A stretch of 41,456 bases of DNA from a virus. The notes under the pieces are model-generated. The model was not told the origin of the DNA. It made no database searches and saw nothing but the letters and a program-made list of their open reading frames with translations. Below are positions 1-41,456 of this stretch, piece by piece. Numbering within the stretch: position 1 is the stretch's first letter; the number at the start of each line of letters is the position of its first letter. Where the stretch lies: IMG/VR virus record IMGVR_UViG_3300024264_002579, positions 1 to 41,456 of that record; one strand, written 5' to 3'. Position numbers and translations under genes: made by a program.

Positions 1-219
1 GGTGAGAAAGTAATGTTAATGGACTTTGTAGATGAGATAGAAAAGAATTTGAATCGAAAAGCAATACGTGAATTAGTGCCAATGCATCCTGCTGACGCAC
101 AAACCACTTGGTCTGATACTACTAAGCTACAAAAACTGGGGTATGATCCTAAGGTTTCAATTGCTGAAGGTGTGGAGAAATTTGTATCTTGGTACAAAGG
201 TTATTACAAAGTCAACTGA
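1..219 (+). CDS. NAD-dependent UDP-sugar epimerase, C-terminal end (5' truncated by window)
   Basis: The frame is open from base 1 and ends at 219, so only the last 72 residues are seen. The tail has the pattern of UDP-glucuronate 4-epimerase-type short-chain dehydrogenases: a PMHPADAQTTWSDTTK stretch (family form PMQPGDV.TxADxxK), then LGYDPKVSIAEGVEKFVSWY before the stop. In the family this end helps bind the UDP-sugar; the Rossmann and YxxxK parts lie outside the window. It precedes a glycosyltransferase cluster, so it probably supplies an activated sugar for glycan modification. Family is firm; exact substrate is not visible. Confidence 0.8.
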   Translation, partial: GEKVMLMDFVDEIEKNLNRKAIRELVPMHPADAQTTWSDTTKLQKLGYDPKVSIAEGVEKFVSWYKGYYKVN

Positions 220-295
220 TACTATCCTCCCTACTAAAGAATACTCTTTATTATATCACATATACGCAACATTGTAAACCTATAAAGGTAATTAA

Positions 296-994
296 ATGAA
301 AGCTTTTTGCATTACTGTTAAAGATAATCCAATTTCAGAAAAAGGATTTAATGCATGTTGGCAAAGCTGTAGAGATGCTAAAAACGATTTTAATGTAAAA
401 AGATTTAACGCATCAACAGAAAGTACAGTTAAAAAAGAAATAATTGATTGGGATCTTGTATGGAATTATCCATGGGAAGGTAAAGTTAGTTGTATAGCTA
501 CTGGTCTTGTTAAATCAGCATATCCAACAGCTATTAAAGAAAGAAGAATGGCGGCAGCTGTATCTCATTTTCGTTTATGGACAGAGTGCTTTGAAAAGAA
601 AGAACCAATTATAGTTTTAGAGCATGACGCATTTTTTATAAAAAAGTTAGATTACCAGTATCTTTTAGATTCAAAATATGATATAATAGGTATTAATAAT
701 CCTCTTGGTGCAACTCGCCGAGCTCAATTATTTTATGATATTATAAAAAAGAATAAAAAAGACATACAGCCAGTTCCAACTATCGACGAGTTCAATATTC
801 CACAAGGACTGGCTGGAAACTCAGCATATATAATTAAACCATCTGGAGCTGAGAAAATGATAGAACTCGTCTTTAAATATGGCCTTTGGCCAAATGACGC
901 ATTGATGTGTAAACAATTAGTAGATAATTTAGGCGTTAGTAAAACATTCTATACAAGAGTTCAAGGGTTAACTAGTACAACCACTCAACATTAA
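296..994 (+). CDS. Glycosyltransferase family 25-like protein
   Basis: 232 aa. It resembles LPS-type family 25 glycosyltransferases. An AAVSHFRLWTEC segment near residue 90 matches the family's conserved A.xSHxxLW, and IIVLEHDAFF near 107 stands where the metal/nucleotide-binding [ED]DD motif normally lies, here as E-H-D. No signal peptide or membrane segment is evident, so it would act in the cytoplasm on a nucleotide-sugar substrate. A paralogue with the same EHD variant lies at 2990-3655. Start is the first ATG, 76 nt after the epimerase. Donor and acceptor sugars are unknown. Confidence 0.7.
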   Translation: MKAFCITVKDNPISEKGFNACWQSCRDAKNDFNVKRFNASTESTVKKEIIDWDLVWNYPWEGKVSCIATGLVKSAYPTAIKERRMAAAVSHFRLWTECFEKKEPIIVLEHDAFFIKKLDYQYLLDSKYDIIGINNPLGATRRAQLFYDIIKKNKKDIQPVPTIDEFNIPQGLAGNSAYIIKPSGAEKMIELVFKYGLWPNDALMCKQLVDNLGVSKTFYTRVQGLTSTTTQH

Positions 995-1020
995 TTTAAA
1001 AAAGAAAGAGAAAAACAGAA

Positions 1021-2079
1021 ATGAAAAAACTTTTAACAATCGTAGCAGCAGCCATGCTAGCAACAAGCGCATGGGCTGGGGATAAAGTTAAAGTAGGGTT
1101 CGTATATGTCGGACCAACTGGCGATCATGGATGGACATATCGTCATGATATTGGTAGACAAGATGTAGAAGCACATTTTGGCGATCAAGTAGAAACATTT
1201 TTTGTAGAGAGTGTAAGTGAAGGACCAGACGCAGAAAGAGTCATTAATGCTATGGTTCTACAAGGTGCAGACATTATCTTTACTACTTCATTCGGATATA
1301 TGGAAGCTACACTAAAAATGGCTAATCGTTATCCACATATAAAATTTGAGCATGCAACTGGATACAAACAATCTAAAAATATGTCAAGCTATGGATTGCG
1401 TTTATATCAAGCAAGACATGTTCAAGGCATTATTGCTGGAATGATGACTAAGACTAATAAGATTTGTTATATTGGTGCATATCCAATTCCAGAAGTAATT
1501 CGTGAAATTAATACATTTTTTATGGGTGCCCGACGAATGAATCCTGATGTTGAGATGGATATTGTTTGGGTAAATACTTGGTATGATCCAGGTAAAGAAT
1601 CTGATGCCGCTAAAGTTCTAATGGCACAAGGTTGTGATATGGTTGCACAACATACTGATTCTCCAGCACCGCTTCAAGCTGCAGAACAACAGGGTAAACA
1701 CGGCTTTGGTCAAGCATCAGATCAAATTGCATTTGCTCCTGAAGCACAATTGACTGCTACTATTGATAACTGGTCACCTTACTATATTCGTAAGGTTCAA
1801 GCTGTTATTGATGGTAACTGGGAAAGTGAAGATTATTTTGGTCATATGAATGAAGGTGTTGTTATGATGGCACCATTTACTAATATGCCAGATAATGTTC
1901 GAGCGATGGCAGCAGATGTTATGCAACAAATTAGCGATGGTGAGTATTTTGCATTTACTGGTCCTATTAAAGATCAAGCAGGCGAAATTCGCATTCAAGC
2001 TAATGAAGTAGCTACTGATGGTGAACTAAATAGTATGAATTATTATGTTGAAGGAATCACTGCTCGATTCCCTGATTAA
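1021..2079 (+). CDS. BMP-family (PnrA-like) ABC transporter periplasmic substrate-binding protein
   Basis: 352 aa. The N-terminus is a standard Sec signal peptide: MKK, a hydrophobic core, and an AWA-G cleavage site after about residue 19. The mature part begins with a KVKVGFVYVGPTGDHGWT strand and continues through GPDAERVINAMVLQGADII and the matching C-terminal half, as in the basic-membrane-protein / PnrA family, which binds nucleosides or related small molecules. There is no lipobox Cys, so it should be a soluble periplasmic protein. No permease or ATPase is encoded nearby, so it would have to work with the host transporter. Length is full for the family. It is flanked by glycan genes. 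The ligand cannot be read from the sequence. Confidence 0.85.
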   Translation: MKKLLTIVAAAMLATSAWAGDKVKVGFVYVGPTGDHGWTYRHDIGRQDVEAHFGDQVETFFVESVSEGPDAERVINAMVLQGADIIFTTSFGYMEATLKMANRYPHIKFEHATGYKQSKNMSSYGLRLYQARHVQGIIAGMMTKTNKICYIGAYPIPEVIREINTFFMGARRMNPDVEMDIVWVNTWYDPGKESDAAKVLMAQGCDMVAQHTDSPAPLQAAEQQGKHGFGQASDQIAFAPEAQLTATIDNWSPYYIRKVQAVIDGNWESEDYFGHMNEGVVMMAPFTNMPDNVRAMAADVMQQISDGEYFAFTGPIKDQAGEIRIQANEVATDGELNSMNYYVEGITARFPD

Positions 2080-2089
2080 TTATTGAAAT

Positions 2090-2109
2090 GGGAGACCTTC
2101 GGGTCTCCC
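2090..2109 (+). terminator. Hairpin with TTCG loop after the BMP gene
   Basis: GGGAGACC pairs perfectly with GGTCTCCC around a TTCG tetraloop, 11 nt after the upstream stop. It is followed by TTACTTT rather than a clean T-run, so it may terminate weakly or protect the mRNA 3' end. It precedes the ribosome-binding site (TTTGGAGAAG) of the next gene. Confidence 0.6.
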
Positions 2110-2127
2110 TTACTTTGGAGAAGTAAA

Positions 2128-2988
2128 ATGATTCCTGTAATTGATTTAAAAAGCTCAAACGTTTTAACACAAATTGAAGATGCTTATACTACTGTTGGTT
2201 TTGCGGTATTTACAAATGCTCTTGATACACAAGACCAAACTGATATGAATTGTTGGTTTGATGAAATGAAATCATTCTTTGAATTAGATCAAGAGATAAA
2301 GAATAAATATCCATATGAAGGCGAGACTAATTTAGGATATAGCATTGTAGGAGACGAAAACGTAGATCCCACCGCTCCAAAGGATATGAAAGAAAGTTTT
2401 AATTATAATAATCAAAGAATGCCAGATCATTTGTGGCCAACTGAATTAAACGGATTCAAGGCAACAGCTCTTCAAAGTATTACTATTGCAGATAGACTTA
2501 CACTTCGCATTCTATCAATGTTCGATAAAATTTTAAAATGTGATTCTACTTTAGTAGATACTCATATGAAACCTTTCAATACAACTAGAGTTATTCACTA
2601 TCCAGCTTATACTGGACCTCTTGAGGATCGTCAAATGCGTATTGGCGAGCACAGCGACTATGGTACAATTACACTTTTATGGCAGATTAATGACGTTCCA
2701 GGTTTAGAGGTTCAAGATCTTGAAGGTAAATGGCATCCAGTTCCGTATGCGTCAAATGGAGTGGTTTGTAATATTGGTGACTTGTTACAGAGATGGACAA
2801 ACGACTATTTTAAAAGTACTAAACATCGTGTAGTTAACAGCCATATACATAAGACTAGATACAGCATGCCGCACTTCGTTGATCCAACACCAGGTACTAT
2901 GGTTAAAAATCTAATGGGCGGTACTGATAAATATGAACCCATTGAAAGTCTTGAATACTTGAAATGGCGCCTAGCACAGAGTTATTGA
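2128..2988 (+). CDS. 2-oxoglutarate/Fe(II)-dependent oxygenase, isopenicillin-N-synthase-like
   Basis: 286 aa from the ATG at 2128. An upstream TTG extension would run through the hairpin and is rejected; TTTGGAGAAG supports the chosen start. The N-terminal part (MIPVIDLKSS, then TTVGFAVFTNAL) matches the DIOX_N region. The C-terminal double-stranded beta-helix shows the Fe(II) facial triad as GEHSDYGTITLL (His, Asp) and STKHRVVN (distal His), followed by RYSMPHF, where R-x-S binds 2-oxoglutarate. All catalytic residues are present, so it should be active on a small molecule. It sits 1 nt before a glycosyltransferase, so the substrate may be a sugar-linked or amino-acid compound. That last point is inference. 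Confidence 0.82.
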   Translation: MIPVIDLKSSNVLTQIEDAYTTVGFAVFTNALDTQDQTDMNCWFDEMKSFFELDQEIKNKYPYEGETNLGYSIVGDENVDPTAPKDMKESFNYNNQRMPDHLWPTELNGFKATALQSITIADRLTLRILSMFDKILKCDSTLVDTHMKPFNTTRVIHYPAYTGPLEDRQMRIGEHSDYGTITLLWQINDVPGLEVQDLEGKWHPVPYASNGVVCNIGDLLQRWTNDYFKSTKHRVVNSHIHKTRYSMPHFVDPTPGTMVKNLMGGTDKYEPIESLEYLKWRLAQSY

Positions 2989-2989
2989 T

Positions 2990-3655
2990 ATGTTTAAAGC
3001 TTATGTAATTACTATAATGAATAATGAAAAATCTTTACAGGTCGCTAAAAGATGTACTAAAAGCGCAGCATATTATGGAATTGAAGATGTAGAATTATTT
3101 AAAGCTACTACTCCAAAAGATAAACCAATTAAAATGCTAAAAGATCGAGGCATTGAACCTGCCGGATTTACTGAAGTATATTCAAGACCAGAGAGATGTA
3201 TGAGCGGATTTCTTTCTCATCATAGATTGTGGGAACAATGCGCTGAAGAGAATGATGAACCATATATCATTTTTGAGCATGATGCTATTATGACTGGTCA
3301 GTTAGGAATAATGCCGAGAATGCATTGGGATGCTCCAGTTCTGGTTTCAATTGGTGCTCCATCATATGGTAAATTTCATACTCCATCTAAATTAGGTTTA
3401 AATAAATTAGTATCTAAACAATATCTTCCAGGCGCCCACGCTTACATGATTAATTCATCAGCCGCAAAAGCTCTTATTACTCGTGCTAAGATCGATGCAT
3501 GTCCTACAGATGTATTCATTCATAATAATCGCTTTGATTTTTTACACGAGCTATATCCATATGTTGCAGAAGCAAAAGATAGCTTTACAACTATTCAAAA
3601 AGAACAGGGCTGTCTTGCAAAGCATGGATATGGTGAAGCTTATGAAATTATTTGA
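2990..3655 (+). CDS. Glycosyltransferase family 25-like protein (second copy)
   Basis: 221 aa, starting 1 nt after the oxygenase stop. It shares the layout of the protein at 296-994: an N-terminal FKAYVITIMNN strand, MSGFLSHHRLWEQC (SHxxLW motif) and YIIFEHDAIM, again with E-H-D in place of the usual acidic motif. The two are diverged paralogues. It overlaps the next glycosyltransferase by 14 nt, so the block is translated as an operon. Substrates are unknown. Confidence 0.68.
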   Translation: MFKAYVITIMNNEKSLQVAKRCTKSAAYYGIEDVELFKATTPKDKPIKMLKDRGIEPAGFTEVYSRPERCMSGFLSHHRLWEQCAEENDEPYIIFEHDAIMTGQLGIMPRMHWDAPVLVSIGAPSYGKFHTPSKLGLNKLVSKQYLPGAHAYMINSSAAKALITRAKIDACPTDVFIHNNRFDFLHELYPYVAEAKDSFTTIQKEQGCLAKHGYGEAYEII

Positions 3656-4313
3656 TAAAGCATTTTTAACAGGATGCGATGAAAAAACTGAATGGATGCT
3701 TCCATGGTTTCTTGAAAATTATAGTAAGTGGAATAATACTCCACTAATATTTGCTAATTTTGGAGTATCAAAAGATTGTTTAAAAGCTATAAAAGATAAA
3801 TCTAAAAATAATCCTATAAAACACGTTGTTGATATGACTAAACATAAAGAGAAAGGTTGGTTTAAGAAACCTAAATCAATGCTTGATGCATCTGAACTTT
3901 CTGAGTATACTTGTTGGATTGATACTGATTTTGAAATACTTTCAGATATGTCAAGTGTATTTAATTATGTAGAAGAAAACAGGCTTGGAATGGTAGAAGA
4001 TAAACCATGGTCTGCAAGAAGAGGAGAAGTCTGGCATAATTCTGGTATTGTAGCATTTAAAGGTACTCCATTGATTTTGCACCAGTGGGTCGGTTTAGTA
4101 AGAACTCAACCATCAGTTGGAGATCAAGAAACATTACATGAGATGCTAAAAGAGCATCCCTTACAGAGAATGATATATATCACAAGCCTTCCAAACGAAT
4201 ATAACTGGCTAAGAATTCAATTACTAGACGGTCAGGACAGCAAAAAGAAAAAAGCTATTCATTGGACTGGATATAAAGGTAAAGATAAAATCAGGAGTCT
4301 AATGAGTAAATGA
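3642..4313 (+). CDS. GT-A-fold glycosyltransferase-like protein
   Basis: 223 aa from the ATG at 3642, inside the end of the preceding gene. An alternative upstream ATG at 3483 would overlap that gene by 173 nt and is less likely. The core has YTCWIDTDFEIL, a W-I-D-T-D form of the DxD motif of GT-A glycosyltransferases, followed by a segment with WHNSGIVAFKG, a typical N-S/G acceptor-side loop. This resembles GT8/capsular-type transferases with predicted Mn2+-dependent sugar transfer. It overlaps the next gene by 4 nt. Confidence 0.55.
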   Translation: MKLFDKAFLTGCDEKTEWMLPWFLENYSKWNNTPLIFANFGVSKDCLKAIKDKSKNNPIKHVVDMTKHKEKGWFKKPKSMLDASELSEYTCWIDTDFEILSDMSSVFNYVEENRLGMVEDKPWSARRGEVWHNSGIVAFKGTPLILHQWVGLVRTQPSVGDQETLHEMLKEHPLQRMIYITSLPNEYNWLRIQLLDGQDSKKKKAIHWTGYKGKDKIRSLMSK

Positions 4314-4912
4314 CTAAAACAGCACATATTATTGGTAACGGCCCAAGCGCAGGTTTTTATAAGCCGTCAAAGGGATTAAAGATTCTATGCAATCTTCCAC
4401 CTATGACTGTGCACAACGCATACACAACAGTAATGGTTGACTTTAAAATGATGAAAGCAATTCATGATGGTGATGTTGTTGTTCCAGGTGATTGGGTATT
4501 AGGCGCAAGACCCAATAAATGGATGGAGATGAGAAACGATTTTTATATGAAATACGCACCTCAGATCAAAGAATTTTATATGGTGTTGCCAAGATACGTT
4601 GCAAACTATACTGATTTTAATTGTGGTCATATGGCTACTCATTACACAGCTAACAAACTGAAATGCGAAGAAATTCATATGTACGGATTTGATTCTATAT
4701 TTGCTTTTGATATTACGTCTAGTACAGATTTATATCTTCCATCTGATAGAGACAATATGAATACCGAAAGATTAACACGTAACTGGCGACCTGTCTGGAC
4801 TAATATGTTTAAAGAGTTTAAAGATACTCAGTTTATTATTCATAACAGAACAACAGATACAAAACTAATTAAACTTTCTGATAATGTTGAAGTTCGTAAG
4901 GGTGTTAAATAA
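4310..4912 (+). CDS. GNGPS-motif glycosyltransferase-like protein
   Basis: 200 aa, ATGA overlap with the upstream gene. It opens with AHIIGNGPSAG, the nucleotide-binding glycine motif seen in DUF115/MAF-type and other surface-sugar transferase-like proteins. Further on, CGHMATHYTANKL and IHMYGFDSIF resemble the second conserved half of that fold. It closes the glycan cluster before a terminator. A role in sugar transfer is inferred from motif plus context; MptE-like pterin kinases share the motif, so function is open. Confidence 0.5.
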   Translation: MTKTAHIIGNGPSAGFYKPSKGLKILCNLPPMTVHNAYTTVMVDFKMMKAIHDGDVVVPGDWVLGARPNKWMEMRNDFYMKYAPQIKEFYMVLPRYVANYTDFNCGHMATHYTANKLKCEEIHMYGFDSIFAFDITSSTDLYLPSDRDNMNTERLTRNWRPVWTNMFKEFKDTQFIIHNRTTDTKLIKLSDNVEVRKGVK

Positions 4913-4951
4913 AATGTAACATTTATATCACACTTTTATCTAATATTAAAA

Positions 4952-4977
4952 AAATGCATCTTTAGGTGCATTTTTTT
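4952..4977 (+). terminator. Intrinsic terminator closing the glycan operon
   Basis: AAATGCATC and GGTGCATTT form a 9-bp stem with a TTTA loop, followed by an unbroken T-run. The same stem recurs at 15147 and 16557. In all three places the T-run runs straight into the -35 of an early promoter. Confidence 0.85.
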
Positions 4978-4978
4978 G

Positions 4979-5007
4979 TTTACAATTGGTCAAAACTAGT
5001 TTATAAA
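4979..5007 (+). promoter_or_regulatory. Early promoter
   Basis: TTTACA (4979-4984), 17-nt spacer, TATAAA (5002-5007), host sigma70-like. It starts inside the T-run of the preceding terminator and reads into the 5032 gene, whose Shine-Dalgarno is AAAAGGAG. Confidence 0.75.
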
Positions 5008-5031
5008 GATATTAACAAAAGGAGATATACT

Positions 5032-5538
5032 ATGGAAAATACTTATTGGGCCAACAAAGGCAAGTACCAAACAGACTATGATCGTTTAGCTAATCTAATG
5101 CCAGCCATAGGTGATGCTGATAGTGTAGCAGGCGAAATGATCCGGAGTATTAGCCGCTTAGGTCATGAATTATACAATAACGGTATGGGAAATAACAGCT
5201 CAGGTGCTGTTAACTTTCTTCTTAATCACGATTGTATCGATGCTGCTACTCATGAAATAATCTATCCATTTACACGTGGTCGTCTTTATGAAGGCAATTA
5301 CAATGGTGATACATTTCAAAAAGCAGTTGAAAGCGCTATTGATCAAACTCTTTTTCACATCTTACAAAATCCTGGTTTAGAAACAGAGCTTAATACCGAA
5401 AGCATGTTTGATGCCGAAGAGGAAGAGCAACAATTTTGCGAAGAATGTGGTGATGAATTAGATCAATTTGATGGTCATATGTGCAATTCTTGTGAAGACG
5501 ATATGTGGTTTTCGGATGAAGAAGAGGAAGATTATTAA
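5032..5538 (+). CDS. Acidic zinc-ribbon protein of unknown function
   Basis: 168 aa from the ATG at 5032. A longer in-frame start lies inside the terminator/promoter and is rejected. An alpha-rich N-terminal two thirds is followed by FCEECGDELDQFDGHMCNSC, a four-cysteine CxxC...CxxC zinc-ribbon-like knuckle, and a highly acidic tail ending EEEEDY. First gene after a strong early promoter, so probably expressed at once after infection. No homologue recognised; host-takeover function is plausible but unproven. Confidence 0.65.
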   Translation: MENTYWANKGKYQTDYDRLANLMPAIGDADSVAGEMIRSISRLGHELYNNGMGNNSSGAVNFLLNHDCIDAATHEIIYPFTRGRLYEGNYNGDTFQKAVESAIDQTLFHILQNPGLETELNTESMFDAEEEEQQFCEECGDELDQFDGHMCNSCEDDMWFSDEEEEDY

Positions 5539-5699
5539 TGTATGAAGTTCGTTGTTATGACTGGATCGAGGGCGTTAAAACCCTCGTTGCATGGTCGTCT
5601 AATATAAATAAAACTACGGCCGTTAAATTTTGTAATGAGTATTATCGTGAAGGTCATGCTCTTATCGAAATGAAAAACTTAGAAAAGGTTAAATCATGA
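5538..5699 (+). CDS. Small hypothetical protein (53 aa)
   Basis: Starts at the ATG overlapping the upstream TAA and ends in a 4-nt overlap with the next ORF. The product begins MYEVRCYDWIEGVKTL and looks like a small alpha/beta protein of the 'residue-by-residue input' kind common in T4-like early regions. The DNA contains a GAGGG/CCCTC inverted repeat and an internal TATAAATA (5603-5610). Function unknown. Confidence 0.5.
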   Translation: MYEVRCYDWIEGVKTLVAWSSNINKTTAVKFCNEYYREGHALIEMKNLEKVKS

Positions 5700-5797
5700 A
5701 AAACTTAGATACACTTGATGTTATATTATATGGTCTATGGCTCGGGAGTGCTATGATCGCTATTGATTATTTCTTCATTCCAGGAGGAATTTATTAA
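5696..5797 (+). CDS. Single-span membrane peptide (33 aa)
   Basis: Overlaps both neighbours (ATGA upstream, TAATG downstream). It has one hydrophobic segment (VILYGLWLGSAMIAI) and a short FFIPGGIY end. The sequence AGGAGG near its end is the ribosome-binding site of the next gene. Probably a small inner-membrane protein; role unknown. Confidence 0.45.
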   Translation: MKNLDTLDVILYGLWLGSAMIAIDYFFIPGGIY

Positions 5798-6054
5798 TGG
5801 ATTTTGAAGATTTTTTTAATAGCTTTAAGCGTACTAACCCTGTCCCGTCTTCTGGCGCAGATGAACTATGTGTACATGCTCTTTTAGCTGGTTATCATCA
5901 ACCAAAATATGATCCAGAAAAAATTACTGATATGTTTATTGCTGATGCATATAGCGGTCACCTTGGACTTCTTGAAGAAGAAGAAGTTGAAATGGCTCTT
6001 CGACTTATAAAGGAATTAATAGACTCTGCGAAAACAAAAGATATAAACTTATAA
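5797..6054 (+). CDS. Hypothetical early protein (85 aa)
   Basis: Strong AGGAGG Shine-Dalgarno before the ATG. Helical and acidic, with an LEEEEVEMALRLIKELI helix at the C-terminus. No family recognised. Its stop codon lies inside the late-promoter element at 6050-6057, marking the end of the early unit. Confidence 0.6.
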   Translation: MDFEDFFNSFKRTNPVPSSGADELCVHALLAGYHQPKYDPEKITDMFIADAYSGHLGLLEEEEVEMALRLIKELIDSAKTKDINL

Positions 6055-6057
6055 ATA
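6050..6057 (+). promoter_or_regulatory. T4-type late promoter
   Basis: Exact TATAAATA, 34 nt before the ATG at 6092 and ahead of the internal-protein/ADP-ribosyltransferase cluster. Late expression fits proteins packed into the head. Confidence 0.7.
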
Positions 6058-6091
6058 GAATAAAATAACGCAATACAAAGGTAGACATAGT

Positions 6092-6325
6092 ATGATTAAA
6101 ACTTTTAGTAAATTTACAGACGGGCTTGCTGTAAAAAAAGCAAAAGAATCAAATGATAAAAAACAGAGTCCTACTAAGTTTTTGCAACCTATTATAAAAA
6201 GATTTCCAAAGCATGCTGCTGAGTTGAAAAATCATATTAATACTCATGTTGAATTAGATGGTCCTAGTGGTTATGCCAAACTCAGAAAAGATATTCATGC
6301 GACTTTAGATAAAATAGGAAAATAA
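6092..6325 (+). CDS. Small basic protein with capsid-targeting-like N-terminus, putative internal head protein
   Basis: 77 aa, lysine-rich. It begins MIKTFSKFTDG, close to the start of T4 internal proteins (MKTYQEFI...), where the first ten or so residues direct the protein into the prohead before cleavage. The rest is helical (FLQPIIKRFPKHAAELKNHI) and positively charged, like DNA-associated internal proteins. First gene after a late promoter and upstream of two ADP-ribosyltransferase-like genes with related N-termini. The packaging role is inference from the N-terminal pattern and position. Confidence 0.55.
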   Translation: MIKTFSKFTDGLAVKKAKESNDKKQSPTKFLQPIIKRFPKHAAELKNHINTHVELDGPSGYAKLRKDIHATLDKIGK

Positions 6326-6327
6326 TC

Positions 6328-6444
6328 ATGGAAGAGGAAGATAAAGGCTTTTATATTGATGACGACGGTGTAGCAGTTATTCTTGAACCTATTCATTTTA
6401 AATATCCATATGGCAGGGATGACGATGACGATGAAGACATTTAA
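6328..6444 (+). CDS. 38-aa ORF duplicating the N-terminal motif of the next gene
   Basis: Starts 2 nt after the previous stop. It encodes MEEEDKGFYIDDDGVAVILE and a short Asp-rich end. The centre is a near copy of residues 14-31 of the next protein (DKGYYINKDGVAVILEPI), and the DNA shares a 24-bp identical stretch ending CTTGAACCTATT. It may be a free-standing small packaged peptide, or the remnant of a duplicated effector gene whose body was lost. It overlaps the next start by 14 nt. Confidence 0.45.
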   Translation: MEEEDKGFYIDDDGVAVILEPIHFKYPYGRDDDDDEDI

Positions 6445-7297
6445 ACAGTATTCAAAAGATTCAAAAGAAGACAAGGGTTATTATATTAACAAGGATGGCG
6501 TAGCAGTTATTCTTGAACCTATTGGTAATCATAGGATTAATATATCTAAAAAGAAAAATATCAAAGAGTCTTATAAGCCTAACGTTGAAAGTGGCGCTCC
6601 GATGGAAATCGAGTTACGTAGACATGGCGGGCGTGATATGTATGCTGGTAGCGAACATTTCGTAAAATTACATAAAGAAATAGCAAAAAACACTGGTGAT
6701 GTTACTAAAGAAACAAAAGAAGCAATAAATAATTATAGTAACGGATCATATAATTTAAATAAACATTTAATTCATAAGCACATGGTAAAACATGGTAAAC
6801 CCGTTCCAAAAGATCATTGGAAGCATCTTGGTCAAGCTAAAAAAGATAAAAATGGTAATAAAACTCCATACAAAGACAATATTGACCATTGGGAAAAAGA
6901 ACACTCACATTTAATGAAAGGTTTTAGAAAAGCAGGTACTCACGTGAAATTATTTGCGGGTGTCAGCGCGAGAACACATAATGCGCTTAAAGATTCTAAA
7001 GACGGCGTTATAGAGCACGTAAGCTACGCTTCGGTTACACCAAAATTATCTATTGCTAAAGCTTTTGCTGAAAATAAAAAATCAGATAAATCAAATACAC
7101 ATTATTATAATGTCTATCATACACATCCTGACGACGAAGTATTACATATGCAACCTCATAGTAATATGAAAGAAGAAGAAGAATTTGGTATAAAGCCAGG
7201 TTCTCACCACAAACATTTTAAAACTACACGCCATACTGATGAGGATGGCAACACTCATATATTCAATCATTTTAAATCACATAACGAAAGTAAATAA
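6431..7297 (+). CDS. ADP-ribosyltransferase-like effector with capsid-targeting-like N-terminus
   Basis: 288 aa from the ATG at 6431, chosen because MKTFKQYSKDS then aligns with T4 internal-protein starts; longer in-frame starts exist. After a DKGYYINKDGVAVILEP motif and a Lys/His-rich linker comes a C-terminal ADP-ribosyltransferase-like domain: VKLFAGVS (174-179, first-strand position), YASVTPKLSIAKAFA (about 199-213, the S-T-S region) and KEEEEFGIKPGSHHK (about 247-261, the E-x-E loop). The usual first-strand Arg is Ala. In T4, Alt is packed in the head and injected to modify RNA polymerase; a similar role is inferred. It overlaps the next gene by 1 nt. Confidence 0.6.
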   Translation: MKTFKQYSKDSKEDKGYYINKDGVAVILEPIGNHRINISKKKNIKESYKPNVESGAPMEIELRRHGGRDMYAGSEHFVKLHKEIAKNTGDVTKETKEAINNYSNGSYNLNKHLIHKHMVKHGKPVPKDHWKHLGQAKKDKNGNKTPYKDNIDHWEKEHSHLMKGFRKAGTHVKLFAGVSARTHNALKDSKDGVIEHVSYASVTPKLSIAKAFAENKKSDKSNTHYYNVYHTHPDDEVLHMQPHSNMKEEEEFGIKPGSHHKHFKTTRHTDEDGNTHIFNHFKSHNESK

Positions 7298-8316
7298 TGG
7301 AAAGATTTGGATCATTCATAAAAGATGAAGGTTTTTATATGAGCAATGGTGTGGTTACTCTCAGCAAAGCTATAGGTGACAAAACTCCTAGAACAAAAAG
7401 AATTGAAAGAGGTATATTTGAAGGATTTGATACTACCGGTTTTAAGCAGGCAAAAAAAGAAAAACGGGTCGATCATAAACATCACGAGCCTCGTGATGAC
7501 TTACATGATAATAAAAAAAGAACACATATTGATGATGTTCAGATGAATAAGAATATCTTTGGTGAAACTGGTCATGAACTCAGCACATCACATCGCGGAT
7601 CTGACATAGAAGAAGTAGGCTCTTTATCAAGTAAACTTGAACAAAAAATGACACCAGCGCAACACAAAGCTTTTCGTCATTTTACAGCTGGAAAATCTGA
7701 CACAGTTGGCGATGGTAAAAAATGGGCATCTAGTCAGATATCTCAACATTTTATAACTAAGCATAAACTTAAAACAGAAAATAAAAAGTTGGGTGAATAC
7801 CATCCACATGCACTTGTTGGTCAAGATAAAGACGCTGCAGATCATCTTAAAACCGCAGCTAAACCTCTTGGCCATAGGGTACATCTTTATTCTGGTGTTC
7901 ATCCTTCATTTGTAAAAGCTATCAAACATGCTGAAAAACATACTGATGGCGTTGTTCATTCATCGGCTCAGATTTCTACTACTCACGATGCGCGCACTGG
8001 CGCTGGATTTGCAGTTCATTCTGGACATGATAGTACACAGTTTTTCCCTTTAAATAAAAATACAAATAATGAAAATGTAGGTAAAACAACCAAACATATG
8101 ATTCACGTTGACGCGAAAGCTAGTGATAAAGGTATTCATATGAGTGGTGTAGAAGGTAACAAACATGCTGCTGAAGCAGAAACGGTACTTCCACCTGGAA
8201 CACATTTAAAATACTCGCATACTACACATCATTATCACACTGTGATAGACTCCAATGGTGATCATGATCATCATAGAATAGACGTGCATCACTGTACAAT
8301 TCATAAACAAGATTAA
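7297..8316 (+). CDS. ADP-ribosyltransferase-like effector (second copy)
   Basis: 339 aa, sharing the TAATG junction with the previous gene. The N-terminus MERFGSFIKDEGFYMSNGVV parallels that of its neighbour. The C-terminal domain is clearer: HLYSGVHPSF (196-205), QISTTHDARTGAGFA (225-239, S-T-T region) and AEAETVLPPGTHLKY (292-306), with the catalytic E-x-E as E293-A-E295 followed by the family's hydrophobic-P-x-G-T turn. The first-strand Arg is replaced by Ser. The tail is His-rich. It is probably a late, virion-carried NAD-dependent modifier of a host protein; target unknown. Confidence 0.68.
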   Translation: MERFGSFIKDEGFYMSNGVVTLSKAIGDKTPRTKRIERGIFEGFDTTGFKQAKKEKRVDHKHHEPRDDLHDNKKRTHIDDVQMNKNIFGETGHELSTSHRGSDIEEVGSLSSKLEQKMTPAQHKAFRHFTAGKSDTVGDGKKWASSQISQHFITKHKLKTENKKLGEYHPHALVGQDKDAADHLKTAAKPLGHRVHLYSGVHPSFVKAIKHAEKHTDGVVHSSAQISTTHDARTGAGFAVHSGHDSTQFFPLNKNTNNENVGKTTKHMIHVDAKASDKGIHMSGVEGNKHAAEAETVLPPGTHLKYSHTTHHYHTVIDSNGDHDHHRIDVHHCTIHKQD

Positions 8317-8344
8317 AAAAAATGCATAATATTGAAAATAATCC

Positions 8345-8373
8345 TTTACAATCGCTCTAAAATGTGTTAATAT
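8345..8373 (+). promoter_or_regulatory. Early promoter
   Basis: TTTACA (8345-8350), 17-nt spacer, TAATAT (8368-8373). It lies within a 28-bp element (8329-8356) repeated with one mismatch at 17466-17493. Drives the 8399 gene and the IscA operon. Confidence 0.7.
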
Positions 8374-8398
8374 GTATCTAACAACAAAGGATATGATT

Positions 8399-8656
8399 AT
8401 GATTGATACAAATACCCCTCAACCACAACTTAGCGCGATAAATTCCAACTTCCCTAGACAAGCTATCTTTAATGAGCTTCAACGCATTAATGGCTTTGAA
8501 AATGTTCAAGGTGAACAGTCTATATCGATGGTTCAAGCTAAAGTAGTTGATCCTCGTTATGAACCACAAAATGGTGTATATGAAACTGAATATAATGGTT
8601 TTGAAATTGCTCTTGGTCCACAAACTTTAATTCACACTAAAGAGGGTAATGTATAA
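8399..8656 (+). CDS. Hypothetical protein (85 aa)
   Basis: The ATG at 8399 is 9 nt after AAAGGA; the ATG at 8393 is too close and 8372 overlaps the -10. It begins MIDTNTPQPQLSAINSNF, with mixed alpha/beta composition and no membrane segment. It starts the operon that runs through two small membrane peptides to the IscA gene, each joined by overlaps. Function unknown. Confidence 0.55.
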   Translation: MIDTNTPQPQLSAINSNFPRQAIFNELQRINGFENVQGEQSISMVQAKVVDPRYEPQNGVYETEYNGFEIALGPQTLIHTKEGNV

Positions 8657-8766
8657 TGGATTATCAAGTTAGTATTACACTTATTGCTTGTGCAATGTCA
8701 ATCTCAGCTTTTGTGATTGGCTATGTTCTTGGTATGAAACATGCATGGGCAGACTCTAAAAAATGA
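8656..8766 (+). CDS. Single-span membrane peptide (36 aa)
   Basis: TAATG overlap upstream, ATGA overlap downstream. One N-terminal hydrophobic span (ITLIACAMSISAFVIGYVLG) and a short basic/acidic tail. Likely inner-membrane; role unknown. Confidence 0.45.
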   Translation: MDYQVSITLIACAMSISAFVIGYVLGMKHAWADSKK

Positions 8767-8885
8767 TAGAAGCTATCAGAATTTTTATTGATACCATTGC
8801 AAATGCATTTAAATGTATTGTATGGTTCTTAGCCTTTTGTGCTTTGTGCAAATATCTTGAAATCCTTATGTATTCGGTGCCTTAA
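8763..8885 (+). CDS. Membrane peptide with three cysteines (40 aa)
   Basis: Starts in the ATGA overlap. Amphipathic start (MIEAIRIFIDTIANAF), then a hydrophobic span holding CIVWFLAFCALCKYLEIL. The three cysteines lie in or beside the membrane span. Function unknown. Confidence 0.42.
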   Translation: MIEAIRIFIDTIANAFKCIVWFLAFCALCKYLEILMYSVP

Positions 8886-8886
8886 T

Positions 8887-9138
8887 ATGATTCGTAAAAC
8901 AACAAGAGCTTCTGAGATAGTTATTGACCTTGATGGTCCTAATGGTAACGCATTTTATCTATTAAAAGTAGCAAAAGAATATGCTCATTCAATGGGTATG
9001 AAAGCATCGCCTATTATGTCTGAAATGTGCGCAGGTACAGATTACTATAAATTGGTAAAAGTATTTGAAAAATATTTTGGCCATTTCGTTGTTCTAGAAA
9101 CTAACAATCCAGAACTATTGAAGTATATGCAGAAATGA
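8887..9138 (+). CDS. Hypothetical alpha/beta protein (83 aa)
   Basis: Start at the ATG at 8887; a longer frame would overlap the membrane peptide. It has IVIDLDGPNGNAFYLLKVAK, a strand-loop-helix pattern, and two cysteine/methionine-containing loops. Overlaps the IscA start by 4 nt, so the two are translationally coupled. I recognise the type as a small protein common in T4-like phages but know no function. Confidence 0.6.
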   Translation: MIRKTTRASEIVIDLDGPNGNAFYLLKVAKEYAHSMGMKASPIMSEMCAGTDYYKLVKVFEKYFGHFVVLETNNPELLKYMQK

Positions 9139-9443
9139 TTGTATCACTTACTGAAAAAGCAAAAGAATATATGACGAATCAGTTAGTTTTGGCTGATAAA
9201 AATTATGTACTTCTTGAAGTAAAAGGTGGCGGGTGTAGCGGGTTTAAATATGATTGGACATACGTAGATGATGAGTCAAAAGGGACGGTTATAGATAACA
9301 CTTTAGTTATTGATGCTATGGCTGAAATGTTTTTATTTGGTTGTACGATTGACTATATAACTGAACTAGGCGGAAACTATTTAGTTGTAAAAAATCCACA
9401 AGCAACAGCTCAATGTGGATGTGGAGAAAGTTTCGCAATATAA
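9135..9443 (+). CDS. A-type iron-sulfur carrier (IscA/ErpA/HesB family)
   Basis: 102 aa, the normal length of the family. The three conserved ligands are present: Cys in KGGGCSGFKYD (residue 34) and the C-terminal C-G-C in QCGCGESF. A-type carriers hold a [2Fe-2S] or [4Fe-4S] cluster or iron and pass it to apo-enzymes in the cytoplasm. Such genes occur as host-derived cargo in marine T4-like phages, probably to support Fe-S-dependent enzymes during infection. Overlaps the upstream gene by 4 nt; a tRNA follows after 10 nt. Confidence 0.9.
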   Translation: MIVSLTEKAKEYMTNQLVLADKNYVLLEVKGGGCSGFKYDWTYVDDESKGTVIDNTLVIDAMAEMFLFGCTIDYITELGGNYLVVKNPQATAQCGCGESFAI

Positions 9444-9453
9444 TATAAGTATT

Positions 9454-9530
9454 GGTCCCTTAGCTCAGCTGGATAGAGCAAGTGCCTTCTAAGCACTAGG
9501 TCAGAGGTTCGAATCCTCTAGGGTCCGCCA
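9454..9530 (+). tRNA. tRNA-Arg (anticodon UCU)
   Basis: 77 nt with encoded CCA. D arm GCTC/GAGC, anticodon stem AGTGC/GCACT with loop CTTCTAA (anticodon TCT), T arm AGAGG-TTCGAAT-CCTCT. The acceptor stem pairs except for a U-U at position 3:70. It reads AGA/AGG, codons frequent in this AT-rich phage. Confidence 0.92.
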
Positions 9531-9700
9531 GACACTAACTATGAACTAAAGGGTGATTAGTTAGTGAAACCCTATAGATTTTGGAGGCCCCAATCTATAG
9601 GTCGGTACAAGCGCTGATACCGCGAAACTCAGCCGGTTGCTGCATACGTAAAATGCAGATAGAAGGGGAGGCACTGCAGAAGGTCTCCCCTTTGATTTAC
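9531..9700 (+). ncRNA. Putative structured non-coding RNA downstream of tRNA-Arg
   Basis: No ORF fits this stretch, but it has at least six perfect stems: 9533-9540/9559-9566 (8 bp), 9571-9580/9592-9601 (10 bp), 9603-9607/9618-9622 (5 bp), 9640-9645/9653-9658 (6 bp), 9663-9670/9685-9692 (8 bp), plus GCTGA 9613-9617 with TCAGC 9629-9633, which would make an H-type pseudoknot. A further loop pairing, AGGGT 9550-9554 with ACCCT 9569-9573, competes with the second stem. The last stem is followed by TTTGATTT and may terminate the transcript. It is much less AT-rich than its surroundings. I do not recognise the family. It is probably transcribed with the tRNA. Confidence 0.6.
9663..9692 (+). terminator. 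Terminal hairpin of the structured RNA
   Basis: AAGGGGAG pairs with CTCCCCTT over a 14-nt loop, followed by TGATTT. It could be a weak intrinsic terminator or the 3' domain of the RNA. Confidence 0.4.
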
Positions 9701-9719
9701 TAATATAAGGATTAACGAG

Positions 9720-9905
9720 TTGTATAAATTAATGAGAAATAATAAGATAGTTCAACAAGTTGTAATGACCGGTGAATTAGGATATATGATATATAAAACA
9801 CCTACTGTAGTTGACTTAACATTTGATAACGAAAATAAAGCACTTGAAGTTGCTGATCTGTTAAATGCTAAAGTAGTAGAAGAAGAATTCGCGAAAGTAG
9901 CTTAG
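9720..9905 (+). CDS. Hypothetical 61-aa protein whose 3' end overlaps a tRNA
   Basis: TTG start 8 nt after AAGGA; an ATG at 9732 is the alternative. Beta-rich start (KLMRNNKIVQQVVM), then a region ending KALEVADLLNAKVVEEEFAK. The last five codons, including the stop, lie inside the next tRNA (from 9891), so translation would run into the tRNA acceptor and D-arm region. Function unknown. Confidence 0.5.
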   Translation: MYKLMRNNKIVQQVVMTGELGYMIYKTPTVVDLTFDNENKALEVADLLNAKVVEEEFAKVA

Positions 9906-9966
9906 TGGTTAAAGCCCCCCGCTCATAACGGGTTGATCGTAGGTTCAAATCCTACCTTTCGCACCA
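9891..9966 (+). tRNA. tRNA with anticodon CAU (Met-elongator or Ile2)
   Basis: 76 nt with encoded CCA. Acceptor GCGAAAG/CTTTCGC (7 bp), D arm GCTT/AAGC, anticodon loop CTCATAA (CAT), T arm GTAGG-TTCAAAT-CCTAC. The anticodon stem has a C-U mismatch at its base (27:43). G1-C72 excludes an initiator. In AT-rich phages a CAU tRNA is often the lysidine-modified Ile2 reading AUA; sequence alone does not settle it. Confidence 0.9.
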
Positions 9967-9984
9967 TAATAAGGAGGATTATAA

Positions 9985-10239
9985 ATGGAAGTAAAAGGAC
10001 CAGGTTTTTCACACCATTATGCCACTCAGCCTCTTGAGTTAATAGTAAAGACTCAAGCCGCAAAAGAACAACAAATGAATATTGTTGAAAATATTCGACG
10101 AAGAACAGAACAATCAATAAAGGCTCCACAAAAAGCTTTAGCACAATCTTATGAAGGACATAATGGGACTTATGGCGCTGATGGTAGAAAAACACATATT
10201 CCACAAGTTGAAGCAAAAAGGGTAGATATAAAAGCATGA
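9985..10239 (+). CDS. Hypothetical protein (84 aa)
   Basis: Starts 12 nt after AAGGAGGA, a strong ribosome-binding site. Begins MEVKGPGFSHHYATQPLE, with a central helix of charged residues and a basic C-terminus. Overlaps the next gene by 4 nt. No family recognised. Confidence 0.55.
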   Translation: MEVKGPGFSHHYATQPLELIVKTQAAKEQQMNIVENIRRRTEQSIKAPQKALAQSYEGHNGTYGADGRKTHIPQVEAKRVDIKA

Positions 10240-10568
10240 CTAAGTCAATTGGACCAAATGATATTGTTCCACCAAAATACTATTCTGGTTGGGGACATGG
10301 TGAACATAATAAACATGAACAAAGCTATATAGTAGATAGTTCTAGTGATATGGTTGATTATACTTTTGAAATTTCAGATGAAATAGATACATCTGGGCCA
10401 TTTAAATCTGCATTTGAAGCATCAACAGAAGGAGTAATTAGACAAGAATTTATTACGTATAGAATGCGTGATGGAATGATGATAAAAGAAGTTAATGTAA
10501 GAAAATATACACCAGACGATTATATCGATTCAAAAGATGCGATTCCATTAGGGGAGATAGGTAAGTGA
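10236..10568 (+). CDS. Hypothetical protein (110 aa)
   Basis: ATGA overlap with the upstream gene and another 4-nt overlap downstream. Contains PPKYYSGWGHGEHNKHEQSY followed by beta-rich stretches (IRQEFITYRMRDGMMIKEVN). Soluble. No family recognised. Confidence 0.55.
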   Translation: MTKSIGPNDIVPPKYYSGWGHGEHNKHEQSYIVDSSSDMVDYTFEISDEIDTSGPFKSAFEASTEGVIRQEFITYRMRDGMMIKEVNVRKYTPDDYIDSKDAIPLGEIGK

Positions 10569-10765
10569 AAGAACAATTGTTGCTAGCATGTCGTATGCAT
10601 GCTGAAGGTGAACTAGAAAGAGCTAAAACTAATTTTATGGTTTATTTAAATAATCCTGTTGGTATTGGCGAACATAGTGATATTGTAGAGGCTATGCAAA
10701 AAGAGCTTAGTACTATGGGTCATGCAAGTGAACGTCTTGAAATGTTAAGTAAGCATTTTGAATAG
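10565..10765 (+). CDS. Hypothetical helical protein (66 aa)
   Basis: GTG start in a 4-nt overlap, preceded by GGGGAGATAGG. Two predicted helices (LLLACRMHAEGELERAKTNF and a C-terminal one). No family recognised; resembles short helical phage proteins of unknown role. Confidence 0.55.
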   Translation: MKEQLLLACRMHAEGELERAKTNFMVYLNNPVGIGEHSDIVEAMQKELSTMGHASERLEMLSKHFE

Positions 10766-10967
10766 AAGAATAAAATTATTTATTGCTTGGTATAAACAAT
10801 TAAGGGAAAGGAGACACGAATTTCCTTTCCCTTGGTACTATCACACTTCATATAATATTTGGAATTGTTTTCGTTGGGCTGTATATAATTCAGCTAATAA
10901 TGATATTAATGGAAATTATTTGTATAAATATTCCCAATGTGGCAAATATAAGAAAAGGATAAGATAG
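10758..10967 (+). CDS. Possible aromatic-rich small protein (69 aa)
   Basis: The only start is a TTG overlapping the previous gene, with a poor Shine-Dalgarno, so this call is uncertain. The product is basic and very rich in Trp, Tyr and Phe (WYKQLRERRHEFPFPWYYH). The DNA carries an 11-bp perfect hairpin (10802-10833) and a late-promoter element (10923-10930). The frame ends exactly at the GTG start of the synthetase-like gene. It could be a real small protein or leader DNA of the downstream unit. Confidence 0.38.
   Translation: MNRRIKLFIAWYKQLRERRHEFPFPWYYHTSYNIWNCFRWAVYNSANNDINGNYLYKYSQCGKYKKRIR
10923..10930 (+). promoter_or_regulatory. T4-type late promoter candidate
   Basis: Exact TATAAATA, 37 nt before the GTG at 10967. 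It would express the synthetase-like gene and the tRNA downstream late in infection. Confidence 0.5.
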
Positions 10968-11791
10968 TGACACAATTGATTGAACCAAAAAAATTTACAA
11001 AAGCAGTTGACCTTTTAAGGTCATTTTTTTTGAATAGAGGCTTTGAAGAAGTACATACACAAAACCGATTAAGCATTTTAGCTGCATGTGAAGATCCAGA
11101 AAATGTAGCAACATATAATTATGAAGGGCAAATATGGCCTCTTCCTCAAACTGGCCAGATGTGGTTGGAATATGAATTATTAACTCGCCCCTCTTCGAAG
11201 GGGTTTTTTTGTGTCTCGACTTCGTATAGACAAGAACCAAATGCAATTCCTGGAAGACATGATACGATTTTTCCGATGTTTGAATTTGAAATGCCAGGAG
11301 ACATCGATGATCTTAAGACTATGGAATATCAATTATGTAATCATTTAGGATTTGATATTCCAACAGAAAAAACATATCGTGAATGGCAACAACATTACGG
11401 TCTAAGTTCTACTACAGAATTAGATGCTCAGCACGAGTTAGCAATGGAAGCTAGTTTTGGTAGTTCTATGATTACAGAATTTCCTGAATTTACAAGTCCA
11501 TTTTGGAATATGTCAAGAAATGAAGATGGTACAAGTAAGAAGATTGATGTTATCCTTGGTGGTATGGAAACAATTGGTAGTGCAGAACGCAGTACTGATA
11601 AAGACCAAATGCGAGATACATTTCATACTATTTCAAATGGCGAATATGCTGGTCTTATTAACCAATTATTTGGTAAAGATCGCGTTGAAGCAGAACTTGA
11701 AAAGTTTCTTGAATTTGATTTCTTTCCAAGAGTTGGGGGTGGAATAGGTATGACACGCATGATCAGTGCGCTCGATACTCTTAAAAAGTAA
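10967..11791 (+). CDS. Stand-alone class II aminoacyl-tRNA synthetase catalytic core (Asn/Asp/Lys subclass)
   Basis: 274 aa, GTG start after AAAGGATAAG. Class IIb features: motif 2 as TSYRQEPN...GRHDTIFPMFEFEM (R88, E90, R97, H98, E106; ATP and amino-acid contacts), a GGMETIGSAERS strand, and motif 3 as RVGGGIGMTRM with R264. The N-terminal OB-fold anticodon-binding domain of normal AsnRS, AspRS and LysRS is absent: the catalytic domain starts about residue 10. Such cores are known as asparagine synthetases (AsnA, archaeal AS-AR) or amino-acid ligases. The active site looks intact. An Asn-anticodon tRNA starts 6 nt after the stop, which favours an Asn/Asp substrate. A terminator-like hairpin lies inside the gene at 11188-11210. 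Confidence 0.75.
   Translation: MTQLIEPKKFTKAVDLLRSFFLNRGFEEVHTQNRLSILAACEDPENVATYNYEGQIWPLPQTGQMWLEYELLTRPSSKGFFCVSTSYRQEPNAIPGRHDTIFPMFEFEMPGDIDDLKTMEYQLCNHLGFDIPTEKTYREWQQHYGLSSTTELDAQHELAMEASFGSSMITEFPEFTSPFWNMSRNEDGTSKKIDVILGGMETIGSAERSTDKDQMRDTFHTISNGEYAGLINQLFGKDRVEAELEKFLEFDFFPRVGGGIGMTRMISALDTLKK
11188..11210 (+). terminator. Terminator-like hairpin inside the synthetase-core gene
   Basis: CCCCT and AGGGG flank CTTCGA, followed at once by seven T. It encodes residues RPSSKGFF just before motif 2. Possible attenuator controlling the gene and its tRNA. Confidence 0.45.
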
Positions 11792-11797
11792 GAATAA

Positions 11798-11907
11798 TCC
11801 AAGGTGGTGGAATAGGTAGACACGCAGCACTGTTTATGCTGTGAATATGTAGTCTTAGCAAAAGAATATTTATATTCGTGCAGGTTCGAATCCTGCCCTT
11901 GGAGCCA
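11798..11907 (+). tRNA. Aberrant tRNA-Asn-like RNA (anticodon GUU) with long variable arm
   Basis: 110 nt with encoded CCA. Acceptor TCCAAGG/CCTTGGA (7 bp, U1-A72) and discriminator G73. D arm GTG/CAC with an 11-nt loop, as in tRNA-Leu/Ser. Anticodon stem CAGCA/TGCTG, loop CTGTTTA, anticodon GTT. Variable region of 38 nt (11842-11879) with a GAATAT/ATATTC stem. T arm GCAGG-TTCGAAT-CCTGC. Acceptor and anticodon carry the Asn identity set (G34, U35, U36, G73), but the body is class II and position 37 is U instead of a purine. It may be a specialised RNA rather than an ordinary decoder. Confidence 0.8.
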
Positions 11908-11941
11908 AATATATATAGTATATATTATAAGGAGATAGTGA

Positions 11942-12133
11942 ATGAGTAAAATTATTGAATTTCCTCAAACATCAGAATTGGATAAACAATTTATGGATAT
12001 TGAAGCACAACAAAAAATTATTAGAGATCAGGCAGCTCAGATTAAAAAGCTAGAAGACGAAAAAAAAGCAAAGGCTGAGCTTCGTGAAGAAGGCGGGCAA
12101 ATTAAAGGCGAAGCAGTCTTTCTAAGCGAGTAA
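11942..12133 (+). CDS. Small coiled-coil protein (63 aa)
   Basis: Preceded by AAGGAG. A long charged helix (IEAQQKIIRDQAAQIKKLED) typical of a short coiled coil, with a glycine-containing end. No family recognised. It lies between the tRNA and the lipase. Confidence 0.6.
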   Translation: MSKIIEFPQTSELDKQFMDIEAQQKIIRDQAAQIKKLEDEKKAKAELREEGGQIKGEAVFLSE

Positions 12134-12136
12134 ACA

Positions 12137-12144
12137 TATAAATA
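12137..12144 (+). promoter_or_regulatory. T4-type late promoter
   Basis: Exact TATAAATA, 3 nt after the upstream stop and 33 nt before the lipase ATG. Confidence 0.68.
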
Positions 12145-12176
12145 GTATTATCTAAAAAATACAAGGTAATACTATT

Positions 12177-12944
12177 ATGGCACAACCAATAAATCAATTA
12201 AGTTTTAAAGCCAGAAGTCTCTTGTTTGCTCAACTATCAGCAATCGCATATTCTGATCTTAAAGAAGCTAAAACAGCGGCCCGTAAACTCGAATTCAATA
12301 CCGTTGAATTTTATGATGTTAACGGTGCGCAAGCCTATCGGTTTATGAATAAGTATGATTGTATTATAGCATGTCGAGGAACACAGCCTACAGAATTTAA
12401 TGATATTAAAGCTGATTTACAATCTATTCCGGTAATGGCTGAAACTGTATCAAGAGTGCATAAAGGATTTAAAGCTGAGGTCGATGAGCTTTGGCCAGCT
12501 ATATATGAAGATTTAACCAGAAAACCAAATAGTAGCAAAACACTTTGGTTTTGCGGACATTCGCTTGGTGCTGGCATGGCAACTATTATGTCGTCAAGAT
12601 GCTTACACAATTTATTTTTAAAAGATCCGGTTGAACTGTATACATTTGGTTCTCCTCGTGTAGGCTTTAAAAAATACTGCAAATCTCTTGGTGTAGTCCA
12701 CCATAGATTCGTAAATAATAATGATGTTGTCACGCGTGTGCCCTTGGTAATGATGGGTTATAGACATCACGGAACAGAACATTATATGAATTCAGAAGGC
12801 CAAGTAGTAAAAATATCTGGATTTAAAAGATTTTGGGATAGATTAAAAGGCATGGCAGGTGGCGTTATGAAATTAAAGATAGATAATTTTAGCGATCACA
12901 GTATGGATTGCTACATAAAAAATATAAAAAATATGAAAGAGTAG
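12177..12944 (+). CDS. Class 3 lipase (alpha/beta hydrolase)
   Basis: 255 aa. Fungal-type lipase_3 layout: an oxyanion strand IIACRGTQPTEFNDIKADL, HKGF at about 95, nucleophile elbow GHSLGAG with Ser129, ELYTFGSPRVG, catalytic Asp183 in NNNDVVTRVP and His241 in FSDHSMDCY. All catalytic residues are present, so an active esterase or lipase is expected. No signal peptide, so it would act in the cytoplasm or be virion-borne. It has its own late promoter and is closed by a hairpin. Possible roles are membrane lipid cleavage at lysis or during entry; both are inference. Confidence 0.85.
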   Translation: MAQPINQLSFKARSLLFAQLSAIAYSDLKEAKTAARKLEFNTVEFYDVNGAQAYRFMNKYDCIIACRGTQPTEFNDIKADLQSIPVMAETVSRVHKGFKAEVDELWPAIYEDLTRKPNSSKTLWFCGHSLGAGMATIMSSRCLHNLFLKDPVELYTFGSPRVGFKKYCKSLGVVHHRFVNNNDVVTRVPLVMMGYRHHGTEHYMNSEGQVVKISGFKRFWDRLKGMAGGVMKLKIDNFSDHSMDCYIKNIKNMKE

Positions 12945-12946
12945 AG

Positions 12947-12971
12947 ATCCAGGAGACTACTCTTGGATTTT
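12947..12971 (+). terminator. Hairpin after the lipase gene
   Basis: ATCCAGGAG pairs with CTCTTGGAT (9 bp, one G-U) around ACTA, followed by TTTTCC. Begins 3 nt after the lipase stop; a modest intrinsic terminator. Confidence 0.6.
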
Positions 12972-13043
12972 CCTAGAAATTGGTTGATTGACGACCCATG
13001 TGACGACTGTACGCATTGGCTAGCTGTGCTGTTTAAATAGTTG

Positions 13044-13072
13044 TTTACTTTTTATTAAAAAAGTGGTATAAT
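13044..13072 (+). promoter_or_regulatory. Early promoter
   Basis: TTTACT (13044-13049), 17-nt spacer, perfect TATAAT (13067-13072). Drives the secreted-protein operon from 13101. Confidence 0.8.
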
Positions 13073-13100
13073 TGTTATTAGATAAAACGGAGAGACGAAG

Positions 13101-13463
13101 ATGAAAAAATTACTTTTATTGTGTTCAGCACTTGCATTAGTTAGCACTACTAGTCACGCCGCTACTCGACTTGCTCATGTTACTCATATTCAAGATCGTG
13201 GCCATCAATGTCAAAGCTCTTCTAATTTCTTAAGCTCTTTAGTTATTGGTGCTGTGATTGGAAAAATTCTTGTAGGCAATGACAAAGGAGCAATAATTGG
13301 ATCGGCACTTGGGGCTGGACTTAGTAATAACACTAAAACATGTTATAAAGTTCGAACAGTATTTTGGAGAGCTGAGAGCTATGGCAGATCTTATAGAGGC
13401 CAAACCAATGTAAAAGGAAATCAATATATTGGGTCAACAATTTATGTGGACGGATTACCATAA
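13101..13463 (+). CDS. Secreted glycine-zipper protein
   Basis: 120 aa. Sec signal peptide MKKLLLLCSALALVSTTSHA with AxA cleavage near residue 20. The mature part has LVIGAVIGKILVGN and IIGSALGAGLSN, small-residue repeats of the glycine-zipper type found in 17-kDa-antigen-like outer-membrane proteins, and three cysteines that could form disulfides in the periplasm. It may insert in the host envelope. First gene of a run of exported proteins; function unknown. Confidence 0.6.
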   Translation: MKKLLLLCSALALVSTTSHAATRLAHVTHIQDRGHQCQSSSNFLSSLVIGAVIGKILVGNDKGAIIGSALGAGLSNNTKTCYKVRTVFWRAESYGRSYRGQTNVKGNQYIGSTIYVDGLP

Positions 13464-13732
13464 TGAAAAAAGATGAAATGGAACTTGAGCGCTTGGGTGA
13501 GATTATAAATTATATTAGTGGTAAATTAATGGACGACGGTAATTCGCCCGAGTTAATTGCTGGAGTATTAGCTGCGTGTTCTTTAAGCATATATAGATCT
13601 GTCTTAAATGATGAAGAATATGAATCAATGATCGATGAAATTAGTAAGTGTAGAGGTCAAGTAGGTCCGTTCATGCGAAGGACTGAAGTAGATGCTACAA
13701 CAATAACTCGTCGTAGTAAATATCTACACTAA
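13463..13732 (+). CDS. Hypothetical protein (89 aa)
   Basis: TAATG junction with the secreted protein. Helical, with a moderately hydrophobic helix (PELIAGVLAACSLSIYRSVL) that is probably a core helix rather than a membrane span, and a basic end. Function unknown. Confidence 0.6.
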   Translation: MKKDEMELERLGEIINYISGKLMDDGNSPELIAGVLAACSLSIYRSVLNDEEYESMIDEISKCRGQVGPFMRRTEVDATTITRRSKYLH

Positions 13733-13751
13733 AGATAAAAGGAGTATTAAT

Positions 13752-13907
13752 ATGGTACAGTTAACAGACGATACAGAAGCTGAACGTTATCGAAAGATAC
13801 TCCTGCAACAAGCAAATACAATCGAAATATTGAAGAAACAGTTAGCCGAAGAAGTGAAAGAAAAATATGCATATATGAAACGAATCGGAGAATTAACAAA
13901 TGTTTAA
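13752..13907 (+). CDS. Small coiled-coil protein (51 aa)
   Basis: ATG 10 nt after AAAGGAG. Entirely helical and charged (TIEILKKQLAEEVKEKYAYM), a short coiled coil. Overlaps the lipoprotein start by 8 nt. Confidence 0.5.
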   Translation: MVQLTDDTEAERYRKILLQQANTIEILKKQLAEEVKEKYAYMKRIGELTNV

Positions 13908-14340
13908 GAAAGTATTATTAGCAACTATAATATTTGTAGTAGCATCTTGCACTGCAAGTATATCAGTAAAAGCAGATCCTGAAATCTATATAGAACCTTT
14001 AGAACCAAATGTAATTAGTCCTGAAAAAGATAAAAATAACTTTGAAAACTATAGCGTTACTCGTAATCCTACACAGCAATCAATAAGAATTCCATGTGAT
14101 ACCGAAGAATATTTGAAAACATTACTTGATAAAGAACATGGAGAAAAGCTTTTATTTGAAGCAAGAGGATTAATATTTGGAATTCCTCCTGGACGGCCTC
14201 CACAATTTGCTCAGCCAATGGGAATTGATATTAGTGTATATGTGAATCAGAATACCGGAACATTTACAGTTGCTGGAACTGCTGGTGGATACTCATGTAT
14301 TATTGTAAATGGAACTGATTTCTCTCCTGGTGGATTTTAA
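13900..14340 (+). CDS. Putative lipoprotein (146 aa)
   Basis: N-terminus MFKKVLLATIIFVVASC: a basic start, a hydrophobic core and a V-A-S-C lipobox, so lipidation at Cys17 is likely. The mature part has an extended Pro-rich stretch and a C-terminal beta-rich region (GTFTVAGTAGGYSC) with Cys residues. Possibly a superinfection-exclusion or lysis-related envelope protein, by analogy to other phage lipoproteins; no specific family seen. Confidence 0.6.
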   Translation: MFKKVLLATIIFVVASCTASISVKADPEIYIEPLEPNVISPEKDKNNFENYSVTRNPTQQSIRIPCDTEEYLKTLLDKEHGEKLLFEARGLIFGIPPGRPPQFAQPMGIDISVYVNQNTGTFTVAGTAGGYSCIIVNGTDFSPGGF

Positions 14341-14342
14341 AG

Positions 14343-14657
14343 ATGGAAACTGCTATGTGGATGATATATTCGCTTTTCATATTATCAGCTGATGCTAATG
14401 ATAGACATGTAATAGAAGGCACGACATTTAATTCTTCTGAAAAATGTGTTCAATTTACAAGAACGAATATTGACTTTCTTTCAAAAGGTTTGATCGAAAG
14501 ATTAAATAGACAGTACGGAATTAAAAAATGGAAGCCTTTAGAAATTGGATGTGTTGAAGTTGGAGGAAATCCAAATGAAAGAATTGTTTTAGTACTGGAT
14601 AAATGGAAAATGTTAGACGGACAGATTATAATTGAAAGTGAAGGCCAGAGCCTATGA
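14343..14657 (+). CDS. Putative exported protein (104 aa)
   Basis: Starts 2 nt after the lipoprotein stop. A short hydrophobic N-terminus (AMWMIYSLFILSADA) looks like a weak signal peptide, followed by a soluble domain with two Cys (EKCVQF, IGCVEV) that could pair in the periplasm. Overlaps the next gene by 4 nt. Function unknown. Confidence 0.5.
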   Translation: METAMWMIYSLFILSADANDRHVIEGTTFNSSEKCVQFTRTNIDFLSKGLIERLNRQYGIKKWKPLEIGCVEVGGNPNERIVLVLDKWKMLDGQIIIESEGQSL

Positions 14658-14857
14658 CTGAACTCGAAATTGAAATTGAATTGAATAGACAAATATCTGA
14701 TTATTATCATATCGAACGATCAAAAAATTTCAGAAGAAACATACATGACGCACAACAAAGAAGTAAGCTAATGGATTTAAGTATTACACCAGTCGAAAAA
14801 CAAGAAAGTTATCATGCGTACATAGCTAGACGTTATAAAGAAATAGAGGAACAATAG
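14654..14857 (+). CDS. Hypothetical helical protein (67 aa)
   Basis: ATGA overlap upstream. Charged helical sequence throughout (ELEIEIELNRQISDYYHIER). No family recognised. Confidence 0.52.
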   Translation: MTELEIEIELNRQISDYYHIERSKNFRRNIHDAQQRSKLMDLSITPVEKQESYHAYIARRYKEIEEQ

Positions 14858-15118
14858 ATGAGTGACATTTTTGATTTTGGATTTACGGCAGTTACAGAAG
14901 AAGAACTTGAAGCAGTTCAAGATGCTGTTCAATCTCAAGCAAGTATTGGAGAAAATTTAGAGGCATTACAAGAAAAAGTTGATAAGCTGTATAATTCAAT
15001 GATTCCATTACTATCTAATCTAAAGAAAAATCCACAGAAAGATTATATTCATTGGCCAAATAGACTTGAAAAAGTAGAACAATTTGAAGATCTGCTTACT
15101 AAAATCTATAAAGGTTAA
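14858..15118 (+). CDS. Hypothetical protein (86 aa)
   Basis: Abuts the previous stop directly. Begins MSDIFDFGFTAVTEEELEAV, a pattern I associate with short T4-like phage proteins, then a coiled-coil helix (NLEALQEKVDKLYNSMIPLL). Function unknown. Last gene before the 15147 terminator. Confidence 0.6.
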   Translation: MSDIFDFGFTAVTEEELEAVQDAVQSQASIGENLEALQEKVDKLYNSMIPLLSNLKKNPQKDYIHWPNRLEKVEQFEDLLTKIYKG

Positions 15119-15119
15119 T

Positions 15120-15137
15120 TGTGACAAATATGTTACA
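15120..15137 (+). repeat. Small imperfect palindrome upstream of terminator (copy A)
   Basis: TGTGACA-AATA-TGTTACA, able to form a 7-bp RNA stem with one G-U. An identical copy lies at 16529-16546 in the same position relative to a terminator and early promoter. Confidence 0.5.
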
Positions 15138-15146
15138 CCTATAATC

Positions 15147-15172
15147 AAATGCATCTTCGGGTGCATTTTTTT
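15147..15172 (+). terminator. Intrinsic terminator
   Basis: AAATGCATC-TTCG-GGTGCATTT with a T-run; same stem as at 4952 and 16557. Confidence 0.85.
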
Positions 15173-15173
15173 G

Positions 15174-15202
15174 TTTACATTTACTCCTAAATGGTATAGA
15201 CT
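15174..15202 (+). promoter_or_regulatory. Early promoter
   Basis: TTTACA (15174-15179), 17-nt spacer, TAGACT (15197-15202). Begins in the T-run of the terminator. Confidence 0.7.
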
Positions 15203-15227
15203 ATATCTAACAAAGGAGAATACAACA

Positions 15228-15404
15228 TGTCAGAATATAGAGAAATTGCTAAGATGCTCCGCCAGTTAATCGCTAACACACAATCATCAGAAGATCCAAT
15301 TCCAGCAGGTCACATCTTGGCTTTGTCAGAAGTCTTTGATGATAAGGCTGATGCTATTGAATTGGATATGATTGTAGAAATGCAAAGGAATGGATGGATA
15401 TGAT
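15228..15404 (+). CDS. Hypothetical protein (58 aa) with duplication-altered C-terminus
   Basis: Starts after AAAGGAG. Begins MSEYREIAKMLRQLIANTQ and is helical. A 30-bp direct repeat (15363-15392 and 15395-15424) falls at its 3' end: the first copy is read as coding and the second shifts frame, giving the end RNGWI. Without the duplication the gene would run to a TGA overlapping the ATG of the next gene. Function unknown. Confidence 0.6.
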
Positions 15405-15424
15405 TGTAGAAATGCAAAGGAATG
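15363..15424 (+). repeat. Tandem 30-bp direct repeat, period 32
   Basis: Two perfect 30-bp copies separated by GA, ending 4 nt before the metallopeptidase-like start codon. The 32-nt period is not a multiple of three. Confidence 0.9.
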
Positions 15425-15428
15425 TAGT

Positions 15429-16070
15429 ATGATTTTCTATAGCCCTCACCAAAAGTCAGTTGTAGTTGACCTTAAAGAAAAAGGTTGGCACGGCGAACAC
15501 ATTATGAAGTTTCTTGACTATGTAAATAAGAAAGAAACTTTGATTGAAACTGGTCGTAAGAATGGTAAACATTCCCGGGACTCAGCTAAATCAAAAGTTT
15601 ATAGCGCTGAGTTTAAGTACGAACGTACTTATGGATATGGTAAAAAGTTTAAAAATCTTGAAGAAGCTCAAAAATATTGTGACAAAGTTTTAGCTTCAAA
15701 GACTTGGAAAAAAATATCAACTGCTGGTGTAAAGAATATTGCTTTGGCTGAAATGACTGGTAGCAGGACAATGGGCAGAGCATGGTCTCATAATATTGAT
15801 CTTAATCGTAAAAGCGGTTTAAATCAATATGTTCTTCTCCATGAGATGGCACATAGCGCAGGCAATATGCACCACGATGTACGCTTTCGTATTAATCTTC
15901 TTAAACTGGTTTCTCGTTTTATTGGCAGCGAACAAGCTGCTTATCTTAAAGCTTGCTTCAAAGAAAAGAAGTTGAAAGTTACTGAGTCATCAAATATCAA
16001 ATCTCCAGAAGTCTGGAAAAAGGGATATGACCGATTAGCAGCTGCTCGTAAAGAAAAAATGCTAGCATGA
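15429..16070 (+). CDS. Putative zinc metallopeptidase (HExxH) of unknown specificity
   Basis: 213 aa from the ATG at 15429; an in-frame upstream ATG lies inside the duplicated repeat and is rejected. The centre has LLHEMAHSAGNMHHDVRF, an HExxH site with further His residues 6-8 positions on that can supply the third zinc ligand. N-terminal MIFYSPHQKSVVVDLKEKGW and a Lys-rich helical C-terminus are not recognised. Cytoplasmic. Could cleave a host or phage protein early in infection. Overlaps the next gene by 4 nt. Confidence 0.6.
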   Translation: MIFYSPHQKSVVVDLKEKGWHGEHIMKFLDYVNKKETLIETGRKNGKHSRDSAKSKVYSAEFKYERTYGYGKKFKNLEEAQKYCDKVLASKTWKKISTAGVKNIALAEMTGSRTMGRAWSHNIDLNRKSGLNQYVLLHEMAHSAGNMHHDVRFRINLLKLVSRFIGSEQAAYLKACFKEKKLKVTESSNIKSPEVWKKGYDRLAAARKEKMLA

Positions 16071-16276
16071 AAATATGTCAGCCAGCCTTATATAATTATC
16101 ACGATTTAGAATTTATTTCTAAGCTGGTGACAAAAAGGCTGGCTGACAATATTGACGATAAGTCAATTATCGAAGAAGTAAAAAACAAAGTAGGATCAAC
16201 CTACATGGAATATACCATGAAACAAATTGAGGTACAAAAATGTTCGAACAACCGATTCTTGAAGGCATCTTCCTAG
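16067..16276 (+). CDS. Hypothetical protein (69 aa) with inverted repeat in its 5' end
   Basis: ATGA overlap upstream. Helical (DLEFISKLVTKRLADNI...). The first 80 nt contain a perfect 13-bp inverted repeat (16077-16089 / 16135-16147) that could fold the start of the mRNA. Overlaps a 21-aa membrane peptide in another frame. Function unknown. Confidence 0.5.
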   Translation: MKICQPALYNYHDLEFISKLVTKRLADNIDDKSIIEEVKNKVGSTYMEYTMKQIEVQKCSNNRFLKASS

Positions 16277-16305
16277 CATGTCTTCTTATAGCAATGTTAA
16301 CATAG
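16240..16305 (+). CDS. Possible membrane micro-peptide (21 aa)
   Basis: MFEQPILEGIFLACLLIAML, hydrophobic with a short acidic start, overlapping the end of the previous gene by 37 nt. The upstream GAGGTACAAAA gives a weak ribosome-binding site. Similar tiny membrane peptides are abundant here, but a chance ORF is possible. Confidence 0.35.
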   Translation: MFEQPILEGIFLACLLIAMLT

Positions 16306-16315
16306 GAGAAATATA

Positions 16316-16522
16316 ATGACATATGATAAGCGTCATGGTGGTCCATACGATAGAGGAGCCGCCGATAGTTATTATAGAAGAGGTTTTAATCCTCATTATT
16401 TTGTTGAGGGTACATATAATAGTCCATGTATTAAAATGGAAGATATGATTCCAAAAGAAATTGTAGATTATACTAAAGGATTTAATGATAACGAAGAAGA
16501 TGGTTGCTATAAAGAGTGGTAA
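16316..16522 (+). CDS. Small conserved-type phage protein (68 aa)
   Basis: Preceded by AGGAG. Begins MTYDKRHGGPYDRGAADSYY; the HGGPYDRGxADxYYxR...PHY pattern is one I recognise from small proteins in many myoviruses, without known function. It is distantly reminiscent of ribosome-modulation-factor-like arginine/glycine-rich peptides, but I do not claim that. Last gene before the 16557 terminator. Confidence 0.65.
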   Translation: MTYDKRHGGPYDRGAADSYYRRGFNPHYFVEGTYNSPCIKMEDMIPKEIVDYTKGFNDNEEDGCYKEW

Positions 16523-16528
16523 TATTAA

Positions 16529-16546
16529 TGTGACAAATATGTTACA
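16529..16546 (+). repeat. Small imperfect palindrome upstream of terminator (copy B)
   Basis: Identical to 15120-15137 (TGTGACA-AATA-TGTTACA). The match to that copy continues through the terminator, showing a duplicated regulatory cassette. Confidence 0.5.
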
Positions 16547-16556
16547 CCTATAATTT

Positions 16557-16581
16557 AATGCATCTTCGGGTGCATTTTTTT
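16557..16581 (+). terminator. Intrinsic terminator
   Basis: AATGCATC-TTCG-GGTGCATT with a T-run; third copy of the 4952/15147 stem. Confidence 0.85.
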
Positions 16582-16582
16582 G

Positions 16583-16611
16583 TTTACAATTGGCCAAAAA
16601 TAGTATAGACT
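16583..16611 (+). promoter_or_regulatory. Early promoter
   Basis: TTTACA (16583-16588), 17-nt spacer, TAGACT (16606-16611); same -10 as the 15174 promoter. Confidence 0.7.
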
Positions 16612-16634
16612 ATATTTAACAAAGGAGAAACTAA

Positions 16635-16847
16635 ATGACATACACACTCTTAAATCAAAACCAAACTTCTACAACTACTTTCAACACTATTCCTCAAATC
16701 ATTTCTCATATCAAATCACTAAACCTTCCATCATCTACTTTACATATGATTTTTCCACCTCATAATCCAACAACTTCTGTATTCTTTCTCTTAACTTTAA
16801 AACAACTTATTAAAACATTCAAAAATTCTCCTAATGAACTTAATTAA
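16635..16847 (+). CDS. Hypothetical Thr/Ser-rich protein (70 aa)
   Basis: Strong AAAGGAG site. Unusually rich in Thr, Ser, Asn and Pro (NQNQTSTTTFNTIPQIISHI) with almost no acidic residues, unlike its neighbours. The DNA coding strand is C/T-rich. The ribosome-binding segment is repeated before the next gene. Function unknown. Confidence 0.55.
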   Translation: MTYTLLNQNQTSTTTFNTIPQIISHIKSLNLPSSTLHMIFPPHNPTTSVFFLLTLKQLIKTFKNSPNELN

Positions 16848-16872
16848 AAATATTATACAAAGGAGAAACTAA

Positions 16873-17064
16873 ATGAAATCTTTCACTTTTCAACCTAACC
16901 CAACCTTTCAATTTTCACTTCTTCCTATCTTCACTGATGGATTAGGGATTGACTACACAATCAATCCTGACAATACTGTTACTTTCTCTTCAAATGATGA
17001 AGATGCCCTTGAAGAATGCTGGGAACAACTATACGACGATCCCTTTGACCTCATGGCGGTATAA
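16873..17064 (+). CDS. Hypothetical protein (63 aa)
   Basis: Same ACAAAGGAGAAACTAAATG leader as the previous gene. Beta-rich start (KSFTFQPNPTFQFSLLPIF) and acidic end. Function unknown. Confidence 0.55.
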   Translation: MKSFTFQPNPTFQFSLLPIFTDGLGIDYTINPDNTVTFSSNDEDALEECWEQLYDDPFDLMAV

Positions 17065-17068
17065 TAAT

Positions 17069-17512
17069 ATGATTCTTGATACATACAATAAACCCACAAA
17101 AATTTCAAACGAAGTTCTTGACTCGGTAGTTTCATATGCAAATGAAATGCTTATTCTTGAAGATCTTGAAGAACTTCAAATTATATTTAAAAGTAAAAAT
17201 GGAGATAATTGTGGCTATTTTGACGGTATTGGCGATGAAGAAGATGGCGTTGCTGCTATCGAAATTAATAGTAAAAAATCAGTCGAAGAAATAATAAAAA
17301 CAATTTTTCATGAACTTGTCCATGTTCAACAAGTCCTTCATGAAAAATTCTGTGATATCGAAAAGACTTGGTTTGGCGAAACATATGAAGGGATTGATTA
17401 TGAAAATCTCCCTTGGGAAATAGATGCATTTGAAAAGGAAGAAATTCTTTGGAATTCTTTTCAAAATATTGAAAATAATCCTTTACATTCGCTTAAAAGT
17501 GTGATAGATTAG
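17069..17512 (+). CDS. Putative zinc metallopeptidase (HExxH...E)
   Basis: 147 aa from the ATG at 17069, 4 nt after the previous stop; a longer frame overlaps that gene. It has IFHELVHVQQVL (HExxH) and, about 35 residues on, YENLPWEIDAFEKEE, where a Glu in WExxA/F is placed like the third zinc ligand of gluzincin-type enzymes. Highly acidic. The last 15 codons (NIENNPLHSLKSVID) are also the DNA of the next early promoter, so the tail was probably captured from promoter sequence. Target unknown. Confidence 0.6.
   Translation: MILDTYNKPTKISNEVLDSVVSYANEMLILEDLEELQIIFKSKNGDNCGYFDGIGDEEDGVAAIEINSKKSVEEIIKTIFHELVHVQQVLHEKFCDIEKTWFGETYEGIDYENLPWEIDAFEKEEILWNSFQNIENNPLHSLKSVID
17482..17510 (+). promoter_or_regulatory. 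Early promoter inside the end of the upstream gene
   Basis: TTTACA (17482-17487), 17-nt spacer, TAGATT (17505-17510). The flanks match 8329-8356 and 19687 onwards. It overlaps the last codons and the stop of the 17069 gene. Confidence 0.7.
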
Positions 17513-17532
17513 ACTTAACAAAGGAGAATATT

Positions 17533-17823
17533 ATGATTGCTAAAAACCTAGATGATCGGCTGGCAATAATTAAAGCAATTGCTGAAAAGCAAAAAAACGA
17601 AAAGGCTCGCAAAGAGCGGTTGGCAACAATTCGTAAAAATACTGCAAAAGTTCGTATCGTTGCTCGTAAAAAGCGTACAGCAGATGATAAAAAGTTGGCT
17701 GATTTTACTGGCGGTCAAAATAATGTTAATCATTATACTGATGCATCTAAATATGCTAAAACATATTATGGCGAGACACTCCACGAAACAACTCGTCACG
17801 ATACAGATTGGGGAGACTACTAA
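17533..17823 (+). CDS. Basic hypothetical protein (96 aa)
   Basis: Strong AAAGGAG site. The N-terminal half is a strongly basic helix (KQKNEKARKERLATIRKNTA), suggesting nucleic-acid or ribosome contact; the C-terminal half is polar. TAATG junction with the next gene. Function unknown. Confidence 0.58.
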   Translation: MIAKNLDDRLAIIKAIAEKQKNEKARKERLATIRKNTAKVRIVARKKRTADDKKLADFTGGQNNVNHYTDASKYAKTYYGETLHETTRHDTDWGDY

Positions 17824-18002
17824 TGATTAAACCATTATGGATCGCATTCACTCTATTTTTCGGTGGGCTTGGTATTTGTCTTATAATACTGGACTCGATT
17901 GCAGGATACTTAATGTGCTATGGCGTATTAGTTTGGCTGTTTATAGCAAACAATACAGATCAACTGTTTATCGAAAAAGAAGATGAAGAAGAGGATTACT
18001 AG
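17823..18002 (+). CDS. Two-span membrane protein (59 aa)
   Basis: ATG overlaps the upstream stop. Two hydrophobic segments (LWIAFTLFFGGLGICLIIL and GYLMCYGVLVWLFIA) and an acidic tail ending EEEDY, an ending shared with the 5032 protein. Inner membrane; function unknown. Confidence 0.5.
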   Translation: MIKPLWIAFTLFFGGLGICLIILDSIAGYLMCYGVLVWLFIANNTDQLFIEKEDEEEDY

Positions 18003-18004
18003 TA

Positions 18005-18103
18005 ATGGTTATATTAATAGTTCTAGCTGTAATATGTCTATCTGTTCCGTTAGTTGGTATTATGTGGATGTTCTGGGATATGTTTTTAGGGAGTAAAAAA
18101 TAA
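18005..18103 (+). CDS. Membrane peptide (32 aa)
   Basis: One hydrophobic segment (VILIVLAVICLSVPLVGIMW) with a short basic end; TAATG junction to the next ORF. Function unknown. Confidence 0.42.
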   Translation: MVILIVLAVICLSVPLVGIMWMFWDMFLGSKK

Positions 18104-18261
18104 TGGAAATTATGACAATTATCAACCTTTTCGTGGGCATTTTCTGTTTACGTGCTTATCTAAAAAGTGATCTTCACGAAGATCCATTTTGGGTTACTTA
18201 TGGACTTTTATTAATTTCTGCAGGAAACTTAGGCATAGTTCTTTATAAACTGTCTAACTAA
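18103..18261 (+). CDS. Membrane protein (52 aa)
   Basis: Two hydrophobic segments (MTIINLFVGIFCLRAYL and YGLLLISAGNLGIVLY) separated by a charged loop. Immediately upstream of the HD-domain gene. Function unknown. Confidence 0.45.
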   Translation: MEIMTIINLFVGIFCLRAYLKSDLHEDPFWVTYGLLLISAGNLGIVLYKLSN

Positions 18262-18271
18262 GGAATTCGAT

Positions 18272-18823
18272 ATGGAAGATTATAAAGCATTTGGTAATAC
18301 ACTTACATTCGCAACAAAAGCGCATTCCAATCAAAAACGTAAGTATACCGGTGAAGATTACATCACGCACCCTATCGCAGTTGCTGATATGATCGAAGAG
18401 CATCTGGATGACAATCCGCATTATACAGATCCTCATGGCCCAAACCCAGTTAGTGTTACTGTGGCTATGTCTGTGGCGCTTCTTCATGATGTTGTTGAAG
18501 ATACATCATATAATCATAAAGACATCAGAGAGCAGTTTGGAGATGAAGTCGCGAAAGGTGTATGGTTTCTTACAGACGTTGAAACGTTTGTTGGTAATCG
18601 ATCACTTCGAAAAAAGCTTGATCGTGATCGCTTAGCAAAAGCGCCGTATTGGGTAAGATTAATTAAGAAATTTGATATTCAGCATAATGCTGAAAGTATC
18701 AAAAAGCACGATCCTAAGTTCTGGGGAATTTTCAAACGAGAAACTGATGAGTTGCTTGAAGCTATGGGTATGCATAGCGACGAATACTATAACGGGCCAG
18801 CTGATATTCAGTTGGCATTTTAA
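18272..18823 (+). CDS. SpoT/MESH1-like HD-domain (p)ppGpp hydrolase
   Basis: 183 aa after AAGGAATTC. Family pattern in order: FATKAHSNQKRKYTGEDYITHP (first metal His and substrate Arg/Lys region), ALLHDVVEDT (HD metal pair and catalytic E-D), FGDEVAKGVWFLTDV, and LIKKFDIQHNAES (second metal Asp). This matches stand-alone Mn2+-dependent ppGpp 3'-pyrophosphohydrolases; the synthetase, TGS and ACT parts of SpoT are absent. It would lower the host alarmone and keep growth and translation going during infection. An action on NADPH, as reported for MESH1, is an alternative. Confidence 0.78.
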   Translation: MEDYKAFGNTLTFATKAHSNQKRKYTGEDYITHPIAVADMIEEHLDDNPHYTDPHGPNPVSVTVAMSVALLHDVVEDTSYNHKDIREQFGDEVAKGVWFLTDVETFVGNRSLRKKLDRDRLAKAPYWVRLIKKFDIQHNAESIKKHDPKFWGIFKRETDELLEAMGMHSDEYYNGPADIQLAF

Positions 18824-18834
18824 AGGAGACTACT

Positions 18835-19074
18835 ATGACTAATGATTTTAAATGGAATGTTCATCAAGACCCGGCAAGAATTAATCAAAAGCTGTGGCAT
18901 GTAACATCTGGGCAAACGCTTAGGACTGTTTGCACTTCTGAAGAAGATGCAATTAAAATGTGTGAAAACTTAAATAAAGATCGTTGGCACCTTGACCGTG
19001 GTCAAACACGTCAAGATCGATGGGGTCATAGTAGTTCTAACATTAAAAACCAGTGGACATTCCAGTTGCAGTGA
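18835..19074 (+). CDS. Hypothetical protein (79 aa)
   Basis: Follows AAAGGAG. Polar, with an internal KLWHVTSGQTLRTVCTSEED stretch suggesting a small alpha/beta fold, and an Arg/His-rich end. Function unknown. Confidence 0.58.
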   Translation: MTNDFKWNVHQDPARINQKLWHVTSGQTLRTVCTSEEDAIKMCENLNKDRWHLDRGQTRQDRWGHSSSNIKNQWTFQLQ

Positions 19075-19088
19075 TTTGGAGAAAACTA

Positions 19089-19376
19089 ATGAATGAGCCT
19101 AATACACACGGATTTGAAAAGGAGGAAAATGAACATGATGTTGTGGACAAGGTTTATTTAGATATTAATCCTCGTCCACAGCAATCTGAAGTTGTTCAAT
19201 CACTTAAAAACCAAGCAGGTGAAGAATGGAAGGCTAGATGTACTGAGCATTATGCTTGGAAAGCCGCTGATCATATTATTCAATTAGAAGAAGAAATCAA
19301 GTTTTTAAAAAAACTTATCAATAAGTATCATTTAGAAAATGATGCATTTACCGGAAAGGGTAATATCAATGACTGA
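19089..19376 (+). CDS. Hypothetical protein (95 aa)
   Basis: ATG after TTTGGAGAAAAC; an upstream in-frame start would overlap the previous gene. Acidic N-terminus and a C-terminal coiled-coil-like helix (IIQLEEEIKFLKKLINKYH). Overlaps the next gene by 8 nt. Function unknown. Confidence 0.58.
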   Translation: MNEPNTHGFEKEENEHDVVDKVYLDINPRPQQSEVVQSLKNQAGEEWKARCTEHYAWKAADHIIQLEEEIKFLKKLINKYHLENDAFTGKGNIND

Positions 19377-19680
19377 AGTATTAAATGAAACCGCTAACAG
19401 TGATTCTCGTGATAAGTTTATGGGAATGCTTACATCAGGTGTATGCGAAGTAACCTTTACAAAAGTAAATGGCGATAAGCGAGTTATGACTTGCACTTTG
19501 CTAGAAGGTATGATTCCATCTGCTGAAAAAGATGAGCCTATTACTCAAAAGAAAGTTCGTGCTGTAAATCCTGAAGTCATTCCATGCTGGGACACGACCG
19601 CAAAAGGCTGGCGGTCTTTTCGTGTCGATAGCGTACAGGAATGTAAATATGTTTATCGCCCAAAAGTTTATTCTATGTAA
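19369..19680 (+). CDS. SH3-like beta-barrel phage protein (DUF2693/WYL_2 type)
   Basis: 103 aa. Pattern CEVTFTKVNGDKRVMTCTLL, then a variable linker, then GWRSFRVDSV near the end, matching the small Sm/SH3-like family common in T4-like phages (F-x-K-x-x-G-x-x-R-x-M and WRSFR). No biochemical role is established to my knowledge; nucleic-acid or protein regulation has been suggested from the fold. Confidence 0.7.
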   Translation: MTEVLNETANSDSRDKFMGMLTSGVCEVTFTKVNGDKRVMTCTLLEGMIPSAEKDEPITQKKVRAVNPEVIPCWDTTAKGWRSFRVDSVQECKYVYRPKVYSM

Positions 19681-19693
19681 ATTAAAATAATCC

Positions 19694-19722
19694 TTTACAA
19701 TCTCTTAAAAGTGTGATAGATT
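19694..19722 (+). promoter_or_regulatory. Early promoter
   Basis: TTTACA (19694-19699), 17-nt spacer, TAGATT (19717-19722); near-identical to the 17482 promoter. Confidence 0.72.
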
Positions 19723-19747
19723 AAATCTAACGATAAAGGAGTATACA

Positions 19748-20080
19748 ATGTCTATGCATATGATTCAAGGTGTTCAAGTACATGGCAAATCTAAAATCAA
19801 AAAGAAGCCGGGTTGGAAAGCAAGGGAAGCTGAACATCAAGCTTTTCTTGATCGTATGGGTGTGAAAGGAACTAAACAAGATTATCGTCATGAGCGGCCA
19901 AAATTTAAAGTTTCAAGAGATCAATTGTCAAATAGTATTGATAATGGTACACTAAAAGAAACGAATAAATATACAGGTAATGAGATTGCTGGTATTGTTG
20001 TAACACATAAAAGTAATCTTATGCCAATTCGTAAAGACAACAAACAGTCAGCAATTGATGCGGCGAGTATGCGTAGATGA
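19748..20080 (+). CDS. Basic hypothetical protein (110 aa)
   Basis: Follows AAAGGAG. Strongly basic, with an N-terminal KSKIKKKPGWKAREAEHQAF stretch and a Lys/Arg-rich body, suggesting RNA or DNA binding. Overlaps the next gene by 4 nt. No family recognised. Confidence 0.6.
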   Translation: MSMHMIQGVQVHGKSKIKKKPGWKAREAEHQAFLDRMGVKGTKQDYRHERPKFKVSRDQLSNSIDNGTLKETNKYTGNEIAGIVVTHKSNLMPIRKDNKQSAIDAASMRR

Positions 20081-20364
20081 TTTTAGATAAACACGTTATT
20101 AAAATAATTACTAATAATGTGAATATGACGGTGCCATATTACCTTATGGCATCGTATGCTTATTATGAAAAAGATGATCCAATATTATCTGATGATTTTT
20201 ATGATAAATTAGCAAAAAATATTATTAAGCAATGGGACAACATTGAACACTATCATAAACATCTATTGAGTAAAGACATGTTAGAAGCAGGTAGTTATAT
20301 TGGAAAATATCCAACTATCATCTCGGCGTCCCTCAAGAGCTTAAGAAAGGCCGCTAAGAAATGA
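20077..20364 (+). CDS. Protein resembling the N-terminal (Ia) segment of NAD+ DNA ligase
   Basis: 95 aa. Its YLMASYAYYEKDDPILSDDF followed by YDKLAKNI resembles the YYxxDxPxxSDxxYDxL signature of the Ia domain of LigA, which binds NMN. The adenylation domain with KxDG is missing, so it is not a ligase on its own. It may be a descendant of that domain used for NAD/NMN binding or a chance resemblance. Overlaps both neighbours by 4 nt. Confidence 0.5.
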   Translation: MILDKHVIKIITNNVNMTVPYYLMASYAYYEKDDPILSDDFYDKLAKNIIKQWDNIEHYHKHLLSKDMLEAGSYIGKYPTIISASLKSLRKAAKK

Positions 20365-20480
20365 ATCAGAAAGATAGAGACTTTATCATTAATGTAGTCG
20401 ATCGACTTCTAAAAGCCCCTTATGCAACTCTTACTAATTCTGAAATTGTTAAATTAAAAGGTTTACTTAGAAAATTATGA
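20361..20480 (+). CDS. Hypothetical peptide (39 aa)
   Basis: ATGA overlaps on both sides. A short helix-turn-helix-like sequence (RDFIINVVDRLLKAPYATL...). Function unknown. Confidence 0.42.
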   Translation: MNQKDRDFIINVVDRLLKAPYATLTNSEIVKLKGLLRKL

Positions 20481-20704
20481 TTACAGTTGAACATAAATAT
20501 GATCATAGTATTATTACCATTTTAGATAATAATGGAAAAACCGATGATGTTGAAATTATAGTTGACGAAGAACTTTGTTATATTCGTCAATACACTGATG
20601 ACGATGATTTTAATATTGTGGTAATATCACCATACATGTTAAAAGAATTAGTAGCGGCATATGATATGGCTGAAGGCTCATATGTCACTGCAGGTAAATC
20701 ATAA
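20477..20704 (+). CDS. Hypothetical acidic protein (75 aa)
   Basis: ATGA overlap. Beta-rich (YDHSIITILDNNGKTDDVEI) and acidic, with a C-terminal helix. Last gene before the 20732 promoter. Function unknown. Confidence 0.55.
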   Translation: MITVEHKYDHSIITILDNNGKTDDVEIIVDEELCYIRQYTDDDDFNIVVISPYMLKELVAAYDMAEGSYVTAGKS

Positions 20705-20731
20705 AAAAAATAAAAAAAATGCGTTTAAGGG

Positions 20732-20760
20732 TTTACAATGACTCTTATTTGTGTTATTAT
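20732..20760 (+). promoter_or_regulatory. Early promoter
   Basis: TTTACA (20732-20737), 17-nt spacer, TATTAT (20755-20760), followed by AAGGAG and the 20784 ATG. Confidence 0.75.
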
Positions 20761-20783
20761 AGTCATATGTTAAGGAGATAACT

Positions 20784-20990
20784 ATGCTTGAACTTGGTTT
20801 ACTAGTCAGTGGAATTATTATTACTTCTTTTGTTCTTGGTCGCAGAAATGCAGAAGAAAAAAACGTCGAAGGCATAATTGATCTTGTAATTACTAAACTA
20901 TGTCATGATGGCTATATTCATTACGAAGAAATGGATGATGGAGATTATGACTTAATCAAAATAGAGGACTTTAATAATGGTAACTCGTAA
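20784..20990 (+). CDS. Small N-terminally anchored membrane protein (68 aa)
   Basis: N-terminal span LELGLLVSGIIITSFVLG then a charged cytoplasmic domain with an acidic end. Overlaps the next gene by 14 nt. Function unknown. Confidence 0.55.
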   Translation: MLELGLLVSGIIITSFVLGRRNAEEKNVEGIIDLVITKLCHDGYIHYEEMDDGDYDLIKIEDFNNGNS

Positions 20991-22119
20991 GCTTGGAAAA
21001 AAAGTTAAAGCTAAGCAAACATTTTCCCGACGTAAGTCAACTGGATTTGCGGCAGGGCCAATGGGAAACTTTCGTGATTTCAATGATTATTGCCGTACTG
21101 ATCTTGATAAAAAAGATGTTTCATCAAAAATTAAATCTTATATTAAAACAACTATGCCAAAAGATCAGGCTAAAATCGCCATTGAAGCGCCTGAATGGGC
21201 TTTTACTTCTATACCTTTTGTAGCAGCTACTATTGCATGGAAAGAAATGGGTAAGGAATTTCCGGTATGGTGGAAAGCTGAAGATTGCTTAAATCGTCAT
21301 ATGAAAGAAATTCTAACTCGTGGCAAAAACAATATTGCTCGAAAAGCTGAACTAGGTGACGACACATCACCTCAAAGAAAAACTATACAGGAAATTTTAA
21401 AAGAAAAAACATCAGAATTTATTGCCCAAGTTGAATATGTTCTTGATCAATATGATCCTAAAAATCATAAGGAATGCATGAACTATTCACTCTATGATGA
21501 ATTAAAAAAAGTTGATGCTGCAAATAATACAGCCAAAGCTGTTTTGGATTACTATACACCTATTCGTAATGAAGCAAAAGAATTAGTTGAAGATAAAACC
21601 GAAGATTTGGTCGAGGCATTTTCATATCTTTCCGTTTCAGAACGTAAAAAATATTTTGAATTTCTCAATCAACTCGTAAATGATGCTGATAAATTTATGG
21701 CATCAAAAAAAGCATTGCGAGCTACTCGTAAGCCAAAGGTTAAAACTGCAGATAAGCAAGTTGAAAAACTCAATTACGCAAAAGAGTCAAAGGAGTTTAA
21801 GCTTACTTCAATCCATCCAACTTCTATAATTGGTGCAATGCGTTTATATACCTTTAATGTAAAATATAAAGAGCTAACAGAATATGTATGCCAAAAATCT
21901 ATTGGGTTTGAAGTAAAGGGTACTACTATTCTAGGCCTTGATGCTGATCTTTCACGTAGCACTAAACTTCGCAAACCGGATGATTTTATAAAAGCAGTTT
22001 TAACAAAATCTGCAAATCAAATTAGAAAAGAATGGTCTGAGCTCACGACTAAAACTAAAGATGAAGTAAATGGTCGCATCAATAAGGATACAATCCTTGT
22101 TAGAGTTATGGCTAAATAG
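20977..22119 (+). CDS. Large hypothetical early protein (380 aa)
   Basis: Starts inside the end of the membrane protein. Lys-rich, soluble, mostly helical. It begins MVTRKLGKKVKAKQTFSRRK (basic), has a central ERKKYFEFLNQLVNDADKF helix and a Lys-rich linker, and a C-terminal globular part (SIIGAMRLYTFNVKYKELTE...). Its place just upstream of the gp33 and gp32 genes is that of a DNA-transaction or transcription factor, but I recognise no domain. Confidence 0.6.
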   Translation: MVTRKLGKKVKAKQTFSRRKSTGFAAGPMGNFRDFNDYCRTDLDKKDVSSKIKSYIKTTMPKDQAKIAIEAPEWAFTSIPFVAATIAWKEMGKEFPVWWKAEDCLNRHMKEILTRGKNNIARKAELGDDTSPQRKTIQEILKEKTSEFIAQVEYVLDQYDPKNHKECMNYSLYDELKKVDAANNTAKAVLDYYTPIRNEAKELVEDKTEDLVEAFSYLSVSERKKYFEFLNQLVNDADKFMASKKALRATRKPKVKTADKQVEKLNYAKESKEFKLTSIHPTSIIGAMRLYTFNVKYKELTEYVCQKSIGFEVKGTTILGLDADLSRSTKLRKPDDFIKAVLTKSANQIRKEWSELTTKTKDEVNGRINKDTILVRVMAK

Positions 22120-22130
22120 AAAGGATGGTT

Positions 22131-22364
22131 ATGCAAGAAGAAGTTAAGTTTATGAACAGAGCCAAGTTTGGTAAGTTAATTGAAGAGCAAGTTGTTGATA
22201 AAAAACTATCATATATGGAAGCTGTTATTGTGACATGTGACATCACTAATATTGATCCACAAGATGTAAAAAAGTTTATATCAAATGTGATTCGAGAAAA
22301 AATTGAAGCTGAAGCAATGAGTCTTAATTTTTTACCAAAGCAAAATGAATTGCTATTTGAATGA
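22131..22364 (+). CDS. gp33: Late transcription co-activator gp33-like protein
   Basis: 77 aa from the ATG at 22131, 5 nt after AAAGGA; the ATG at 22125 is too near that site. The body aligns with T4 gp33: KFGKLIEEQVVDKKLSYMEA (T4 FIIEKMVEEFGMSYLEA), then a KKFISNVIREKIEAEAMSLN helix (T4 FIPSGIIEKIQSEAIDEN), and an LLFE C-terminus like the hydrophobic-acidic tail that contacts the sliding clamp. gp33 bridges RNA polymerase and gp45 for TATAAATA late promoters, which are present in this window. It is shorter than T4 gp33 (112 aa) at the N-terminus. It lies close to the gp32 gene. Confidence 0.75.
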   Translation: MQEEVKFMNRAKFGKLIEEQVVDKKLSYMEAVIVTCDITNIDPQDVKKFISNVIREKIEAEAMSLNFLPKQNELLFE

Positions 22365-22525
22365 TACGATGGTGGGATTATGTAGTGATATACGTATTTG
22401 CAGATATACTTTCGTATATTGTAATTAATCTTTCTAGCAGCCTCATAATCGTGGCGGTGATGTTCTTAAATGCTTATTATTTTTGGGAATGGTATTGTGC
22501 TTTAAGGAGTAATCATGAGCAATGA
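22361..22525 (+). CDS. Membrane protein (54 aa)
   Basis: ATGA overlap with gp33. Two hydrophobic segments rich in Tyr and Trp (VVIYVFADILSYIVINL and LIIVAVMFLNAYYFWEWY). Overlaps the next ORF by 11 nt. Function unknown. Confidence 0.45.
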   Translation: MIRWWDYVVIYVFADILSYIVINLSSSLIIVAVMFLNAYYFWEWYCALRSNHEQ

Positions 22526-22646
22526 AGAAATAAATGAATTTATTAAAATGTTTAAAGGAGTGCTACCCGATCCAGACAATTATCCAGTAACTTTTGACTA
22601 CTATTATCAACTATATAAACACACAAAGGAAAACAAGAATGTTTGA
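22515..22646 (+). CDS. Hypothetical peptide (43 aa)
   Basis: AAGGAG ribosome-binding site inside the upstream ORF. Polar with an aromatic centre (DNYPVTFDYYYQLYKHTKEN). Overlaps the next gene by 8 nt. Function unknown. Confidence 0.48.
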   Translation: MSNEEINEFIKMFKGVLPDPDNYPVTFDYYYQLYKHTKENKNV

Positions 22647-22833
22647 ACTAATTATGATTACGATGCTCTTTTTGAATGATAATGAAGAGTTTTTTGCTGC
22701 TGGTCCAGCAAATGCAGCGGCTGGAAATACATGGCAATATGTCGGAACTCAACCTGTTCCCGAAGGTCATGTTGCAATTCCATCAGTCAATCCTGACACT
22801 GGTAAAGAAACTGTTATTTTTGTTAGAAAATAA
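22639..22833 (+). CDS. Hypothetical protein (64 aa)
   Basis: Start at the ATG at 22639 after AAAGGAAAACA. A short hydrophobic N-terminus (MFELIMITMLFL), then an Ala/Gly/Pro-rich body with NPDTGKE, the same N-P-D-T-G turn that appears in the tail amidase at 33839. Ends directly at the late promoter. Function unknown. Confidence 0.5.
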   Translation: MFELIMITMLFLNDNEEFFAAGPANAAAGNTWQYVGTQPVPEGHVAIPSVNPDTGKETVIFVRK

Positions 22834-22841
22834 TATAAATA
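22834..22841 (+). promoter_or_regulatory. T4-type late promoter upstream of gp32
   Basis: Exact TATAAATA directly after the upstream stop, 80 nt before the gp32 ATG. Confidence 0.55.
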
Positions 22842-22845
22842 AAGG

Positions 22846-22874
22846 TATACTTCATGTCAAAAATGTGGTATAAT
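22846..22874 (+). promoter_or_regulatory. Early promoter of gp32
   Basis: TATACT (22846-22851), 17-nt spacer, perfect TATAAT (22869-22874) preceded by TGTGG. The AT-rich leader 22875-22921 repeats ATAATTCAG twice; with T4 gp32 in mind, an unstructured leader could be an autoregulatory binding site. Confidence 0.65.
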
Positions 22875-22921
22875 AATTCAGTTAATACAAAACATAATTC
22901 AGCAAATATAAGGAATACAAT

Positions 22922-23818
22922 ATGTCTTTTGCAAATCTAAAACGGAACCGCGGCCAAATTGATAAACTCGTGGCAGCAGCAGAATCTGCTGGCGGTGCTA
23001 AAAACAAATACACAGACGATCGTATTTGGAAACCTACGGTCGATAAACAGAATAACGGTTATGCTGTTCTTCGTTTCCTCCCAGCCACAGAAGGTTCTGA
23101 GTTGCCGTGGGTTCGTTATTGGGATCATGGCTTTAAAGGCCCAACTGGTAAATGGTACATTGAACGATCACTTACATCTATTGGACAAGATGATCCAGTC
23201 GGTGAAGTCAATAGCCGTCTTTGGAATAGTGGTGTTGAGTCTGATAAGACGATCGCTCGTAACCAAAAACGTCGTTTGCATTATGTATCAAACGTTCTTA
23301 TCGTATCTGATCCAGGTAATCCTGCCAACGAAGGTAAGGTATTTCTCTATCAATATGGTAAGAAAATCTTTGATAAACTAATGGATGCTATGCAACCAGA
23401 ATTTGCAGATGAAGAACCAATCAATCCATTTGATTTTTGGACTGGTGCTAACTTCAAACTAAAAATTCGGGATGTCGAAGGTTATCGCAACTATGATAAA
23501 TCAGAATTTGCTTCTCAAGAGACGCTTTCTGAAGATGATGCAAAACTTGAAGGTCTTTATAATTCAATGCATGATTTGGCTGAGTATAATGACCCTACTA
23601 AATATAAGTCTTATACAGAGCTAAAAACTAAATTGATGAGTGTACTTGGAGAAGCAGCAGTTGCTGGAGCTCCCACAGTAGCCCAAGAGCGTAGCCTTGG
23701 AGAAGAAAAAGTAGCGACACCTATTAAATCGGCTCCTGAACCTGCAATGAGTGCTGTAGCTAGTTCAGATGATGATGACGATATTATGTCGCATTTTGCT
23801 AATTTAGTTAACGATTAA
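22922..23818 (+). CDS. gp32: Single-stranded DNA-binding protein gp32
   Basis: 298 aa, the length of T4 gp32 (301). The N-terminus MSFANLKRNRGQIDKLV has the basic LAST-like segment for cooperative binding. The core follows T4 closely: NNGYAVLRFLPAT, HGFKGPTGKWYIE, NVLIVSDPGNPANEGKVFLY and GANFKLKIRDVEGYRNYDKS. The C-terminal tail is acidic (SSDDDDDIMSHFANLVND) for partner recruitment. The zinc-binding cysteines of T4 (around 77-90) are missing: the region reads SIGQDDPVGEVNSRLWNSG and the protein has no Cys. Binds replication and recombination intermediates in the cytoplasm. Ends before a strong terminator. Confidence 0.93.
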   Translation: MSFANLKRNRGQIDKLVAAAESAGGAKNKYTDDRIWKPTVDKQNNGYAVLRFLPATEGSELPWVRYWDHGFKGPTGKWYIERSLTSIGQDDPVGEVNSRLWNSGVESDKTIARNQKRRLHYVSNVLIVSDPGNPANEGKVFLYQYGKKIFDKLMDAMQPEFADEEPINPFDFWTGANFKLKIRDVEGYRNYDKSEFASQETLSEDDAKLEGLYNSMHDLAEYNDPTKYKSYTELKTKLMSVLGEAAVAGAPTVAQERSLGEEKVATPIKSAPEPAMSAVASSDDDDDIMSHFANLVND

Positions 23819-23837
23819 ATATAACTATATAACTGAG

Positions 23838-23868
23838 AAATGCTGGCTTAATTGCCGGCATTTTTTTT
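23838..23868 (+). terminator. Intrinsic terminator after gp32
   Basis: AAATGCTGGC and GCCGGCATTT (10 bp, one G-U) around TTAATT, then eight T. It separates gp32 from the convergent tail-gene block; on the minus strand the T-run is poor, so it acts mainly for gp32. Confidence 0.88.
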
Positions 23869-23869
23869 A

Positions 23870-26434
23870 TCATTTATAAAAATGTTGTAAGTGAGGTGGT
23901 CCGTACCCCATATATTCTACATCAGTTGACGTTGCTGGTGCCGTGACATAATTATAAGTTTGATTATTAACCATAGATTTTAAACCTTCATTTTGAGGTC
24001 CCATAGCCTGTACTGATATTAATGCTTCAAGCTTATCAGCTATTAGCCCTAATTTATCAGATTGTGCTAGCCTTTCAAGCCGCGCGTCGTCAGCTTTCTT
24101 ATTTATTAGATGCTTATTCATAGCACTATGTTCGTTTGTTAAAAACTCATCCATCATGGTGTAATTGTGGTCGACCATCTTCTTACCTACAGGGCTGTAT
24201 GCTTGTACCCCCAGTAAAGGCGCGAAAGGTTTTAATCCCTGTTCTGTTCTTTCTGCAGTGTTTTGCGCTACTTTTTCCTGTGTAGTCAACGGACCTGGAC
24301 CTTCTGTTCCAGATCCTAATCCGAAAAAGTCCATTACAGCTTTTCCAGCGCTGCCTAATTTATTTACGCTTCTTATTATAGTATTTTTAATATCTTCTAT
24401 ACTTGGAATAAGATCAAAAATCATAGCTAGCATATCAGCCACTTTTTTACCTATTTCTTCAGTCAAATTAAACTCACCAAGCGGATTAAATTCAGCAATC
24501 TTATCTGGAATAGTTTTTGTAAAAAAGGTTTTGATTGTAGCAAAGCCTTCAGTAATTTTGGCCATTGGATCAAAATTTTCTAGAGGTGATAAAAATTTAC
24601 TAATTGTTTCTGGAATAGTAACAGTAAAGAAACATTTAAGACTTTCCCAGCCTGCGCTAATATTATCTAATATACCTGTGCCACCTGCTTTTATTATTTC
24701 CCATACTGCTTTCATTGCGGCTGGTATTTTAACGGTATAAAAATCAACAAGATGATCCCAATACATTTTAAGACCTGTTTCTGCGGTACCTAATAGATTG
24801 CTTCCTAATGCTTTTATTGTTTCCCATACTGCTTTCATTTTAGCTGGTATATCTACAGTGAAGAATTCAACAACATTACACCAAGTATCTTTTATTCCAG
24901 ATATTATATCAGAACCGAAAGCTTTAATCTCATCATATTTTGTAGCAATATTAGTGTTGACTTTAAGAAACCAATCAACTACTCTAGCCCAGGTTGCAGC
25001 GATTGGATCTATAACGTTATCAACAGCAGTATCAAGCCAATTAGTAAAATATTCTGGTACATCTACAGTAAAGAATTTTACTACTTCATCCCACTTAGTT
25101 TTAAGTAAATCTTTACTGGCATCCCATGCTGTTACAAATTTATTTTTTGTAGTTTCAAACCAGTCTGGTATTGTTTTAGTAAAGAAACAAGAAAACGCTT
25201 CCCATTTGTCTTCAAAATCCATTTCAAGATTTAAAAGCCACCAATCAAAATTTAGCTTGCGAGCACTAAACCATTCAGGTATTGTTTTAGTGAAGAATCC
25301 AGAAAACTCTTCCCATTTGTCTTCAAAATCCATTTCAAGATTTAAAAGCCACCAATCAAAATCTAGTTTACGAGAACTAAACCAGTCTGGTATTGTTTTA
25401 GTGAAGAATCCAGAAAACTCTTCCCACTTTTCTGTAAAAGCTATTTTGACATCACCGAGCCATAAATCAAAATCTAGTTTACGAGAACTAAACCATAATG
25501 GAATATCGATAGTAAAAAATTCAGAAAAGCCTTTAAAGCTTTTACTCATAGAGCCTTTGACCACTTCAAGGTCAGGCATGAGACTTAGAACAGCATCGTA
25601 AGAATTTTTAAGAAGCCACAGTAAACCCATAGATTCTGATGTCATTTTTCCAGCTTTAAAATCCCAGCCTAAAGCAGCTTTAAATAGTTCATTTATACCT
25701 GCACCGAACTCTCCGCTTAGTATTAAATCAAGACCTTTAAATATGGTTTCAATACTTTTCACTACTGACGAGAGTGTTACACTAACAAAATCTTGAATAG
25801 TACACTTAATTCTATTAAGTGGTTTTACAAGAAATTCAGTTATTGAATTTATAGTATCTTCTATTGTTTTTGTTAGATCTGTTTTCTCACCGTTTTCATC
25901 TACAAAAAAACCTACTATTTTATCTTTTATAGAAATAAATGAAGTTTTTATAGAATTCCAACTTTCTTTTATTTTCGCTATAGCTTCTTGAAAATTTTTA
26001 TTTTCGCCAATGTCTTTAAAGGTTTGATAAATTAAATATATTACTGCACCTATACCAGTAGCTCGAGCTCCGAAAATAAACATACGTTTTAGCATTCCGA
26101 AAATTTTTGTAAATTTTAAGAGAAATTTTCCGGCCCAAGCAGCTACTCCACCTAGCATTGAACCTATTCCACCCATAGAACCGCCTGCTGCACCACCGAC
26201 GCTGCTAGCGCCAGCACCGCTAGCAGCATTGCCTGCCCCAGCCGCTCTTCTCGATGCTTCTCTTTCAGCTTCTAAATCGCTGCCAGATTTTTTTGCTTGA
26301 TCTTTTTGAAATTTTAGAAGATCTTTCACACTTTTTGACAGATCACTAATTTCTTTTTTAGTCTCTTTGGCTGTGTCGTTTTGGTTCTCGTTTACACTAA
26401 CAAGCTGTTGTGTTAACTGTTCTATAGTTGCCAT
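23870..26434 (-). CDS. Tail tape-measure protein (gp29 equivalent)
   Basis: 854 aa. A coiled-coil N-terminus (KETKKEISDLSKSVKDLLKF), a Gly/Ala-rich stretch with a hydrophobic segment (about residues 65-135), then a long body of repeats built on FFT-x-x-IP-x-W/K...W. Three to four copies of a 37-residue unit (FFTKTIPDWFSSRKLDFDWW and following) come from 111-bp DNA repeats. Position directly after the gp26/gp51 chaperone-like genes and repeat-rich helical character identify the tail-length ruler. At the usual 1.5 A per residue it would predict a tail of about 130 nm. It is longer than T4 gp29 (590 aa). AGGAT lies before the ATG. Confidence 0.8.
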   Translation of the reverse strand: MATIEQLTQQLVSVNENQNDTAKETKKEISDLSKSVKDLLKFQKDQAKKSGSDLEAEREASRRAAGAGNAASGAGASSVGGAAGGSMGGIGSMLGGVAAWAGKFLLKFTKIFGMLKRMFIFGARATGIGAVIYLIYQTFKDIGENKNFQEAIAKIKESWNSIKTSFISIKDKIVGFFVDENGEKTDLTKTIEDTINSITEFLVKPLNRIKCTIQDFVSVTLSSVVKSIETIFKGLDLILSGEFGAGINELFKAALGWDFKAGKMTSESMGLLWLLKNSYDAVLSLMPDLEVVKGSMSKSFKGFSEFFTIDIPLWFSSRKLDFDLWLGDVKIAFTEKWEEFSGFFTKTIPDWFSSRKLDFDWWLLNLEMDFEDKWEEFSGFFTKTIPEWFSARKLNFDWWLLNLEMDFEDKWEAFSCFFTKTIPDWFETTKNKFVTAWDASKDLLKTKWDEVVKFFTVDVPEYFTNWLDTAVDNVIDPIAATWARVVDWFLKVNTNIATKYDEIKAFGSDIISGIKDTWCNVVEFFTVDIPAKMKAVWETIKALGSNLLGTAETGLKMYWDHLVDFYTVKIPAAMKAVWEIIKAGGTGILDNISAGWESLKCFFTVTIPETISKFLSPLENFDPMAKITEGFATIKTFFTKTIPDKIAEFNPLGEFNLTEEIGKKVADMLAMIFDLIPSIEDIKNTIIRSVNKLGSAGKAVMDFFGLGSGTEGPGPLTTQEKVAQNTAERTEQGLKPFAPLLGVQAYSPVGKKMVDHNYTMMDEFLTNEHSAMNKHLINKKADDARLERLAQSDKLGLIADKLEALISVQAMGPQNEGLKSMVNNQTYNYVTAPATSTDVEYMGYGPPHLQHFYK
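25167..25510 (-). repeat. 111-bp tandem repeats in the tape-measure gene
   Basis: Units begin at 25167, 25278, 25389 and, degenerate, 25500. The first two share more than 50 consecutive identical bases. Each encodes 37 residues. Confidence 0.88.
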
Positions 26435-26448
26435 ATTATTCTATCCTA

Positions 26449-26643
26449 TTACGTCTGCCCAAGATTACGCTCTTTTGCTTTGTCGTTTTCTTCTTTTATG
26501 TGTTCACTTAAAAGCATAATATAGATTTCTCTTTCCCACGGTATCATGTTTTCTAGTTCACTTAACGAATAATTATGGTCTTGCATCATCCTGAAGTTAC
26601 TCTTATAAAAATTTATAAGACTATCATGAGAGAGGCATACTAA
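26449..26643 (-). CDS. gp51: gp51-like hub assembly protein, read by -1 frameshift from gp26
   Basis: The conserved sequence begins upstream of any ATG: SHDSLINFYKSNF, then RMMQDHNYSLSELENMIPWE. The HxYxLxELExMxPWER-type pattern is what I know from T4-like gp51/tail-assembly proteins. The frame is open back to the gp26 stop, where eight T allow T-TTT-TTT slippage: codons after the slip read TTA GTA TGC. This gives 64 extra residues, a 301-aa gp26-gp51 fusion. A separate start at ATGATG (26589) would give only 46 aa and lacks a Shine-Dalgarno at proper spacing. Role: tail/baseplate-hub assembly, not part of the virion in T4. Confidence 0.65.
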   Translation of the reverse strand, partial: LVCLSHDSLINFYKSNFRMMQDHNYSLSELENMIPWEREIYIMLLSEHIKEENDKAKERNLGQT

Positions 26644-27353
26644 AAAAAATCAGCCATTCCTTGTAGTTTAATTTCATTATGATGATTGCAATTCTCACAA
26701 TCAAATTCAATATTCTTTATAATCTGCGGCATTTTCTCAGTATAATTTTTTATCATTTCAAATTGTGCTGTGCTTAAAGAATCAATAAATGCAGTCACTG
26801 ATTCCTGTGATTCGTCTCTCAGTATAATTTGATCATCAACTGTATTTACGTATTTAATACAATTACCAATCATCATCATTGTAAGTTCAGTGCTACTCAT
26901 TTCTTGCATTCCAGCTTTATTTAAATCACTATAAGCTGGCCATTGCATTTCTAAACTAATATCGTCTGTAAGAACAATTGTTGATGACACATCAGGCATA
27001 GCCGGAGCAATATCAGATAGATCAACAACCAATTCATTTGATTCTTCGCATTCAGTACATTTTAAATTCAGTTTACTTGTTTCTCCAACAGATTTAGATC
27101 TAATAGTTACGAACATATATTCAATATCAAATATTGCGAGTTCATTCCATTTTATATCACTTTCCTCTGTATCGACACACGCCTTTATGGTATCAATAAT
27201 TGATGAGAACATTTGATTTGAATCTTCTGATTCCATAGCAAGCATCAGAACCTTTTCTTCTCTTACTAGATAAGGTCTAAAACGTACTATTTGACCAGTT
27301 GATGGAATAGTCATTTCATATTTAGGTTTGTCATTTAAAATTGGTAGTGCCAT
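26640..27353 (-). CDS. gp26: Baseplate hub/tail assembly protein gp26
   Basis: 237 aa. Matches the T4-like gp26 baseplate family: MALPILNDKPKYEMTIPSTG, FRPYLVREEKVLMLAMESED near the N-terminus, and a C-terminal zinc-finger-like pair of CxxC: NLKCTECEESN (about 116) and EFDCENCNHHNEI (about 220). It precedes gp51 and the tape measure as tail-assembly chaperones do. The end, GAT TTT TTT TAG, is a perfect -1 slippery site abutting the stop, so the protein is probably made both alone and fused to gp51. Confidence 0.8.
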   Translation of the reverse strand: MALPILNDKPKYEMTIPSTGQIVRFRPYLVREEKVLMLAMESEDSNQMFSSIIDTIKACVDTEESDIKWNELAIFDIEYMFVTIRSKSVGETSKLNLKCTECEESNELVVDLSDIAPAMPDVSSTIVLTDDISLEMQWPAYSDLNKAGMQEMSSTELTMMMIGNCIKYVNTVDDQIILRDESQESVTAFIDSLSTAQFEMIKNYTEKMPQIIKNIEFDCENCNHHNEIKLQGMADFF

Positions 27354-27384
27354 TATATTACCTCATGGTTTAAAATTATAAATA

Positions 27385-28107
27385 TTATCCGATATTTCTT
27401 TCGTGATCTAACCATACACTTTTTAATTTATTTAAATTTCGTACATCTTTTACGAATTGATCAATTCCGTCAGGAAGACCTAAGCCACTGCCACCTGGAA
27501 CATTTTTCATAGCGGAGGGTATCTGTGACAAATATCGAGTATATGTTATAGTCACGGTTGTATCTACAATACCGTTATTTTCGTTCGAAAAATCTTGTTG
27601 ATTTATAGTCACAGGAAAAGCATCTATTAATGAAACGCCAAATAAAGGAGATCCCTCTGTTGAAAATGCAGTTATTGTCATATCTTTTGCGTATGATTTT
27701 TTAAAGTTAAGTTCTCCTTCATCTTGATCTACTTGTGTATTTTGCCAAGTTTGAAAATATTTTCTTATTGGAAAATCATTTGGTTCATAAAAAGAAAGTG
27801 TTACATCTGATTGAGCATAACCATAAGTAATTTTCTCTTGTTTCATTCCTATTACCCGCTCTGATGTTAGCATTTGATTCATAGGTAAAGAACAGGATCT
27901 GCATAAAAAATGTAAGGTATCTCGAGCTGGCAGACCCTGAGCCACTGCAGCAACTCGCGATTCATTGCTTGGAGGTTGAAATTTGTTGTGGTCATCTTCT
28001 ATGGTTCTACCTGCAGGCAAACCTATCACAAATTTATTTGATCTTGCTAGGCCTTTTCCGATCTGACCTTTAAAAGCATCAATATTAAATATACGACTAT
28101 TACCCAT
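27385..28107 (-). CDS. gp54: Baseplate tail-tube initiator, gp54-like (gp19 tube fold)
   Basis: 240 aa. Tube-protein features: ARDTLHFLCRSCSLPMNQML, ITYGYAQSDVTLSFYEPNDF and TEGSPLFGVSLIDAFPVTIN, the beta-rich pattern of gp19/gp54-type tube subunits in marine T4-like phages. It should cap the baseplate and nucleate gp19 tube polymerisation. A minor tube protein is the alternative. T4 gp54 is longer (320 aa). Overlaps the upstream gene by 8 nt. Confidence 0.62.
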   Translation of the reverse strand: MGNSRIFNIDAFKGQIGKGLARSNKFVIGLPAGRTIEDDHNKFQPPSNESRVAAVAQGLPARDTLHFLCRSCSLPMNQMLTSERVIGMKQEKITYGYAQSDVTLSFYEPNDFPIRKYFQTWQNTQVDQDEGELNFKKSYAKDMTITAFSTEGSPLFGVSLIDAFPVTINQQDFSNENNGIVDTTVTITYTRYLSQIPSAMKNVPGGSGLGLPDGIDQFVKDVRNLNKLKSVWLDHERNIG

Positions 28108-28687
28108 TTATGATCTTCCTCGAATTTTGATATACTTCTCGACCAGATGCTTTATTCCAGGATGCAGTTGGAAGAAATGTAGCTATCTCCCACTCAGGTG
28201 CATGCACAGTTGCAAGTCTACTTTTCAAATGTTTCTTTAAATAATGTTTAATAGTAGGTTTGTAGTATTTCATATTTGTTGCGGCTTTGACTGTTCGATA
28301 TGTAACATTAAAATCATCTTGCCCTGCATTTTCCATTAGAGCATCAAGAAATTTAGCTCGTAAAGTAGGTGGCAAATAATGAAGATTCATTCCTAAAAAG
28401 CCTCCCTTTGCTTTACCAATAATAATTACAAGCGGAAAGCTATCATAAAATGGCAATGTTTCTTTGTGCTTTGGATCATAGAAGAACATGCACATCTTAC
28501 CAATATCAGTATTATTAGTAAGAGTCAATTCATCTTCTTGCATTAATGTACCTTGTTTAATTCTACGAAACTCTTTTCCGCGCATAGAAGTAATTTTCTT
28601 GCGGAACCATTCACGCGATTCTTTAGAACGAGGTGTAATTCCCGCTCTAAAGGCTTCTAATTCTAGTGTTTTAAATATCTCTGTCAT
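28100..28687 (-). CDS. Conserved T4-like virion/assembly protein, possibly the gp2 equivalent
   Basis: 195 aa. Contains KMCMFFYDPKHKETLPFYDS, then FPLVII and GFLGMNLHYLPPTLRAKFLD, a strongly conserved block I recall from many T4-like phages near gp4; some annotations call it DNA end protector gp2, which sits next to gene 4 in T4. I cannot confirm that, so no symbol is given. Basic C-terminus. The start has no Shine-Dalgarno, and a TATAAATA lies 5 nt upstream, which is odd for a translated start. Confidence 0.6.
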   Translation of the reverse strand: MTEIFKTLELEAFRAGITPRSKESREWFRKKITSMRGKEFRRIKQGTLMQEDELTLTNNTDIGKMCMFFYDPKHKETLPFYDSFPLVIIIGKAKGGFLGMNLHYLPPTLRAKFLDALMENAGQDDFNVTYRTVKAATNMKYYKPTIKHYLKKHLKSRLATVHAPEWEIATFLPTASWNKASGREVYQNSRKIING

Positions 28688-28695
28688 GAATCTAT

Positions 28696-29193
28696 TTATA
28701 CTTTTTTCTTAGGTTTCTTCATTGAAGGAAGTGGTTTCATTTTTTTTGGAGGTTTTGGCATTATTCCCATTTGCTGTAGTGTATGCTCTGTCCATATCTG
28801 AAATTCCCATTTATGATCTGCTGCATACGATTTAGCGGCTTTCCATTTATTCATATTCTTTACATATGCTAGACCTTCTGTTATGTACCGTTTAGTTTTT
28901 TTACCTGGATTTTTTGGAGGGCGTGTCTGAACATCTGGTTTTATTTCAATTAATAATGTTTTTCCGTTCTTAAAAGTAACCTTAAGATCTACAAAGTATC
29001 TATGATATTTTTTATCTACTTCATAAAGATAAGGAACTACAACTTCTTCACTAGACCATGAGACTACATCAGTTTGTTCATCGCACCATCGAAAACAATG
29101 TCTTTCCCACATCGAGCGATATACGATTTTAGTATAATCTCCACGATATTTACGAGGATTTTTTGGATTAAATTTACCCGAGTATGTTTTCAT
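28696..29193 (-). CDS. gp4: Head completion protein gp4 (gp50/gp65), nuclease-like fold
   Basis: 165 aa. Close to T4 gp4: NPKNPRKYRGDYTKIVYRSM, then WERHCF, DVVSWSSEEVVVPY and HRYFVDLKVTFKNGKTLLIE followed by IKP. The D...E-x-K arrangement is that of TnsA/PD-(D/E)xK nucleases. In T4 gp4 completes the filled head before tail joining, probably acting at the DNA end or portal. The C-terminus is an unusual Pro/Lys-rich tail (PKPPKKMKPLPSMKKPKKKV). Preceded by a minus-strand late promoter. Confidence 0.85.
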   Translation of the reverse strand: MKTYSGKFNPKNPRKYRGDYTKIVYRSMWERHCFRWCDEQTDVVSWSSEEVVVPYLYEVDKKYHRYFVDLKVTFKNGKTLLIEIKPDVQTRPPKNPGKKTKRYITEGLAYVKNMNKWKAAKSYAADHKWEFQIWTEHTLQQMGIMPKPPKKMKPLPSMKKPKKKV

Positions 29194-29202
29194 GTTTTCC
29201 TA

Positions 29203-29210
29203 TATAAATA
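29203..29210 (+). promoter_or_regulatory. T4-type late promoter for the gp48 operon
   Basis: Exact TATAAATA on the plus strand, 39 nt before the gp48 ATG. Confidence 0.7.
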
Positions 29211-29230
29211 TAACTAGTAGAATTTAGCTT

Positions 29231-29238
29231 TATTTATA
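29231..29238 (-). promoter_or_regulatory. T4-type late promoter for the gp4-to-tape-measure block
   Basis: TATTTATA on plus, that is TATAAATA on minus, 37 nt before the gp4 ATG. It lies inside the 5' leader of gp48, so the two transcripts overlap at their 5' ends. Confidence 0.7.
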
Positions 29239-29249
29239 GGAAATTTCGT

Positions 29250-30386
29250 ATGGTATTTAACGTCGAAGATACAGCTGCTCGGCTCAGAGGAACAAGAACC
29301 AGGCTTATGGGCAGTCTCGATTTCGAAGCCCGTGCCGGGAGGCAAATGGGAGGTCTCGATTTCGAAGCTGAAGCCGATGTTGCAACTGCAAATGCAGTGA
29401 AAACAAGAAAAAGAAGATTTAAATTTCCTTTAGCAAATGAAAACGATTATAAAGCTTATATCTTATTTCAACCAATAATTACTACTCCTCCAGAGTTAGG
29501 TGAGTCAATGAAAGCTTTTGGTGAAATGTTTAAAAGCTTAGCAGATCTAACAATGAGAGCTGCAACTGGTGTTACTCCGACTGAAGCTCCAGTAGTGGAA
29601 AACTCTAGTCCGCACACGCAGGAAAATTTTCAATCAACTACTAATAATATTATGTCAAATGAAAAAAAAGAATTAGGAAAAAATAGCTGTAAAATGTATA
29701 TGCCTTCTAATATAACTTTTCAAGATGGCGTTAATTATTCTACAGCCGATCTTGGCTTTATGGGAGGTGCTGCTTCAGAAGCAATATCTAATGGCGGTGG
29801 ATTGTTAGAAGGTTTAGCTAGTGGTGGCTTATCTTCACTTGATAATTTTTATCAAGCATTAAAAGGTTCAGTTAGTCAAGATGCAGCAAGATTAGGAGCA
29901 ACACGTCTTGCTGGAGTAGCAGGTAAAAATGGTGCTATTGATGGTGCTGTTAGAGGATCATTAAGAACTTCACCTATTTCTAATATGACAATGTTATTTG
30001 ATAAACCTAATTTAAGAACATTTTCATTTAGTTTTAAAATGCAACCAGTTTCAAAAGAAGAGGCGTTTGAAATTGTTCAAATTGTAAAATTTTTTAGAAC
30101 TGAATTATATCCAGAAGCGTTTAATACCGATACTCTTGGAGGAATAAGTGTTCCATTTGGATATAGATTTCCAAATGAAATTCAAATCAGTATGCACTAC
30201 GGAGATAGAGGAAATAATAGAAACTTTATAAAATTCAAACCGTGTTATTTAACTAATTTTCAAGCAACTTTTAATGCTCCATCTGGATCTTTTTTCAAAG
30301 GTGGAGATTGGCAAGAAACGACCATATCTATGACATTACGAGAAAATGAATTGTTGAATAAAGATGATATACGGAAAGGATACTAA
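29250..30386 (+). CDS. gp48: Baseplate tail-tube cap gp48
   Basis: 378 aa (T4 364). Conserved features: RRFKFPLANENDYKAYILFQ near residue 50, CKMYMPSNITFQDGVNYSTA in the middle, and the C-terminal tube-like domain with LRTFSFSFKMQPVSKEEAFE, FPNEIQISMHYG and GDWQETTISMTLRENELLNK. gp48 sits on the baseplate dome and starts the tail tube with gp54. The N-terminus has an unusual duplicated G-x-LDFEA motif (about residues 22-39). The next gene follows without a gap. Confidence 0.82.
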   Translation: MVFNVEDTAARLRGTRTRLMGSLDFEARAGRQMGGLDFEAEADVATANAVKTRKRRFKFPLANENDYKAYILFQPIITTPPELGESMKAFGEMFKSLADLTMRAATGVTPTEAPVVENSSPHTQENFQSTTNNIMSNEKKELGKNSCKMYMPSNITFQDGVNYSTADLGFMGGAASEAISNGGGLLEGLASGGLSSLDNFYQALKGSVSQDAARLGATRLAGVAGKNGAIDGAVRGSLRTSPISNMTMLFDKPNLRTFSFSFKMQPVSKEEAFEIVQIVKFFRTELYPEAFNTDTLGGISVPFGYRFPNEIQISMHYGDRGNNRNFIKFKPCYLTNFQATFNAPSGSFFKGGDWQETTISMTLRENELLNKDDIRKGY

Positions 30387-31220
30387 ATGGGATATTTTGC
30401 TCCGTTTGAAAATGTACAATATAAATTTGGAGGTGCAGACAATGCACTTACAATTTTTCAAAATGTATCTGCATACGCAGATATTCTTGACACTTTTAAA
30501 GAGTCATTTCAGCATTATTTAACTTATACTGTTTTAGATGGAGATAGACCAGATGTAATATCTGCTAAATTATATGATGACCCAAAATATTACTGGACAT
30601 TTTATTTGATGAATGATCATGTTAGAAGACGTGGATGGCCTCTTGGGTATAATCAGCTATTAGAAAAAACTACAGCCGCATATCCTAATACTACTCTTGT
30701 TTTTAGAACTGATGATGATGGAGTACCGCATGTAGGACACCCTACAAGTAGTTCTGACTTAGTCAAAATATTTGGTGTAGGTAGTTTAGTAGAAGGTACC
30801 CAATCAGGCGCTACAGGTACAGTAATTCGAAAAAATTTAGATTTAGGTCAAATAGTTATTAGTAATTCTACCGGAAACTGGATAAACGGAGAAACAGTAA
30901 AGTTCGATAGAATAATACAAAATCCTCTTTCTTTGACCGATCCTGATTCAGTTGTACCATATCCTGATATTACTTTATTTGAAAATGCTAGATTAAAATC
31001 CTCATCTCTTGAAATTTATTCTGCTCATCATTACGAAAATGCTAATGGAGAGTGGGTAGATATTGATGTGGGAAGTGAAAATCAAAGTTCTCTTATAAAA
31101 GAAGTCACTCTATTTGAGCATCACACAGTTAAAAATGATGAGCTAAGAACTATTAAAGTATTAAAAGCTGGAGCAATTCGGGCAGTTCATAGAGCATTTA
31201 TAGAACATATGACTGGATAA
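30387..31220 (+). CDS. gp53: Baseplate wedge protein gp53
   Basis: 277 aa, starting directly after the gp48 stop. The N-terminal FAPFENVQYKFGGADNALTI and LSAKLYDDPKYYWTFYLMND-like stretch (here ISAKLYDDPKYYWTFYLMND) are typical of gp53, with RRRGWPLGYNQL following. In T4 (196 aa) it completes the wedge and links it to the hub. The extra length is a beta-rich insertion (about 125-175, GSLVEGTQSGATGTVIRKNL). Operon with the hub gene. Confidence 0.85.
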   Translation: MGYFAPFENVQYKFGGADNALTIFQNVSAYADILDTFKESFQHYLTYTVLDGDRPDVISAKLYDDPKYYWTFYLMNDHVRRRGWPLGYNQLLEKTTAAYPNTTLVFRTDDDGVPHVGHPTSSSDLVKIFGVGSLVEGTQSGATGTVIRKNLDLGQIVISNSTGNWINGETVKFDRIIQNPLSLTDPDSVVPYPDITLFENARLKSSSLEIYSAHHYENANGEWVDIDVGSENQSSLIKEVTLFEHHTVKNDELRTIKVLKAGAIRAVHRAFIEHMTG

Positions 31221-31227
31221 TTTTCAA

Positions 31228-32709
31228 ATGGCAGAAATTAGTAAATATAGCAATCCATACGAATATGTTATCGAAAGAGTTGTGATAACAGCAGACCGTT
31301 GGAATGAATGGGCTGCTGAAGGTTATGATATTAAAAATATGATAAACGAAATAAGTTTCTTTGAATCTTTAGAAAATCCGTTTTTAACCGCAAATTTAGC
31401 ATTTTTAGATAATGAAAATTTAGGAGATAGATTTCCATTTCAAGGAACTGAAAGAGTTGAAATAACAATTTTAGGCGGTGATGAATTAGATGATAATGGT
31501 AAAAACTTTATTACTAAACGTTTTATTGTAAATAAAGTAACGAACACTGGTAAAAGTAACGATAATAATGAAATTGTGTTACTACATTTAATAGAAGAAA
31601 GAGCTTATCAATCAAATTTAATGAGTGTAAATAAAATTTTTAAAGCCATCGAAAGTCGAGGAGGTTTTAATGCCGGCGGATTTTCTAGTACTGCTACTGA
31701 TATAATACAAAGTTTACTACGTGAATTAGATAGATATACTCATAGTGGAGCTGATTATTTTTTAAGTAATGAGTTATTATTTAATAAAAATAGAGAACCA
31801 GTTATAGACGGAACCTTAAAAGTTATTATTCCAAATATGGGTCCTTTAGCAGCAGCAAAATGGATATGTGATAGATGTGTGACAACGAATGGGTTTCCAT
31901 ATTATGTGTATGCTAGTATGGGTGATGATAAAATTAGATTTTTAGATTTAGAAACTATGTTAGAATTACCTTCTTTAAATAATCCAGGAACTGGGCTAGT
32001 TCCATACACATATTCTGAAGCTATAGCAGCCAAAGCACAAACTTTAAAACCTATTGAAAAATTATTTTTAATTAAAAGTCATGTGTATAAAGAAAATGAA
32101 AGTCAGAATATGTATAATATGCTAGGTCTGGGCCCTGCTACATATAATTTTATTGATACGTTTGAAGGCACTATTCATGTTAGAAAACATAATCCAGGAG
32201 AAATGTTTGCTAGAGCAAAAATGCTAGGTATTATGAATGAATTAGATATTCCGGTGTATGACGACAAAGCGGTTTTTGCAGGTAAAAATATTGGTCAATA
32301 TAATGCAGCTACTATAACAAATATTACTACTAGCCATTCTCAAAGTGGAATATCTAGTGGTTTACCAGATGATATTAGAGGTTATAACGAATGTGAAGAT
32401 GGAAACTTGCATAATTTAAAAGTAACAGCATTAGGATTAAGAACTTATGTACATAAGTCTGGATTAACTATTACAGTTCCAGGTAAAAATTTCTTAGCAA
32501 AAGACAAAAATATGTCTATAAGTAATAAAATATCTGTTGAATTTAAAAAGAATGCTATGCATCATAGAGCAGAAAATAATGAAGAGTTAGATATAAAAAA
32601 ATCTGGAGATTATATTATACACACTGCTAAACACACTTTTAGTCCGGCTGGAGATGGAGCATTTTCCACTACTTTAGGCCTAATTAAATTAGGTCATAGA
32701 AGAAGGTAA
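31228..32709 (+). CDS. Baseplate hub protein, probable gp27-type
   Basis: 493 aa. It begins YEYVIERVVITADRWNEWAA and has FESLENPFLTANLAFLDNEN and an ALGLRTYVHKSGLTITVPGK region near the C-terminus, consistent with the gp27/gpD-type hub fold of beta barrels. Position between gp53 and the gp5-like gene fits: gp27 trimers carry gp5 in T4. The sequence is too diverged for a certain call. No Shine-Dalgarno at good spacing; likely translation by coupling to gp53. Confidence 0.6.
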   Translation: MAEISKYSNPYEYVIERVVITADRWNEWAAEGYDIKNMINEISFFESLENPFLTANLAFLDNENLGDRFPFQGTERVEITILGGDELDDNGKNFITKRFIVNKVTNTGKSNDNNEIVLLHLIEERAYQSNLMSVNKIFKAIESRGGFNAGGFSSTATDIIQSLLRELDRYTHSGADYFLSNELLFNKNREPVIDGTLKVIIPNMGPLAAAKWICDRCVTTNGFPYYVYASMGDDKIRFLDLETMLELPSLNNPGTGLVPYTYSEAIAAKAQTLKPIEKLFLIKSHVYKENESQNMYNMLGLGPATYNFIDTFEGTIHVRKHNPGEMFARAKMLGIMNELDIPVYDDKAVFAGKNIGQYNAATITNITTSHSQSGISSGLPDDIRGYNECEDGNLHNLKVTALGLRTYVHKSGLTITVPGKNFLAKDKNMSISNKISVEFKKNAMHHRAENNEELDIKKSGDYIIHTAKHTFSPAGDGAFSTTLGLIKLGHRRR

Positions 32710-32716
32710 GATTTAA

Positions 32717-33826
32717 ATGAAAAGTTTATCGAGCGCATATTGGGGAGATGATCCAAGATTTTTTATTGGAAAAGTTAGAAGAAATGACGACCCCAAAAGA
32801 ATGGGAAGAGTTCAAGTTAGAATATTTGGTATTCATGATAATTTAGAAATTGCTGACGTTGATTTACCTTGGGCTCAAACTTTAATTCCAGTCACTTCTC
32901 CTGGAATATCAGGTGATGGTGAAAACAGTGTATTAGGCCGCGGTGCAATGGTGCATGGTATGTTTTTAGACGGAAAGTTATCACAAATACCTCTAGTCCT
33001 TGGAAGCTATATTACTAGACAACTACCGTCATATATTCAAGCAACCGATCCTTCTTTAGAAAATCAATTAGTTGATGGCGGTGAAAATGTTGCAGTTAGA
33101 TCTGAAGGAAAATATTCTAAAGGTGATGGAGTTTCAACTCAAGCGAATTCAGCTGAGATAGAAGCAATTGCTAAAGCTATGCCAGGAAATGGAACAGAAG
33201 AAAAACTATTTACTGCTTTAAGTAATTTTATGCAACCAGCTCAAGTCTGTGGATTCATGGGAAATATTAGAATAGAATCTGGACCAGGTGGTGGACGAGA
33301 TTATAGAGGAGTTTATACTGTAACAAAAGCATCAAAATCACACCAATATCAGAGTAGCTATGAAGGTCAATCAGTATTTTTTAAAAGCGGGCCATGGAAC
33401 GAAATAATTAATCCTGATGATGTTGGACTTCCTGCATTTGGTTTGTGTCAATGGAGGGGTCAACGTTGGGAAAATTTAATATTATTTTCTGAAAAATTGA
33501 ATTTACCGTGGCAAAGTTTGGATGCACAGGCCCGGTTTATATGGCACGAATGTACAGATAGCGGTCAATATAATGAGAAAAGTGCTTGGGGACATATAAA
33601 TTCATGTGGCAGTGATGTAGCAAATGCTGCTTATAGCGTGTGTAGATTCTTTGAAAGACCTTCGTTTAAGTTCATAAGATATGGTGGAGAATTTGGTTCA
33701 TGTCCATATACAGCTGGCGGCACGAGTAAAAATAGCGGTGGGCGAAGATATTGGTCAAAGTCTTTAAGAGAAAGAATTAAATGGGCTAAAGTTTATCATC
33801 GTAGATTTGTTAGTGGTAGTTCATAA
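32717..33826 (+). CDS. gp5: gp5-type OB-fold plus phage tail lysozyme (spike part 1)
   Basis: 369 aa. Residues about 10-110 form the gp5/VgrG OB-fold: FFIGKVRRNDDPKRMGRVQV, VDLPWAQTLIPVTSPGISG and PLVLGSYI. After a linker, residues about 150-350 resemble the phage tail lysozyme domain: CGFMGNIRIESGPGGGRDYR (catalytic Glu in the N-I-x-x-E-S-G motif), then AFGLCQWRGQRWENLI and later ARFIWHECTDSG. It cleaves peptidoglycan during injection. The beta-helix that follows lysozyme in T4 gp5 is missing here and lies in the gene at 36073. Confidence 0.78.
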   Translation: MKSLSSAYWGDDPRFFIGKVRRNDDPKRMGRVQVRIFGIHDNLEIADVDLPWAQTLIPVTSPGISGDGENSVLGRGAMVHGMFLDGKLSQIPLVLGSYITRQLPSYIQATDPSLENQLVDGGENVAVRSEGKYSKGDGVSTQANSAEIEAIAKAMPGNGTEEKLFTALSNFMQPAQVCGFMGNIRIESGPGGGRDYRGVYTVTKASKSHQYQSSYEGQSVFFKSGPWNEIINPDDVGLPAFGLCQWRGQRWENLILFSEKLNLPWQSLDAQARFIWHECTDSGQYNEKSAWGHINSCGSDVANAAYSVCRFFERPSFKFIRYGGEFGSCPYTAGGTSKNSGGRRYWSKSLRERIKWAKVYHRRFVSGSS

Positions 33827-33838
33827 GGAGAGCTGATT

Positions 33839-36076
33839 GTGGATATTAAGAATTTAAATTCAAAACTAAATAACGTAAGAGGTACTTTAGATTTCGAAAA
33901 TTTGACTTCAAAAGTAGACATCGTTGGTAAAGGCCTTAAATCGCTAAGTGATACTAAAATGCTATTAAATAAAGTTGGAAATAGTATTAACGGAATTAAA
34001 TCAGTTACTGAATCTTTACCTGAAGCTAAAGAAAGTATAGCTAATCTTATTGCTGTAGCTCCTATTGTAGAACTAACAAATAAAATGCCAGGTCTTGAAG
34101 ATAAGATGAATAAGTCTTTAACTGCAGCAGAAGCTGAAATTGTTCAGCAAATGAGCGCACGACCTTGGACAAATCCTGATACTGGATTTGTTGGTATTCC
34201 AAAAACAGAAAATGCAGATATAAGAGCTGGTATTAAGAAAGCTAATAAATTACTTGGAACGCCAGCTTCTATTCAATCAAATATCAATAAGGTTACAGGA
34301 TCACTTCCAAAATTTGACGACATAATGAAGGGTATTGTTCCAACTGAATTGCTTAGTGCTGCAAAAGATAGTCTTGATAAGGTAGCTAAATTAGAAGCCT
34401 TAGCAGATGGGCTTGGAACAAATTTAACAGGCAATTTGAATAGATTAACATCAATTCCTACACAACTAAAGGGTCTAACTAGTGGTCTAGGCGGAATATC
34501 TTCTGCTTTGAATGTAGATTTAGATATATCAATAAAAGGTGTAGATCAAATTTTAAAGACTGTTACTGATGTTGACAATAGTATAAATGCGAAACTTGGA
34601 GTAATTCAAAATGCAAAACTATCTGCAGAAAATCATATAAAAAGAGGTATTCAAGATTTAGCTGGTTCGGTTTTATCAATTGAAAACACGATTCAATCCG
34701 TAAAAGATCTAAAAGAAGAAAATTTTACAAAAGTTATTAACGATATCAATAAAGCATCTATAATCAAAAGCGCTACAGATGGTAAAATTGTACCGTGGAA
34801 AAATCCTAATACCGGTGAAGTTACAACTTTTGGTTCTAATATTGTTCCATATGTAAATCCAGATACTGGTCAAATTACTATTCCAGGAATGGATCCTGCA
34901 CAGTCAAGAGCTATTATTGAATCACAATTAGGAATATCTATTAGTGATATAGAAAACAAAGTTAATAGTCTTACAACAGATCTTTCTACCAATGTAGAAA
35001 CTGATGATAATGATGCTCCTCCGTTGTCAGCACCGCAAAGTGATATAGGACAAGCAGCTTCGAATTGGGATGGAAATAAAACAACTATATCTGATAATTC
35101 TAGAAAAGTTGAAAATCCAGGTGAATATGCATTTACTCGAGTGAATACATACGACGAATTAGTGGCTGAATTTAATAGTGTTAAAAGAGAAATTACAGAA
35201 ATGATTGTTCATTGGTCTAGTCATTTTTTAGATCAGGCACATGCCGGAGCAGCGGAAGTTCATGCTAGATCAATAGCATTAAATCATCAAGGATGCTCCT
35301 ATCATTATATCATAAAAAAGAATGGACAAATAGAAAGAGGACGGCCGGTATATATAGAAGGAGAACACGCTCCGGGTCACGATAAATACAGCATTGGTAT
35401 TGCATTTATAGGAGGATTGAATTCATATTCCTCAGAAAAAAAAGAGAACTGGGTGTATGGAAGAGAATCGTTGACATCATCACAATATATTTCATTTGAT
35501 ATGATGTGTAAAGCATTTTATACTATTTGGCCAGGTTGCAGTATATTCGGTCATAACGAATTGCAAGATCAAGAATTAGATCCTGGATTCGATGTAGGTA
35601 GTTATTTAAAAAATAGATATAAGAAAACTAATCAAACAGATCCTAGTCTTCCAGCAATGGATCAGGATGCTTTAGTTGGAGAATCGCCTATGGCATCAGA
35701 TGCTCTGACACAGTATAATGCTCCAAATGTTATTCCTACACCGGCGCCAGCGGTCTCACCGAATGTAGTAGATAAAGAACAAGTAAAAACCGCGATACCT
35801 CTTCCAGAAAAAATTCCAGTTGCAGTTCATGGATATGATGAAATTGTAAGTCTTCTTAATGACAAAAAATTAAAAGCCGGAGACGTTATAAAATCGTTTG
35901 ATGTTATTCCAGATGAGGTATTGAGAGTCGGTGTAAATAATCAAAGTGTAGGAGATTATTTAAAACAGGGCTTAAATCTTGAAGACGCTACTAATGCTGC
36001 TACTGAAATTAAAGATAAAGCTGGAAAAGTAATTGAGACTGTAGATGACTTTAAATTTTGGGGGAGCGGCGCATGA
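33839..36076 (+). CDS. Baseplate protein with N-acetylmuramoyl-L-alanine amidase domain (spike part 2)
   Basis: 745 aa, GTG start after AAGGAGAGC. Residues 1-400 are helical, with repeated W/Y-x-N-P-[DN]-T-G turns (about 110, 318, 340). Residues about 440-595 are a T7-lysozyme/PGRP-type amidase: EMIVHWSS (H458), YHYIIKKNGQIERGRPVYIE, EHAPGHDKYSIGIAFIGG, FGHNELQ (H572) and LDPGFDV (D581). These supply the zinc ligands H, H and D in place of T7's Cys. The C-terminus has a Pro-rich linker and a small helical end. It overlaps the beta-helix gene by 4 nt, so it belongs to the spike/hub complex and cleaves a different peptidoglycan bond than the lysozyme. Confidence 0.78.
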   Translation: MDIKNLNSKLNNVRGTLDFENLTSKVDIVGKGLKSLSDTKMLLNKVGNSINGIKSVTESLPEAKESIANLIAVAPIVELTNKMPGLEDKMNKSLTAAEAEIVQQMSARPWTNPDTGFVGIPKTENADIRAGIKKANKLLGTPASIQSNINKVTGSLPKFDDIMKGIVPTELLSAAKDSLDKVAKLEALADGLGTNLTGNLNRLTSIPTQLKGLTSGLGGISSALNVDLDISIKGVDQILKTVTDVDNSINAKLGVIQNAKLSAENHIKRGIQDLAGSVLSIENTIQSVKDLKEENFTKVINDINKASIIKSATDGKIVPWKNPNTGEVTTFGSNIVPYVNPDTGQITIPGMDPAQSRAIIESQLGISISDIENKVNSLTTDLSTNVETDDNDAPPLSAPQSDIGQAASNWDGNKTTISDNSRKVENPGEYAFTRVNTYDELVAEFNSVKREITEMIVHWSSHFLDQAHAGAAEVHARSIALNHQGCSYHYIIKKNGQIERGRPVYIEGEHAPGHDKYSIGIAFIGGLNSYSSEKKENWVYGRESLTSSQYISFDMMCKAFYTIWPGCSIFGHNELQDQELDPGFDVGSYLKNRYKKTNQTDPSLPAMDQDALVGESPMASDALTQYNAPNVIPTPAPAVSPNVVDKEQVKTAIPLPEKIPVAVHGYDEIVSLLNDKKLKAGDVIKSFDVIPDEVLRVGVNNQSVGDYLKQGLNLEDATNAATEIKDKAGKVIETVDDFKFWGSGA

Positions 36077-39000
36077 GTTTAAGATCAGATCTTGATACTC
36101 TAATCGATAAGAATAGACAAGCGACATTACAAGGTAAAACTTTAGGTACTGGATTTGAAGATCCAGCCGGAGAATTACCTCGATCTGAATATTTTTATCA
36201 ACCAGGAACGGAAAAAAGTACAAGAGGAGAAACAATTCATAACCTAGAAACAGACGTTGCTGTTACAGTAGGTCGTGAAGATATATCTCTTGTACATGAA
36301 GTTCCATCTTCTGCAACTGAAGTATCAATTAAGACGACACCGAAAGGCCATGTGATTCTTTATGATGATACTATAGGCAGCGAAAGAATTCTACTTAAGC
36401 ATATGTCAGGCGCTGGAGTTGAAATGAAACCAGATGGCTCTATTATTGTTAATGCAAGAGGTAATAGAGTAGATTTGATAACTGGTAATCATCATCTATT
36501 TACAGAAGGAAATGGCAATCTTACTTATTCAGGTGACTTAAATATGAATATCGGTGGAGATTTTAATCTTGATGTTGGAGGAAATTATAATCTAAAAGTT
36601 GGAGGTCATTGGATCGTAAACGTCTTTGGGTCTTATACTAAACGAATTATTGGCATGATGGCTGAAACTATTCAAAAAGTAAAAAGTACTACTGTATTAA
36701 AAGATGTTACAAATACATTTCTTGGAAAACTAAGCACTTCAGTAAAAGCAGATTATGAGTTTGTTGTGAGAGGTGAAGCAGATTATAATCACAAAGGATC
36801 TACAACTCTTACATCACAAACTGAAATATCTTTAAGTTCTCCTAATATCAATATTGTTGCTCAGGATTTGACTGCTACAGGTAATACTGGAACTATTGGT
36901 GGTGAGAATATTGTAATGTATAACTATAATATGTTTACTGGCCATTCAATAAACGCACTTGACAATGTAACAACTGCAACTATCTATAATGATACTCAAG
37001 TGACAACAGGTCATATGAATATTCCAGTTGTATACGGTGATTTACAAGGCACAGCTGAATTTGCTAAATCTGCTGATGTAACAAATTCTCAAAATTATAG
37101 CGATCCAGATACTCATCCTGGAAGTGGCGGTAATACTGGATCACCGCTTGGTTATACTGTAGCATCAGATACAACTGCTGACATTCCGCCAAATACTACA
37201 AAGGGACCAAAGAAATGGCCAACTGATGCTGATAATGATTTTGGGCCAAGTGGATTAGATAATTTAAAGCCATTACCAACCGCAACTACTTCTTCTATAT
37301 TCTTAGATAAATCTGCATATATGGTACAATCAGTTTTTGTAGATGAAGATGATGGAATCTATAATTATATGGATAAAACCGTTACAACAGCAGGAGTTAC
37401 AGAGAAACCTCTTACTACGGCTGAAATAAGAATTAAAATGCGTAATCCAGCAAATAAAAATAATTTATCGTTTACTCAAGAGCAAATCGCGGCTGGGGTA
37501 TTGTCTTCTTCATATACTGAAAAAGTTCCTCCACATATAGATCGTATAGTCGGAAAGAAAACTCAATCTAGAATGGGAGGGCAAGTCATCGGTGCGGTTG
37601 ATCCTACCACCATAATTTCTAGATATAAAGCGAGCGATACATCTAAAAAACAAATTAAATTTATTGTACCTGAAGCACAATATAATCCAAACCATATTAA
37701 AACTATTAAAATGGGAACTCTTCTTTCAGCTGGCGTACCAATCGCAAAATTCTTTCCAAATTCTGAAACAATGAATCATATGAGTCAGATTGAAAGACAT
37801 AGAGTAGCAAGGAATTTAGTTGGTAGTGTTAAGCTATTAAAATTAGTAAAAGCTCCTAAATTTATGGATGGATTTAATGTAAAAATAGTTGAGGGTGTTC
37901 AAAAATTAGGGCCAACTGACAAATCTGCCCCAGAAGACTCTATTACAAAATTATCAAGTACTGGTAGGGTAGTTGCATTTGAAGTTAGAAATGGTAGAAC
38001 TGGTGAGCTGTCTCCTGATGTAACTTTTGACTTAGCTAGTTATTTAAAAGACAATGCAGAATTTGATAAATTAATATTATCTTACGATACATATGAAGTA
38101 GATGAATTATCAAATGGAGAAAAAATATTATATTGTTCAATTATAGTTACTATGCCAGAAATACCACAGAATTATAAAATTACATTTAAACAAGAGCTAG
38201 AAACTATTTTTAATGATGAGTTGCAATCAGCTAAAGATTTAATTGAAATAACTTTAAGTGAAACAGGAGCAATTGAATTAGAAGATGTAACAGCTCCAGC
38301 TATTACTGAGGAAGGGTTAAAGAAAATTAAAACTAAAAGCGGGTTTTATGCCATGGTATCAGCTGTAGTATGGGATAATCTTCAAGGATTTATTAACAAA
38401 CTTGAAGGGCCAGAATATAATTATACAATTAAAACATTAGAAGGATATTCTACAACTACACAGAGATATTCAAATCTTCCTGATGAATACAAAGGAGAGG
38501 ATTTATGGACTTCTAATGCGTCTGGTTTAGGTATAAACATTAATGCTTCTCAGAATTTAAAGGGTACTACTCTTGTTCATGATTTTCCAGACGCCATCGC
38601 AGAAATTGCTAGATCTTTTGGATTGGGTTGGGGAGGAGATTTTAACATTTATAAAGATGCAAGTCTATTTACAATGAGAGATGAAGAAGGCGGATCGATT
38701 CCAGCTCCTCGATCAAACGAAATATATAAAACAGCTGAAACAAAAGCTGAAATAGTTAAAGAAAAAGAAACTCCAAAAGTTGTTAAGGAACCAGAACCGA
38801 AGAAAGCCGGGACAAAAACAAAACTACCGAATGGCACGTATGGAAGCATTGACGAATTAGAAGCTGCAGCAAAAGCTGGCAAACATGCTCCAGGAAGTAC
38901 TCTAATATTCCATGATGTTGAAGGCGAAAAGGAATTCTTTAAACAAGTCGGATATAATGAACGTGACTTCCATGGTCCTATTAAATATAGAGTTTATGTA

Positions 39001-39114
39001 AGCAGAGCAATTTCAGCTGATCGACCAATGTATATGGCTATTAGAGTGGGGCTAGAGGATTCTATAGTGCCGCAATCGCAAGGCCGAGGAAGCCTTAATT
39101 GGAGTTTAAAATAA
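36073..39114 (+). CDS. gp5-type beta-helix spike protein with long C-terminal extension (spike part 3)
   Basis: 1013 aa from the ATG at 36073 (GGGGAG site at 36061), overlapping the amidase stop. Residues about 75-260 carry the gp5C/VgrG repeat: GHVILYDDTIGSERILLKHM, GVEMKPDGSIIVNARGNR, and short units such as GDLNMNIGGDFNLDVGGNYN, one strand per 8-10 residues. These form the triple-stranded needle. The remaining 700 residues are unlike T4 gp5: a Pro/Thr-rich linker, a domain with NPANKNNLSFTQEQIAAG, a peptidase-or-structural beta region, and a Lys-rich end. Function of the extension is unknown. Confidence 0.7.
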   Translation: MSLRSDLDTLIDKNRQATLQGKTLGTGFEDPAGELPRSEYFYQPGTEKSTRGETIHNLETDVAVTVGREDISLVHEVPSSATEVSIKTTPKGHVILYDDTIGSERILLKHMSGAGVEMKPDGSIIVNARGNRVDLITGNHHLFTEGNGNLTYSGDLNMNIGGDFNLDVGGNYNLKVGGHWIVNVFGSYTKRIIGMMAETIQKVKSTTVLKDVTNTFLGKLSTSVKADYEFVVRGEADYNHKGSTTLTSQTEISLSSPNINIVAQDLTATGNTGTIGGENIVMYNYNMFTGHSINALDNVTTATIYNDTQVTTGHMNIPVVYGDLQGTAEFAKSADVTNSQNYSDPDTHPGSGGNTGSPLGYTVASDTTADIPPNTTKGPKKWPTDADNDFGPSGLDNLKPLPTATTSSIFLDKSAYMVQSVFVDEDDGIYNYMDKTVTTAGVTEKPLTTAEIRIKMRNPANKNNLSFTQEQIAAGVLSSSYTEKVPPHIDRIVGKKTQSRMGGQVIGAVDPTTIISRYKASDTSKKQIKFIVPEAQYNPNHIKTIKMGTLLSAGVPIAKFFPNSETMNHMSQIERHRVARNLVGSVKLLKLVKAPKFMDGFNVKIVEGVQKLGPTDKSAPEDSITKLSSTGRVVAFEVRNGRTGELSPDVTFDLASYLKDNAEFDKLILSYDTYEVDELSNGEKILYCSIIVTMPEIPQNYKITFKQELETIFNDELQSAKDLIEITLSETGAIELEDVTAPAITEEGLKKIKTKSGFYAMVSAVVWDNLQGFINKLEGPEYNYTIKTLEGYSTTTQRYSNLPDEYKGEDLWTSNASGLGININASQNLKGTTLVHDFPDAIAEIARSFGLGWGGDFNIYKDASLFTMRDEEGGSIPAPRSNEIYKTAETKAEIVKEKETPKVVKEPEPKKAGTKTKLPNGTYGSIDELEAAAKAGKHAPGSTLIFHDVEGEKEFFKQVGYNERDFHGPIKYRVYVSRAISADRPMYMAIRVGLEDSIVPQSQGRGSLNWSLK

Positions 39115-39135
39115 CAAATAATTAACAAATAAATG

Positions 39136-39143
39136 TATAAATA
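39136..39143 (+). promoter_or_regulatory. T4-type late promoter for gp25-gp6
   Basis: Exact TATAAATA, 26 nt before the gp25 ATG and after the stop of the spike gene. Confidence 0.7.
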
Positions 39144-39169
39144 GAATAAACAATAGAAGATAGAATAAA

Positions 39170-39613
39170 ATGGTAACAAGAGCATTCTCAACAGAAGATG
39201 GAAATCTTTCAACTGCAGGTATTATCACTTCTGGTATTCGAGAGAGTAAAGACATTAATCTATTGTTTAACTTAAAAACTAATGGTGATATTTTTAAAAA
39301 AACAGAAGCAGCTGCAGTTAAACAGGCTGTAAAAAATTTATTAATGACTAACAAATTTGAAAAACCTTTTCAGCACTCTTTTGGAGCTGATCTGACTGGA
39401 TTGCTTTTTGAATTAGCTGATGATTTGTTAGAAGATGATATTAACCAAGAAGTCGCAATGGCAGTAAAAAACTGGGAACCGAGAGCAAAAATATTAAATG
39501 TTCAATCTACGATTCGACCCGATTTAAATAACATTTTTTGTAGAATAGAGTTTTTAGTATTATCTACAGGAACAATAGAAGTTATAGAAACTTCAGTAGC
39601 AAGGTTAAGATAA
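39170..39613 (+). CDS. gp25: Baseplate wedge protein gp25
   Basis: 147 aa (T4 132). gp25/GpW-type features: INLLFNLKTNGDIFKKTEAA, AVKNLLMTNKFEKPFQHSFG, then LTGLLFELADD, and NWEPRAKILNVQSTIRPD with the E-P-R motif that clamps gp6 in contractile baseplates. gp25 connects wedge and sheath initiation. It is followed without a gap by gp6. Confidence 0.88.
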   Translation: MVTRAFSTEDGNLSTAGIITSGIRESKDINLLFNLKTNGDIFKKTEAAAVKQAVKNLLMTNKFEKPFQHSFGADLTGLLFELADDLLEDDINQEVAMAVKNWEPRAKILNVQSTIRPDLNNIFCRIEFLVLSTGTIEVIETSVARLR

Positions 39614-41456
39614 ATGGCAACAAATATTACATCAACCCAACTTGATTTTGAAAATATAAAAAGTGCTCTTAAGACATTTTTTAAAGAAAAATCAGAGTTT
39701 ACTGACTATGACTTTGAAGCTTCTGGTTTAAGTAACATACTAGATGTCTTAGCATATAACACACATTATAACGGTCTTATTGCTAATTTTGCATTAAACG
39801 AATCATTTTTAAATACTGCTCAGTTAAGACCTTCTGTAGTATCTCATGCTGAAATGCTAGGTCTAGATATTGCTTCTAAAACATCTTCAAGAGTAGCTTT
39901 AAAAGCTACGGTTAATACTGGATTAATAGCTAATCGTCCTACATCTATTCTTCTTCCACCTGGATTTACATTTAGTACTACTATTGATGGGAATTCGTAT
40001 GAATTTCATACTAGACAAAGATACACTGGTGTAGAATCTAACGGAGTTTATACTTTTAATTCATCTACTGGTGCGTCTGAAATTATTGCCTATGAAGGTA
40101 AAATTACTAATAAGACATTTATAGTAGGAGCAACTACAGATAGACAAGTATATGTTATTCCAGATAAAAATATCGACGTTAAAACCGCTAGTGTAACAGT
40201 ATATAATTCTACAACATCTGCATCTTATGAAACTTATACTGAATTAGATAGAGCTGTTACAGTCGATTCTACTTCAACGTATTATACGATAAGAGAAACG
40301 CCAAATGGTTTTTATGAAATTAATTTTGGCGATGGAGTAACTTTTGGCAAATCACCGACAGCTGGTAATAAGATTGTTGTGAGCTATTTAAGTACAGCAG
40401 GCGAAGCTGGTAATGGAGGAATTGCATTTACCGCAAATAATCAAATATCTATATTAGGCACAAGCTATCCAGTAAATGTAATACCACTTTCAAAATCAAT
40501 TAGTGGATCTAATTTACAATCTATTGACACTATAAAGCAGTTAGCACCTGTTGCTTTTAGTACACAACAAAGACTTGTTACTGCTTTAGATTACGAATCA
40601 ATGATTAAAGCTAATTTCCCAGCTATTCAATCAGTTGCAGCCTGGGGAAGTCAAGATAATATTCCAGTTGATTATGGTTGTGTATATATCAGCTTAGATT
40701 ATGGATCTGGTGTAACTGAAGAAGAAAAAATAAATATAAAGTCGAATATAGTTAATATATACACCAACAATCTTGGCATTATGGCTATAAGTACAAAATT
40801 TGTAGAGCCAATTTCTCTTGATTTTTTAATCGATGCAAATATTCAATGGGACCCTAATCTTACTGGATTAAAGTCAGGTAATATCGAAGCTAGAACAAAA
40901 AATCTTATTAAAACACATTTTGATACACTATTAGCTGGATTTGGTAAAACTTTTAGAAGATCATCATTGTTAACAAAGATCGATGCTTATGACCCATCTG
41001 TTCTTTCTTCTAGTATGAATGTTAAACTTCAAATAAAATTTCAGCCAACACTCAATTTAGAAGATTCGTATAAATTATATTTTCCGGTGCGACTGGAAAA
41101 TCCATCTGAGGATAGATATAGTATTGAATCAAGCACATTTACGTATGGTGATAATAACGTTATTGCGAGAATAAGAAATCAACTAGGTACTACTATACTT
41201 CAAATTGTTGATGCAAATAGTTCGGTAATAGTAGATACTTTAGGAACATATTTTCCGCAAAGCGGTTTAGTCCAGTTAAACGGATTTGCACCAAGAGCCA
41301 TTATAGATGGATCAGGTTCTGTCAAAATTAAAGCTATTCCTCAAGATCAAACAGTAATTAAACCTCTTAGAAATTACGTATTAAGTGTATCTGAAAATAA
41401 TCTAACAGTTGGTGTTAATATCGATTATCAAGATACCAATATAGTGTTAGGTTACT
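39614..41456 (+). CDS. gp6: Baseplate wedge protein gp6 (3' truncated by window)
   Basis: ATG directly after the gp25 stop; 614 codons are seen and the frame runs past the window end (T4 gp6 is 660 aa). Conserved parts: LDFENIKSALKTFFKEKSEF, YDFEASGLSNILDVLAYNTH, ARSSVVSHAEMLG-like RPSVVSHAEMLG, then a baseplate-J-like core (EINFGDGVTFGKSPTAGNKI) and PVAFSTQQRLVTALDYESMI. gp6 dimers form the backbone ring of the baseplate and bind gp25 and gp53. Confidence 0.88.
   Translation, partial: MATNITSTQLDFENIKSALKTFFKEKSEFTDYDFEASGLSNILDVLAYNTHYNGLIANFALNESFLNTAQLRPSVVSHAEMLGLDIASKTSSRVALKATVNTGLIANRPTSILLPPGFTFSTTIDGNSYEFHTRQRYTGVESNGVYTFNSSTGASEIIAYEGKITNKTFIVGATTDRQVYVIPDKNIDVKTASVTVYNSTTSASYETYTELDRAVTVDSTSTYYTIRETPNGFYEINFGDGVTFGKSPTAGNKIVVSYLSTAGEAGNGGIAFTANNQISILGTSYPVNVIPLSKSISGSNLQSIDTIKQLAPVAFSTQQRLVTALDYESMIKANFPAIQSVAAWGSQDNIPVDYGCVYISLDYGSGVTEEEKINIKSNIVNIYTNNLGIMAISTKFVEPISLDFLIDANIQWDPNLTGLKSGNIEARTKNLIKTHFDTLLAGFGKTFRRSSLLTKIDAYDPSVLSSSMNVKLQIKFQPTLNLEDSYKLYFPVRLENPSEDRYSIESSTFTYGDNNVIARIRNQLGTTILQIVDANSSVIVDTLGTYFPQSGLVQLNGFAPRAIIDGSGSVKIKAIPQDQTVIKPLRNYVLSVSENNLTVGVNIDYQDTNIVLGY

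Follow-up and report, generated by a model that had tools for sequence, protein, structure and literature searches.

The window, by which we mean the whole stretch of DNA analyzed, is a 41,456-base IMG/VR viral record with T4-type baseplate genes. A gene for tRNA-Arg (anticodon UCU) occupies positions 9454 to 9530 of its plus strand, and the encoded CCA abuts a noncoding RNA element on the same strand, at 9531 to 9697, whose first base is the next base after the CCA and whose extent was delimited with a covariance model, R2, at a score of 139.7 bits. A previous inspection of the letters alone (the sequence-only reading) had singled out here an ORF-free stretch of 170 nt, richer in G+C than its surroundings, and had proposed a multi-stem RNA of no assigned class that includes an H-type pseudoknot. 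No ORF of 50 amino acids or more overlaps the element, and its G+C content is 46.7%, compared with 34.2% for the window, a level found in <1% of 167-nt windows. The minimum free energy of the 167-nt element, −60.4 kcal/mol, lies at z = −4.9 relative to shuffles, and the best of 248 other tiles gave −50.1 kcal/mol. The whole window matched only tRNAs when compared with Rfam 15 at the gathering threshold, and even at E = 10 nothing credible besides tRNA, and no ribozyme, was detected; no Rfam match was found among the relatives of the element, and blastn of members of subgroups A, C, and E against named phages gave no credible match. A reading as tmRNA was rejected because the combination of a tRNA-like domain and a tag ORF is absent, and a short ORF considered in the P1 loop (ATGAA...) was discarded, since some relatives lack it or have it interrupted.

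Every stem proposed in the sequence-only reading could be located at its position. The RNA as a whole is about 165 nt long, of which about 130 nt form a conserved core. In the window, the core begins with the P2 arm at 9571 to 9601 (9571–9580 paired with 9592–9601), which carries the palindrome GGCC in its apical loop at 9586 to 9589. The H-type pseudoknot follows, composed of stem S1 at 9603 to 9622 (9603–9607/9618–9622) and stem S2 at 9613 to 9633 (9613–9617/9629–9633), with the A-rich crossing strand CGAAAC at 9623 to 9628. The P3 hairpin at 9640 to 9658 (9640–9645/9653–9658) has the conserved loop ACGURAAA, and the P4 hairpin at 9663 to 9692 (9663–9672/9683–9692), with the palindrome CUGCAG in its apical loop at 9674 to 9679, is directly followed by the conserved motif YGAWW. 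The domain 5' to this core is modular and interchangeable between subgroups: it is a simple P1 hairpin in subgroup A, including the window (9533 to 9566; 9533–9540/9559–9566), and in some members of subgroup B, a branched P1 in other members of B, and a second pseudoknot, read by eye, in subgroup C, while it is missing altogether in members that start at a stop codon (L229, L232). The second pseudoknot of subgroup C consists of an outer stem, AGGC/GCCT, GGGC/GCCC, or GAGC/GCTC, a crossing stem, GGG/CCC or GAG/CTC, and an inner hairpin, GAC/GTC, GGC/GCC, or AGC/GCT. In L222, L189, L225, L212, and others of this subgroup, the conserved 5' pseudoknot is accompanied by a loop-E-like GAA/GUA internal loop, a structure absent from the member in the window.

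Two parts of the sequence-only reading did not survive comparison with relatives. It had suggested that a pairing of 9550–9554 with 9569–9573 competes with a neighboring stem and might form a switch, but this pairing is absent in L006 and in subgroup B, belongs to the variable domain, and would break the conserved P2. It had also taken the 3' hairpin for a terminator, whereas this hairpin is P4, a conserved arm; no intrinsic terminator was found here, and the T-run that would have to follow a G+C hairpin in such a terminator is missing in many relatives. The two competing pairings and the terminal hairpin of the window are what would favor a metabolite riboswitch or an attenuator of the downstream gene; given that the alternative pairing is not conserved, that the downstream genes differ and are often convergent, and that there is no terminator, such a function seems scarcely credible.

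Judged from sequence comparison, the element belongs to a previously unlisted RNA family, which was recovered from about 90 marine viral contigs as 68 distinct sequences. Loci around a neighboring gene contain the same RNA behind tRNA-Arg, in the form of subgroups A (the window type) and B. Thirteen sequences were registered by hand in an alignment, A3, from which the hypervariable P1 loop was cut out with N pads; because A3 is hand-made, covariance models were then used. The DNA patterns employed for locus scans fix only the pseudoknot (two patterns) or only P3. Members were identified by the model R1 in all 58 new loci obtained with the P3 pattern and in 13 of the 26 obtained with the first pseudoknot pattern, and R2, which was built from 64 aligned members, recovered six of six loci newly obtained with the second pseudoknot pattern. 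Because the collection scans need exact pattern matches, this sample certainly falls short of the whole family. A single match, L266 in a marine metagenome-assembled bin, came from the genome collection. R2 found nothing better than E 0.05 in the whole records of T4, P-SSM2, P-SSM7, and P-SSM4 or in those of HTVC008M, Melnitz, C48C1, AG-345-O18, and Sf-FS3, and among the small number of cultured phages tested none carries the RNA.

The proposed structure is borne out by strong covariation. In A3, 98.6% of the cells pair, and double changes occur in 20 of the 39 base pairs, while sliding the partners by 1 to 3 columns lowers pairing to 32 to 44%. In the 64-sequence alignment, pairing extends to 95.8% of the cells and double changes to 26 of the 34 pairs, with 340 double-change cells observed versus 82 in shuffles; this alignment was fitted to the model and so favors the structure, a bias addressed by the slid registers, in which only 38 to 48% of the cells are paired, and by the hand count. 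The compensatory pairs of S2 are especially clear, GCUGA/UCAGC in subgroup A being replaced by CUCUG/CAGAG in subgroup B, so that all five pairs are swapped on both sides; across the distinct cores S2 always pairs, in twelve sequence types and nowhere with more than one mismatch. G-U pairs are present on the given strand in both the 13- and the 64-sequence sets, which we take as evidence for the strand. The pseudoknot and the G-U pairs, as read from these alignments, show selection at the RNA level. The H-type pseudoknot and the unassigned status of the RNA, both part of the sequence-only reading, thus hold.

The genomic context of the family is diverse. Of 21 viral records scanned over their full length, the largest 221 kb, 20 contain one full copy each, and the upstream neighbor may be gp32 (identified by Pfam gp32 at 143.7 bits), one of several small proteins, or a tRNA for Arg, Met, Pro, or Leu. 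Because the neighbors differ, the common feature is the position 3' of a same-strand gene. Many members start 0 to 50 nt past a stop codon or the CCA of a tRNA, and where gp32 precedes the RNA, the following gene is mostly convergent and begins within about 20 nt of the 3' end of the RNA. These arrangements would suit a cis-acting 3'-end module of strongly expressed transcripts, such as gp32 mRNA and tRNA precursors, that blocks exonucleases or marks a processing site, with oligomerization secondary or absent. We consider such a role rather unlikely because a general stabilizer would be repeated, whereas the RNA occurs once per genome behind different genes, because a same-strand gene follows it in many members, and because a module of this kind has no need for the palindromic loops described below. 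The single copy and the changing neighbors point instead to a product acting in trans. As a separate observation, the 208-nt gap behind gp32 in Melnitz (L278) is occupied, at 3418 to 3540, by another stretch, of structured appearance and with a genuine T-run terminator, to which R2 gives no match.

The tRNA link, from which processing out of a shared transcript had been proposed, is only one genomic context among many, although release of the RNA from the tRNA transcript is plausible because the RNA starts right at the CCA. That it begins there with a G, in the place held in gut phages by theta ribozymes, which are small, pseudoknotted, HDV-like, self-cleaving RNAs at the 3' end of phage tRNAs (PMC10879173), might suggest a ribozyme that trims the tRNA 3' end. 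Nothing, however, points to any self-cleavage: no Rfam ribozyme matches even at a permissive threshold, the stems make up an H-type pseudoknot and hairpins and not the nested double pseudoknot of HDV-like ribozymes, and most relatives lie elsewhere than at the end of a tRNA. A ribozyme is, consequently, very improbable.

The most informative feature of the family, which the sequence-only reading did not contain, is that two apical loops are palindromic. All 68 distinct members tallied carry CTGCAG, CCTAGG, CTCGAG, or UGUGCAUA in the P4 loop, the last being the version of subgroup B and self-complementary with G-U pairs, that is, a wobble palindrome. At the center of the P2 apical loop stands one of several palindromic tetramers, GGCC, TGCA, GTAC, GCGC, TCGA, ACGT, or TTAA; automatic folding showed a palindromic P2 loop in 66 of the 68, and the remaining two (L216, L257) hold CCTGTACAGG, which the automatic fold missed. 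Among loci selected solely by their pseudoknot, palindromes occur in 12 of 14 distinct P2 loops versus 5.8 expected with loops shuffled, and in 6 of 8 distinct P4 loops versus 0.5. The P3 loop, taken as a control, contains no six-base palindrome; what weighs on the other side is that ACGT is frequent in it as well, although subgroups B and D have a nonpalindromic P3 loop. In a tree built from the between-arm segment (about 60 nt), the palindrome changed at least 24 times in P2 and at least 13 times in P4, every time to another palindrome. Both figures are minima under parsimony, and recombination of whole arms may contribute to them; the independent events might be fewer because the fast-evolving P2 and P4 loops could be exchanged as cassettes, but an arm that takes the place of another is always palindromic, even if swapped whole. 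Different palindromes are found on an identical PK-P3 segment in L002 (CTGCAG) and L266 (CCTAGG), and also in L212 (CGCTCGAGCG) and L255 (CGCGCGCGCG), where a double change preserves self-complementarity. The latter change cannot reflect intramolecular pairing because two bases would close a two-base loop. Pairing of P2 with P4 within one molecule was considered and rejected because the two palindromes usually differ in one molecule and so do not pair together. Self-complementary apical loops that covary as palindromes are a sign of a homo-oligomeric RNA class, and that is the pattern observed here.

The RNAs of the window and of L004 are 97% identical across the first 135 nt and then have different P4 arms. 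More generally, the P4 arm (9663 to 9692 in the window) is swapped wholesale in comparison with L004, L006, and L098, while the remaining RNA is 88 to 97% identical, a pattern suggestive of recombination or of strong selection acting on the loop. That P4 is an inverted repeat exchanged between near-identical members would also agree with a monomeric noncoding RNA whose palindromes bind a symmetric (dimeric) protein or serve DNA recombination or a nuclease, rather than loop kissing. This seems improbable, since recognition by a protein or nuclease would hold the site to one sequence, whereas only self-complementarity persists here, and since the pseudoknot and the G-U pairs indicate selection on RNA rather than DNA.

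We therefore return to pairing between RNA copies. It is likely, as far as sequence comparison can tell, that these elements constitute an undescribed family of phage noncoding RNAs that act in trans and whose copies bind each other via two self-complementary apical loops. The RNA would be cotranscribed with whichever gene or tRNA precedes it, released through processing at the tRNA 3' end or out of the 3' region of the mRNA, and would fold autonomously. Copies would then bind, P2 loop to P2 loop and P4 loop to P4 loop (in the window, the proposed self-kissing loops 1 and 2, respectively), and pairing of the RNA with itself through two such symmetric contacts is the most likely meaning of the palindromes. 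It probably assembles into dimers or larger particles: because two different twofold contacts are present on one molecule, a closed dimer, an even-membered ring, or a filament would be expected. A palindromic tetramer alone is a weak contact, which counts against loop–loop pairing; if gp32 and the tRNAs are strongly transcribed, as we assume, a position behind them would bring the RNA to the high concentration required. The resulting RNA-only assembly would act in trans, perhaps, during infection, as a scaffold or sponge for some factor of the host or the phage, and a host RNA-binding or translation factor is our leading guess, held with low confidence. Another possibility, though a doubtful one, is that the monomers of about 165 nt form protein-free rings, shells, or filaments and that selection diversifies the loops so that the RNA of each phage assembles only with its own kind.

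Self-complementary loops of this type have precedents. The retroviral DIS is a six-base, purine-flanked palindrome in a hairpin loop, whose sequence varies but is always palindromic; it is a cis dimer signal of genomic RNA, while the RNA here is a stand-alone phage RNA. In the OLE RNA, the L9.3 loop resembles P2 in that its palindromic tetramer GGCC, a dimer contact, switches to other palindromes, but OLE is a bacterial RNA with one such loop, in contrast to the two loops of the phage RNA. In the study of OLE, ROOL, and GOLLD, the change of GGCC to GAUC or AGCU was taken as a sign that symmetric kissing loops are of importance in nature, and palindrome switching in a loop too tight for self-pairing supported the homo-oligomer bridges seen by cryo-EM in OLE and GOLLD (PMC12286853). 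GOLLD and ROOL are, like the present family, pseudoknotted phage RNAs often located beside tRNA genes, GOLLD env-38 being behind a marine tRNA-Met (PMC12286853). Their homo-oligomers, held by symmetric kissing loops, were seen by cryo-EM, while oligomers are only inferred from sequence here; they form cages from RNAs of about 660 to more than 800 nt, whereas about 165 nt is far below the >600 nt of that class, and their Rfam covariance models match neither the window nor the relatives. The T4 species 1 and 2 RNAs (rnaC, rnaD; 119 to 139 nt) lie directly behind a phage tRNA-Arg. They are stable RNAs of unknown function (PMC3014915) that are expressed late, as confirmed by Northern blot (PMC9697503). 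Their location directly 3' of tRNA-Arg is shared by subgroups A and B only, and they match neither R1 nor R2 and have predicted folds that differ from the RNA here. Very few families of natural RNA-only assemblies are known, and the phage ones, GOLLD and ROOL, are large and of unknown function. A family widespread in marine phages and, at 165 nt, small enough for chemical probing, mutation, and structural work would make the question of why phages produce self-assembling RNAs beside tRNAs directly testable and may throw light on the roles of the T4 species 1 and 2 RNAs.

Some neighboring genes deserve mention. The gene at 10967 to 11791 of the window is 66 to 71% identical to a gene of P-SSM2 and P-SSM7 annotated as "tRNA ligase," and it matches Pfam tRNA-synt_2 (class II D/K/N synthetase) with 52.7 bits; its product has no sequence match in the PDB. 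Directly behind it, at 11798 to 11904, lies a tRNA with the anticodon GTT (Asn), a Leu-like body, and a very long variable arm, and the pair recurs in relatives. As far as the sequences suggest, the phage may possess a dedicated synthetase–tRNA pair, which might read AAC differently. Permuted (two-piece) tmRNA genes occur near the synthetase-like gene in L117, L135, L137, L177, and L178, in antisense orientation in L168, L170, and L172, and, in L198, roughly 2 kb ahead of the member of the RNA family.
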